From NCBI GenBank assembly GCA_015680905.1, contig CM027377.1:40820501-40884500 (forward strand): 64,000 nucleotides of DNA. The letters are read 5' to 3'. Each line of letters opens with the position of its first letter. The first letter of the stretch is position 1. A program made the position numbers and the translations under genes. The stretch comes from Coptis chinensis. Taxonomy: Eukaryota; Streptophyta; Magnoliopsida; Ranunculales; Ranunculaceae. Under the pieces are notes generated by a model, which saw only the letters and a list, made by a program, of their open reading frames with translations, did not search any database and was not told the origin of the DNA. Positions 1 to 64,000 of the stretch are shown piece by piece.

Positions 1-1074
1 GGTTTAGAAGGAATGTAATGGATAACAAAAGAATGAGTTAGAGAAAATATGGTCTTCAAATATATAATTACTGGAGAAAACCCTAGTGTTCTTTAGTTTC
101 AAAACTGTTCCATACTTTGCCCTTTTTGGCTTCTACTCCATTTGATTTTATTTTTGGAGTTTATAACTTTGATTTTTTTTTTTCTTTCATGAAATTTACT
201 TTTTCTTGGTTTTGACACAGCTATTTGGATTCATCAATCGGCGCCAACTAATAGAACGAATTTTCGTATTTGTATAGGTCTTTCTCTTCTCTTTTATGTT
301 CTTCATCATATTTCTCAAACTCATCAGATATGGATATGGGTAAAGAAATAATGGTTGAAAGATGAAATGGCTAATATAAAGGCTCAACAGGGAAAACTAG
401 GGGAAATACATTTTTTTGGGTTTGTATATTTTTTATTTGGCTATATCGGTCCAAAGAATGCCTAAATTCTCGCCTAGGATATGGTATAGTGATCAAGCAA
501 GTGGACGTGTGATTTCTTTCTACTCGGAATCGCTTCATCCTTGGGCCATTACTCAGATACACTTATGTTGAGGCTTTTTGGCTAGATTCTCACTGGATTT
601 GGAATTTAAGTATTCTAACCGTGGGTCTCATAAATTTACTGCTATATACAGTCATTGACACTCATTGTATGAAAATTCATGAAAAGATGTAAAACCTATT
701 GCGTATGTATTAACACAAGTTTCTAAGAACCAATCATAATTCTAATGCTAATGTGAGATTTCTAAACAATTTTCATCACATAAAAGAAAACAAGACCTTT
801 ATTACTAAATAGGACTAACTAATTTTTATTTTATTTATTTTAATTTTTTAGAAAGAAAGAAAAATAAATAACCTAAAAGTGCCTAAATTTTGCAAAATGT
901 TTCTCTCCCCAAAACAGATGGATACTTTGTCCTCAAGGTATCAAGAGAATAAGGAAAGAAATTACCTGAGAAATGTGAGCAAAAATTCGACTGAAACTCA
1001 AGAATATTAAAAATAGCACACCAATCAAAGAAAACAACCAAAATACACGCATATATATAGACATAAAAATTTAG
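1..1074. other. AT-rich stretch without recognisable gene
   Basis: I see only short reading frames without recognisable domains. The sequence is AT-rich, with T and A runs near 173-184 and 826-870. The minus strand near 236-256 has a short stretch (TTGGCGCCGATTG) that resembles a plant retrotransposon primer-binding site, but no LTR end is evident beside it. This is probably decayed element sequence. Confidence 0.4.
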
Positions 1075-1700
1075 GTCGTTTATAGTCAGATTCCTAAGAC
1101 TTTATTCAAGCATAAAGGTTTGTAAAAACCCTTGGCATTCGCACCCAGATGTTGGAATGATTTAGCAAATACAGATTATTTGCTAGAAAAATAAGAAAGA
1201 AACTCACGTCGTTAATGAACAAAACCTTACCAAGCACCAAATAAGGTTTTTGATTGAAATACGCGAGGTATGTGGACTAAAGGTCCGGCGCTTACAACCA
1301 CACACTCCATATTGAGGTCCCGGTTACTGTAATGGTGCATTTCCATGAGAAAAGAATGTACAGAAAAGCACTGAAGAAAAGAGTCTTTTATAGTCAGATA
1401 CTCAAGACTGGTATGGATGTATCTCATTATTGAGATTCATCAAGCATAAATGTTTGTATAAACCCTTGGCATTCGCACCCAGATGGTGGAATGATTTAGC
1501 AAATACAGATTATTTGCTAATATGTTGAACAAATAAACTGCGTCATTGATAAACAATACCTTACCACCCATCAGGTACTAAATTGGAATACACGAGTTAT
1601 TTGGACGAAGGAACCGATGCTGACAACTATCCCTCCAAATAGAAGGCGCGGTTACCTTATTGTGGCATTACTTGAATGCAACGAAAAATGAGTCATTTAA
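1075..1700. repeat. Tandem duplication, unit about 334 bp
   Basis: Two adjacent diverged copies begin near 1075 and 1383. The shared string CTTGGCATTC occurs at 1131 and 1465, an offset of 334 bp, and the following stretch about AAATACAGATTATTTGCTA is repeated with the same spacing. The segment containing CTTACAACCACACACTCC (around 1290) has a dispersed relative at about 6150-6345. The block is non-coding and probably belongs to retrotransposon sequence. Confidence 0.65.
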
Positions 1701-2603
1701 AGTTAGACTCTCAAGACTTTATGTTGGGCCTTTTTAAGTCAGATTCTTAAGACTAGGTACGGGAGGTCTTTTTATGTCAAATTCCCCTAGACGATGCACA
1801 CCCCCAAACAAGATGAAACTGGGGTGTCATGTTTCTCGATCAACTATAAGATAATAGTTGAAAGAGTTGGGGATTTAGCGAGTACCCCCAAAAAAATGGT
1901 ATTTTTACACACTCGTGTTGAGATAGAAAATGAAAATGCATCAGAAGTTGTTCTTCATGAAGCTCAGATGGGTAAAATAGGACAATTAGCATTTTAAAGA
2001 TGTTAAGTTAAAAGATTGGTCTCAACGACAAAAATGATTGATTTATCTCTTGTATGCAAGGGTAAAGGTTTGTTACTCTTAGGTTGGTCTACATTTTGAT
2101 ATATCGTTATGGTAGGAAATTTTTGCATATAGTAGATTCCCTAAAAGTATGTTTTAGATACCGATATAAAACATGTTTTCAAAGTTCATCATTTTTGCAA
2201 AATTATTAAGCAATCATAAAAATGAATTCTAATCATGCTCGTTGATTCAAAACATGCTGTCATATCATATCCAAAATAGGTTAAGATTGATTTTTGTTGA
2301 AATAGCCTAAAAATGTTTAGAGATTGCATATAATCCTTTGACATGAGATTCAAGGGAGAGATAAAAGAAACGTACCTTCTCAAATTGTGCTTACACGCAC
2401 TTGGGTCGAAGATGACTTGAGTGGTCGTTGACCTATTGACAGTTCGGGGTCAATGCCGCTCACCTATTATTCAGAAAATTATTACAAACATATAGAAGCC
2501 CACAAACCAGGCCGAAATGAGGCAGAATGCCAATAAGTTATAGAGTTTGGGCCTTCGAGGGCTTGATTACACAAATATATTTACAAAAATAAAAAACTAA
2601 AAT
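1701..2603. other. No gene seen; element-like intergenic DNA
   Basis: Reading frames here are short and featureless. A further weak relative of the upstream repeat (TTTTAAGTCAGATTC) lies near 1733-1747 and matches one near 6301-6315, so this stretch belongs to the same decayed repeat family. Confidence 0.35.
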
Positions 2604-3630
2604 TATACAACACAATTAATTTTTTTTTTTTTTTTTTTTTCACATTTTTTTTAAACACTCACTTAGTGCATTCATCACTCATTTCCACTTGCATAATGCA
2701 TTCAACATTCACCAATTCTCCACTAACAAAATTCTCCACCGACTCCAGCACTTGGGAGCAACAGCTGCAAGAGCACTGTTGCAACAGCACACCCCACCAC
2801 AGAACATTACCTTCCCAGAACATCACCATCACAACAAAACATCATCGACACATGCAGCAAGCTGCACTAGCAGCCACCACGCGCTACACCTCTGCACAAA
2901 CAGCACTTGAACTGACTTCAAGCCACCAGTAACTCAAATCACAAGGCCTGCAGCAGTTCAGCAAGATACACCTCAGAGGCAAGCTGCTTCCAAGCATAGG
3001 AAAACTGCGTGCTATAGGTCGGCAAGTTCACCACCACCATCAGTCAGTTTCTTCTCCACCATCACCACACTTTTACAGCAACGCCAACGCCGTCAACAGA
3101 GAGCACACTCTCTGCTCATGACTTCACCATCGATCAGGCACGACAGACACCACTGTCGCAATCCAGCAACAGATATCTCCCCCTTCAGCAGGCAGCACAA
3201 CCGGCACCACTAGCATCAACCTTCACCGCACCACCGTCAGTCACCCCCTCATGCTCTCCCAACAATCACCACGGAATAGCACCACCAAAACCTGCCACCA
3301 TCAAAACCTCTTCACAGCACCACCACAACACTTTCTCAAAACAGCACCACCGATCACCTCCTTCATCATCCCATCACCACCAAAACAGAAACGTCTTCTT
3401 CAATTGACCTCAAGCCACCATCACTTGAACTCAACGCCATCGTCGTCTCAGGCAACAATCTTCGACAGTTCACCTGCAACAAAAACTTAGAGAAAAGAAA
3501 AAAGAAAGAGAAGAAACCGAAAAGAAAAGAAAAGAGAGAGAGAGAGAGGCGCTGAGAAGAAGAGAGAATGGAGAAGAAAGAAAATGGAAGAGAAGCAAGA
3601 AAAAGAAGAAGAAAGAGATGGGTGCGATTT

Positions 3631-3632
<2 letters not shown>

Positions 3633-3686
<54 letters not shown>
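3633..3686. repeat. 54-nt poly(T) tract
   Basis: This is an uninterrupted T run, one of the longest homopolymers in the window. Its exact length is likely to be unreliable in an assembly. Confidence 0.9.
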
Positions 3687-3690
<4 letters not shown>

Positions 3691-3848
3691 AGGCCAATTA
3701 GGCCCATAACCACAAAATGGTGATTTTTTTTTTTTTTTTTTTTTTTTTGAAATATTGTTTAGAGGAAAATGAAAATTTGTGGAGGGAATAGAAATGATTA
3801 TTGGAGTGTTATGACCAAATTAATTTATTTTGCAAATTTTATAGAAAA

Positions 3849-3861
3849 CGCAGCGGCGCCA
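3849..3861 (-). promoter_or_regulatory. Putative primer-binding site
   Basis: On the minus strand TGGCGCCGCTGCG lies 10 nt downstream of a TGTTACA end. Plant Athila/Tat-type elements commonly use a TGGCGCCG primer-binding site, so this supports a minus-strand LTR element. The match beyond the first eight to eleven bases is imperfect. Confidence 0.4.
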
Positions 3862-3871
3862 TTAATCAGTC

Positions 3872-5047
3872 TGTAACACAGCTGTCGGGTTTGTTATTTC
3901 ATTCGCATTTCAATAAAATTGCAAAAGTTTATTTATAAACAAAAACTAATTCGATCACGTGAATTTGTGAAAGTGGATTTAGGTGAGAAAATGATGAAAA
4001 TAAACTAAAATAGACTTTGATTTCGGAGATAGAAAATCCGTTTGAGCGAATCCTATCTCCGTTAAAAGAGTTAGTCTCGATTTTTGATCCCTAATATCGA
4101 CTCTTCATCTCTGAACGAGCGTTATTAACGCGTGGAATCGATTCAGAACCCCATTTATGGGAGAACTTACTCGGTTCATAATCGTTTATAATTATCGAAA
4201 CACCCTCCCTAACAGAGATAATCCTCACTCGAGCAAAGTTTCTGCTCCGAGATCACATAACTAAGGTGTTATTCTAATTAACAGAAAATAAAACTGAAAA
4301 CAAACTAGAAATTAAATTCTTCATTACACTAGAACAGCAGCAAACTACTCTACTCCTACTGATGGAATGTTAACCATTCCATGAGAAAAATTAAAACTAG
4401 AACCTTCTATTTATAGTTTTTCTGATGGTTTAGATTCAATCCATCTAATCTAAATCTAACGGTTACAAATAAAATATAATATCACAGGGAATATTCTAGG
4501 AATATTCTCTAGGGAATATTCTAAGAATAATCTCTAGAATAGTAATGGGCTTGGACTAAATAGTAACAGGCTTTGGCTTTATCTTCATACTCCAAATCGT
4601 ACGACCATTTTTTGGAAGCTAGATACCATTGCGTAGAGTTTTCTGCGATGATCATTTTAGATGGTCGAATGCTTGAATCAGAGTTAGGACTTAGGAGACG
4701 AAAGATATCGCCGTTTGAAGTTTTCTCCTGACTTTCGGGCTGATTTAGGTCAGTTTGACCAAAATCTCTTCTTTAGCTGGCTTAGGGACTCAAGTTTGGA
4801 TTCTTCAACTTGTTCCATGGTTATCTATGTCCATGAGCTTTGTTAGCAGTTTGGAGCTTTAAATGAGCTGATACTGAAGATTTCAAGTCCAAGCTTTATT
4901 CGACTGTATTTCATGTTAAAACACAGGTTCTATGTGTATTTTATCGTTGTCTGTTGAAACCTGTGAAAACATGAAAATTTAATTAATTTACATTTATTAA
5001 ACACATAATTGACCCAGATTTAATGTCTATACGGGGTTTAAAACACA
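3872..5047 (-). mobile_element. Putative 1.2-kb LTR of a Ty3-gypsy-like element
   Basis: Read on the minus strand, the segment begins TGTGTTTTAAACC and ends TGTTACA, so it has TG...CA borders. It is preceded within 40 nt by a G-rich purine-like stretch (TTTGGGGGTAG, around 5066-5076) and followed by the putative primer-binding site at 3849-3861. Having both signals suggests one LTR shared by internal sequence on both sides, or an old recombinant. I found no second copy of this LTR and no target duplication, so the borders are an inference. It contains three GAATATTC boxes at 4489-4521. Confidence 0.35.
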
Positions 5048-6835
5048 GTTTTTGGTACTTATTTGCTACCCCCAAATAAGTTTGGGATATGGGTTGTTTG
5101 ATATAGAATGAGAAATACATGATTTATTATACTAGAGATATTTATTCTACTATAAAATCTTTTTGGGTTTTTGTATTTTTGAAAACGTATATGAAAATTC
5201 ATGAAATTTAACATGCATGCATGATTATGATTACACTACGATTGAAGAAATAAAAAGTGTGAAACGTAAAGTATGTGAACAACTATCTATACAAACACAT
5301 ATGAAGTGTATGTGTATTTTTTTTTTTTTTGAGTAGATGTTTTTCTCAATCTAAAAGTATCTCTAACCATATAGAGGTTTTGACAAGAAAATAAAATTAT
5401 ACATTGATCCGGTATTATTTTGGTTACTTCGGAGCGTATAATTTTCATTTTTATATCTTCATATTTTGAAAACTATGTAGAGATGTTTTAAGATACTCGT
5501 ACTCAAAAGTCATGATTTTTAATGCTTGTTTTTGAAAACAAACCATAATAGTTGATCTTAGTCAACTTTTGTGTTGACTCTATATTGAACCCAATCCTAG
5601 TGGCTTCAGTTATGTGGGGGGGTGGGGGTGTTTACTGCACAAGACATGATGGAAGGGTTTAGCTAATTTGACACAAGTGGGTGGTGGAATTAGGTCACTT
5701 TGGTGGATTTTGGTAGTTCTGGTTAAAATGGGATGGGAACCAATATGCTCTATTTTGATTGTTGTAGGTACTTTGTCCTTGTCTGAATATATTTGATGGT
5801 TGACATAATGATATGTTGGTGAGTAGGGGACAATTGATATTTATCTGGTTTTAGCTGAGATAGAAAGTGCATGGTGATATGAGCGACTCTTAGTAACACA
5901 TAACTGATCCTCAAACCGCCCTTAGAAGAATGGAGATTTGCGACTTCTAAGGGTTGGTCTATATGGAATCCATTGCCCATTTTTGAAAAATCACATAACT
6001 ATTAATGTATCAAAAATCTTTTATAATGAGAACGGAGAAAAACAACTATTTTGATGAAGAAATGTAAAATAAAGAAAATTGTATACTCGCTCCACAGGTT
6101 CACACTTACTCAAACGACGAGTAAAAAAGTGTTTTACAAAGAAAATGTGAGATATACGTAGACTAAGGTTCCGGCACTTACAACCACACACTCCAAGAGG
6201 AGGGTTCGGTTACCTTAATGATGCACTCCCATGGAATGCATCGAGAAAACATAATATGAATATTTTATAGTAAGATATTCAATACTATATGTGATGTCGT
6301 TTTAAGTCAGATTCCCCAATACTATGTATATGAGATGGATGAAATGTTGTTAACTATATACTAATAGTTTAAACAGCTGGGGATCTTTATAGAAAAATAT
6401 ATGAAAGCATATACCCCCAAATAGAATGAAATGATGCATTTGGAGTGTAAGATGCAGAATGATAAGAGGATATTTATGTAACCCATCATGGAACTTATGT
6501 AATAACCCGTCATAGTTGAACTGTCCAAAAAAGTGATAGGTTGGTAGTATATGTCCTTCATGAGGCTCAATTGATGGGGAATATGACTTACCAGGTTTCT
6601 CAACTACTGAAATGATGGACTCTTGCGTTTGTGCATTGGGCAAAGTCTCTTTACTAGGAAGGTTTAGAAAATTATAAATGATCTCAAAGGCAATTGGCTT
6701 AAGTGCGAATTTGAGGTTTCTTTGAATTGGTTTCGTGGTGCTGTCCTCATAAATTGGTGGATTTTTTATTAATGGAGGTTGGATTGCAAGAGGTGTTAAA
6801 TTGGGATGGTGATGGTTAGGTGGTGGTTCTTCACA
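5048..6835. other. Decayed retroelement-like sequence, no intact gene
   Basis: Only small frames occur. On the minus strand a segment ending near 6590 has a splice-donor-like CTG|GTAAGT, and 6150-6345 is a diverged copy of the repeat at 1230-1420. A G run (GGGGGGGTGGGGGTG-like, around 5617-5630) stands out. I see no domain that names a product. Confidence 0.35.
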
Positions 6836-7084
6836 TCATTTCGAGGACTCAGAGAATTCTTCATCTAGTTCTGGTGTTTCCACAAGATTATGGTTCATAT
6901 CTGCAATAGTAAGAATGTCACAAATTTGTTCTATCAATAAGTCTTTAACGGCCAAACTAAATTGAAATCCACTTTCCACCATAGATTGTATTCCCTCTTT
7001 TCCAAGTACATCATTTTCTTTGTCCTCTCTATCTAAATATTCATAAATTTTCTCAATGCTATTTTCCAAGTGTATCGAGTCCAA
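6836..7084 (-). pseudogene. Acidic hypothetical ORF, 82 codons
   Basis: This is an unrecognised frame rich in Glu, Asp, Ile and Leu, with no zinc finger or transmembrane segment. It lies 100 bp downstream, on the same strand, of the gag-like zinc-knuckle ORF and ends in a Glu/Ser-rich tail. It may be a later part of the same decayed polyprotein, but nothing in it proves that. It could also be a chance frame. Confidence 0.3.
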
Positions 7085-7183
7085 TACATGCTCTCGAGTT
7101 TCTTCTGCCGGAGTTTTCTCATTTATGGGTGATGCATTAAGGTATGTGAGAGAAACTATGATTTCAAGTAAATAGTCATCATC

Positions 7184-7789
7184 TTAAGATCTGAAATTCA
7201 CACGATAGTCAGGTGGATGGTGATGGAGTTTTAATTGGTCATTAATATCAAGATGGGCTTTAGCAATGGGCTTTGTTATAATAACACCTTGTTTCTCTTG
7301 TTGGTTGGGTTCTGGACTAGTGGGAAGAATATTAGTCTCAGATGTGGCATCATTTGAATCGGATTGGAGAAAACATAAGGTAGTTGCTATTTGATAAGTT
7401 AGTATTGTTTGCTTTGCCATTTCTTGGTAGAGTTGGTATGTGATGGATGGTGTAGTGGAATATGAATTTGATATGGATGGTGATGTAAATGGTAATGGGT
7501 TTTGGGTGAAACCGCACTCTGACTGACCATATGGATATTGGAATGGTGGTTGACTATTTGTGATGGAACTCCATGAATTGTCGGCATGATTAGAAAACTC
7601 TTGAGTGTATGGGGTACTAGGGAAGTTTGAAAATTAAAGTTCGTAATCGTAAGGATTTCTCATAGTAGACTCCAATTCAGTATATGATGGACAATGGGAT
7701 AACCAGTGATAAGGACTACCGCAAAAAGAACAAGGTTCTGGGTTTGCATTGTAATTCCATGATGGTTGCAATGCATATTGATAAGACAT
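7184..7789 (-). pseudogene. Gag-like ORF with CCHC zinc knuckle
   Basis: Translating from the ATG at 7787-7789 gives one frame of about 200 codons broken by a single TAA at 7634-7636. Near the N-terminus it contains CSFCGSPYHWLSHC, a C-x2-C-x4-H-x4-C zinc knuckle of the kind found in retroelement gag proteins and some nucleic-acid-binding proteins. The remainder is rich in Pro, Ser, Asn, Gln and Tyr with no recognised domain. The knuckle sits at the start rather than the end of the frame, which is unusual for gag, so the upstream part may be missing. I infer a decayed retroelement gene. A small host zinc-knuckle protein is the alternative. Confidence 0.4.
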
Positions 7790-9720
7790 GAATGCTCAAT
7801 CAATGATGATGCACAAACAGTAGAAATTCTTTTTTTTTTTTTTTTTTTGAAAATATTTGCTTTGGTCTATAATTTATTATGCTCTATTCAGAGGAACAAT
7901 TAGGCATGAGACTAGGATGGCTCTACTACACGTCTCAGAAGAGTAGGCAGTCACTTCACCAAGTGGTGTACTACCAAGAATCTCACTTGCGATGAATCTG
8001 GGGGAGGGGAGTGAGGAAGGTAGTTGGTCCACCGGAATCTGGTAACTGATTACTCTAAATCCTCGTGGCTATATTTTTGTCTTTTTCTGGAGGAGTGTGA
8101 CTACTTTGGGCCTAGCTGATTGATTTTAATTAATTTTTTTTAGTCTAGGGCATTCAAGAATCAAGCAACGTCCAATTTACCTACATTGGGGAATGACTTC
8201 CCAATAGTTGTTATGTGGCTCGGGTTCAGCCTTATGCGCAAATGTAAATTACAGTGCGAAAAGTAAATTTCAAACAATTACGTAAGCATGCTTGAACACA
8301 CAAGGTATCCTCTTACTTGGGCTTTGAGGAGATTTTGAATTTACCTCTTAAGCCATGCTTACACGTTGCTTATGAGGAGAAGGCGACATCAGTTGGCGCG
8401 TGATCTGAGAATCAGGCCTAACCTTTCGAGCTTTATACTGTTTTAAGTTACAATAAAAGCCCACTTAAAAAGCCCACAAATTGGGTTTTTGATAATTTAT
8501 ACAACTATGCCTTCAAGGGCCCAAACTTAAAACTAAACTAATATTATACTAATCTATTAGATTAACTAGTTTTAGATTGATAAGCTAGATTAATTAGAGT
8601 CAAATGGACTTAGAGTATTGATTACCAAGTTGATTTATAGTGTGTGAGCTATGATCCACAACTTGCCTCACACACTTGAACTTCCCAAGGCAATTAAAAC
8701 TATAATCCCTTGGTAAGTATATAACTTAAATCAAGTTTAACTCATGTTTATCATAAGGAATCAATCAAAAACCAATTTTTCCTAATTTTTTTGGTTTTCT
8801 TTTTATCTCTAACTATTACAAACAAGTTCCACTGACTTCTCCTACTCTATTACAAAATCTGGGTTTGGAGTGCAACTATTCATAAAAAACCAACTGAGCT
8901 ACCAAAAAACTGGACCCATGTGTGTGGAGGTGACTGGGCGGTTACCCACCGGCTCTGGTGAAGTTGGATCGTCTTTCGGCTGTATCTTCAGCTCCTCTCC
9001 AACTTGTTGGTCCCGCACCCTGATTTACAAGAAAGTAGATCAGTACTAAAAAGCAACAAAATAAAATGAGGAAAAATTGAAAAATAAAAATAAAAATGGA
9101 AAGATGAGAATGATGCTTCCTTCTTAGATTCTCAACCAAGCACTCTTGCTCCTTCAATCCATGACGGCAGTGCCATTTGAAGTTTGTAATCAGTGGTAGT
9201 TACTTCAAAAGAGTTTGTTTAGAAGTGAGGTTCATCCTAAATTGTTTAGAGTTTGAGTGTGGGAGTTGTAAAGAAGAAAGGTAGACTCTTGGTATATATT
9301 AGATTGCTTTTAAGCTAATGAAAATATTAAAGCTTTAATTATTGGTATTGAAATGACATGAAAATATTGAAAGAAAGATTGATTGAAGATTGAAATAAGA
9401 ACAAGTAAAATAACAAGTTTTAATTAAAAGGAAATGAAGAACAAAAAAAGTAAATACTTGAATTGAAAAACTAGACAAAAAATTAAATAAACCAAATGGT
9501 TTGGATCCTAAGACAATGGATGTTTTCTCTCTCCCTAACTTTTGGATTAAATACCCCTACTTTTGCCTTTTACAGATTTGCCCTTCTCCATTACAAATGA
9601 GACACCTCACACTCCACTTTTGCTTTTTGATTTCTTCTTGACCAAGGTAGGTTGTAGGAGAATATCATATTTTGAGATAAGGGCCTCCATCTCTGGTCTT
9701 CTAAGTTGAGTTTGACTTTT
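7790..9720. other. Non-coding stretch, no gene recognised
   Basis: A T run at about 7830-7849 opens a segment with only short frames. The plus strand at about 8387-8396 reads AGTTGGCGCG, which weakly resembles a retroelement primer-binding core. The remainder is AT-rich, with poly(A)-rich stretches at 9040-9100 and 9420-9490. No domain is visible on either strand. Confidence 0.35.
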
Positions 9721-9723
9721 AAC

Positions 9724-9753
9724 CTTGACTTTGACTTTGACTTTGACTTTGAC
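9724..9753. repeat. CTTTGA hexamer microsatellite
   Basis: The hexamer CTTTGA is repeated about five times with minor variation. Its translation gives a Val-Lys alternation that has no coding meaning. Confidence 0.8.
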
Positions 9754-10191
9754 CGTTGATTTTGATTTTTTCAGCACTTTTCCATAGCAGCTTCTGGTCT
9801 TCATAATAAGCGTGATTAAGGCTCCTTTTGGTGATAAGACGTAGCTTTTATGATAAGTGGTTTCAAATACTCCATAACCTGAAAAAGGCAATAAAAGCTA
9901 TGAGTTATCTTTTCGTTAAGCGTAAGACGGGCTGTAATGCAGTAATATAAGGATAATAAAATGTACATTTGGGAGCTGATCAAACTCCTACTCAAGAGTT
10001 TGTATTATATTGGTCCCAAGAACTACTCCATTTTAAGATCTCCCTTTCGTGTTATTATGTTGTTAGAAACACAAGTAAGCCGAGTCAGTCATGGCGTAAA
10101 GTAGTAGTACCTTGGATGAATACAAATATTGTCATCTTTGGTAATTACTAGAAGTGTATAACACGTTTTTGTCACTATTTCTTATAATCGC

Positions 10192-11116
10192 AAGTTAATC
10201 CTTGTCTAAGCCAGCCATAGTATTCAAGGTATCTTTGCTGCCCCCTGAACTCTTAGCCCAATCAGGAAAGAGTTATGGAATACTGCAGCTGCCCACCTAA
10301 TGTCTCAGATTTGGAAGACGAGGAATCGCATATACTTCGAGGACAGGAAGCTAAGCAAGTCGCACATCAAAAATGAAGTCATAAAGGGAGTTTCGGCCTC
10401 GGGTAAGGTAGCTTCAGACTACATGTTCAACACTCCAGATGACTTAGCCGTGCTGCATGCCTTCAAAATTAAGGGGAGACCGCGTCCAAGCCGCATACAA
10501 GAGGTAAGTTGGATTCCTCCAGAATCGGGTACTATGAAAGTGAACACCGATGGCTCCTCCATCAGGAATCCAGGGATTGGTGGCGGGCATTGTCTTTCAG
10601 AACTATGAGGCCCAAGTACTAGGCGTTCAAGCCTACGGTTTGGGGTCACCACCAATTTTGACGCGGAGTGTTTTGCAATTGTCTTAGCAGCGGAAGTAGC
10701 AATTAGCTAGCAAGGGATGGTTACACTTATGGATTGAGAGCGATTCAACCATAGCGATTAAGGCGTTCAGTGGAGGCAACATGCCCTGGTTTCTTAAAGC
10801 TCGTTGGGTTAGAGTAACACAAAAGCTTGTGCACTGGCGCCTGTCCCATACCTTCCGTGAGGCCAACTTTGGCGTCGATGCTGTTGCAAAGAGAGGATCT
10901 TCTCTGATCCAGGGCGAGACTCTTTGGAGCTCGACCATACCGAGTTACATCAAGGCCATCGAAATCCCATATAGGCCTTATTACCGATTTAGCTAGGCTG
11001 GATGCATTAACTTAGTCTCTCTATAGCTATACTCCTTCTCACTCTATGTAACATTCTTTTTTATAAGTAATAAAATATCCCTACTTGCATGCAAAAAAAA
11101 AGTTAATCCTTGTCTA
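10192..11116 (+). mobile_element. 5'-truncated LINE with 17-bp target duplication
   Basis: The element body (10209-11099) is flanked by identical 17-bp copies of AAGTTAATCCTTGTCTA at 10192-10208 and 11100-11116, and it ends in an A run. The body encodes the C-terminal end of a LINE polyprotein in broken frames. A linker with QIWKTRNRIYFED is followed by an RNase H domain with VNTDGSS (around 10540), ECFAIVLAAE, WIESDS and a terminal EANFGVDAVAKRG. There are frameshifts around 10575 and 10620. Endonuclease and reverse transcriptase are absent, as expected for 5' truncation. Target-primed integration explains the A tail and duplication. Confidence 0.9.
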
Positions 11117-11216
11117 TGAGGTAAATTTATAGGTGTGGTATGATGATAGTGAAGTCCCTGGAGTATGTAGATATCATGAATAATTTTAGTTTTCTTTTCA
11201 TATATGTCGCAAATTC

Positions 11217-12287
11217 GAAAAACGACTAAAAAGGGTATCAAACTTTAAACCTTTTGACAGTTTGGGGACCAAACTTTTTTTCTTGACAGTTTGGGGACCA
11301 AATTGTTTGCTTTTTGCAATTTAGGAACTTCTGTCAAATTTCTCTAACACTGTTTCTAATTTGTATTTTTTTTTTTTTTTTTTTTTGAAAAAAAAAAAAA
11401 ATGCTGAAGTGTACAAGATAGAAGTTGGAACCTTCATCTTGTTGAATGGAGCAGCGGGTTTGCGAGACTTGTCTATCTCCCTCTTTTTTTTTTGCTGGAA
11501 ATTTCTCTCTCCGTCTCTGTTGTTATACCTTTGTGAATGAATCCACTTTAATGTAGCAGTGCAAGGTATTTAACTTCCAAAAGAATATCAAAAGCTCCAC
11601 ACCATGGATATTGATTTGATAGGCTGGAAGAAAGAGCAAGAAAACAAAACGAACTGCACCCAAATCTTATGATATATTGATATTTACCTCAAACCTCTTG
11701 TCAAGCTATACAACTTTTTGGTTAGAAAAACTGGCAGTAATTTCAATGTTGTTATACTGAAGAGATTGTTTCCGAGCAAGGTTTATGAAAGGCAAGGAAG
11801 AGAAAATTGTTGTAGTTGTTGGTGTTAATTACCTGCATTGAAGGTGACTGCTATGAGATTTACAGAGACACAAAGAGTAAGAATGGAGAAAGATGGAGGT
11901 GAATGATTAACATTTTATCAACTTGCCTGAAGGCGGTTCTTGGACAAAACACGGTTGTAGGGGACCAAAGAATGAGGGACTGAAGGGAGGTAGTGAAGCA
12001 TTATGGCAGAGTTGTAATGTAGCAGTTGGATGAGTTGTGTGCATTACCCAGATTTGTGAATTGAAGTTAATTGAAAATTTTTTTAGGTTGCTGCTATTGC
12101 ATTCACCTTGTGTGAGTTATAGTTGTACACGTTAGCATGTTTTTTATTTTTCAATATATATATATATACAAATTAGAAACAATGTTAGAGAAATTTGACA
12201 GAAGTTCCTAAATTGCAAAAAGCAAACAGTTTGGTCCCCAAACTGTCAAAAGGTGTAAAGTTTGATACCTTTTTTAGTCGTTTTTTC
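11217..12287. mobile_element. Non-autonomous DNA transposon with about 150-bp terminal inverted repeats
   Basis: The left end (11217-11367) and the inverted right end (12166-12287) match closely, beginning GAAAAACGACTAAAAA and running through TTTGACAGTTTGGGGACC. The left arm carries an extra partial copy of the CAGTTTGGGGACC motif. Long inverted repeats of this kind are typical of Mutator-like elements. Flanks resemble each other (GCAAATTC and GTCAAATTC) but do not form a clean 9-bp duplication. The 800-bp interior has no ORF with a transposase domain. Confidence 0.8.
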
Positions 12288-12444
12288 ATGTCAAATTCCT
12301 CATGAAATGTGGTTGGAAAAATGATCTTGGTAACTTGTTATTGTTTTGACATGCATGATACTACTACTAGCATCGTAGTTTTGGCATAGGCCACGACTAT
12401 AATGTTAACGTTTGCTACAATATTTTGTAAAGTTTAATGCAAAA

Positions 12445-12630
12445 GGGTAAATTCCTTATTCAACCATGATAATGTCAATGTGTTCCCAATTCAAACATTG
12501 TCAGCAACTCAGTGCAAAAGGTTGTTGACATTACCCCACTAGTTGCTAACAAAATACGCCGAGTAGCAATTTATGGTCTAATTGAGAAGGAATTGACATT
12601 ATCATGGTCTAATTGATAAATTACTCGGGT
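12445..12630. mobile_element. 186-bp MITE with 8-bp target duplication
   Basis: Both ends carry inverted copies of CCATGATAATGTCAAT within about 35 bp of imperfect terminal repeat. The element is flanked by ATGCAAAA at 12437-12444 and 12631-12638. An 8-bp duplication suggests the hAT superfamily. It is non-coding. Confidence 0.7.
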
Positions 12631-12647
12631 ATGCAAAATGTGCTTGG

Positions 12648-13929
12648 TGATAGGGTTATATACTAAAAACATTACTTTTGTATTAACTCTAATTCTTTAT
12701 ATTTTGAATGAGAATCATATGGGCAAATGTTATGCATATTATATATGTTATTAGTTATATGTATGTGTCTAATACTTTATGTTGTAGATGATATGGTGTG
12801 AACACACAGAAGATCATATCATCAGTACCTTATAAAATATAAGTAATTGTTCACAACCTAGATGGATTTGGAAAAACCATTGGTACGGTTGTAGTATAAT
12901 CTGGTATTAGTCTATCTTGATTATAGGATTACACTAGTACACTTTGTGTGTATTGAACAGGACCAAGTGAGGTTGTTTCTCTTTATACTGATTATATAAG
13001 AGAACAAACGCCTCTGTTATTATGGATGTTTGTCCTCTTAATCCTGATATAATAACGGGCACTTACGTGCATTGTACATTGCTTTAAATCATCAATGAGT
13101 GAGATTCATTTGTGAATCAACAAACTCGATAGATTGGGTAATAACATTGTATGTAAGGTGTGTTGTTGATTATAGAAGGAATCTGTGACCCGCAGAAAGT
13201 TGGGTTGATGATGTCCCCTTGAGGAGCTCAAAAAGATTGTCATGTAAACCCTGCAGGTGGATTTATTCCGACATGACAATGAGGTTGAGTGGTACTACTC
13301 AAGGATATAAGAAGTTGATTAATGTAGTTGTCAGTAACTTGACTTAATCAACGGACATTCGATATCTTAAACACGGGGAGATCAACGAGCATATAATATG
13401 GAGCCCATAAACACTGACACGTAATTTGGGATTAGGGCGGTAGTGTAACAATGGCCTTTAGTAGAATAAGCCATTTGTTGACGGACTTGGGCCGTGTGTT
13501 CTGGGCAAACATGGAAAGCCCAAGCCCGTTAGGAGGCCCAACCCTAATTTCTCCTCATGGTCCCTGTTGTAGCCTATAAATAGAATCTTTTTTCTCTTGG
13601 CCGAAATTACTATTCACTGGATTGAAAAGAGAGGCAAGGAAAGATAGATCCAATTTATTCTAAAGGAATACAATTGGATCTATCTTTATGAGAAAGAAGG
13701 GGGTTGGTAGATCGTTGCCCATACAACGTCCAATCTATTCTAAAGGAATACAACAGAAGATCAAGGGGTTGATTGTTGATTCGGATTCATAGATATTGGA
13801 TTCTCAGAGATTATCACAGCCGATTCAAAGGTATGTTTTCTATCCAAAATCGTGAGAACCCATTAATTCCGCTGCGCGTGGGTTTTCGCTGTTTGTAGAA
13901 ATTTGCATTCTGAAATAACGGTTCCTACA
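12648..13929. mobile_element. Solo LTR, 1282 bp, with 5-bp target duplication
   Basis: The segment begins TGATAGGG and ends TTCCTACA. It is flanked by CTTGG at 12643-12647 and 13930-13934, the 5-bp duplication expected of LTR-retrotransposon integration. No internal region or second LTR adjoins it, so it is a solo LTR left by recombination between the two LTRs. It contains a plus-strand TATA box, which fixes its likely orientation. The superfamily is not certain; Copia is my guess from length and style. Confidence 0.8.
13575..13583 (+). promoter_or_regulatory. TATA box of the solo LTR
   Basis: TATAAATAG is a canonical plant TATA box and lies about 350 bp before the LTR end. It probably marked the U3/R boundary of the former retrotransposon and could still start transcription. 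Confidence 0.5.
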
Positions 13930-13934
13930 CTTGG

Positions 13935-15073
13935 TTGAGATCAAACCCTACTCATGTCCATAAAATATTATGGTATATAATTTATAAACTTTAAAATTGT
14001 TTTATGGACTGTGTTGTTTGAATAATTAAGGTAGAGAAATCATGCATGAATTTTAAGCATTATTTGTTAATATAATAGTTGCACGTTTGACAGAATGATG
14101 AGAGTTTTCTAGCTAATTGGTAAAGATTTTGTAGTACATTTTATTATGCAATCTTCCTGTTATCCTATGTGTATATAGTACATTGATATGTGATAATCAA
14201 ATCATCAACTTATTAATCGTTGTGTGCAAGATTGCCATCAAAACACTTATGCACCTATGTAGGTTATCCTTTATATATATATGAAGTTTGTATATGAATT
14301 GGGTGTTGCCAGTGGGAGTTTAATGTGGTCTTTTAAACATTCAGTCATAAACTTGTCATATATCTTGCATCGTTTGAGTATAGTTAATGTATGGACCCTC
14401 TAAATTAATGAATGTGAATAAATGATTCTTGTAGTGTGTATGAAACTATTTGTTTTCCATGCATATTGTTCATTAACACTTGATAAGTTGTCAATCATAG
14501 ACCATGAGAAATAGGGAATGCGTGTTAGACTTTGTTGATTAAATCCTTCATTTGTTGTTGGGCACTAAGGAGTGATATATAATAAAGCTATGGAGAACAT
14601 TAAACTATCTAGTAGTTATTTTAAAAAAAAAAAATGTTTTTGTCCTGGGTACCGTTCGGAAATTCGAGGCTTTATAAAGCCATTTGTGACTCTTCATGAG
14701 CTTGTATTTTGACTCTAAGGAGTGTGTTGAGCTTTGTTGAGCATATTTTGACTCCTTTGGAGTGTAATTCACCCTTTTGTGTGTACTTTGACTCTTCGGA
14801 GCGTGTTTGGACTCATTATGAGCGTGTATAAATGAAATTTGCCAAACAAATCCTTTTCTCAAAACTTTAGATTTTTTTTGTGTGGTTAGAAGTTGGATAT
14901 ATATTGTTATTGATGTATTTCTTGGAAAGGCAAACTAATAGCCTTGGGATTTGTACATGTAACATGTTTATTTGTCAAGTCAATGTTTCCCTTAAGATTG
15001 CATTGATGTTAGTAACTTTTGTTTGTTGAAATTTTATTAGACACTACTATCTTTTCCAGTACTGAGTTACTTT
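13935..15073. other. No gene; includes a GACTC-type degenerate repeat
   Basis: Between about 14690 and 14830 the motif TTTGACTC plus GGAGTGTGTT-like sequence recurs at spacings of 20-40 bp in four or five degenerate copies. The rest is AT-rich with only short frames and no recognisable domain. Confidence 0.45.
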
Positions 15074-15560
15074 GAATTTCGGGGACGAAATTCCTTTTTA
15101 AGGGGGAAGAATGTAACAACCCTGATTTTTTATATTTCAAAACTAGTGTTTGTTTGTTATATGGGGTTAGGAGTTAGGACTATAGGATAGTCCCCTTAGT
15201 AATTTTGTTTTATATCAAATAAGGATTTGAGTCCGTACACAACTCTTTTAGAAACCGAGAGAAACCCTTTTCTCTTCTCTCTCAATATGGGAGCGGCTTC
15301 TCATCAATCTTTTCTCATTAAAAGAATAAAAATAAAAATAAAAAGTAGGAACAAAGGATTAGATTGATCGGCAAGGGTTCGTGTTAAGCAAGTTATGGAG
15401 GGGATTATAGTTTGATTCTAACATTAATATTACCTTCTTCAATCGTTGTCTTTTGTTTTTGCTTTTGAGGCAAGTGCTCTACTTGCACTACCCTTCTCTT
15501 CTAGACATAGAATTTCACTCTTTACTGTAGTGATTGATTTAATATATGTTGATTTCTAAA
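15074..15560 (+). mobile_element. 3' junction and partial LTR of a chromovirus-type element
   Basis: GAATTTCGGGGACGAAATTC (15074-15093) followed by a polypurine tract AAGGGGGAAGA and then TGTAACAACCC (LTR start at 15112) is the typical 3' internal/LTR junction of plant Tekay/Del-type Ty3-gypsy elements. No pol sequence precedes it, and I could not find the LTR end, so the element is deleted on both sides. The right border given is approximate. Confidence 0.6.
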
Positions 15561-15839
15561 TATTATTTGTGAATGGAATGCATCTATTAGCACTTGTGTA
15601 TTGTAGTGGTTTGGTATGATTTTGTGTTAATTTCACCATGATAATGAGTATGTGATATATAAGGTTTTGATTATAATTTCTTTTTATTCATAGATTAGTT
15701 AGGACCCTTTCACAGTATATGAGACGTATGAATTAATGATGTGGATCATGGCATATGCTTATTTGTTAATGAAAGTCCTTAGTGTAGGCACTTGGTTCCC
15801 TTTATTTCATTGTTAAGAGTTATGAAGCCATAATATATT

Positions 15840-16010
15840 ATTGTACAAGTGTTAAAAGCCGTCGTTGTATTATTGGATAAACAAGTGCCTCGGGCCATCG
15901 TTTTTCAAAAATGACAACAAAACGACGGCCCTAACAATGGATTAAAGCATACGTTTTTGTCCTAAAACGACATATAAGGGTCATCGCTTATTGACTGTTT
16001 TTTTGTAGTG
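15840..16010. mobile_element. Right terminus of a CACTA element
   Basis: The segment ends TTTTTTTGTAGTG, the inverse of a CACTACAAAAAAA terminus. Upstream it has several subterminal copies of a CGTCGTT/ACGACGGCC motif, the pattern expected of CACTA subterminal repeats. CAT follows at 16011-16013. The matching left end was not found to the left; a terminus of the same family lies at 25614. Confidence 0.6.
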
Positions 16011-16548
16011 CATTAACATATAGAATGGTGATTATATTTTTTTCGTTTAAACCTTTATTAATCTCTTTGTAATATGATAAATTTCAAAGGTCAGTTCATA
16101 ACAAAACAATACTGATATATTGAACAACACAATGAATACTATATTCGACAACAACCCAATTCTGCACAAATCATATATATGTCCAACACTCCTAAACCAA
16201 GGGCGACAACCTCCCATGTTAGTTCAATCGATGATGACATAGAAAGGAATCAGATAAAAAAAAAAAAAGATAGAGAGAGAGAGAGAGAAAAAAAAAATGG
16301 AACGAATGATTCTAATGGACACGCATAAAATTAAAAAAATTATAGCGATTCAACGGGGTAGGATTGATATGGAAAAATAAACACCAAAGGCCGGTACAGA
16401 ATAAGAACAATCAGCTGTAACAATAGGTAGCATTCAAATAGTTATAATGAGAAGAGAAAAACAAACTTAGGAAAATGTATATACAACATGCTTATTAAAA
16501 GAAATATCATTTAACATTTGAAAAAGCATAATGTGTCCTGAAAAATTC

Positions 16549-16756
16549 TTTTTTTTTTTCACCCAAATCTAACGGGTAATCATTACCTTAGACTCGAGCA
16601 TTACAAATTCAAAGCTAATGGCACAATTCTTCTTCGAATTAATGGGTTTTCACATCCATGTGACTTGAACCCTAATCTTCCACCGGTCCGTTCGAGTGTG
16701 AAGTTTGTCGAGATCAGTGCATTGCTGATTCAACATTTTCTCCGAAGCTATTATTT
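16549..16756 (-). mobile_element. SINE-like retroposon
   Basis: On the minus strand a sequence of about 200 bp ends in an A run (T run on the plus strand at 16550-16559). It has an RNA polymerase III B-box-like GGTTCAAGTC (plus coordinates 16662-16671). Similar 8-bp flanks (GAAAAATT and GGAAAATT) may be an imperfect target duplication. I could not place the A box with confidence. Confidence 0.5.
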
Positions 16757-18882
16757 GGAAAATTAAGTATGTTAAACCGGTAAAATGGGAAACATGTCAA
16801 AATGCCTTAAAATCAACAGGAAAAAGACCCATCTCGGTTTCATAAATGATTAGCATAAGGCACAATAAAAACTCGTAACTATTCGGCAAACTGATCAAGC
16901 ATAAATGAAATACATACACCATAAACATTACAAAGAAACTAACTAAACATGGCGTGCACTTACAAGAGTCACAACATAAATTTAAAACATTAATTAAGCC
17001 CAAGAGTCACAAAGTGAAAAAATGGAAAACCACGATAATGTTGGTTTTAATGTGCTCGACTCCCCAATGGTGTTTCAATACCCACCAAACACTTGTCTAC
17101 CCTCTAACAAAATCTCAACCTAATCTGACCTTGCCTTAACAACTTGATTTCTAAACAAATTGCAATTTACAACTCAATATCATTTGAAAGCATAGGAAAT
17201 GTATATATAATTTAAATATTACACGATGAACAGTTAGTAAGCATTGTCTTTTGTGATATTCACAATCCTATATTCATGGGAAAAATAAGAAAAAGACGTG
17301 GTCTCTAACCTACATCCAGGACCAAAACACTGTAATGAACCAAGGTGCAATAAAACCTCACAACAATTCGGGAAACTGAGTAAGCATAAGACACCCAACT
17401 ACAACGAATAAACTTGCACTTTTGTTGACTTGACTTTTACTCTAATAGGACGAACATGAACTAAAAAGATAGAGGAGGATGTAATTTCAAGAAAAAGTAT
17501 ATTAGTAAAAAAGTATAAGTACAAAAAATTATATGATGAGGAAGTACATGAACACAGTCACTTTGAAAGGTCTTTAAGTATAGTAACCTGCATCATTATA
17601 AAGATTTGGAGGCGCTTGTACTAAATTTGTTGCGCTACTTCTAATAACATAACGGTTGGAAGGCGTAGCATAGCATGTTTTGTGGCCTATTCACAACTTT
17701 TATGTAAGAGCTCGTGAAACAAAGCTCGTCCTATAAGGAACCAATCTAAAGTAGAACAAACAAACAGAGAACATGAATTGGGAAATGAACAGTTAGAAAA
17801 GATGGAAAACTTAGCTACTTCGATAAGGTATTTTAACATGTTGTTGTCGAAGTATACACTACTCCACTTTCAAGAAAGATGCTACTTTACTTGCTAGTGG
17901 TAGAATCATGAATAGTAGGAGGGTCATCAATTATAGAGATTTTTTTTAACATAAATTAGAGAAACCAATTTAATACTCGGTTAAATATAAACTAATAGCT
18001 TTTTACGTGTTTCTTTAGCAACAAAAATGGCATTTGCTTTATAAGCAGCTATGTCTTAAAACATGCTCAGTACGTATTGGATCAACTTCGACCCATTTAG
18101 TTTGAAGACCATGCTCTAGGACTATTTCCTAATTAACTCTTGTGCAAATTCAAAGAAATACTTAAAATACCTTAATGGCTGAGACGCACAGAAAGATCAG
18201 GGCAGCAGGTGCAACACCAATATTCCAATATCACTAAACGGCTAAACTAAACGCTGAATGCATATAAAGCTTCTGAGTGGCGTGAGAAATCCTGACTGAG
18301 CATGTTATGAACTGAAGTAAAGAAATATAGCATGCAATCGTAAATTACGTAAGGTTTTGCAATGGAAAACTAATTGAAGGGAAAACAGATTTAATCATGT
18401 AAAAGCACCTTTTGGAATCCTGACAGTAAGATTTCGGTAAGCCGAGGCTGGAAATCTGGAGCGAGAAACAAACAGAGAACATGAATTGTTAAATAAATAG
18501 TTAGAAAAGATGGATCGTGATGTAAAGAAATAGAGATTAGTAATAGAGATTAAAAGTAATTTAATCATGTAAAAGCACCTCTTTGAACAATTCTGAATTT
18601 GGAGCGAGAGTTTAGCGAGTTGTGAGAGAGAGAGCGATCCAAGTTTTATACTGAGAGTTGAGTGTTGTAGAAGACTATTAGATGAGCAACGTGAGGGAAA
18701 AATCATTGTTGTTTTAATGGTTGCTCTAATGGCAGTCAAAGTTGGTTATTTGGGAAGGCCAAATGAAGAGAGGAGTTACGGTATTTGTGAATTTAGTCGT
18801 TGAGGATAATCATTTTTTTGAGATAGTGAAATTAGTCGTTGTGAAATTAATTCCTTCCATTTCTTTGAGAACTTGGAAGGTG
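16757..18882. other. Degenerate duplicated non-coding region
   Basis: Several segments recur here in diverged form. AACAGAGAACATGAATTG occurs near 17764 and 18472, and TTTAATCATGTAAAAGCACC occurs near 18391 and 18560. No frame has a recognisable domain. The organisation resembles the inner parts of old non-autonomous CACTA-type elements, but I see no paired termini. Confidence 0.35.
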
Positions 18883-19113
18883 GGAATGAAGGAGGAGAGA
18901 GGCGAGCAGAGACGGTGCAATTTCGCATACCAAATTTGGGGCGTTTCGCAGCCCAACCCATATCAATAAATATTTATTAAATTGGTATATTTAGTATGGA
19001 AATCAAGGAGGAGAGAGGCGAGCAGAGACGGTGCAATTTCATTTAGAAAGTTTGGGCGTTTCGCAGCCTAAGCCCAGGTCCATAAATATTTATTAATTTG
19101 GTATATTTAGTAT
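18883..19113. repeat. Tandem duplication, unit about 115 bp
   Basis: Two adjacent copies each contain GAGGCGAGCAGAGACGGTGC, then GGCGTTTCGCAGCC, and end in TGGTATATTTAGTATGG. They differ by point changes and short indels. The sequence is non-coding. Confidence 0.85.
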
Positions 19114-19177
19114 GGAATAGGCATAAATGTGGATTAAATCAATGATTAAAGCTCTAAAGAGATCCACACAAATCCCC

Positions 19178-19408
19178 ACGCACACCTAATTCAGATCCCC
19201 ATGAAATCGCAACCACTCTTTGTCCTCCCATTTTGTTTTATTATAATAGACTAGGTATTACTCTTGCCTACAGCACGGTTTGTTATGAAGTGTTTCCACG
19301 CACACCTAACTCAGATCCCTACGAAATCGCAACCTTTGTCCTCCCATTTTGTTTTATTATAATAGACTAGGTATTACTCGTGCCTACAGCACGGTTTGTT
19401 ATGAAGTG
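19178..19408. repeat. Second tandem duplication, unit about 115 bp
   Basis: CACGCACACCTAA, TTTGTCCTCCCATTTTG and CAGCACGGTTTGTTATGAAG each occur twice in the same order. A dispersed third relative lies at about 31675-31755. The block directly follows the duplication at 18883-19113. Confidence 0.85.
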
Positions 19409-19859
19409 TTTATTATGTTATTTGTCGCATTAATCTTGGTACACCCTGGTATTTTCAAATGTGTGGCCTATGTGGGAATTTACATTCATGAAAGAAATTG
19501 CATGATTTGCAAACATTGGTATGGCATATATTATTTGGAAATGACAAACAAAACAACTTATGAACACAATCATGAGCGAACCATTTGAGGCCAACTTTAG
19601 AAAATCGATAAAGAGCCAATCCAATTTAAATAATGAAACTAAATTAAGAGATTATAAAAGTAAATAAATAGAAAAGATTCAACACATTACATTGGCAAAG
19701 CCTCCTAGGCAGTCAAGCTAGATCAATCTGTTACAACAAAACTCAAGAACTTTTCATTTGCTTATAAAATGAGGTCCTTGTACAAAAGTTTCTTTTTCAT
19801 ATCCAGAGTAACTATCTCTTGCAACTTGAGCAAATTGATAGCTATTCTCTAGGTTAGAA

Positions 19860-20145
19860 GATTAAGTCTGTCTTGTATACCCCAAGCAAAGTTATTAGAG
19901 TCGTGTCAGAAGCCATCACAACCGCTCTTCAATCAGATTCCAACCATAACTTAAACAGTCCTTCTCAATTGCATATCTAACACCATCCAATACATGTGAG
20001 CACTATGCCATATAATTAGTAGAGCCATACAACTCCAAGTGTATGTATTGTTTCCTTATATACCTGCTCCAACTGACCTTGACCATTGTAGAGGACACGA
20101 AGAGCACTCCATTTATTAAAAAGTGCAATGCAACCTGCAGAGATA
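19860..20145 (-). mobile_element. LINE RNase H remnant
   Basis: In broken minus-strand frames the sequence gives LYGSTNYMA, then VRYAIEKDC and a degenerate LWLESD-like stretch followed by a VVMA-like segment. This order (NYMAE...GVRYAIEKDC...ESDS) matches plant LINE-type RNase H domains. Stops and frameshifts are frequent, so it is a relic. No A tail or target duplication was located. Confidence 0.45.
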
Positions 20146-20388
20146 ACCATGTATTTATAAAATCATATTAAATATAGTTTTGAAAGTTTTGTTTAGATCA
20201 ATTCATAATTTGTGTGGTGAAAGTTGAAATCTGATGTTGTTCAAATCAAGATGCAAACAAAGAATATCATACACATAAACTAATTTGTATTTCCAAAACT
20301 ACTTCAATTGCACCCAACTTTAAAGATGTCCCTAGTTTTTCCCATCTCTATTGTTCAATCCACTTGTTACCATGAAATATATTTTAAA

Positions 20389-20583
20389 GGGTTAGATAGA
20401 CTTACCCCCATTTTCAAAAATAAGATCCATTTGTAAGATCCAACGGTCATATTTCTTCATCTGAAAAAAAAATCATCTCGTAGCCGTTGGATCTTGCAAT
20501 TGGGGGGGGTATCACTAATATTTTTGAAAATGGAGGGGTAACACTAATTGCAACTATTAATGGGGGGTAAGTCTAACTAACCC
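20389..20583. mobile_element. 195-bp MITE with 9-bp target duplication
   Basis: The termini are GGGTTAGATAGACTTACCCCC and the inverse of GGGTTAGTTAGACTTACCCC, forming a terminal inverted repeat of about 24 bp. The flanks are TATTTTAAA at 20380-20388 and 20584-20592. A 9-bp duplication points to Mutator-type transposition. An inner inverted repeat (AAGATCCAACGG with CCGTTGGATCTT) lets the core fold into a hairpin. Confidence 0.85.
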
Positions 20584-20592
20584 TATTTTAAA

Positions 20593-23164
20593 TGAAATCA
20601 CGTATTTTAAGTAATGTGCAACGGAAACATCAATCTATCACCTTGTCAGAGATCATTGCCAAATAGATAAGGTGTTTAGAATGAAAAAGGAGAAAGAGTG
20701 TGTAACTGAAATTCTTGAACTATGATTGATCTCAATTTGCCCGCAAAAGAAAAAATTTAAACTCAATAGACAATGTAAGACAAAGATGGAAAAGGGATTA
20801 GAGAAAGAGATTAAAAAACTTAAAAGATACACATCTTACATTAATGAAAAGTGAATGTAGGGAAACACGATTAAAAATGATAGGTCATGAACCTTAAACT
20901 TAATTTTCATTGGTACAATTTATGAGGTGCTCTTTCTTATGAACTTCTAAGATGTCAGAGCGAACATGGTATCGAATTTCAATGGTAGAACTTGTGAAAC
21001 AGTTAGAAATAAAAAAGCAAAGAAACCCTTTAATAAAGCAGGGTATACAAGACTCACTTGCCTTGATACTGGTTTGTGATGCATTGACTTGTTTCAAACC
21101 ACACACTGTAACTTGTTGTGAGGCCCTTCTTCTATGATAACTGATAACTCACACTTCAAGTTCTTGTCTACGCTGGCAATTGCGTGAACTGGAGATTGAA
21201 TGCATAGAATTTCTAATTAAGGATAATCTTCGAGAAGCTTTCTACAAAATGAAACTGAGGAAAAATAAATCTAACAACAATGAAAATTTCAGAAAATTGA
21301 TAGGAAAAAACCTTGTAATAACAAGAACAACTTGATCCGGACATCTTGCCATCATAATTGACATAATCTCCATGTGAAGATATGTACCAAGCCACTGCTT
21401 CCAATTGTTTTGTCTATCATTAACTACTTGGTCAAGCGTACTAAATCACAATAAAGCTCACCAAAAATTGTTATATAGACTTGGAAGATGCCATAAAGTC
21501 CAATAATCATTAACTATTTTTAAGCCCAAGAGTCTTAAAGTAAACATTGCACACCACGGTTCCAAAATTGCTAAATTAGGTTTAACATTCCAGCGTATTC
21601 CAAGCTATTTCCACATGCTTACATCTTGGGATTTAATATATTTCAAAATCAAATTTAATATATTTGAAAAACTTTTCAAAGATATATTTAGTGTGCTAAA
21701 ATACTTTAAATGTTATTTAGGAGACCCTTCAAATGTCTCTATAGGTGTGTTAACACGATCCCAACCACACACGTGTCCCCCATCGAATGTAGATCACAAC
21801 AAAATCCCTACCGCCCTTTGTCTAAACCTTCGAGTCTTATTGTTGGCACCATTAGCATAGCAACTGAGTTAGGATCGGTCTTTTATCCTATTGTAGTTGT
21901 AGCTAAAAAATCGGTATTGTTGTCGTATGTATTTGTTGTCATTGTTTGAGGTAGCTCTTTAGCTCATAACTGAGCCTTGGGATTCATACAATGGATTATG
22001 GATTATGGGCACCATTGAGGCGCTGACAGATGAATCAAGCTTCCCGGCGATGGATTAGCCTCTTCTATATATGGGGTTGTGGCAGAAGATTGAATTCCGC
22101 ACTCCAAGACGGCAGAGTGACGGGATCATCCTATTCTTTTACTAAATAGACTCATGACAAAAAAAAGTTGTTAAGAGTTTGAACATTTAATAAACACGAC
22201 TAAACCAATGAAGAACTATTGAAATTAAATATCATGACAAAAAAAAGAGTAAACAGAGAAAAAGAATACAATTGAAAGCCATATCATCCTCTCTTATATG
22301 CATGCATAATACCAATACCATACAAAATTACATCTATTATATGTGAATTATCTTTGCCTCTTTGTTTGTGATCTCCAAAAGCGCATAGTTTTTAAAATTT
22401 GAGCTAACCTCCATCACCAATTTAGCTCTATAAAAAAACAATTGCAATATCAAGATACTCCATTTCATAGCAAGTAATTGAAAAAGTCATGTAAAATTAA
22501 GCACAAACCAATAAAAGTTTGTAATCCAACATACCAATTTTTGAAGCACAAATCATTTAATTCCCATAAGTTCAAACAATTGGTTGTCTTTACCCTTTCT
22601 CGGTTTTGTGAGAGCCGAATCTCCCGCTGAAAATGATTAGGCCATGGGCTTATCTAATCTTTGATAATAAACAACATGTAATATCTCTCAGGTACACACA
22701 ATGAGTACAACACAATTATAGACAATAAAGCAAGTACGCCTCATCCTTACCGAGTATTGATGTAGAAAATGGCATAGTCATCAAAACATTCCAATCTCCT
22801 TCCATCGGAAACTTGCAATTATCGAAAACATATAAAATTAGACCAATTGCCAAAGAATATAATTGAAGCTCTGAATCACATAAATTGACACACATGGCAG
22901 TAACAAAGTAGATGAAAAAATTCTAAAATCTTACGCACCTCTCTTGCTAAGAAATGCGATAGTAGAGCGAGAACAAATTCGTCACCCTTTTGGCTTTCCC
23001 CACCAAAATCTCCCCGTATTATAACTTTTTAATGAAACAATTGGCGTTTTAATCATTTTGGGTAGAGACAACAATTGATTGGGTTTTAAATGTAAAATCA
23101 ATAATTTAAACTAAAAATTTATATTTGATAAATGTTTGAAATGCCCCAATGAAGAGTTGATGAG
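20593..23164. other. AT-rich region with no recognisable gene
   Basis: Only short frames without domains were found on either strand. Motifs such as minus-strand splice-donor-like GGTAATC or GGTAAGA recur, so parts may be exons of non-coding or decayed element transcripts. I can assign no product. Confidence 0.35.
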
Positions 23165-23800
23165 TCTCAAAGCTTGATACTATCCAAACACAATCAATAG
23201 ACAAATGGTCCAAAAATTAGAGGAAAATTCACAAATTAGAAAATATGATGGAAAGAGCTCAGTGTTTTTCCTTCTTAATATTGGGAGATTAGATTGCATA
23301 GTGGAACTGGAACTGGGAAAGTATATGGCATACCTTCAACACAAAGAATCAAGTACAATCACATGAAAACAGTACAAAACAAGAACAATTAGCAAATAAC
23401 ACTATATCAAAGAAACAATATGCAGGTTGTTTAGCGGGAATTTTTGTACACGCAAGGTTAAAAAACAACCTCTTACTTTCCTTCTCAAAGCTTGACACTA
23501 TCCCAACACAATCAACAAACAAATGGTCCAAAAATTAGAGGAAAATTCACAAAAAATATGATGGAGAGAGCTCAGTGTTTTTCCTTCTTAATATTGGAAG
23601 ATTAGATTGCATAGTGGAAAGTGGAACTGGGAAAGTATATGGCATATCTTCAGCACAAATAATCAAGTACAATCACATGAAAGCAATACAAAATAAGAAC
23701 AATTAGCAAATAACACTATATCAAAGAAACAATATGCAGGTTGTTTAGTGGGAATTTTCATACACGCAAGGTTAAAGAACAGCCTCTTACTTGCCTGTGG
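23165..23800. repeat. Tandem duplication, unit 318 bp
   Basis: TCTCAAAGCTTGA begins the two copies at 23165 and 23483. Long shared strings such as ATGGTCCAAAAATTAGAGG and AACAATATGCAGGTTGTTTA occur in both at constant spacing. The copies differ at scattered positions and by small indels, so the duplication is moderately old. It is non-coding. Confidence 0.9.
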
Positions 23801-25613
23801 ATTTCAACTTTCGAAGAAGATTCAAGAGCTTCAACAGTGTCACTGCTACCCACCTCTTCTTCAGTTATCAGGTTTTAGAAGAAAATAATGCTTTGATGTC
23901 CACACACATGAGCCTAAAAGTTAATATGATGAAACGTAAACATAGTGTTATATAATGGTACATAAGCATTGGGACAATTTGTGTTGACGGTCTCGTTTGA
24001 AAGTCAGACTACTAAGTGATTGGAACTCAATTCAAACATTAACACCATTAAATCAATACAAAAAGAGTAGTTGAGCGATAGCAAAAGGAAATGTGCTGCA
24101 TGGTGAGAGCGATAAATGAGAAGGGCCTAATCAAATGCAGTGTCAAGAGAACTGACCTCTTCATTGAACAAAGTGGGCCAAACTATAGCAAACTCTAAGC
24201 AACACAACGTGTGTTGTTGATGTATAATGCGAATATACATTTCCACCAGTTCTAAGTCTACAAAAATTAATGTGACAAATGCTTGATTAAAAAGAGATGA
24301 CTAATCATAAAGATGAGTCCCTTAAAGTTTAAAATGGAATTAAGCATCAAATAAATTGAAATGGAGTGCCTAATATGGTGGCAATCCCTAATATGTTAGC
24401 TGAAATGTATCCACATGCGTATGAATGGACATGAATAACAACTTCTTATTAAAGAAAGAAAATTCCAAAACCCTCTTTGAAAGCCTTTTATCAAGGCTTT
24501 AAAAATCCTCATTTGATAGGTAGATATTGCTAAACAAAATATCCCCAAGCCCCAATACAATGTGGATACCCTAGAAAAAATCCAAGCTTAATGAAATAAT
24601 AAAACAATGGAAAAATCTTACCAGTTTAAAGATATAGCAATCTTCCATTCTTTAAATGGCTCAATTGAGTGTCCAATTGAATGCTTGCTGATTTTACTGC
24701 TTTTAAGAAGAAAAACCATCTAGGAAAGGGGAAAAAAATTCAGAGAACTTAATGTAATAGGATCAAATTAAAATCCATGCATCAAATTAAAACCACCCAC
24801 ATCAATGACAACCAATGAAAATGGTGAAGAATACATATCATTGTAACCAGAAACACTAAATTACTTGGTGAACCATGAAGTACTAAAAGGAAAAATACAA
24901 GATTTAAGGAGGAAAAAATTGCTCAGAGAGTTGCACAATCAACTAAATCTCAAAATCTCTATATAAAAGGTTAATCAAACTCCAAAACGTAAATACAGAG
25001 AGTATTACCTTAATGCAAAGTAGCAAAGTAATCTTCGCATGGAGAAGGTGGGAGAACTGGAGAACAAACGTTCATGGAGGTCTTGAGAAATGGCGGGTGT
25101 GAGCGACAAAGTTTGGTTTCCCACTTCCATTTTTTTGGGTGCGTTATTTAATTACTTTAAAAAGTAGACTGAGAATACTCCTAATAATTTGTTTTTGGAG
25201 AAAATGAGAGAGTCTAGAACGTTTTCTTCATAACAGTCCTCAAATCGTTCCCGACCATTTAACTTTTTAAAAGATGGGAATAAAATATTTAGAAGATGAA
25301 GGTCCTATACGTTAATACTTTTTCAAAGTGTAGGTTTTTGGTTACAATTGTGAACATTCTTTATTTGTGACCCAAACTCTTTGAACCAGGGAAAGAAATG
25401 AAGGGTCTTCAATATTCCCATTTCAGTTTTCTTTTTCCTAATAATTGCCCAATGAACTTATTTGTTTCTTAAACTGATGGCAACTCTTGGGATTAACCAT
25501 TACATTTGATTTACAACTCAAAAGAATCAAATAGGAAAGTTGTTTCGATATCTAATGTATTTATGACATTGAACACAAATTATGTTGTCCCAATGCCCTT
25601 AAGTTTTAGCCCA
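23801..25613. other. No gene recognised
   Basis: The sequence is AT-rich with only short, featureless frames. The end of this stretch (25000-25140) resembles segments near 27600 and 30400, which lie inside CACTA-type ends, so it is probably part of the same family of old non-autonomous elements. Confidence 0.3.
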
Positions 25614-25880
25614 TTACTACAAAAAAAAACAGTCAAAAAACAATGGCCCATAGCTGTCGTTTACAAGAAAAACATGTGCTATATTCTGTCATTAGGGCGT
25701 AATAAAAACCGCTCTAGTTTTTGCAAAACGACGGCCCGGGGCACTTGTAATGTTTTAAAAAATACGACGGCTTTTAACACTTGTAAATTAACGATGGCCG
25801 TCAGCTCATGTTTCTTTAAAAATTAGGCCCATGTATATTTAGAATAGAACCACAAACTTAAGCCGTCGTTTATGGGGAGA
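25614..25880. mobile_element. Left terminus of a CACTA element
   Basis: TACTACAAAAAAAAACAGTC resembles a CACTA end with the first base changed. It is followed by inverted subterminal copies of the same ACGACGGC motif seen at 15840-16010. CAT precedes it at 25611-25613. The element interior would lie to the right, but I could not find a matching right end. Confidence 0.55.
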
Positions 25881-26529
25881 GATTTTTCAGTGGTTCTACC
25901 TGTCATTTATTTATTTAGTATCAATTTTTTTTCCTGCTGTACCTGATAGAAAAGCATGTATTCATATAAATGTAAGGTTATAACTAAACTATACATTCAT
26001 TGAATCAAATCAAAATATTTCCATTGAATACTTGAAACTTCAACAAAACAAATCTCATCCAACAACTTTGCACACAACCAAGTCTTTAAGATAACTTAAG
26101 AAAGTAATTTAGATTACATTAGTAAAAAACTTTAAGCCATGTAATAGTAGATCCCACGTCAATGTTACCAAAAGTCTGTCCTCTAGCACCAAACAACTCA
26201 GCGTTAAATTCCAAGATCTCGTCCACTATGAACCAATATGCATTCTCATGTACATCCTCTCGATCACCAAACATTCTTCCAATGGAAACCACATATACTT
26301 GCAGCTCACATGTTTGTACAGAATGTGATACCATTGGTCACCTAGACAATGAATGACCTGTTGTCTGCGACGAACAAGATAAGAAGTAATAAGAAAATCT
26401 TAATACGGCAAACATGCCAACTAGCAGATTCATATATAAAATCAAGAGTTGTATAACAAATATATAGCAATATTACATATTTATAGTTGATAACTTCTTG
26501 CAGACTCAACAAGAGAGAAAGTAACAAAA
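25881..26529. other. No gene recognised
   Basis: A 71-codon minus-strand frame (26119-26334) has no domain that I recognise and no supporting context. The rest is AT-rich. It may be interior sequence of the CACTA element that starts at 25614. Confidence 0.3.
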
Positions 26530-26860
26530 GCATAGGTTGGAACAGGGGCTAATCCTGCCCCAGTTAGACTTCCTAAGTAATACATTCTAAAGTGCTTGGC
26601 ATTCCTTCTAGTTCAAAAGTCGGCACCCTGCCTAGATCGAAAGCTAGCACCAAAGGCAGAGGTTAAGGCAGAGAGAGCTAAAGCATAGCCATCTAGAGTG
26701 GAAGGGAAGGCACCATAGGCAGGGGTTAAGAAAGAAGTCAAAGCAAATCCTAAAACATAGCCGGTAGGAGAGCCAGAGACAAGGAAAGCTAGAGTAATAG
26801 TCAGTATAGAGAGCACCCCTTCTAGTTCCTGTTAGGGATCGAGACCGAGTTTACCTTATT
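26530..26860. other. Compositionally distinct block, possibly organelle-derived
   Basis: This block is richer in G and purines (AAAGGCAGAGGTTAAGGC, AAGGCACCATAGGCAGGGG) than the AT-rich DNA around it and contains two loosely similar units. The style resembles plant mitochondrial intergenic DNA, which often enters nuclear genomes. I recognise no organelle gene, so this is a suggestion only. Confidence 0.2.
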
Positions 26861-27389
26861 TATTGGTAAATAAGGTAGGCACATTTTAGATAACAAATTT
26901 TCATAGTCATAGCTTATTCTAGGTCCCATTGAAGTTGACCCAAAGAGGCGAGAGAACCTATACAGCATATACAAGGTCTAAAGCATAAGATTACATCCCA
27001 AAATGTGGCAACAGTTACTGACATCCAAGTTAAAGAAAGATAATAGATTTTGGAGTCACAAACGTGTATAAATAGTTCAAGCAGTCTCGCTCTAAACAGC
27101 TCAAGTCTCTACATCTAATTATCTAACTCCCTAAAAATTAACTTAAGAGAACGTTGAAAGGTATCTTAGTTGTATGCGTTACTACCACATAAAATTTTGT
27201 TTTAGCAACCCAACTGGTTTTTTACAATGAATTAAACATTAAATTTGTAATCTTGGAGGAAAAATTCAATCTTTTAAAAAAAATTGCAATTGGCTTAATA
27301 TAATAACAACAACAAATTTAATTTTTCAACTAATAATAGATATTAATCAAAGAATTAATATCAAAATACGTAGTACCTGCTAATGGGAT
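26861..27389. other. No gene recognised
   Basis: This is AT-rich sequence with no frame of note and no recognisable element end. Confidence 0.3.
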
Positions 27390-27944
27390 GATTGAGCAAA
27401 ACACATTCCACCAAACCCCCCCTCAAAACCGAAAAACTGATGGGAAAACAAATAGAATAATTGAAATATAAATAATTTGTACCAAAAAATAAAAAATAAA
27501 GTGTTAATGGTCTCAAATGGGAGTACATGATTACCTAAACTAAGCTATTGATGGAGACAGAAAGAGATGAAAACAACAATCGAGATTTCAGAATGAGCCT
27601 CACTATCTATTTTTCCCTCACACTCTGTTTAAGAATGAGCAGGAAGAGAAGTAGTCACTATTTGTTTTGTTTTGACAAGGCGTATTCTCTCTCTCTCTCT
27701 ACTATATTTTAGGGTTCTCAAAATAATGTTTTTGTTATTTGCCCAACCGAAATTTAGCGCGAAGTCTAATTTTTTGAGAAATAGTAGAGCGGGAATGAGC
27801 CTGTGGAAGCTCTAAATTCTAATAGAAGAGTATGACGGCTATTGAGTTAGACAATGACGGCTATTGGCTCCTGTTTTATTACGAGGGGCTATTAACTGTC
27901 TTGTTTATTCCCGATTGCAGCTGGCATTTTTTGGCCAATTTGGT
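27390..27944. mobile_element. Right end of a second CACTA-type family
   Basis: The block ends GGCCAATTTGGTGTAGTG, inverse CACTACACCAAATTGGCC, a CACTA-type terminus. Subterminal ACGGCTATTG motifs precede it. A diverged copy of the whole block lies at about 30240-30680. It is non-coding, with minus-strand donor-like GGTAATC sites. The left end was not found. Confidence 0.5.
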
Positions 27945-27983
27945 GTAGTGACGGTAGGTTTTCTAACCAACTTGTCATTGCTA

Positions 27984-28148
27984 CATAGTTCGTGATTCGA
28001 ACTTAACTCGAATTTTGGCGGAATTTGGTTTTTCAAAAAAATCGAAATTTTAAATATAGTGTCGAAATCATCGAAATTCGAAGAGGAAATTTTATAGGGT
28101 CGAAATTTCATGGATTTTCGGTTTTGGACGAATTGAATTCGAACTATG
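27984..28148. mobile_element. 165-bp hAT-type MITE
   Basis: The element begins CATAGTTCG and ends CGAACTATG, and is flanked by identical 8-bp CATTGCTA copies at 27976-27983 and 28149-28156. The interior is rich in TTCGAA/GAATTC-like motifs. An 8-bp duplication is characteristic of hAT transposition. Confidence 0.85.
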
Positions 28149-28156
28149 CATTGCTA

Positions 28157-30239
28157 AAGCTTTTCCTTCATTCTTCAAAATTGCACACCACTTGATTATT
28201 TGAAAACTAGGATATGTACACTTTCTTTCTTATGGACAACTCGAAGTCCCAATCTCAGCCTAACTAGGAGTAATTATAGTGCAAACTTGGTAAAAATCCT
28301 AATTTTCAGCAAACTAGAATTCTGACGTGCTATCTTCCGAATGGCACAACTCTTTCTATAGATATCCAAAATCAATGAGGCTTTTTGTGTTGAAAAGCTA
28401 ACACCCAGAATTTAATTTCTTATGTTTTACAAAAAAACTCAATCTCTTTCTAAATATGCGAAAACTGGGCTTGAACAGAGTGCGCAGAAACTAATTTTTG
28501 ACTCACTGTTTTCTAACAGCCTAACTTCCAAACACCGTAACCATATCCACAAACCTCGGAATGCGATGAGGTCAATTGGATTGGAAAGCAGACTTCCAAA
28601 CCTTACTTTTTCGTGTTTAAAGGAAAACCTAACTTAAACTCGAAATATAAGAAAATCAACACCAAAACAGGACATAAGTATAAGTGTTCCAGTTTTTAGT
28701 TTCATGAATGGTTCAAATTGTTCAACACATAAAAAATGAATACAAGTCACAAATTCTAAAATTAAAAGTTCTGACATTTCAAAATTTAAGTCTAACATTG
28801 CCCACATAAGAATATAATGATCCTAGACCCTCCTACATCATTTGCTAATCCATGACCAAAGTATATACACGTGGTGACAACCACCTTGACAGCAAAGTAT
28901 ACGAACCAAAACTGATATATAAAATAGAATACATTGAAGAATCAACAACAAGTATACCCCAATTACTTAGCAAACCATACAACCAGTAGACTTTCATTAC
29001 CTTATACAAGAGGATTTAAGAGATCACTCATCATCTTCGGTCAAAGCTCGAAGCAAACAATTAGCAAAGACATCATTTAAGTGTAAACACCATCAATATA
29101 TGTATGAACTCAAACAATTAAACCAACTAAACAATATTCATTGATTCAAATATCATCTCCACCTCAGTCCACATTTCAATATGGCAGTAACCATATATAG
29201 ATAAAAGCAAATGATATATGTAAACCCAAAATTTCAATTTCAAAATCCACAAGGAAATTGGTAGAATGATTACTCATCTGTTAGCAAAATTTCCAACTCC
29301 TACCATCGACACCGAGCTCCCGAGACCTTTAGTTTAATTCTGTCGAAAATCTTCATTTTCATTTTCTTCTCTTTCTTCTTTTCTTCTTCTCTCCATTCTG
29401 TCTCTTCCTCCCGATTCTATTTCTCTCCCAATTTGTTTTATTCAAAACCACCGACACCTACCCCTCCATTTGTATAAGTGAACTTATACAAATCAAGTGT
29501 CAAACAAATATGACAATGTGATCAGATACCAAGTATAAGAGTCCAGCCAACAAGCCTGGTAATCCATATCAAACAATTGAACAAAGTTACACACAAGTTG
29601 GACAATATTATCCTATTAATCTCCCAACACTAGACTCAAAAACTTCCCTATTAACTTTAGACCCACTTTTTACAATCAAAGCATCACATAGTGAAATCTT
29701 TGTACATAATTCTATTGGTGTTAAGTTATACGAACAATCCGCGTCGATACCAAAATCCAAATGACACACTAAACTAAACCTCAAACAAATTATTTTCATC
29801 ACGTATACGATACGATATATTAAACACATTATTTCCATATTGCCCAAACATTCACTACATATAGCCATAACCACTTAAACAATTAACTACCCACAAAAAA
29901 AAGACACTCAAACCTACTTTAGCCAGCACAAATTAAACTTCAAATTAACTAAACCAAATAAAGATTAAAACTTTCTTCATGAAAAACAAAATCAATACTT
30001 TACTAAGTTCTATTTTTTACGTATTGTAGTGTCATTGGTCCCTAACAATAGACTAACAAGGAGCAGTCATTAGGTTCTGAAGTAGTTTCAACAATCATGA
30101 AGAACATACACACAGATAAGATCGAAATTACAGACAAAACATTCCTTTAAATCATGAAAAACATATAATCTATATTAACAATCGTTAAGAACATACGCAA
30201 TTGCGCGCTCTGCAAAATCGACATGTGCGTGGAAAAGCT
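28157..30239. other. No gene recognised
   Basis: This is AT-rich DNA with a short CT-rich patch (29350-29430). The two longest frames, 71 and 88 codons, show no domain or coding-like features and no splice context. Confidence 0.35.
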
Positions 30240-30680
30240 AAGGGAAACAAAGGAGTACCTTGCTAATTGGATTACCAAAACCCCAAATTCGAAACCGAAT
30301 AACTAATAGCAAAAGAAATTGAAGAATTGAAAACTAAAGATCGAATTGGAAGTGTTAATTGTAGGAAAAGACGATTACCTGAACCAAGCTTTGAAATTTC
30401 TCTCAGTTTTGGCGCAGACTTAGTTTTTTTCTCTCTCTCTATTATGTTTTAGGGTTCTCAAAAAAAGTTTTGGTTATTTGCCCACCGAAATTTAAGGCAA
30501 GCTCAATTTTTCGCGAAATATTAGAGCGGGTACAAGTTTGTAAAAGCTCAAAATTATAATTTATGAGTACCACGGCTATTGAGTTGAACAACCATGGCTA
30601 GTGGCACATGTTTAATTACAAGGGCTATTAACCGGTGTTTATGCCCAATTGCAGCTGTTGTATTTTGGCTCATTTGGTGT
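30240..30680. mobile_element. Diverged second copy of the CACTA-type end
   Basis: The order of motifs matches 27390-27944: TTTAGGGTTCTCAAAA, TTATTTGCCCA, AGAGCGGG, ACGGCTATTGAGTT, GGGCTATTAAC and CCAATTGCAGCTG, ending TTTGGTGTAG. The terminal TG is lost, so the end is mutated. It is non-coding. Confidence 0.5.
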
Positions 30681-32008
30681 AGAATATTAAATTTTTATTA
30701 ATTGAAATAGGGACCGCATTTTTCCACGCTCACTTTTAACACTTCCACGCCCTTGACCATGTAAAATGACATGAATAGCCTTATTCAACCAGGGAAAAAA
30801 AACACAAAAACAAAACCCAAAATTGTTTATTCTTTTTCCTCAACTCTACTCTCTAAGGGCAGTCCCTTCCCACAAAAATTCATGCAAAACAAATAAAATT
30901 ATGTGGGTTCTTGGTTTTTCTTTGTTGTTTTCATCTTCTTCTCAAATGAAAAAAACCAAAACAAAAAACAATTTTAAAAGAGAGAAAATGAGTTGTGGGC
31001 AAACTTCGAATTCAATATTAACACAATTACTCTACCCGAATCTCACATCTTCTCACGCACTCATCTAGCGATTTTTTAGGATTTGTTCTAACAAGGGACG
31101 ATGCATTCAACTAAACATGAAGGGGGTTCTTCACCATTTCAATTGAGGCCTCATTTGAGACAAAAGGTTAAGTTATCAACAACATACAGTGAACTCATTT
31201 ACCTATTAACAAACCAAAACACTGATTTTAGGGACGAAAATGAATGACCCAGTTTGAAAAGGAAGTTGCTTTTACAAAAACTATAGCAATTTTTATTTTG
31301 ATTTTGATATTTTTTTTACCTATGATTCAATAGGCCTTTTTCTTTAAAGTTCTATGGGTATAGCGATACCAATGAGGGGATGTGGTCATGTGGTTTTATC
31401 AATGAGAGCATGAGGCAGTTTGTGTATTAACAGTTTTGCGTTCTCATTTGTGGAATGGAGAAGAAGAGAATCTTTTTCCAATTCAACAATCTATAGGGGT
31501 ATTTGTGTCAATCCACTTTGAAAATAAGTGGAAGTGTTAAAAACAAACGTGGAAAACTCAGTTCCCTTAAAATATTGATTAAATTAGTCATCCAATTCAA
31601 TGTATATCTATTGCATGCATTGAATATGTATTAAATTTGTATTAAACTCTCATTAAAAAAGATCTATGCAATTCCCCACGCATATCAAACGCAAATCCCA
31701 AGAAAATCCCAACTGCCCTTTGTCTTCCCATTTTGTTTTGTTATAATAGATGAATTCATTATTAAAACAATGATAGCTCTTGATTGCTGACCTCTTGTGA
31801 GTAGCCCTAAGGCCATCTAAACGATGGCGGCACTGTTTTTACTTTATAGCTATGTGTACATAATACATGAAGTTTGATTCATGTGATACCACACCATCTA
31901 TTTATTAGTGCAAATGTAAGTATCTGCCATTATTATCATCTTCTAGCCGATGTAATGTTTTCTGCTTGAGTATAAACTAGTGATGGTCAACCTCCACAAA
32001 GGTTTGAG
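30681..32008. other. Intergenic sequence with one dispersed repeat
   Basis: No gene is evident. About 31675-31755 is a single relative of the unit tandemly duplicated at 19178-19408. An 81-codon plus-strand frame at 30823-31068 is low-complexity and has no domain. Confidence 0.4.
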
Positions 32009-32799
32009 TGTAACACACGATTGAATTCAGTGTGTTAACGTAGTACGCGAAATATAAAAACATGTACGTGTGTGCGAGTATAAAATGACAACTTGGGAAA
32101 AGTCCACCATATTACTTGACTAGGGGAATATGGGGTTGGGAATTGGTGGAATGACCACAATTACCATACCATATGTACAGTCAGGGGTGTAGATGTTATT
32201 TTCCCGTAAGTTTAATAAAGAAAGAAAGGAATAAGCTACTAACTTCACTGAGAAGAAATTTATCTGATCGCTCAATCTTGTTTGTTTATTTTAAAGTATT
32301 GTAGATCTAATTTGTCTAAATCTTTGTTGTTATATTGGGTAGTATTGTATATATGATTTTTGTCTCGTTTCTTGTTTGTTTTGATTTGTAGTGGCCTTTC
32401 CTAACATGCTATTCTAGGCACATAGGTAAGTGCCTTGGTTATTCTTTGGTTAGACAAGTAGGATGGTTTTTGTAGAGATTACTTGCTGGGCGCTTACGCC
32501 CATTCATTATCATTTTTTACAGGTTAGCGTGATTAAGCACGATAGAGTTCTCGCATGATCTTGGAGTCGGGTTGTTCAATTTAGGTTGTTGTAATTCATG
32601 TATATAAAATGTTATTTTTCAAAATCTTCATTTTAATTTCATTCTTTTCTCCATAACAGTTGTAATAAATATTTTTAGTTGCATGTTTCTTGACCTGGAA
32701 TGTTCCCATGCTTTGGTTTTCCGCATTTTGTTCACGCCTCTCCATATTCCTAGAAGTTAGATTGGCCATCTAGCATCTGTGGAATTTAGGGGCGTTACA
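32009..32799 (+). mobile_element. Chromovirus-like LTR remnant
   Basis: The segment starts TGTAACACACG and ends GGGGCGTTACA, matching the TGTAAC...GTTACA borders of plant Tekay/Del-type LTRs. It contains the GCTGGGCGCTTACGCCC stretch and a following CAG|GTTAGCG that I associate with this LTR type. No internal domain adjoins it and the flanking 5-mers do not match, so it is either a solo LTR with mutated flanks or a fragment. The left border is less certain than the right. Confidence 0.5.
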
Positions 32800-33021
32800 G
32801 GAGAGGCAACCCCAGGCCAATGAGCTAGGATATCAAAACTTTTCGTTAAGCATATTTCTTTCCATACGAGATAAACAATCTCTGGCCATATGCCATTGGA
32901 GTATTGGACGAGTGACTTCGTGCGTCTAATTTAGACATTTAGTGTATCAAAACTCAATCCCTATGCTAAACTTGAATAGTTTACAAGAGTAAATAAAGCT
33001 AGCAGATATTGCATTTGTCAA

Positions 33022-33519
33022 CAGTGTTCTAAAAAATGTTATGCGGTAGTCAGGCGGTGGGAAAGCGCCTAGCATATAGGCCTTTTAGGCAGTGGCTAGA
33101 CGGACTAGGTGCTAGGCGGTTTTTTTTTCATAATATATCTTATAATACATATAGTAATACACACCTATACTACAAGAAATGAAGAAAATCATTTACCATA
33201 ACTCAAAAAATAAATACAAACAAATATATTTATTACAAAAATGTGTAATAGTTGAAGAATATTGACTTCATATAAAAACATATAATTTCTTATAGTGGCA
33301 TATAATTTACATTAGACTTTAGTCTTTTAAACTCATTCAAATCTTAAGCCTACACGGGTCTTTAATTTTCAATATTTAATTATTCAAAAAAAAATTGACT
33401 GGACCGCCTAGCCCGCCTAATCGGTCAACCGATTTCTTAAACGACTTGGACCTAGGCGAGTCGGTTGGGCACCGCCTAGCGCCTAGAGACGGCCGCCTAG
33501 ACCGATTTTTAGACCAGTG
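33022..33519. mobile_element. 498-bp hAT-type MITE
   Basis: The termini are CAGTGTTCTAAAAA and, inverted, CACTGGTCTAAAAA. The subterminal regions are rich in the GCCTAGGCG/CTAGGCGG motif in both orientations. The flanks are TTTGTCAA (33014-33021) and TTTGTCAG (33520-33527), an 8-bp duplication with one change. The AT-rich core is non-coding. The CAGTG terminus and 8-bp duplication indicate a hAT-derived non-autonomous element. Confidence 0.85.
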
Positions 33520-33527
33520 TTTGTCAG

Positions 33528-34307
33528 TAATCGAAGTCCTAGTACTGGTTGTTGTTGTGTTGCGTACCTTGCGGACTGTTTCCATATTTTAGCTTCATCC
33601 AGGATCAATTATTGTTAGGCTTTATAAATCATGGTAGTCATATAGTGCAGTGTAACAACTAACAACTAATTCTTTCAAATCTAGTCAGATTCAAAAAGGA
33701 AAACAAAACCCTGAGTGTGCTGTTAACTATAGGTAAAAGCATCGGATGCATGCGCTAGGTGCTCCCATCAAACTCAGGGTATAGTACAGACATATATTCC
33801 CAGAGGCCAGAATTTGCATTGCTTCTTCTCACATTTATTCCAGCAGTGTTGACTTCATATGTTGGATATTAATAGAGAAGTGATAGGTAACAACATAGAG
33901 TAAAATGGCTTACCTATCATTCACTTTCATCTTGTAATTATAGTGTCAAAACCCATACATACTCAGGGGTAATATCTCAAATAGACATTTCTTTTTTAAA
34001 ATGTTGTGAAAAAATAAATAAAAGATAGTGTGCCAAAGGCTTGAATTTTTCCTGTGGTACAAAATGTGAAAATATTTGTTTTGTGGCCTAATTAATAGGC
34101 TTTAAGAGTTTCTGTGGCCCAATAGGCTTAATTTTGGTGGCTGAAACTCCTGAAAGTCTTGAAATTCGTTGTTGCCGAGAATATGCTTAGAATTGACGCC
34201 CAAGTCATAACAAATTCGATACCAAACAGGACTAGAACTGAGTCTTTAGTTCCGAATCAAATAGAACTTCAAACTCTTAAGCAAACTTACCGCCATGCAA
34301 CTTCCTC
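33528..34307. other. Upstream region of the kinase gene
   Basis: No ORF of interest lies here. It separates the MITE from the kinase gene and should hold the promoter if the gene is expressed. I see no clear element terminus. Confidence 0.4.
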
Positions 34308-34315
34308 TATATATA
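34308..34315 (+). promoter_or_regulatory. Candidate TATA box for the kinase gene
   Basis: TATATATA lies 54 bp before the ATG at 34369. The placement allows a 5' leader of about 25-30 nt. This is the most plausible TATA element upstream of the gene. Confidence 0.5.
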
Positions 34316-34368
34316 CAATTCGTTCTTCTTCATCTCTTTGAGTTAGGTATAGGAATTTATCAAGCAAG

Positions 34369-35388
34369 ATGAGTGGTAACAATGAAGGTTCTTTGAACTT
34401 GTTTTCCAAGTACACAATCATCAGAAAAATTGGGGAAGGGACCTTTGGGCATGTTTTTCTAGCTTGCGATAACCGTCACGGGGAATCTGTTGCAATCAAG
34501 CTCTTGAAGGATCGTTGTCGTTTGTGGGAAGATTGTAAAGAGATGAGGGAACTGAAGGCGCTCGTTGCATTGGGTCATCCGAACATCGTCAAACTCAAAG
34601 ATATCGTCCAAGAAGGTGAGTACCTGGACTTGGTGTTTGAATACATGGATAGGAGTCTGCACCAACTTATTTGTGATAGAACAAGGTTTTTCTCTGAAGA
34701 AAATATTAGAGGTTACTGCTTCCAGATACTTAAAGGAATCGACCATATGCATAGCCATGGATACTTCCACCGCGATCTTAAGCCAGATAACATATTAGTT
34801 TCTGGAAACGTAGTCAAGATTGCTGATTTGGGTTCGTCGCGAGAGTTCTTGTCTGTGGAAGATGATTTGGATTGCACGCGAGAGTTCTTGTCTGATCAAC
34901 CATACACGAATCATATTACAACTCTCTGGTATAGGGCACCCGAGGTTCTGGTCAAGTCTTCCAAGTACGGTGCTGCTATTGATATTTGGGCAATGGGAGC
35001 TATCATGGCTGAATTATTTCTTCTGCAGCCTCTGTTTCGTGGTACGGATGAGGTCGATCAACTTGACAAGATATGCAGCATAAAAGGTAGTCCGTTTTCC
35101 TGGTTTAAGGGTCTTCAAGAAGCAGAAGCACACAACATCCAGTTTCCTGTGTGTTTAGGAATTCCCCTTCAGAAGTTAATACCATCAGCAAGTCGCGATG
35201 CAATTGCGCTAATGGAATCACTCCTATCCTGGGATCCCAATGTCAGGCCTACTGCTGCAGCGGCTCTACGACATCCTTTCTTCAAACCATGTTTCGAAGC
35301 TGAACAGCTGCTTGATTTGGAACTAAGGCTCACTACGGCAATGGCTTTTCCATCTATGAATGGTGAAGTAAATAGGGTCCTGCTCTAG
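34369..35388 (+). CDS. MHK/RCK-like CMGC protein kinase, intronless, altered activation loop
   Basis: The 339-residue protein is a complete eukaryotic kinase domain. It has a glycine loop GEGTFGHV (22-29), VAIK with Lys44, Glu61 in helix C, HRDLKPDN (134-141), DLG (153-155) and WYRAPE (187-192). The C-terminal lobe ends with RPTAAAALRHPFF and LDLELRL, features of plant MHK (male germ cell kinase-like, RCK group). Three things are odd. DFG reads DLG. The TEY-type phosphosite reads TNH. Residues 158-162 REFLS recur at 171-175 through an in-frame 13-codon duplication. Known MHK genes have many introns and a longer C-terminal tail; this copy has neither, so I infer a retrogene. The ATG context AAGATGAG is good. 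Retention of catalytic residues makes residual activity possible. Confidence 0.88.
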   Translation: MSGNNEGSLNLFSKYTIIRKIGEGTFGHVFLACDNRHGESVAIKLLKDRCRLWEDCKEMRELKALVALGHPNIVKLKDIVQEGEYLDLVFEYMDRSLHQLICDRTRFFSEENIRGYCFQILKGIDHMHSHGYFHRDLKPDNILVSGNVVKIADLGSSREFLSVEDDLDCTREFLSDQPYTNHITTLWYRAPEVLVKSSKYGAAIDIWAMGAIMAELFLLQPLFRGTDEVDQLDKICSIKGSPFSWFKGLQEAEAHNIQFPVCLGIPLQKLIPSASRDAIALMESLLSWDPNVRPTAAAALRHPFFKPCFEAEQLLDLELRLTTAMAFPSMNGEVNRVLL

Positions 35389-35939
35389 GGTTCTGCAGAA
35401 AGGATGAATCGATCAACTTGAGTTGTATATGCTAACCAATTACCCATATATCAAGAACTATGTTTGTGCTTGATCTATAAGCGGGGTAAGGCTTTCTATG
35501 ACCCCCTCCATGTACGTAGTCAGTCCAGAAGTGACTTGGGTGCAGCACTACAAAAACAAAAAAACAAAATCTTTGTATGTAAGAATTTATACCGGACGGC
35601 AATTTTAATAGTTCCGGTCCTGAATCCTTTAAATATTTTGAAACCTTGAATCTGTTTGGTTCAGTCTTATTTTTAGTTTTAATGGGTCTTGTATTATCTG
35701 CGATTTGCAAATAAACTCAATACCTTGGATCAGGATGAATGAAAATTATACTTATTGAATATCTGTGATGCTAATGTCAGCTGATAGCAAACAATTAGTA
35801 CTCTAGTATATCGAAAGCTCTATTTGAAAACAGAGTAGAATAGCTAGTGTAGATATATGTGCTGATGTAATTATTTTCTTTGTGATGAAGCTATGTATGC
35901 CCTCACTTCATTTGAAAACTATGAACCATCAAACACTTA
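35389..35939. other. 3' flank of the kinase gene
   Basis: No gene is seen. The sequence is AT-rich and probably holds the kinase 3' UTR. CACTACAAAAAC near 35547 looks like a CACTA start but has no partner. Confidence 0.4.
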
Positions 35940-38600
35940 AAGGTATACAACTTTTCAGAGTCTTATTCAAACTTTTAATCATACTAATATCACGCTAATT
36001 CTTAAAATCCCACATCCTAACAAAGTTAGTTCATATCGTCCTATTAGTCTATGCAATATTGTATATAGGATTATCTCTAAAATTCTTGCTAATCGGCTTA
36101 AGCCTTTCTTAGATAAGTTGATCTCTCCTATGCAGTCTGCCTTTGTCAAATAGAGGCAAATATCTGATAATACTATCATTTTACATGAGTTACTGCAAAA
36201 GCTTAAAAGGAAAAAAGGCATACATGGTTGTATGGCCATCAAACTTGATATGCATAAAGCCTTTGATCAGCTGGAATGGCCCTTTGTTTTTAGAATGCTG
36301 GAGTAATTTGGTTTTTGTCGAAAATGGATCACTTGGATTGAGACTTGCTTAACTTCTACTTCTTTCTCCCTCAACCTTAATGGTTCATTTTATGTTCATA
36401 ATTTTTATCAAGAAAAATTTCTTCTCTTTTAGCTTCCAAGCATATTCATGGCATTCATATTTCTAGATCATCTGTACCTGTAACTCATCTCATGTTTGCT
36501 GATGACTGTTTCATTTTCATGCGTACTAACATAGCTGAAGCCCACCATATTTTAAATGGCATCAAACAGTATTGTGTTATGTCTGGTCAGTCGGTCAACT
36601 TTAACAAGTCTTCACTGTTGTTTAGTCATAACTTGCATCATAAGCATAAGAAACTCCTCTCTAAGATTTTAAAAATTCCGTTAACTAATACTAGCAATTC
36701 CTATTTAGGTATTGATTTTAACCCTGCCAAACCCAATCATATTAGTACTTCTAGGATTATGAAAAACGTGTTATCTAGGATACAAAACTGGAACACAAAG
36801 TTTTTGTCAATAGCTGGGCGAAGTATTCTCATTAAAAGTGTCGTGTCTGCTATCCCTGTTTACTCTATGCAAACTAACTTGTATAATAAGTCTTTTTGTC
36901 ACAACCTGGATATGATAAGTGCTAATTTTTGGTGGGGGCATAATGAACATGGTAGTAATAAGTTGCATATGTTAAATTGGTAGGCATGTTGTAGTAAGAA
37001 AAGCGTGGGTGGGGTAGGTTTTAAACAGTCTTTGTATCATAATAAAGCTCTTATAGCTAAGCTGTATTGGAACCTATTGACTAAGACGGATTTGTTATGG
37101 GTTAAGATTATTAAAGATAAGTACTTTCGACATGTTTCCTTTCTGCAAGCCAAGAAAAGTAACTCTGCTTCGAAGTGGTGGAAAAACATCATCAAGGTAA
37201 GAAATGACATCTCCTCTCTTCACTATTGGAGGATAACAGATGGACAAAACATTGATATTTGGGAGGATAATTGGATTCCTTCTCTGCCTTTTAAGAAACA
37301 TTTTGGACCTAAACCAGATCCTATGAGAGCTATGAGGTATGTTTCTGACTTGATTGATAATATTACAAATGCTTGGAACATTAGCTTGTTAAACGAGATG
37401 TTCACTACAGATGTTAGGGATGAGATTCTAAAAACTTGTATTTTCTCACAAAATTTGGATCAGAAGATCATTTGGACTTTAGGAAAGAATGGTATTTTCA
37501 CTGTCAAATTGACATATAGTTGGCTTCTAAGTCAATCTAAGGTTGGTAGGACTCTTAGATCTTTATCTGTTGCCAAAAATACTTGGTGTTATATTTGGAA
37601 ACTTCATATCCCACATCGAGTCAAAATGTTCTTGTGGAAAATGCTTAACGGCATTTTGCCAACTAGGAAAGTGTTGTTTGATCGACATGTTTGTCCTGTG
37701 TCTACCTGTCCTCGTTGTCACTATGCAACTGAAAGCATTGAGCATGCCCTTTTCAGTTGTGTTTATTTAGATAAAATTTGGTTTGCCTCACCCCTTGCTA
37801 TGTGATTTCATTCCTGGAATCAACAGTTTAGTGCTGATGATGTGATCACTAAAGCATCTCTCAATGTACCTCCAAGGATAATACTATTGTTAACTTATCT
37901 ATCCTAGCATCTACTGCCTATATGATTTGGGTAGATAGAAATTCTTTGGTTTTTTATCCCCGTCATAAAGCTATTAACCCAGCTCAGGTGCTGGAACAAG
38001 CACGAAGGTGTCTTATTCTTGCTCATTCTCCCGTGTGTTTGAAATACATGATACCTGACTCTCATCTTCCTAACCTTTTTATGCTAGCATGTGACGGCAG
38101 TTTCAACCCTATTTCATCACGAGCTGCTGTAGGCTACACTTTAAATAAATGGGCTTTTGGCTTATGTTTTCGCAGAAGCGGTGCTTTCGTCCTCGCCAGG
38201 ATCGCAAAAAAGAGGTAGAGCTGCAAGTAGTAAAAGTCGGATTGGAACAAGCTCGTCAGCTAAGTGTTAGCAAGGTGGTGGTTTGTTCAGATAATAAGGG
38301 CATTGTTCAAGAGCTCAATGGCGTTTCATCTACAGTGTCTTGGTGTTGTGAGGGTCTTTTGCATGAGATACTTAATCTCAAAGCTAGTTTTAGTTTATGC
38401 AAAATTGTCTTTTGCCCGAGGGAGTTGATTAGCCATGCCCATCTCATGGCAGCTGCAACAACCCTTCATAGTCCTCTGGTTTGTAATAACCAAGTACCTA
38501 TGCCTGTGAGACTTGGTTTCTCTGAAGTTCAGTCACGTCTATATGAACTATTCGCTATCTGTTAATGAAATCGGAAACTATTTGCTTAAAAAAATAATAA
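35940..38600 (+). mobile_element. Degenerate LINE with reverse transcriptase, zf-RVT and RNase H
   Basis: Plus-strand frames read in order as a plant L1-type ORF2 lacking its 5' part. From 35950 comes reverse transcriptase with SSYRPISLCN, ILANRLKPFL, QSAFVK and a KLDMHKAFD block. At 36425-36500 it resumes with HGIHISR and the catalytic FADD (around 36495). From 37600 to 37760 is a zf-RVT domain (VKMFLWKMLNGILPTR, then CPRC...HALFSC). From 38050 to 38560 is RNase H with LACDGSFNP. There are stops at 36151-36153, after 36980 and near 37805, plus frame changes. The part between the KAFD block and FADD is too short, so the GDPLSP-type core is deleted. The element ends in A-rich sequence near 38590 and is inactive. 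Confidence 0.9.
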
Positions 38601-39022
38601 AATAACAATGCAATAACAATAACAACGTTGCACGTGCGTTTTGACTATACAATAACAATGCAAGATTTTTATTTTTTGGACTTTTCTAATTACCAGAAGA
38701 TTTTAGGCCGATCAAGTTTGGCTACTTAAGAATAGATACGCTTTAAGAATACATACACCAAAATTGCCTACTAAATTTTGGTGTTTGTTTGCCTGTAAAT
38801 ATTATTTGAGTGTAAACTTGAGCTAGAAGAGTTTTTTTTTTTTTTTTTTTTTTTGAGAGTGTTGCAACTTGCAAGTAGATAGGCGTTAGACCTGTTACCA
38901 CCACCCACCACAACAAATAAACAAACCAAAATGAGATTGCATCTAGGACAGAATTTACTACTACAATTTCATAATTGAAACTTTTTCCCTGTATATTGCA
39001 TCTATGTCGAAGGAATTTGGAT
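38601..39022. other. Short intergenic stretch
   Basis: No gene is seen. A T run at 38832-38854 may be the tail of a minus-strand retroposon, but no Pol III box is clear. Confidence 0.4.
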
Positions 39023-39027
39023 GTTAC

Positions 39028-39288
39028 TATTAGAATATATTAGTATTAGTATATGTCCAATATGGAAAGTTCCATGTTTCTATAAGTGTGGACATCCATA
39101 TCTAGTAGTTTCTATTATCATATTTTAGGTTAGTATAAGTATGTAATTCGGGTAGAGAACAAACTCTCTGAGATCCTCTATATTCCAACCATAATCAATC
39201 TCTAGTCTTCTCAGTTATTATTCTTGGTTTCTCTAATACATCTATGTCTCAACTCTCCTTAGCATCACCACTAACATAGAATTCAACA
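39028..39288 (+). repeat. 5' LTR of the Copia-like element
   Basis: This is a 261-bp direct repeat of 41140-41399 with a few substitutions and indels, ending AATTCAACA just before the primer-binding site. Confidence 0.9.
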
Positions 39289-40523
39289 TAGTATCGGAGC
39301 GAGGTTTAGTGGTATGCTAGGAGAGGAATCCCTCACCAAGAAAATCTAAGTTTGTTTTAATTTTCAGTATAGTATTCAAGTTAAGTTTTAAGCTTTCTCA
39401 CAAGAAGAAGGTCTCAATTGAAGTTTCAATTTTTTCTCTGTTCGCGGGTTTCTTGCGTTCATTGTTTCACCGACACTATTCATCGCGACATTAATCGTTC
39501 ATCGGTAGATCGTTCATCGTCACTATTCACCGATACTGTTCATCAGCATGATTAAAGTAAGTTTTCAAAATTCCACTAGTGTTTAAAGTTTGTTTGAAGA
39601 ATGCTAGGAGAGAGATATAAAGACATTCACTTAGTATTTTTTCGCTTCTGCAATCTCTCTGTCTTTGTATTGATAAGAGGGGCACAACCTCTCTGTATCT
39701 CGGAGTCTTTGAAGTTAGTATTGGACGGGCGCACACGGTCAGTCCGCACGCCAAAAGTTGTTTTCAGTATTGTTCATTTTGTATTCAGACAAGAGGGCGC
39801 GGGGCACGCTCTAGAATTACCTGAGATGGGCGCGGGGTGCGCTCTTGCTTGACTCGACTTCCAGGCAGTTGGGCGCGGGGCGCGCTCCAATATGCTTTGA
39901 CGAAGGCGCGCACGCGCTCATGCCTCCACACATAAGTTTTTGAGATTTTTGAAGTATCAAGCCTTTGGAAGGTAGTTTGCACTCTCATCTAAGATTGGAG
40001 GGGTAGTATTGTTTGTATGCCGTTATGGATGTTTGGGTTTCTAGCTTCCGCGCAGTTGGTATTGATGTCGTCTTCTGTCTCAATTTTTAGAACATGATCA
40101 AGTTGTTTGTTTGAAGTATTATAGGGGCACATGACCTCTATCTCACGAGGAATTATTATTTCCATCTTCCACTGTTCCAGAAGTTCGCAGTCATAAAAAG
40201 GCGCGACCCACCCTTCACCCTCTATAGTGAGTATTGTTTGATGCATGTTCTGTTAGAATTTTTTTTGTGAATTGGAGTATGAGGTATAGTTTTTTGAAGT
40301 GGGCATTGGTTGGTTGTATAAATTGGTATTTAGTTTTCTCAATTTCAAATTCAAGTCGGAATAGACAAGCCTTTGTATGTTTCAACAGACTTGCATTGTA
40401 TATTCCAACTTGAGAGGGGGAATAGGGAGATATGAAGACATTCAGTAGTATATGAAGGAAGGAGAATATGGAGACGTATGAGAAAGAGTACTCATGTCTC
40501 CATATTCCAGCAAGCCTTGACGA

Positions 40524-40709
40524 ACTATTCAGTCTTCAGTATGGCATATCCACTATTCAGTCTTCAGTATGACATCTCCACTATTCAGTCTTCAGTATTC
40601 ATATAGCAGTCAAGCCTCAACTGCACGTATGTTTCAGGTAGCAGTCAAGTCTCAACTGCAAGTATATTTCAGGTAGCAGTCAAGCCTCAACTGCAAGTAT
40701 GTTTCAGGA
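40524..40709 (+). repeat. Two adjacent tandem repeat arrays
   Basis: ACTATTCAGTCTTCAGTAT recurs three times with a 28-bp period (near 40524, 40552 and 40580). It is followed by AGCAGTCAAGCCTCAACTGC-like units three times with a 35-bp period (40605, 40640 and 40675). Both lie inside the Copia-like element and are non-coding. Confidence 0.9.
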
Positions 40710-40958
40710 GTACCCATAATAGTATTTTGTTAACATTAACAGTGATATTGATAGTAGCAGCCAAGAAGCGCACATCAAGTCAGTGTTATTGTTTTCATTT
40801 TATATTATAACAGCCATAACAGCGAATGGAGTGAGTAGTAGCCAAGCAGCGCGCCACTAAACCGGTGTTATGATTTCAGTTTGTGATTGTGGTACACCTT
40901 CAGTATTCAGGTTAGGCCATTGCCTACACCGACAGTTTCACCTCCAGAACGTCTCAAT

Positions 40959-41011
40959 AGTTGTTCGAGTTCTTCAACTAAAGACTGAATAGTTGAAGAA
41001 CTCGAACAACT
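40959..41011. repeat. Perfect 22-bp inverted repeat (hairpin)
   Basis: The arms at 40959-40980 and 40990-41011 are perfectly complementary over 22 bp, with a 9-nt loop. In RNA this gives a stable hairpin. It lies about 130 bp before the 3' LTR of the Copia-like element. Confidence 0.9.
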
Positions 41012-41139
41012 GTTGAATAGTTAAAGACAGTTTTATGCGATTGGAGGAGTAGTATTATTATCTTTTGTTTTTTTGTAATCCAAGTTGTAATTACGCAATG
41101 TAATTTGCATAGTTTGCGTAATTACAGCTTGAGGGGGAG

Positions 41140-41399
41140 TATTAGAATATGTTAGTATTATATATGTCATATATGGAAAGTCCCATGTTTCTATAAGTGT
41201 GGACATCCATATCTAGTAGTTTCTATTATCATATTTTAGGTTAGTATAAGTATGTAACTCTGGGTAGAGAACAAACTCTTTGAGAACCTCTATATTCCAA
41301 TCCTAATCAATCTCTAGTCTTCTCAATTCTTATTCTTGGTTTCTATAATACATCTATGTCTCAACTCTCCTAGCATCACCACTAACATAGAATTCAACC
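41140..41399 (+). repeat. 3' LTR of the Copia-like element
   Basis: This 260-bp repeat of the 5' LTR starts directly after the polypurine tract GAGGGGGAG and is followed by the target duplication GTTAC. Confidence 0.9.
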
Positions 41400-41404
41400 G
41401 TTAC

Positions 41405-43006
41405 AATCACCTATCAGTACTTTGAATTTGAAACATCAATATTCAACTTGAAAACAACTGATAAGAACCCAAAACTGTATTATAAAAACCTGTAGAGACA
41501 TAACATTTCGGCCAATTTTGTGCTTAATAATCATGAAATAATCGCATCTTCGTGTTTTTTGCAGGTTGGAGCAACTAATGTAAAAATTATGATAAAGCCA
41601 GCATTTAAGCATAGAATAGGAAGTATACACATGCCTTCCGATCAAGCCCATGTGAAGCCCAACAAATCTGGACTAAAGCCCACAGACTCAAATAGTACAG
41701 AATCCAGTCAAAAATGGGATTACATGCACAGAAGTGTCAAACTTCCGAAGCTCATATCTCTTGAACCAAGACTCCGAATGCGACGAGTGAGCTGCTCCAA
41801 CGATCAGTGCGACGAACTCTATGCATAGGCGGGAAGTTGTTGAAATGCCAAAAGACCGGACTGCCACTGGACACTGCACGTGGACCCACTAGGCGGGCCC
41901 ATAAGATTTGATGAATCATCATGCAAGTCAAGACAAAGGTGCAAATAATTGGTGCAAATTTGACACCTTGCATGAAGTTAATGAGTTGGTTGGATTTAGG
42001 TGATGATTATCTAAAAAAATGAAAGGTGTCAAATGGGGGTTAGTTGTGGATAAGTGAAAAATAAATGAGAGGAGTGTTTCACGTGGGAGAGGAGAAAAAG
42101 GCTCTTATGTAAAGGGGGCTGATTTTGGGAGTAAGCTAGCTTTTACTTCCTTGACTTTTACTTTTCATTTACTTCCATGTCTCTTTACTTTTTAGTTTTT
42201 AGTTTTTAGTTTTAAAAAAAAAGCTTGTAACTTGTTAATGGAGGACTACACCTTCTAGTTCTTGAATAAAAACTTCGCTTTTCCTTAGGTAATTAGTTGG
42301 CTTTGTATTCATTTCTTCTTTCTATCTCTTTTTTACTTATCTTACTTGTAGTTTTAATCAAATCCTAGGATCATGAGCTAAAACTCTCCCAAGGGGAGGG
42401 TTAATGATGCTCATATGAGGATCAGGCTACAAATCTAGGATTCCAAAATCACTACTTAAAATACTTAGGTTCTATTTTTTATCCTGTCCCAAAATAACAG
42501 AGATTGACAAATATCTGATCAACTGTTGTAAAGTAGAACTAGGAGTTGAAATGATATTTCATAAATGAAATATCATTTCAATTCCACATGCTAGCATGAT
42601 ATGTTTAGAGATAGGTATATTATGTTAGGGATTTGAGATGTTAGTGACCTGTTTCTAAAAGACTTGTAGCTAGGCCTTGCATGAGTAGAATTAATCATTC
42701 CCTATCTTTCTCTCTCTTTCATTTAACTATAAAACAAACTTACAAATTTTAGATAACTTGTGTAAAAAAAAAATCTATCTATCAAATCCTTCTCACTTAG
42801 TTCTCCAAGGTGTAGATTTTAGTTGTGATCATTTAGATTCTTGTCTTAGAAGTTGGAACGAAATCCCTACTCGAACTAGATTGACATTTTAAAAGAAAAA
42901 CAGTGAGTAAGGAATTATTGAGTTTTAGCACGTAGTAAGTAAATTTCTAAAAACACTGAAAAGTGCTAAGATCAACAACCATCACTACTCTAGGTTTAAT
43001 TTAATA
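41405..43006. other. Intergenic stretch with a palindrome, no gene
   Basis: No coding domain is seen. The sequence has TTTTTAG units repeated three times (about 42192-42212) and a perfect palindrome at 42546-42581. It has the look of an old non-autonomous retroelement, but no paired termini were found. The gypsy element inserted at its right edge. Confidence 0.35.
42546..42581. repeat. Perfect palindrome, 17-bp arms
   Basis: TTGAAATGATATTTCAT is followed by AA and then its exact inverse complement. The arms are perfect and the loop is only 2 nt, so it is cruciform-prone. Confidence 0.9.
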
Positions 43007-43011
43007 GGAAG

Positions 43012-43458
43012 TGTAACTACAAGAATTACACCCTATGAAATTACTAGTCCCTTTTCTCTTCTCTTCTCTCATTTTCTTTCTTTCTTTTCTTTTTCTTTCT
43101 TTTTCTTTTCTTTTTCTTTCCTCTTTCCTCTCACTCTCTCGTTGTCCTTATAATTTTCTTCTTTCTAACCGCTCTCTCTCGTTCGTCCATCCACTCGATC
43201 CTACGCATCGCCTTGCCACCGTCCCCCACAACATACACCGCAGTTTCGGCAGTTAGGGTTCGCGGCTCCTATCCGATGCACCCTGTAGTATCTTCATTAC
43301 TCTGACTACTGCCCACTCACCACCCCTGCCATTCCCCGTAGTTCTCGGTGGATATGGTGCCGCGGCTCAGATCTGCTACACCCGGTCTTCTCTTCACTAT
43401 TCTATATACGTTCCCTTCGCCACCATCAATGTTACATGTCACGAATTTGACCCCTGCA
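43012..43458 (-). repeat. 3' LTR of the Tat element
   Basis: It is a 447-bp copy of 58236-58662. On the plus strand it starts TGTAACTACAAG and ends GACCCCTGCA. It includes a CT-rich microsatellite-like stretch (43055-43140). A GAGAGAGGG purine tract lies just inside the element at about 43460-43472. Confidence 0.9.
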
Positions 43459-44729
43459 GATGCCCTCTCTCGGTCCTATTGGTAGTCCGCGGACATTCGA
43501 TGGGGCTGAGACCTAACGATCTCACATCCTGGTTTATCTCCATTATTTTAAGATATTCCATCTGTTGAATGACACGTGTTCCATCATTACTGTCGCGTGC
43601 GAACGGTGCATGCGCCGTACAAAATCTGACCTCTCGATTCTCGAGGTTCACGTGTCCCATTTCCCCTGGTCCCTTTCTTTGTAATTACGCTTTTGCCCCT
43701 TGTCTTTTCAAATCCCGCCTAAACCCTTCATTTTCCTCAACACCCATAAACCCCCTATTCCCCTTTTCATTTTTTATTCTTCCTCTTCCCCACCTCTTCA
43801 ACTTCTACGCGTTTCCCTCTTTCAAGGCTCAGGCTCCCGCCCGTTTTGCGGCAGTTTTGGTCCTTCCACCACCTTGGTTGTTGTTACATCTCGTGTTTGT
43901 CTTCCACCTTCTCTCCCCTTCGTTTTATTGCTATACTCCAATTTCAATACTGTTTCTGCATTCTTTTCTCTCTCATAACTTGTGTTCTTCCCCCATTCTT
44001 CACCTGTCCCCTCTTAGTGTCCATTACGACATGTCGGAATCTGATTCGGTGGATTCCTCCGCCACCAGATCCGATGGATCCGATGCTTCTCCATCCAGAT
44101 CTAGCCACTCTACCGCGGACAGGTCGGACTCTCCGACGTCTCGCTCTTCAAGCCCAGCCGCTACACCATCTACCTCTGGGGGAAGGCTTCTCTTCCTCCC
44201 CCTCCATCATACTACCGCCGCCCTAATTTAGAAGCAGTTAAAACTGCATATGGCATCCCAGATGACGTGTTACTAAAGCACGTGACTAGCGTTACCCATT
44301 TTCCCCACCTGGTAGCACCGCGGCCAGGATGTCTTGTCGCGGCCGTTGTTGGCGGATAGTACGGCTTTGGCGCTTCCTCTTTAACTCTTCTCGATATCGA
44401 GGTATGCAACCATTTTAATATTCCGCCTTGTCAAGGCATAGGCAACTTTTGGTGAGTGATGTACGCCATTAACCACTACAATGAAACCCACACCCCTAAA
44501 ATCCAACTCCGCGACATAATCGCTAATTTTTATTTGAAAAAGAGCACTAAATTCAGGAGCGTAGGGTACCACTCCTTTTGTACACGTCTGCGGAAGAAGT
44601 CTTTTGTTCTCCGCCTTACAACTTCAGAAAAGGTGTGGCACCATTATCCCTTGTATGTGTCTGAAAGTTTTATTTCTGCGGACCTCCCTTCAGAAGTTTC
44701 TCTAAGGTATCTCAATTTCCTTACAAGTG

Positions 44730-44802
44730 GTAAGTAAAACACTTTGGTCCCCTAATCTCTTGCATATCCTTCTTTCTAATGTGTCTTCTTTCTGTGGCCC
44801 AG
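44730..44802 (+). other. Predicted intron in the antisense ORF
   Basis: GTAAGT at the 5' end and a pyrimidine-rich tract ending in CAG at the 3' end bound 73 bp. Removing it joins the reading frame without a shift, giving LTSG followed by WKPD. This supports plus-strand splicing. Confidence 0.65.
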
Positions 44803-45595
44803 GTTGGAAACCAGATTCTCGTTCTCAATTCTACGCCGGCATCTCCTCTGCAATTTTTCAAGAACTCCGGAATATAGGGAGTAACCAGTGCGAAGTTCTC
44901 GGCATAGACCCCGACAAAGGCAACCCTCTTTTGCTTGACTCCTCTCTTAAAGATATAGGGAAATACCAAGGTCCCCTCTATTGCTTGCCGCCACCCAAAG
45001 AGCGCAAACCCAAATCCTCTCCTTCTGCCAAAAGAAGACGCCCAACTCACCGATCCTTCGGTTATACAACCAAGATCTCCCACTCCAAGGCCGCCGCTCA
45101 ATCCCGCCCTCCCCCGACAGATACCGCCCCCTCTTCCTACTCTGTGTTAGTCGATTGGGAAGACGATTTTACCCATCCCTCTTCCTCTACTCCTGTCGCG
45201 GACATGGCCTTTAGCAAACTCAAACTCTGGGACAGCGACTCCGAAGGTGATGAGCCTACTGAAGCCGTGCCAAGAGCCCCCCAGCCAAAAAAGCCCGGAC
45301 TGCTCCTCCGACTCCATCAGAGCCACCAACCCAAATACTGCGGCCCCCAGTTACATCCCGCCGCCCTGGAAAAGAACAATCTTCGGCAGTCCCTCCCTCA
45401 TCCGGCGCTGTGGAGATATAGCACCCGCGATTTAAGGCTCGAGACCGCGATGTAAATATACGCGACTCCGCCCTTGACAATCCCGCGGTCGCTGCTTCTT
45501 TGTTTTTCAGCTCTCATCTCCCCCGAGACCAAGTATACGGCGACTCAGGCTCCTTCTCCTCTCACCGAACATCCATTTATACTGGCTGGGAAAAG

Positions 45596-45641
45596 GTATT
45601 CACAAATTTTTTTTTTTTTTTTCTAACGAATACCTCCACAG
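45596..45641 (+). other. Second predicted intron in the antisense ORF
   Basis: GTATTC, a T-rich interior and CCACAG bound 46 bp, shorter than most plant introns. The exon frames on both sides are in phase zero. The T run may have shrunk from its original length. Confidence 0.5.
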
Positions 45642-46500
45642 CTGAGTCTGGACATCGGCTATGTGGTGCGCGGGCTGACCAACACTTTGGACTCTCTGGA
45701 AGTCGCAAAACAAGAGATCAATGGCCCCAACGGGTGGAAAGCCAAGCATGCCCAGTTGGAGAAGGACCGTGATGATCTTCGGATCATTGCCGTGAAGGCC
45801 CAAAGAGCTCTCCAACAAGCAGACGACAAGCACCGCGACTATGTCGCTGGGGTCACCTCCAAAATGGAGAGCCAAAGGGAGATAGAGAAGCTTGCTACTC
45901 AGGCCGCGGTGGACAAAGCTGTGAAGGATGCGGCTGATCGATTCCGAGTCCAAGCTGAGAAGAGAATTGCACGTGAATTGAAGAGCCAACTTGAAGAGCT
46001 TGCTGCAGCTGGTCGTCTGCTGCCCATTCCACCTCCAACCCCAGTCGCTGATGCTCAAAATGCCTCACCTTCTATTGCTAACCCTGATGCTGCTACCGTT
46101 GTGCTTCCTACTGGTACTTCCAGCACGGTCACCTCCCCCATTGATGTGGATGTTGACTCGAACACCGCGGTGGAAGGGGCCAAGGTTTCTTCCCCGCAGG
46201 GGGGGGGGGGGTTGAAGGTCCGCAGTAGCTTGTTTGAAATATATTTTTGTACCTTTGTGATTCTGATGTTCACTCTCTAACAGTATATTTTGCAATATGT
46301 AACTTGCCTATTTTTCTGGGTATGCCCAGCAGGTATTCAATCAAATGTAGTGTGTCTTTTGTTATCACCTCCACTCATTTCGTGAAATCATTTTCCTTGA
46401 TTCATATGCACCCATCTGACTTTATTTTACTCTCTTTACAAAAGTGGGATCTCTTCATTAGTGCTTATATTATCTCTTTGCAAATAATTTTTAGTTGGCT

Positions 46501-46820
46501 GTGAAGCCTGTGGGGCCAGCTCAATTTGACCTTATGTTGATTCAAACATATAGTCCCGGCGGCTCTTTCCCCCCATTGTCTTTGGTCGTTGTGAAGGCCT
46601 GTTGGGGCAACTAACTTTACCCCCAGGTTGATTTGGACTTGTAGTCCCATAAAGCGGGCTCTTCCCCCTCACTGTCTTTGATCTTTGATGAAGCTGTTGG
46701 GCAACTCAATTTGCCCCCACGTTGATTTGGACTTATAGTCCACGAAGGGCTCTTTCCCCCCGCTGTCTTTGATCGGCTGTGAAGCCTATTGGGGCAGCTC
46801 AATTTGCCCCTAGGTTGTTG
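46501..46820 (-). repeat. Tandem repeat block of the Tat element, about 90-97 bp period
   Basis: Units begin with a GTGAAGCCTGTTGGGGCA-like string at 46501, 46591, 46687 and 46779. Each carries CAATTTGCCCC, GTTGATTTGGACTT, ATAGTCC and GGGCTCTTTCCCCC motifs. There are just over three copies. Tandem repeats between pol and the 3' LTR are a known trait of Tat elements such as Ogre and Retand. Confidence 0.85.
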
Positions 46821-47087
46821 TTCTTCATGCAATATCTTATTTGTTTGAGGAATCAACACACTCCTTTTATTCAAGGAACTAAAATAACTAAAAGACAATA
46901 TTTCAGGTTCTCTCACATAACTTTATTCATTATCATTTCTATTTTTACTCCGCTACAAATAGAAATAAAACTAACTAGCGACTGCCTCCGCTATGGAATT
47001 TTTTCAAAATTCTGATATTCCATGGTTTCTCAATCATTTCTCCTGCCAAAGTCTTTAACCTGTAAGTTCCCGAAGTACCCTTCTCTG

Positions 47088-47359
47088 TCACGACATAGGG
47101 TCCCTCTTACCATCATTCTCTTTCTTAGTGGCCAGTGTAACTCGTCGCAGTACCAAATCCCCCACCCAGAAAGTCCGCGGCTTCACTCGCTTATCATACT
47201 GTCTCTGCAACTTTTGGTGATATTCCTCCAGTCGTATGCGCGCTATTTCTCTTTTTTCCTCTATGAGATTCAATTCGGTGACCAAGATCCTCTCATTTAT
47301 TCCCAATTCCACGACTTTGGTTCTTGTCGTTTTCTCTATCAGCTCCACCGGGATGACTG
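47088..47359 (-). pseudogene. Integrase C-terminal part, Tat element (split by CACTA)
   Basis: The minus-strand frame contains a region with ARIRLEEYHQKLQRQYDKRV followed by FWVGDLVLRRV, the chromodomain-less C-terminal end of Ty3-gypsy integrases. Its upstream part lies across the CACTA element at 53200-53340. Counting one copy of the target triplet, the frames on the two sides are in register, so this part was broken by the insertion. Confidence 0.8.
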
Positions 47360-47394
47360 CACTACAACAAATATGACATATGACACCGCTAATT

Positions 47395-47770
47395 TTAGAT
47401 CACTTTCAGCGAAGTGATGTCATAAAAAAACTATGACATCACTTTTCTTAGCATGTGATGTAATAATTATCACATTTTTTTTTAACATCACTTATTTCAG
47501 AAGCTGATATAGTAGAGTTGTACAACATCATTTTAATTAGTGATGTTGAGATAGTGATGTAGTAACACTTTTTTACGTCACTAGCTATGTCACTTATAAA
47601 GTGATGTAATATCTATGTATTCAACATCACTTTAAAAGTGTTGTCACTCACCGTGTCACTTATAAAGTGATGTAATATCTATATATTCAACGTCACTTTA
47701 AAAGTGAATTTGCCAAGTTTTCGAAATCACTTATAATGTGATTTTCAAAAGTATTATTATTAATATACCT
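47395..47770. repeat. Left subterminal repeats of the CACTA element
   Basis: Repeated motifs GTGATGT, ACATCACTTT and GTGTCACTTATAAAGTGATG occur in alternating orientation, including a near-duplicate pair around 47580 and 47655. In CACTA elements such repeats are transposase-binding sites. Confidence 0.85.
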
Positions 47771-48224
47771 CTTAATTAAGTTAATTAGTTAGAAAAAGAC
47801 TATCTAAAAAATTAGGTTAAATAGAAATAAAACAGGGTGCATGGCTGGTTTGCTAGACTAGCCGCCCTTAAATGAAAAATAAAAAATAAAAAACCGCGAC
47901 CAATACCCAAAATGCTTAAACCCCATAAGCAAGGCCCAACAACATAAATTTATAAGACCTAAGACATACGAAGAAGAAAATTAAGAATAGAACTCGCCCT
48001 CACTTCTAAATTTTGGGGATTTTAGGGATGATCTTCAGTATTTTATTTTCCAAAACCCTACAGTCTTTCATTAAACTGAAATCGGAGATTGATTTCCGCG
48101 TGCAAACGAGTTTGATATTAATCGATTACAACATTGAAAGGTTTTTGGATCGAACGAGTAAGTTTTTTCAATTTTAAACTTTGTTTTCTGATTGAATTGT
48201 GAATACCAATACCATGATAATGAG

Positions 48225-48380
48225 CAAGGAACGAAGCTGCTTCTCTAATAGCCCCGTTGAATAGTAGGCGAATGCTGACTCGCTATCTAGCTCACTGAGA
48301 GGGCTTTCTTTAAACGAGGGGAAGGCTTTATAGTGAGGGGAGCTAACACTTCTGGGTTCTGGGGAATTAGCCCTTTCGAT
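48225..48380. other. Possible organelle-derived or other captured block inside the CACTA element
   Basis: The stretch is less AT-rich than its surroundings, with strings such as GAATGCTGACTCGCTATC and CGAGGGGAAGGCTTTATAG that resemble plant mitochondrial DNA in style. I recognise no gene. It may be another captured segment. Confidence 0.2.
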
Positions 48381-49753
48381 CATTCCCTTCTTTTGAATTC
48401 AAGTCATGTTTAGATTCTTGTCTATCTAGTGGTAAAAAGAAGAATTAACTTGTGTTTCTTCAAATCCCTTTTCTGACGGTAAGCCCATGGGATTTCAGCA
48501 ATCACAAATTGGGTCTATACATCATCCCTTTCTCCCTCACAAAAATCTTTCATTTTCCTTAAAAGTCTCTTCTCGAATGTCCAGTTTTCTCTCGTTATAA
48601 CTCCAGCGCTGCTATTAGTATTCTTGTTCCTCACATTTCTATCTTGCCCTCCTTCGGTTCTTCTATAAGGCAGCTTCTGATTAGAGGAGAGGTGCTGCTT
48701 TGTGAAGATGAAGTAAGAAGAGAAGGGGAGGAACAAGAGAAGAATATCTTAGCGGGAGGTAGATAAGAGCTGCTGGGGAGAAGAGGAAATGGAAGAAGAA
48801 AAGAGGAGGAAGGAGGAAAGAATTTTTGTTTAAGTTTTTGCCTAGTTGAAAAGTTTATGTCACTTATGCTGTCCTCATAAGCCTGATAGTAGTTCCTAGT
48901 TTTGACATGGTGTCTACTGCAATAAATTACTGGAATATGGAGACATGGAATGATATATATTTTATAGGAGAACGAGTTTGTTTTTACTCCACCGGTGAAG
49001 TTGAAATAGTCACTGCAGAGTGATTGGTGTTAGATAATCGATGAAAAAAAATATAACTATGGAATTAAATGAATTAAGTTTTCAAGTTAGCTATTCAAGG
49101 TAGAATCACTGATTTGGTAATTTAAATTTAAAATGGATTTATATGGCAAGACCTGTTGTCCTTTGTGATACTTGTTTGTATTACATTAAAAATTAAAATT
49201 CAGTTGTTAATTGTTATGTATTACTACACCACAATTAGTTTCACTTTCATGACTTTTTTCGTCATTCATGTATTTCTTGAAATTCTATTTCTTAAAAGGA
49301 GAAATGAACTGTAGTGTTTATTCATACTTCTTACCGACTTCTTATATGCTGAGTCTAACTTTGGTGGTGCCCGCATATTACCATAGAGCAACAAACCCCT
49401 ATAGTCATTACTAAATGGAATAGTGCTTCGTTACCGTTTTTTTTTTGGGTAGCCTTATCAGAATCTTTAAATTCTTATGGTATTATGATAGTTATAGTAA
49501 CCTTAATGCATTTCTTACATGGTTAAGTCTTTCTGCTACACACGGACTGATATAAAACCTGAAATAGAATTCAAACCCAAGTAAGATGGTATGGTATGTG
49601 TAACCATGTTGTGAAACCACAGACGTGTGATTGGAATCTCTCCTTGTACTTTTCGAATCCTGCCATAATCAGATGGGAGGATCTATTATAAACAGAAGCA
49701 ATCAAGAAATAACTTACTGTCTGTTTTCTGAATTATGTTTCCACATTCTTCAG

Positions 49754-49857
49754 GTGTTGTGCAATCGAAGAGGTCAATATGGAGATTGAGAATAATTACC
49801 GATTTCTTTCGGTCCATAATCAATTTCATAAGCATTTTCTTCGGGACTTTGTTCTCG
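49754..49857 (+). pseudogene. Captured SelK/SelG-like protein exon
   Basis: This exon is bounded by TTCTTCAG and a GTATAT donor. It reads VVQSKRSIWRLRIITDFF followed by a hydrophobic stretch IINFISIFFGTLFS. This matches the N-terminal part of plant SelK/SelG-like (glycine-rich, single transmembrane, ER membrane) proteins: a basic SKRSIWRL segment, then a membrane helix beginning ITDFF. The Gly-rich cytosolic tail encoded by later exons in the parent gene is missing. Splice borders are preserved, so the fragment came from genomic DNA and not a cDNA. It cannot make the full protein alone. Confidence 0.75.
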
Positions 49858-49984
49858 GTATATTATGGAGTTTTTAATTTTATTTCTTTAATGCTCTCCT
49901 TTTTCGTTTTCCTTTTCTTTTTCAACAATGAAGATACACATTTTTCTTTTGAAAACAATAATCATGTAGCAGCACATTCCTAGT

Positions 49985-50180
49985 CATCACTGCCCCCTGA
50001 TGCCAATAACTGTCTTGGGGAGTTGAGTTGGGGGCTTTCTCTTCTGGTTGCTTCTGGGTCCGGTCTAAGGTTGGTTCTAAGGATGGTTTGGAACCCTTCC
50101 CTTGAACAGGAGCTTCAGTTTAAGTAGCCACTGGTGTCGAAGCTGAAACTGCATGATCAGTTGTAGATGGAAAAGCTTAA
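49985..50180 (-). other. Possible fourth captured exon (unidentified)
   Basis: The minus strand stays open for about 60 codons with one stop. It has Pro, Thr, Lys, Gln and Glu-rich composition (for example TLDRTQKQPEEKAPNS) unlike the AT-rich flanks. No family is recognised. It could be another host fragment or a chance frame. Confidence 0.25.
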
Positions 50181-50581
50181 TTGTCTCGTCCGCTACTATC
50201 CCTCTGATTATCGATGTTGGGTATTTTACCATTTGATTTATTACATTCTATTGTTGCATCTTATCTTCATGGGGTACTTGTTTGTTTATTAAAATTTGAT
50301 GTTTTGTGTTACACTCAATTTTCCATTAAATTGAACTTCCACTTGGTGTTTTTGGCGTTTTGAGTAGTCGGAGTTATCATTTCTATCGATTTCTTCAGAT
50401 GTACTGTTTGTAACTGTTGTAATTCAATTCTTCCGGGGCAACCTTGCTACTCTCCGCAATAGGTAGAGTTGTTCCGAATTCTCTGTCTTTCATTTTTGTG
50501 TAGTAAAATTGTTCTGTTCAGGATATGCTGCTGTCCTTTTACTTATGATGTTTTTTTATTAATATATATCTGAGAAAACAG

Positions 50582-51142
50582 CTTAAACCATTGCCGAAAC
50601 TGGAACTATCCGAGGAAATGGTAAACAGTGCTACAACCTCATTTCGTGTTAAAATCAATTACATGCTCCTTATGGCACATGATATCACCATTGGAAAAGA
50701 CTTCAGGCTATTCTTTAAGGTATGTGATGAAACTTACTTTAGATCATGTACTGTTAAACTATATTGTGAAGACTTTTTCCACCCATTGAAGGTGGTTTTA
50801 TTTGGACGAGTTATCTTGCCAAATTACAATTCAAACTTTCATTCATTTGGTGGTCAGATAGGAAACTTCTGAATGCCCATAAAGAGAAGGACTACGATCA
50901 CGCATTGGTCCTATCCATTATAGGTTTGGGTTGGTCCTACATGTGTGCCAACAAACTATTTTTCCACTGCTAGGCCATTTTTGGGCCTTTTTGTTATGTA
51001 TGTTCCTTAAAATGATAGATGCGCAATAATTGGGTTGTGAGGTATGCTTAGCTAATGAATTTTTTTTACCTACAGGTCGTGGTTTGTCTATAGCTCTTGT
51101 CTGTCACTGGTAGCTTCTCATTTTTCACACTTGCATATATCA
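50582..51142 (+). pseudogene. Captured reticulon-like (RTNLB) fragment, two exons and intron
   Basis: Exon 1 (50582-50719) follows an AAACAG acceptor and reads [15 protein letters not shown], then a segment with [19 protein letters not shown]. This is the central reticulon-homology linker of plant RTNLB proteins, ER membrane-curvature proteins with paired hydrophobic hairpins. An intron with GTATGT and CTACAG borders (50720-51075) leads to exon 2 (51076-about 51142), which begins VVVCL, has an in-frame TAG and continues LLSVTGSFSFFTLAYI, the following hydrophobic hairpin. Exon phase is preserved across the intron. The rest of the gene is absent and the TAG breaks it. The genomic intron shows DNA-level capture. 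Confidence 0.85.
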
Positions 51143-51429
51143 GTATGCTATATTATTTTGAATATTCAAGCCTATTTGATTTTGTGATGGTGTTAAAAAA
51201 GCATCACTTGCTGATATTGGATATTTGGATCAAATGATATATATATCCAATTATATTCTCTGATTTTTGGTGGTTCAAAATGGCATGATAGATTTATTAA
51301 AGAAGACCATGTAATATTTTTTCAATTACACTTGAAAAATAAGTATATTACTCTTAACCAACTTCATGCGGCTAAAAGAAGGTCACATTTTTCTGTCGCA
51401 GAAAAGAGGTGTGGCTGAAGTGTGAGCTT

Positions 51430-51801
51430 GTGCAGAGGTGACGCAGAGCTTGTGCAGAGGAGAGCACTTATGTTAAACGGAACTCTTTTGGGAGGGTGAA
51501 ACATTAGACTTTCCTGGGAGTGTAGCCCTCCAAACAAACAGGTTCATTGTTGCTTTGCTTGTTTATAATCATTCTTCCCGTTTATCAATATATGTGAATG
51601 TATATTAATCTGACAGATTTATATGATACGTCATATGGGTGGACACAACCACAACCATACCCAAACCAGTGGAATGGTGTTGGGTATTATGGATACAACC
51701 AAGTTAGGTTACGAATCCTACGGATATGCCCTTCCCGCTCAAGATCCTAACATGTATGCTTATGGTGGAACCTATCTTGGATATGGAAATTACCCATAAC
51801 G
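51430..51801 (+). pseudogene. Captured RBP45-type RNA-binding protein fragment, two exons
   Basis: Exon 1 (about 51430-51541) encodes, with small indels and a stop, a CAEEALMLNGT-like stretch followed by LLGG.NIRLSWG..PSNKQ. That is the end of the last RRM, with its RNP1-distal strand. An intron (51542-51616, GT...ACAG) joins exon 2 (51617 to about 51801), the Gln/Tyr/Gly-rich tail. This reads SYGWTQPQPYPNQWNG, then after a 1-nt shift near 51700, GYESYGY and QDPNMYAYGG. These features match plant RBP45/47-type nuclear poly(U)-binding proteins. A local duplication GCTTGTGCAGAGG at the exon 1 start and the frameshifts show decay. Most of the three-RRM protein is missing. Confidence 0.8.
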
Positions 51802-52014
51802 ACAGGTGTGTTTTCATGTGTCTCACTTGTAAAGTAGTTTAATTAATAAATTGAACTTAGAAAGATATTTCTATAGATCCCGAGTATATTGTTAGTTTAA
51901 GTGTATTATAACTTAAGATATACATTATTGAGCATATTCTATATTGATTTGGTATCAAGGATACTTGAGATGACATTCAACATTCAAGTTTGATACCAAG
52001 TGTGGCTATTGGGA

Positions 52015-52140
52015 TTCTTTGAAGAGGTTTGTTTTGTAATAATTGTGATGTTGGGATGGATTATTTGAAGTGGCTTCTTTTGTAATAATTGTGATGTTGG
52101 GATGAATTATTTGAAGAGGCTTCTTTTGTAATAATCATCT
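52015..52140 (+). repeat. 46-bp tandem repeat inside the CACTA element
   Basis: Three consecutive units starting near 52021, 52067 and 52113 share GAAGAGGCTTCTTTTGTAAT and GTGATGTTGGGATG strings at a 46-bp period. They are non-coding and lie downstream of the RBP45 fragment. Confidence 0.85.
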
Positions 52141-52819
52141 GTTGGGTAAAGTTGTTCATTGGAAAAGAGTTTGGTGCACCTGAAGCACTGGTGCAGCTTA
52201 CATGCTATTTATGTTACTGCCCAAATCATTAACAGCTATTTAAATATGTTTTTCTGGGTAGACACAAGTTTTAGATTACTCCGCTAGTGATGCAGGAAAA
52301 TGGACGACAACGTTTTTATGTTAACTCAACCTCCAACCAGCTTTTGGCATAGGGCTGGACCTGATCTTGAACACAAGTATCTGTCTTTTGTAGAACTTCT
52401 TTTGTCATTCAGGTACTATATTATGCGGATGTTCCGTCTGTTTATTTTCCTTTTATAAAATTTGCATTGATTTTCTAGAACAATGTTTCATACTGCAGAA
52501 AAAAGAAATTAAAGCAAAGTGATTTGTTAGGTTGTGATAGGTTTTTGGATTAAATTGATTGCATCAAGCCAGGCTGTGATAGGTTCTTGGTTGGATGATT
52601 GTGGTTCTATTTGGCTCATTTCAATACTGCAGATTAGATTTTGTTGGTATATGTTGGCTCGTTACAATTTTTTGTATATAGTGTAATATTTGTAATTGGA
52701 GATGATATTTATGTGATGAATGTGATTTTAAGATACATTTCATCTTTATTTGATGATAAATGACCAGGAAAATGGTATTATATTGGGATGATATTGGCAA
52801 TTTTGTTCTTTTATTATTT

Positions 52820-53180
52820 TGATAAATGGGACATCACTTTTAAAGTGATTTATAGAGTTATTTCACATCACTTTACAAGTTATTTGGAATTTGAAATGAA
52901 ACGTCACTTCCTAAGTGATGTTAATTGACCTTACTAATTTCACTTAAAAAGTGATGTTAAACGTTATGACATTACTTGTGGACATCAATTAAAAAGTGAT
53001 GCAAAGTTATAACATCACTTGTGGACATCAATTAAAAAGTGATGTGAAGTAACATCACTTGTGGACATCGTTTAAAAAGTGATGTGGAAAACCCTGACTT
53101 TTCACGTCGCCACCATTTACATCACTCTCAAAAGTGATGTCTTATACTTTTGACATCACTTTTTAAGTGATGGGAAATGC
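52820..53180. repeat. Right subterminal repeats of the CACTA element
   Basis: Multiple copies of ACATCACTT, AAGTGATGT and GTGGACATCAATTAAAAAG repeat with spacings of about 40-50 bp, mirroring the left end. They are the presumed transposase-binding region. Confidence 0.85.
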
Positions 53181-53196
53181 CATTTATGTTGTAGTG

Positions 53197-53861
53197 CTGC
53201 TTCCACTCCATATGCCATGGCGAATGGTGATTCCTTAGTAGACGTCCGCGGTGTGGTGCGATAAGCCCATAACACGTGATTCAACTCGTCCGCCCACGCA
53301 CCTTTACGGTCCTCCAATTTTCTCTTTAAGTTATCCATTATGATTTTCTTCGACGCCTCGGCTTAACCATTTCCCTCAGGATTATAGGGGGGCTGAGAAC
53401 CCCTGCTTCACCCTAAATGCCTGAAGAAACTCTCGCACTTTTCCTCTAGTAAACTAAGTTCCATTATCTGCGATGACTGTATGGGGCAGCCCGAACTGCA
53501 GATGATATTCTCCCATAAGAATTTCTTCACATTCTCTTCCTTAACCTGTTGTAGAGCCACACCCTCCACCCATTTGGTAAAATAATCCGTAGCAGCCAAC
53601 ATAAACCTCCTTTTGCTGTTTGCCATTGGCAGAGGCCCAACAATATCCAGCCCCCACATGGAGAATGGCCAAAGGCTCAGCTAAAGAATGTATGAACGGT
53701 GCAAACCTTTGGCATTTCTCACATTTCTTGGCGTACTTTGTGGCGTCTCTCTTCATATGAGGCCAAAAATACCCCTGTGATATCAACCTATGGGTAATTA
53801 TTCGCCCTGCAGAATGACTCCCGCAATCGCCTTCATGAACCTCTGCCAAAAACTCCTGCAC
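53197..53861 (-). pseudogene. Integrase N-terminal and core part, Tat element
   Basis: Broken minus-strand frames give the HHCC zinc domain (HEGDCGSHSAGR, then CEKCQRF). Then follow the catalytic-core start WGLDIVGPLP and TDYFTKWVEG, and the late-core motif LWAYRTTPRTSTKESPF just before the CACTA insertion. Frameshifts lie near 53650 and between 53408 and 53340, and the middle TDNG-type region is mutated. The C-terminal remainder is at 47088-47359. Confidence 0.85.
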
Positions 53862-54025
53862 CTGTCGCGGCCCTATACATCTTAGTAATGGGTCGCTGAA
53901 TTTCTCCTGTATAGGTCACCCTCCAGCAATGTGTACCTCTGACTCCGTTGTTCCATTCTTCGTCTCTCTTGTTTATTCTCTATCTCTACTCCCCTCAAGA
54001 AAGCCTTTATCGGTTCCATCCAACC

Positions 54026-54511
54026 CTAATCCCACTCGGTGGTGAGCCAAACTCCAACCTCATCTGATGTACTTGGTTTGCTCAACACTCTAACTTCAAT
54101 AGACCGACCCTCTGATCCAGGAAGAACCGCCGCTACATAAGCCAAAGCATCGGCATGTCTATTCTCTCCGCGGCCTAGGTGGGTAAACTTTATTTTGTCG
54201 AACTTGCTTGCCCTTCGCTGTAGGACTTCCAGGTATCTCACCATCCGGGGGCAGCGAGCTGCAAACCCTCCATTCACCTAACAAACTACCAAATTGGAAT
54301 CTGAGAACACAGATAACTCACTCACCCCCAGATCTTTGGCCAAGTCTAATCCAGCTATCACAACTTCATATTCAGATTCGTTATTTGAAGCCGCAAACCC
54401 CAGTTTCATTGATAGCTCAAGGCGATTGTTCTCAGGAGTTACTAAACACGACGATTCCATTCCATTATCCGTAGCAGAACCATCCATGAAAACTCTCCAC
54501 CCATTGCACAT
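54026..54511 (-). pseudogene. RNase H region, Tat element
   Basis: The frame at 54278-54511 has FMDGSATDNG (first catalytic Asp) and NNESEYEVVIAGLDLAKDLG, with VFSDSNLVV containing a further active-site Asp. The next block (54026-54277) has a late RNase H ENRHADALA motif. The order and motifs fit the Ty3-gypsy RNase H of the Tat lineage. A stop separates the blocks. Confidence 0.85.
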
Positions 54512-54911
54512 ATCCTAAGGATCCAAAGGATCGCGACTGACCTACCCCTCAGATTCCATTACCATTTCCTCTCCCCAAGTGGGATCCTCTGCTGGGAATT
54601 CGGCCAGAAACTCCGCCATGGCTTGCACCTTTTCAGCCGTCCTGATCTGGTATGTAATCTCATAAGAACTTTAGTATCGCCCACTTCAAAGATCCCACCG
54701 ACTTCGCCCTTAACGCTGTTTGAGAGGCAAATTCGTCACTACCACCACGGAATGAGCTTCAAGTAAAGGCTTCGGCTTAAGGGTTGAAAATATCAAAGCC
54801 AAAGCATACTTTCGATCCACTTTCAGACGGGTCTCGCTGATCCGGTAGGGTTTTACTTTGAAAGTAAACCGGCTTTTCTATCTTGTCAATCACTCTCACC
54901 GCGAATCGAAC

Positions 54912-55779
54912 TTATTGCGTACTTTCGCTAACTCCCAGATATAAATGCAACTTCTCGCCCTGTTCCGGTTGTGATAACAATGGTGCCTTCCCTAAGTAAT
55001 CTTTCAACTCCTGGAAGGCTCCTTCACACTCTGCGGTCCAATGGAAGTCAGGAGTTTTCCTCAACAAACGATATAGAGGGCGGCATTTATCCGAAGACTT
55101 GGAAATGAATCTGTTAAGTGCCGCAATCCTACCAACCAATCTTTGTACTTCCTTCACATTCTGCGGAGATGGCATCTCAATCAATGACCGAATCTGCTCT
55201 GGATTCGCCTCTATTCCGCGGTTGGTGACTATGTAGCCCAGAAACTTTCCCGGTTACCCCAAATGTGCATTTCTCGATTGAGTTTCATTTTATGCTTTGC
55301 GAAGATGCCAAAAGTCTCATGGAGACCTTCTAAGTGTTCCTTTTCCGACATACTTTTTTCCACCATGTCGTCAATGTATATTTTGATCCCCCTCCGAATC
55401 TTGCCTTCGAACATCTTTTCTCCCAACCGCTGAAAGGTAGCACCTGCGTTTTTCAAGCCGAAGGGCATCCTGGTGTAACAGTAGGTACCACCTTCTACCA
55501 CGAATGTGGTTTTTTCTTGTTCTAGCCCATACATCGCAACCTGATTGTACCCCATTGATGCATCCATGAAGGAAAACACCTTATATATCCTACTGTTCTA
55601 TCCACTAACTCATCCACCCGGGGCATAGGGTAACAATCTTTTGGGCATTCCTTGTTTACATTTGTGAAGTCCACACACATTCTAACCTTGCCGTTCTTTT
55701 TAGGTACCACGACCACATTCGACAACCACTCTGTAAACTCTACCTCCCTTATTATCCCCGCCCCCTTCAGCCGTACCAC
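54912..55779 (-). pseudogene. Reverse transcriptase, Tat element
   Basis: Overlapping minus-strand frames contain VVVPKKNGKVRMCVDF, CPKDCYPMPRVDELVD, then MPFGLKNAGATFQRL, the catalytic YIDDM (around 55375) and the thumb/connection LVGRIAALNRFISKSSDKC. There is a frameshift at about 55570 and another near 55220. The YIDD active site itself is retained. The domain is broken into three frames. Confidence 0.92.
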
Positions 55780-55801
55780 CTTTTCGCGAAATACCTTCTG
55801 C

Positions 55802-56580
55802 CTATTTGGCTCTTATGCTCCTAATCCTTTGTCTTACTAGCTTAGCATCTTCATTCATATGCAAATAATGACAGGCATATTCTGGGTCTAAACCAATGAT
55901 ATCCTCGATTACCCATGCAAATACATCAGTATTGTCCATCAAAAACTGCACCAGCTTGCATTTCCATTCTTCCGGCAAGTCAGCTCTAACCAATGTAAAC
56001 TTTTCTTCCTCTCCCACCCCAAGGTTCACCACTTCCAACTCATCGAAAGTTTTCGGTCCCAACGGAGGCTCGTACACTTCTGTTTCCGCTGCCTCCTGTA
56101 ATTGCTATGTTGATCCTGGTTCATGTGACGGCCCCTCCCCTTTGGTACCGCGGACCATATTTTTTACTGTAACTTGATGGATGTTTCAGGCCGCCACTTG
56201 ATCCCCCTTATTTCATTATGTTCCCCATTAGTTTGGGAAGCGGACCACCTGGTAAAATGTCGATGGGATGGCCTTTATTTCGTGGATCCATTTTCTCCCT
56301 AAGATGGCATTATACTGGGAGCTAGAATCCACCACCATAAATCTGGTGAATACCGTTGTTGGCGCCAGAATCGGTAACATCAATTCCCCATGGGCTTTGT
56401 CATGCTGCCATTGAACCCATACTGATTGGTTTGAGAAGCTTTCAACCGATTTCTACCTATATTCATCTCCTCCATGGCCCCTTAAAAAACGGATCTCTTG
56501 AACTTCCGCAGCCTATCAACACTCTCTTTACCGGATAATTACCCATCGCTATAGTAATCACCAATGCATCCTCATGCGGG
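55802..56580 (-). pseudogene. Protease and pre-RT spacer, Tat element
   Basis: Degenerate frames show GNYPVKRVLI followed by GCGSS (around 56500) where an aspartic protease would have an Asp-Thr/Ser-Gly triad, so the catalytic Asp is lost. A QYNAILGRKWIHEIKAIPST segment follows (about 56230-56310), a typical protease C-terminal motif of this group. The frame 55802-56077 is the spacer before RT, with AWVIEDIIGLDPEYACH. Confidence 0.75.
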
Positions 56581-56668
56581 GAAATTACTGACTCAAGTCT
56601 TTTAGGGTGAACATTATGCCTTCCTCACCCTTCGCAGTTCCCTTAACTAACCGTGGTATGCTGACGAC

Positions 56669-58204
56669 CTAGTTGACCTGTTGTAAACATGCTGTCTTTC
56701 TCACCTTTTCTCTGTGTGCATTTCTTCCCAGGGTTTCTTCACTAAAGATGACATTGATGGTACCTAGAATTCTAGCTGGAGCAGGCACTCTCTCGGCTTG
56801 GCGAACCTCTGCGACAAACTCCCTGAGTATCCCCTTTTCAATCATTCTCTCCACCAACCACTTCAAAGCATAACATTCATTCGTGGCATGATTCCTGATT
56901 TGATGATAGGCATAGAATGGCTTCCCTTCTATTGCCACTGGTGTGCTCCGCGGACCCTCAAAGTACTGTTGCCCCTTAATTAGAGGCAAGATTTCCTCTA
57001 AGGGTCTGTTAAGAGGTGTCTGTTCGATCTCTCGGTATGGCTTCCTCTCTCGGATATCCTTTCTGCCGTGGTCTCCCGTCCTATTAGGACCTCGGCTCTC
57101 CCTTCTGTAAGCTCCTTTCTCTCTTTCTTCCATTCTGCTTCTTCCCTTCCGATCATCTCGGTCGACAGCCTGCACTGCCTTTCCCGCTCTTTTTTGTTCC
57201 TTCGCGTTCCTCTGCATTATATCCTCGTAGCGTATGTATTTTTCTACCTTGGGATACAAAGCATGCAGCGAAGTGATTTTGATTTTGGAAACCGACTCAT
57301 GAACCCTGGTTCCTGCCCTCAAGCCGTGTTGGAAGGCTATTACCGCGGTATGCTCATCCAAATTTTCCACTCTCAATGTCTCCTCCTTGAACCTGCACAG
57401 AAACTCTCTTAATGATTCAGCAGACCTTTGTTTTATGTTGAACAGAGCCGCGATATCAACCACCTTTCTTTTCTATTGTATGGAGTGGTCAACAAATGCG
57501 CGCTCCAGTTCTTCGAACCTTTTGATGCTCTGCGAAGCCAACTGATAATACCAATCCGAGGCTCCCCCCCTTTAAACTTGCGGGGAACATCATGCAGCGA
57601 AGCCCATCATACTTACTCTCCTGCCACAACGGCATCTGCTGCCGGAAATGGTGCAAATGATCCGTCCGGGTCTCCCCTTCCCATCATACCTCTCAAACCT
57701 GGGTTGGGAGAACCTCTTGGGCACTTCCGAATTCCATATCGAATCTGCCAGTGGATTTTTGTTGAGGCTTGCAACCTCCTTCTGCGTAGCACTCTGGTTT
57801 GCTTTTTCTGCTGCGCTGGTTATCTCCCTATCCTTCTCATTCATAGCCTGTACTACCTCCAATGTGATACCCACCGTTTGTTCTGTGTCCGGTGGTGGGT
57901 ACTCCTCATTTTCCCCCTCCACTTCGCTGCTCCAATGATCATTCCTCTCCGTCTCACCATGTGTAATCTCTCTCTCCTTTCTCAACTCGTCATTCTCATT
58001 TCGCAGCCTGACTATCTCCTCTTGGAGAAGTCTGGTAGCGTCCGCCACCACATCAGATACTTCTTCCTCTCCTACTCTTTCTTCCTCTCCTACTCTTTCT
58101 TCCTCTCCTACCCTTTCCACCTCGGTGCTCTCTGTTTCCTCCACCACTTCTCTAACCATTTCTTTCTTAGGTCTCCCTACTCCTCTTTTCACTACAGTAG
58201 CCAT
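56669..58204 (-). pseudogene. Gag, Tat element (frameshifted)
   Basis: Gag starts at an ATG 12 nt past the primer-binding site region. The N-terminal frame (57590-58204) has a VGEEER repeat and coiled-coil-like LQEEIVRLRNENDELRKE, then the Tat-type motif PLADSIWNSEVPKRF and YDGKG. After a frameshift near 57590 the main frame (56669-57463) has SAESLREFLCRFKEE and VIAFQHGLR, the retrotransposon gag core, then a very basic/acidic charged segment. No intact CCHC knuckle was found. Confidence 0.85.
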
Positions 58205-58215
58205 TTTTTTCGGGT

Positions 58216-58233
58216 CCCCACAGACGGTGCCAA
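58216..58233 (-). promoter_or_regulatory. Primer-binding site of the Tat element
   Basis: Two bases inside the 5' LTR end, the minus strand reads TGGCACCGTCTGTGGGGA. It is close to the TGGCGCCGT...GGGGA sites used by Tat/Athila elements. This sets the minus-strand direction of reverse transcription. Confidence 0.75.
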
Positions 58234-58235
58234 AA

Positions 58236-58662
58236 TGTAACTACAAGAATTACACCCTATGAAATTACTAGTCCCTTTTCTCTTCTCTTCTCTCGTTTTC
58301 TTTCTTTCTTTTCTTTTTCTTTTCTTTTTCTTTCCTCTTTCCTCTCACTCTCTCGTTGTACTTATACTTTTCTTCTTTCTAACAACTCTCTCTCGTTCTT
58401 CCATCCACCCTGATCCTACGTGCATCAGCTTGCCACCTGTCCCACAACATACACCGCAGTTCTCGGCAGTTAGGGTTCCGCGGCTCCTATCCGATACACC
58501 CTGCACTATCTTCATTACTCTGACTAATGCCCACTCACCACCCCTGCCATTCCCCGCAGTTCTCGGCAGATATGGTGCCGTGGCTCAGATCTGCTGCACC
58601 CGGTCTTCTCTTCACTATTCTGTCCACCATCGATGTTACATGTCACGAATTTGACCCCTACA
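58236..58662 (-). repeat. 5' LTR of the Tat element
   Basis: It is a 427-bp repeat of 43012-43458 with substitutions and indels. Its borders on the plus strand are TGTAACTACAAG and GACCCCTACA. Confidence 0.92.
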
Positions 58663-59251
58663 AGAAGATTTACAGGCAAACAAGCACAGTCTTCATGAGC
58701 AAAAAAGAATGAACCGGACACATAATTTCCATAAGTGTAATTTTTAATTCCATAAAAGATTAAATACAGCAGAAACGTCAGGAACTAAAATACGCCGGGA
58801 TTGTTGATACACTGAGTTATATTAGAGAAGACAGAAGAGTACAATTTAACTACAATATATAAGTTTACATTTTACAAGGTGTTTTCCGGCCTGATATCAA
58901 AATTTGGTTAGATCCAGAACAACATATAAGTGATCGTATACAGTGTCACTGTGTAACTTCTTTACGAAATAATTGTACATTACTCAAAAGGATTACATGC
59001 TCAATACCAGATCAGAGTGCGATCGAACTACATCTGAGCTTAATGTAGGATCTGAAAAGAATTTTTTTTCTTACAATACCAGCATGAAGTGGTCCTTGTT
59101 CCTAATTCATATCTAAATACAAAACCAGAGAACAGTACAATAATTAAAATAGTAGGCTTCCATCTTGACACCAGTAAGCTTTGGCTTCTCTCACAAAGTA
59201 TAGGGCGATGAAGTCCTAGCTTGGTTCTGCAAACTCTATAGGCGCGTATTG
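58663..59251. other. Right flank of the gypsy element; 3' flank of the MTA copy
   Basis: No coding frame is seen. Because it lies directly downstream of the minus-strand MTA pseudogene it may include its 3' UTR-derived sequence. I found no clear A tail (T run on the plus strand) of a retrocopy within it apart from a short T run at 59060-59068. Confidence 0.4.
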
Positions 59252-60811
59252 TTATTCCATTTCCACATAGGCACTACTACTTGTTTGTGCCGGAGTTGAG
59301 TCTATATCCATGGCTGAAGTTCTAGGAGGAGATGAAGGATGCACCTTCACATCAGGATATGCAGCTTTGTACCTTGCTCGCAGGCCTTCATCAACTAGTT
59401 GGACACCATTTAATTGGTTACCAAGCGAAATCCACCCAGCATGTGTGTTGTGCATTCGTGCAAACAATTCGAGCTTTCTTGTTCCAGGACTTCTCTCCAA
59501 CAAAGCGTACATCTCATCAGGTTTACGACTTGTCTCTCGAACCTCAGCAACAACTACATCTGTATCCATGTTCCTATTTATTTCAGGGTTCCCCTTTATC
59601 CCAACAAGGCAATGTTCCTTACTGTGATTCAGCCAATGACCTGTTCGTCCTGTTCTAATAATTTGCTGAAGCTGATTAGTCTTCACCCAAATCAGCTCCT
59701 CGATTACCCCCAAAGTTTTAAGCATTCCCGTCCAAGCTCCATCGCTCGTCCGGTGACCCAGAGAAAAATCAAACCATCTTCCTGCAGTTCTGGAACATTA
59801 AGCTTTTTCATCTCTTCATCAGCCATTGTTCCGGCAAGTCCATATGAATGTCCCAAGGCGGGTCAGCCATAATAACTCCAAATTTACCTAATATATCCAT
59901 CTTAAATGATCGAATATCACAGTTAATCCATTGTGGCTGACCAAGCTCCATCTCCGAACAATATTCAGCACGCCGAGGCTTTATTGGTTTAGATTGAGAA
60001 AATGCTTCAAAGCCCATCCTCATAGCTAGTACATCTTGGGTTGGTTCATCATCAAGCTCATAGTGAATATACTTGCACATAATCATGCGACGACAAGTTC
60101 TCAAAAAAGGGCAATCGCCTAAGCTAATATCAGTATGTTGAGAGATTATGCGCCGATAATGAAGCTTCATACATGGAGCGTACAAACCATATTGTTGTCG
60201 TCGACAATCTTCTTTGGTTAAATATGTACAGTGCTCCTTTATTTGAGAACCTTCTTCACTTTTGAACTTAGCAGCCACAGTAGTTTCATTATATGTCGGT
60301 CGGTTAATAAGGTCTAAAAGCTCCTCTCCTATCTTAGAATTCTCTTGCTCCCTAAACGACTTCTTACTCAACATTGCTTCAAGAGCCTTCATACCATCCT
60401 CTTCTTCACTAATAAGACTACCACTTGCTGTTGAACTTGGGGAAAAGGATGGAATCTGCGATTCCTGACTATCACATCGTCGTATCTTATAAAAAGGTTC
60501 TTTTTCAGGTGCTACTAATTGTTGTTCCAGCGTAGAAAAAGACGGCTGAGCCGGCACAAAGGAACGTTTGTTTTGGGGTGTGACAGATGCATTATTAAGC
60601 TTAGGATTACAGTCTAGGGTAGGAGGGTAACGCAGGCCATTGAAGGCAGAAACAAACTTAAGAGATAAATCGAGAGACGAAACTAGATCAGGAACAAGGT
60701 TTTGAAGAGATGAGATATGTTGTTGTTGAAGGAGTGCTGATTTTTAATTCTAGTTTCAAGATTTTTACAAATCTCTCTAATGTCGTCATTGCAGTCCGAT
60801 TGGATTTCCAT
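59252..60811 (-). pseudogene. MTA: MTA/METTL3-type m6A RNA methyltransferase retro-pseudogene
   Basis: The minus strand encodes, without introns, a plant MTA-type mRNA N6-adenosine methyltransferase, the catalytic subunit of the m6A writer complex. The start is METTL3-like MEIQSDCNDD (60811) with frameshifts in the first 40 codons. Then comes the central segment with LSKKSFREQENSKIGEELL, the CCCH-type region (CTYLTKEDCRRQQYG, CPFLRTC, CKYIHYE), and the catalytic ADPPWDIHMDLP (around 59840). A 4-nt deletion follows directly, then after about 95 bp a 7-nt deletion, then the rest: TGRTGHWLNHSKEHCLVGIKG and RKLELFARMHNTHAGW. About 200 residues between the N-terminus and LSKKSF seen in full-length family members are absent. 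The gene is intronless whereas the parent has many introns, so I infer a processed pseudogene. Confidence 0.88.
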
Positions 60812-61259
60812 CTTCTTTCCTCAAAATATCAAAATTCAATCCAATGACCAGCAATAAAAATATATGTTATATTTTGTAGTAAGCAAAATAGATTGTGAGG
60901 AAGAAGATGCGGGGTAAGCCGAGTGAGTTCTAAACCAAATACAATTTCTAATTTAATTCAACTTTGGAATACTTGTCTTGACGCCCAAGTCGCCAATCAA
61001 CTCCAAGTAAGATTTGGAAACTATACATTTAGGCCCACGATTGAAAAGGCCTCGAATAAGTGACCGGGCAAGGGGATTTCTTACCAACATTCGATAACCG
61101 CTTCCAAACTCGTTCAAATCCCAACACCCTTTTTTCTTCTCTGTTCTCTCTTCTTTCTTGCAAACGAAATAATTCTCCTTCTCATTCACTAACATTTTTT
61201 TTCCTTTGCTCTTATTTTCCTCGAGACATGAATCTGTCTTTTATGACTATTCTCTCTTA
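60812..61259. other. Divergent intergenic region
   Basis: This separates the minus-strand MTA copy from the plus-strand HIPP gene. A CT-rich leader-like stretch (61128-61215) precedes the HIPP ATG. No clear TATA box was found. The small frames here have no domain. Confidence 0.4.
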
Positions 61260-62289
61260 ATGGTGTCTAGTGAATCATCATCTTCGAAGGTAGTCTTTTC
61301 AATGTCGATATTTATGTTAAAACATTAAAAACTCAGGTTTTGCGCTTCTTGTTTCTATGTGAATGTCCATATTGTATCATTTATGCATGCTTTTGGAAAT
61401 GCTAAAGAGTGGTTTTGTTGTATTTCTTTTTCTTTCTTGCTTTATAAATCTTTTTTTGCTCTCTTTTCGCATTGTGATCATAAACATATAAATTCATTCT
61501 GGGATGAATAATGCATTTCATTTATTTTTATTTTTTTACTTTTTTGCTTCTTTTTGAATTGGTGGTGGCAACAGATTTTTTGGTTGAGTTTGCATTGTCA
61601 TACATTGATGCTAAATTTAGTTGCATAACCACCTAATATAAATTTGAAACAGAAAATTAGTTTAAACTCCTTACAGACATTTTACAAGTATATTTTGACC
61701 AACAAATAACTGCTAAATTTGCGTTATACAGTGTGCCGAAACCAAGTTATTTTCGACGCAAATCTGCTAAATTTTATATTTTCTTTTTCGTGACTTATAT
61801 TGTGTTTATTTTCTCAATGAGCAGGCCACTGTGGTAGAGTATAAAGTCTCTATGTACTGCAAAGCCTGTGAGAGAACTGTAGCTAAAGTTATCTCGAAAT
61901 TTAAAGGTATATATATATATATATATATATATCATCCATGTGCTGTTTCTTTTTTAGTTTCCTGATAATTCATGTTTTTTATGTATACATCTGCGACTAC
62001 CTAATGTTTGATTTAAATGATCTTAGGGGTGGAATCTTTTACAACCGACATGATTAGACATCGTGTCATAGTAAAAGGACGAATCCAGCCTGAAAAGATT
62101 TTGAAAAAACTCAAGAAGAAGACAGGGAAAAGAGTTGAGATTGTACCTAACGATGCTTCAAAAGCAAATGCCGGGTCCGGAGACAGTATTAAGAAGAATC
62201 CTGTCCCAGTGTTGTTCGATGACTGGGGACAGAGTTCGGTGTTTACAATGTTTAGCGATGAGAATCCTAATGCGTGTTTAATTATGTAG
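61260..62289 (+). CDS. Heavy-metal-associated isoprenylated plant protein (HIPP)
   Basis: Three exons are predicted: 61260-61289, 61825-61906 and 62027-62289, with GT-AG introns whose phases match, giving 124 residues. The protein begins MVSSESSSSK. An HMA domain follows, with MYCKACERTVAK supplying the CxxC metal-binding pair, then VISKFKGVESF, the RVIVKGRIQPEKILKKLKKK strand-helix region and KRVEIV. It ends in CLIM, a CaaX prenylation box. HIPPs bind metals through CxxC and attach to membranes by farnesylation; single-HMA members interact with partner proteins. The first intron follows only ten codons and holds the Ser-rich start; intron 2 contains a TA microsatellite. No disabling change is visible. 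Confidence 0.85.
61908..61931. repeat. (TA)n microsatellite in HIPP intron 2
   Basis: An alternating TA run begins directly at the intron 2 donor (GTATATATAT). Length variation here could affect donor context. Confidence 0.85.
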
Positions 62290-62989
62290 ACTTTAAATGT
62301 GATAAATAGAGGCCAAAGGATATAGGCCATAGGCTTTTCTTCTTGATAATCGACTGTACCAGAAAGTTTTGTCCGAACAAAGTTGCATATCTGGTTATAG
62401 GCTAAGAACACTAATTAATTCTTCGTGTTTATTTCTTCATCTTCATCGTCAAAGTGTATAACATTTATTTGTTCACTGTGGGATAGAACATTTTGATTCT
62501 GCAAAAGTAATTTGTAAATTAATCCTACCTACATTAATATCCATTCTCAGAGGATGTTCATAGTGAGCCACGGGTCAACAAAGTTTTTAAAAAAGTCTCT
62601 GTTTTCAGAATATTTATTTTTTTTTACTGAAATACCCCTGAAATGAGTCTATTTTATAATTTCTTACAAGTGTATTTGGTCTTTTCAAGTGTTTTGTAAA
62701 AAAAGACTAAATACACGCCATTTTTTGAACTCTACGCCGGGGGTAATTAAGAAATTAAAAATCCAAAATAAACAAAAACCCAACCCTATTTCTAAAACAA
62801 ATTTTCCATATCATCTAATCATAGACTTCCAATATCACCATTTTGTATACTTATTCTCAAATTAGAAAAGAGATAGAAAAGAGTCCAATCTCATTCAACT
62901 TCGGCATGGAGTTGTTGGCGAAGATTTTTCGTAGCCATGATAAAAGTGAATTACTTTTTAGAAGAAGAAGAAGAAGAAATGTATGATTT
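62290..62989. other. HIPP 3' flank, no other gene
   Basis: This holds the presumed HIPP 3' UTR and an AT-rich spacer. A GAA microsatellite of about six units occurs at 62961-62978. No coding domain was found. Confidence 0.4.
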
Positions 62990-64000
62990 TCTATCTCTGA
63001 GCTATTTATTGTTTCGCTTCTAATTTTCCAAGTTTGTAAGCAGATAAATAGGCGAAGTTCTATTTCAAATTGTTCGAATCTATAAGCTTCAATCAGGAAA
63101 ATATCATGTTCTTTTACCTCGGACTAAATGGTGTCATACCAACACCATATCTCATCCGCAACTTCGGGTGTACTATACGTTGGAACCGAGAAAACAGGTG
63201 GAGGCTGGTCTATGTTCTGTTATCGCAAATGTGGGACATATATATGACGTTCAGAGTGTTCGGAAGGACCTGATGGAGTGATGGGTCGATTATTTCTTGG
63301 TAATCTATAACCAGTTTCCTAATCTTGCATGTACTCCAAGGTATCTCTCTTCCTATATGATTATTATGACTACTCCTAACTAATGAAGAGGACTACAAAC
63401 AGCCCTGCTTTCATACGATGTCGTGTGCTCCTGCTTTTTTCCACTTCTATGACAATCCATTAGAAGGTTAGTGCTACATGCCTTCTCATGTTCTATCAAT
63501 CATTTGGAACCTAACACTTGATATTACATCTAATTCATCTTCTTATATCAAGGTCCAGATTATATCAACTTCACAGTCAACACAGTTTGTTCCGGAGGTC
63601 TCGATTATGGTAATCACTTTTCTAACAATCTGTTTTGTTGTTCTGTGGAAGAAGAGCAGTAACTTATTCCAGAGGACCGGTCTGTATGAGTAAATTTCAG
63701 ATATGCCTATCAATTTGTCATACCATGAATTGTGTGTTGGCGTGTTGCAATTGGGAAATTTTCTGAAGGCTAGGAGGTGGAAGATTTGAGATGTTTTTAA
63801 AGGTGCACTCAGTGATGGCACATTGGTCGCAGTAAAGCGGTTACCTAATATTGGGCAAAGGAATGAAGGAATTCATAGCACAAGTAGAAACAATAGGCAA
63901 GATGCACCATATCAATTTGGTAAGGCTGATTGGTTTTTGCTCTGAAATGTCACATCATCGACTTTCATACGCCCTCATTTATCTAATGACGGTGTATGAA
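62990..64000 (+). pseudogene. G-type lectin S-receptor-like kinase pseudogene, truncated by window edge
   Basis: In shifting plus-strand frames the region reads as the extracellular end, membrane segment and start of the kinase domain of a receptor-like kinase. A QMWDIYMTFRVFG stretch (63220) resembles the CDIYGTCGVFG motif of S-locus glycoprotein regions. YIKVQ is followed by the hydrophobic VSIMVITFLTICFVVLW (about 63600-63655). Then come NLFQRTGLYE with an in-frame TAA, and a glycine-loop-like segment leading to DVFKGALSDGTLVAVKRLP (around 63795-63845), whose catalytic Lys is in VAVKRL. A frameshift near 63862 precedes EFIAQVETIGKMHHINLVRLIGFCSE. Stops and shifts show it is non-functional. 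The kinase continues past the window end. Confidence 0.75.

Follow-up and report, generated by a model that had tools for sequence, protein, structure and literature searches.

A 5,837-bp CACTA element of Coptis chinensis, at positions 47360 to 53196 of the window (the whole stretch of 64,000 nucleotides that was analyzed), carries fragments of three host genes and has very probably been built stepwise, by DNA-templated captures in an element mobilized in trans, with gap repair as the likeliest route. As a non-autonomous CACTA element with gene fragments inside, it is a Pack-CACTA, and its family is present in many copies. The terminal inverted repeats, CACTACAACA and TGTTGTAGTG, start with CACTA as in the CACTA (En/Spm) superfamily; the closely spaced subterminal repeats, in both orientations and also typical, comprise a 20-nt unit present 10 times within ~0.4 kb of the ends together with many inverted pairs, and the insertion is flanked by the 3-bp target duplication of the superfamily, here CTG. 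The features, in window coordinates, are the following.

47357 to 47359, no strand: left copy of the target-site duplication, CTG (sequence; empty-site join)
47360 to 48340, plus strand: 5′ terminal part, with the terminal inverted repeat CACTACAACA and subterminal repeats (sequence, repeat analysis, sibling comparison)
48341 to 48930, no strand: sequence for which no donor was found, present only in the window and one sibling (L032, chromosome C6; sibling comparison)
48931 to 49981, plus strand: captured SelK/SelG-like fragment consisting of intron, exon 49754 to 49857, and intron (parent match; Pfam)
49978 to 50304, plus strand: older element module, also in siblings L017, L019, and L020 and partly in L011 and L022 (sibling comparison)
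50346 to 51167, plus strand: captured RTNLB reticulon fragment, a truncated exon to 50462 and exons 50582 to 50719 and 51076 to 51142, with introns between (parent match; Pfam)
51168 to 51421, plus strand: element module shared with L033 and, as far as 51379, with L031; it begins where the reticulon match stops (genome matches)
51437 to 52052, plus strand: captured 3′ part of an RBP45 gene, with the end of RRM3 (exon 51447 to 51541), the terminal exon from ~51617, the stop codon at 51797 to 51799, and 3′ sequence (parent L034; relative L031)
52157 to 52204, plus strand: small segment with 98% identity to a different part of L031, probably a rearranged remnant (sequence match)
52249 to 53196, plus strand: 3′ terminal part, comprising subterminal repeats and the terminal inverted repeat TGTTGTAGTG (sequence, repeats, sibling comparison)
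53197 to 53199, no strand: right copy of the target-site duplication, CTG (sequence)

When the empty site was reconstructed by joining 150 bp of each flank and omitting one CTG, a minus-strand integrase-like frame was open across the junction, so the ends are real, as an earlier sequence-only reading of this DNA had claimed from the exact CACTA ends and the CTG duplication. The element is inserted inside the frame of an LTR retrotransposon. That reading had also named false ends as an outcome that would undo it, and the probability that three degenerate gene pieces merely lie side by side between coincidental CACTA ends is now vanishingly small: this is refuted by the duplication, the empty-site frame, siblings that have the same ends and different interiors, and the presence of parent genes elsewhere. 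Helitrons have neither terminal inverted repeats nor a target duplication, and the presence of both rules out a Helitron; Pack-MULEs have MULE-type terminal repeats and a duplication of ~9 bp and are ruled out by the CACTA ends and the 3-bp duplication.

A six-frame Pfam scan of the whole element detected no transposase family, in agreement with the earlier claim that no transposase frame is present, and the element is thus non-autonomous, as are some other members of the CACTA superfamily. The only credible families were SelK_SelG and Reticulon, both on the plus strand, and host coding DNA captured inside terminal inverted repeats is a mark of Pack-TYPE elements (Pack-CACTA). An Integrase_H2C2 match at 0.095 in the same scan was taken as noise.

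The SelK fragment (SelK_SelG, PF10961, E = 5.8e-11) matches positions 897 to 1921 of its parent locus L030 (C4:789196-790220), which also contains Pfam SelK_SelG, at 96.1% identity over 1,022 aligned bases. Just upstream of the main match, 48490 to 48518 provides a further 29-bp match to the same parent; a genome search for a donor of 48341 to 48930 found none. The RTNLB fragment (Reticulon, PF02453, E = 5.5e-9) matches positions 797 to 1611 of L029 (C7:95157096-95157910), also with Pfam Reticulon, contiguously from 50358 and at 94.3% identity over 807 aligned bases; the copy contains two in-frame stops (TGG to TAG). This contiguous match identifies 50358 to 50496 as reticulon rather than the beginning of an ankyrin gene. 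The RBP45 fragment gave no Pfam match in the window, but its parent L034 (C9:72569845-72570251), whose protein matches plant proteins named RBP45/RBP47, aligns with 51437 to 51843 at 88.7% identity over 397 aligned bases. The copy in the element carries frameshifts. A degenerate relative, L031, matches the region as far as 52052; L034 has open frames, whereas L031 has stops and frameshifts and is therefore another degenerate copy rather than the parent.

The three families assigned by eye from the sequence were thus all correct, and the recommended genome search located a parent for each, on C4, C7, and C9, as well as siblings sharing the ends. The fragments do lie in a row on the plus strand with their introns, but they do not adjoin one another, other sequence occupying 48341 to 48930, ~49978 to 50345, and 51168 to 51436. 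The reticulon coordinates of 50582 to 51142 required correction to a start at ~50346 (set by eye), since the truncated exon ending at 50462 had been missed, and the RBP45 span of ~51430 to 51801 is refined to an exon at 51447 to 51541 and a terminal exon from ~51617 to the stop codon at 51797 to 51799. The splice sites described as original retain the parental dinucleotides at nine of 10 positions, the tenth, the RBP45 terminal-exon acceptor, being uncertain.

The family is repeated and not a singleton. The 5′ end was found at 40 scored genomic places, from 324 first-look candidates, and the 3′ end at 40 places, from 364, the window being included in each. Siblings share the first 500 to 981 bp of the 5′ end of the element, and their interiors are mosaic and differ from copy to copy while the ends are conserved. 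Among the 20 siblings fetched first, the 3-bp flanks were identical in 12 of the 16 with both ends located; nine further siblings included three with both end motifs, and flanks matched in all three. In the 5′-end tree, the element forms a pair with L032, which also carries the SelK piece (support 0.91). The 5′- and 3′-end trees conflict in places: L009 groups with L015 and L024 at the 5′ end (0.90) and falls outside their 3′ clade (1.00), which suggests that siblings have exchanged ends, complicating a simple linear history. Transposase_21 (PF02992) gave 2,715 first-look candidates in the genome, and the 150 scored were all above the cut-off. Comparison of 148 scored Transposase_21 places (C1 to C9) with 80 scored end places, a minority of the candidates on both sides, revealed no autonomous partner having these ends; the nearest pair is 32 kb apart.

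The parents, on chromosomes other than that of the element, are intact over the stretches fetched, and divergence from them rises from SelK (K2P 0.040) through RTNLB (0.060) to RBP45 (0.125), an order to be read as ordinal ages only, because drifting copies are set against partly coding parents of different content. The distribution of copies (40 of 56 candidates scored) matches this order: the SelK fragment is in one other copy, L032 on C6; RTNLB exon 3 is in three others, with shorter reticulon pieces in four more; and part of the RBP45 tail is in 13 places besides the window and the parent, not all of them established as elements. Divergence and copy distribution together indicate that the captures were added stepwise, with the newest nearest the 5′ end, and the retained introns indicate that capture was not through spliced RNA. 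An ancestor would first have gained the RBP45 3′ fragment, a descendant the reticulon fragment, and a recent descendant the SelK exon, placed 5′ of what was already there. The interior would have been assembled on DNA templates, most likely by repair of the gap left after excision, during which the template would switch between loci and short stretches of homology would join the pieces, and the element presumably moved by a transposase encoded elsewhere in the genome. Microhomology was resolved at one capture junction only, where the SelK piece meets the older module at 49978 to 50304 through a shared 4-bp TCCT; the junction of RTNLB with the next module, at 51168, looks blunt.

A different, hybrid-element route has been reported for Arabidopsis Pack-CACTA elements (PMC13317346, PMC8903248): two nearby family insertions are mobilized as one unit with the host DNA between them, and the inner ends are lost. 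The conflict between the end trees, as for L009 against L015 and L024, is in its favor, yet we consider this route rather doubtful here, as captures sit inside older captured DNA (in L023 and L027, an ankyrin segment interrupts the reticulon piece), the SelK block occupies a position at which only 26 to 44 bp separate two older modules in siblings, and the element in the window contains no inner copy of either terminal repeat with fewer than two mismatches in 10. In the preferred reading, the fragments are decayed passengers, whose single orientation and kept splice sites could permit chimeric splicing. Selection of the element as a new chimeric gene, transcribed and used, with a SelK internal exon, reticulon internal exons, and an RBP45 terminal exon and 3′ UTR, would account for the single orientation, the gene-like order of exon types, and the nine of 10 retained splice dinucleotides, but is very improbable. 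The reticulon exons contain two stops and the RBP45 piece frameshifts, retention of nine to 10 splice sites would not be surprising by chance at this level of divergence (an estimated ~1.5 hits are expected over the 20 bases), and the strong donor-like GTAAGT at 48158 occurs at that position in 0 of 29 siblings. The last observation also leaves a built-in exon trap, in which a conserved leader would supply that donor, without support.

Scanning the window and the interiors of 22 siblings on both strands with Pfam gave 10 distinct captures from host genes, every one in the same orientation; two of them (Pyridoxal_deC and MSL2_3) are in L044, possibly a composite element of 10.2 kb; the plus-strand matches CNNM (0.009) and GDT1 (0.015) were left out of the tally. 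The opposite strand gave RVT_3 (E = 2.4e-20), a retroelement-type domain placed by eye in L021, where the 3′ end was not found, and a weak MCEL_GT_NTPase match (E = 9.6e-4) not placed in any particular copy. With the window included, one-sided p is 0.001 for 10/10 and becomes 0.006 (10/11) or 0.019 (10/12) as one or both of these are counted against. The fairer tally omits the three captures of the window, because they prompted the question, and gives 0.008 for 7/7, 0.035 for 7/8, and 0.090 for 7/9. Given these weak points, including the window-excluded figures, we propose only tentatively that the family might gain host pieces directionally, in one orientation relative to the ends, and with newer captures further 5′ in the lineage of this copy, as its internal age order would have it. 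Directional gain, if true, would mean a polar capture process, weeding out of antisense pieces (for instance, because they would produce RNA antisense to the parent gene), or favoring of exon-trap-like transcripts.

Multi-gene capture by CACTA elements is already known. Tgm-Express1 of soybean, a CACTA element of 5.7 kb, contains exon and intron segments from five unrelated host genes (PMC1947982); it resembles the Coptis element in size and in drawing on several genes but contains different ones, lies in a gene intron, and has demonstrated chimeric spliced transcripts, whereas the Coptis element lies in a retrotransposon. The Tpn1 family of Ipomoea nil, with 339 non-autonomous copies, likewise has conserved ends and interiors replaced by host sequence (PMC5105172), in another plant and with captures from other genes; in contrast to the scored Coptis places, that family includes a putative autonomous copy. 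Pack-CACTAs of Arabidopsis and maize also have CACTA ends and a target duplication, contain captured coding DNA, and lack a transposase, those of maize often drawing on several loci (PMC8903248). That survey describes the orientation of non-autonomous elements as not easily defined and, in its accessible part, gives no count of capture orientations, whereas in the Coptis copies scanned the captures all point the same way relative to the ends. The open-licence literature searched, as far as its text was accessible, yielded no report on capture orientation in CACTA elements. Maize Helitrons, an element of another kind, have also captured gene fragments stepwise over several transpositions, with successive captures readable from related copies (PMC3288121).

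What distinguishes the Coptis element is that its history is unusually readable. How CACTA elements capture several genes has been explained by more than one proposed mechanism. In the Coptis chinensis family, copies are numerous and their modules can be resolved, the assembly also contains the parents, the junctions can be placed in a time order, and the scanned copies show a single orientation. Across all copies, gap repair, hybrid elements, and counter-selection of antisense pieces could be separated by sequence alone, and the orientation bias and layered ages merit a genome-wide count.

Each of the three gene fragments captured by the CACTA element at window 47360-53196 has a parent locus in the same genome. 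The window (G000:C1:40820501-40884500) comes from an assembly of 935.6 Mb in which nine contigs are of chromosome size (85 to 125 Mb); parents were found by searching this assembly with window 49600-51850, followed by small fetches of the loci.

Captured fragments and their parent loci
48931-49981, plus strand: SelK/SelG fragment; parent L030 (C4), whose exon 1 (MAYIERG) and exon 2 are followed by a glycine-rich exon 3
50358-51167, plus strand: RTNLB fragment, matched unbroken; parent L029 (C7), with reticulon exons open
51437-51843, plus strand: RBP45 fragment; parent L034 (C9, 1.4 kb read), with RRM3 open and an RBP45-type tail

The sequence-only reading had assigned these families from motifs, and the searches bore it out. 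In the corresponding segments Pfam recovered SelK_SelG at E=5.8e-11 and Reticulon at E=5.5e-9, and in a six-frame scan of the whole element these two, both on the plus strand, were the only credible families. A 135-residue RBP45 piece from L034 had 170 protein matches; among the 120 listed, the named ones were almost all from plants and several were RBP45 or RBP47, and its RRM part matched NAM8 and TIA-1 structures. The proposed own-genome search yielded parents on C4, C7 and C9 together with many sibling places. Because introns are retained in the captured fragments, capture proceeded via DNA rather than spliced RNA. The 590 bp at window 48341-48930 occur only in this element and its sibling L032, and no donor for them was found in the assembly.

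The exact CACTA ends and CTG target duplication claimed earlier also held on reading the sequence: the element starts CACTACAACA, terminates TGTTGTAGTG and has CTG at either flank, and joining the flanks minus one CTG leaves a single minus-strand frame open through the junction. This frame, typical of an LTR-retrotransposon integrase, is interrupted by the element, and its two parts lie at window positions of about 47088-47359 and 53200-53362. Close to the element's two ends, no further than about 0.4 kb in, are ten copies of a 20-nt repeat. Separately, a 46-bp unit forms three tandem copies at window 52012-52149 (91% and 72% identity to the first), in a stretch into which the end of the RBP45-derived part extends.

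Sibling copies share the ends and differ in the middle. With the 5' 841 bp as query, 40 places were scored, including the window, out of 324 first-look candidates, and with the last 1347 bp 40 out of 364. Both ends were found in 16 of the first 20 copies fetched, with identical 3-bp flanks in 12 of the 16 and lengths of 3.1 to 7.2 kb where ends were located; three of nine further copies had both end motifs, all three with matching flanks. The common 5' sequence breaks off at varied points, about 500 to 981 bp, the common 3' sequence does so too, and the interiors differ from copy to copy, a pattern that fits ends being kept while middles are replaced. Siblings L023 and L027 carry an ankyrin-gene piece within the captured reticulon piece, a capture nested in a capture. 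Trees of 5' and 3' sibling ends group some copies in conflicting ways (e.g., L009, L015 and L024), which suggests exchange of ends among siblings. A search for an autonomous relative turned up none: of the 148 Transposase_21 places scored, the one closest to any of 80 scored ends was 32 kb away. Just past the 3' end of sibling L045 (oriented 3941-4234) is a frame that by eye looks like a CACTA transposase and perhaps belongs to a neighboring, different CACTA element.

Identity to the parents falls from SelK (96.1% over 1022 aligned bases, K2P 0.040) through RTNLB (94.3% over 807, 0.060) to RBP45 (88.7% over 397, 0.125). In the search with 49600-51850, for which 40 of 56 candidates were scored, SelK was carried only by the window, the parent and L032 (C6); reticulon exon 3 appeared in three further copies and shorter reticulon pieces in four more, and part of the RBP45 tail appeared at 13 places beyond window and parent, some of them short and not every one demonstrably within an element. 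Over window 47645-50318, L032 matches at 95.7% identity, and the two pair in the 5'-end tree (support 0.91). Block 48341-49977 is absent from siblings L011, L017, L019, L020 and L022, which have 26-44 bp and then resume at window 49978 (L017: 49983). The sequence at this junction is ATTCCT|GACG in the SelK parent, GGTCCT|AGTC in L011 and L019 and ATTCCTAGTC in the window, with a 4-bp TCCT in common. Together, the identity gradient, distribution and sibling junctions indicate that RBP45 was captured earliest, RTNLB next and SelK last, each newer piece lying nearer the 5' end.

Capture orientation, defined relative to the element's ends and not to a promoter end, was examined by a Pfam scan of both strands at one threshold in 22 interiors out of 30 fetched siblings (L009-L028, L032 and L039-L047), leaving out L014, L040 and six near relatives of scanned copies (L013, L018, L022, L024, L026 and L027). 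Because the 3' end is absent from the fetched stretch in L019-L021, L032, L042-L044 and L046, some scanned sequence may fall outside the element.

Sibling captures in the window's orientation (Pfam)
L023: ankyrin and reticulon (placed by eye)
L016: mTOR domain, three colinear pieces
L028 and L039: protein kinase
Two members, one placed by eye in L047: ribosomal protein S27e
L045: EF-G C-terminus
L044, whose matching 3' end is 10.2 kb from its 5' end: pyridoxal decarboxylase; MSL2/3 channel

Counting the window's SelK and RBP45, 10 of 10 distinct captures share one orientation (one-sided p=0.001); without the window's three, which had raised the question, 7 of 7 do (p=0.008). Opposite-strand matches were RVT_3 (E=2.4e-20), a retroelement domain placed by eye in L021, and MCEL_GT_NTPase (9.6e-4), without an assigned locus. 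One-way capture in this family is only suggestive, since 7/7 becomes 7/9 (p=0.09, window's three excluded) if both count against it. No report of family-wide capture orientation in CACTA elements was found in the partial literature searched.

Most likely the element does nothing for the host and travels as a passenger, with its transposase provided in trans. The reticulon exons have stops where two tryptophan codons used to be, the RBP45 copy is frame-shifted, and 9 of 10 splice dinucleotides are as in the parents, a retention that by our own estimate is not unlikely without selection at these divergences. Captured fragments of Tgm-Express1 (PMC1947982), and likewise of Tpn1 in DFR-B (PMC5105172), are reported to be able to be spliced into transcripts of the host gene; those precedents are insertions into a gene, whereas this element sits in a retrotransposon.

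Elsewhere in the window, two long intronless minus-strand frames at 59252-60743 are possibly a decayed retrocopy: the second carries MT-A70 (E=1.1e-31), and the first, with no Pfam match, looks by eye like an upstream portion of that m6A methyltransferase (MTA). On the plus strand are an unbroken 348-residue protein kinase frame at 34342-35388 (Pkinase, E=7e-63) and LINE-type reverse transcriptase remains at 36402-37805 (RVT_1, E=1.4e-4, at 36402-36983; the next frame by eye).

This element is of the same kind as Tgm-Express1 (PMC1947982), the Tpn1 family (PMC5105172) and the Arabidopsis and maize Pack-CACTAs (PMC8903248); Chenopodium has CACTA elements with captured gene fragments (PMC8978399), a lettuce CACTA paper sums up conserved ends with unrelated middles (PMC8195511), and stepwise build-up of maize Helitrons was reconstructed by a like method (PMC3288121). 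The element is therefore already known in kind, and its orientation and layered ages are the two features that merit a genome-wide count.
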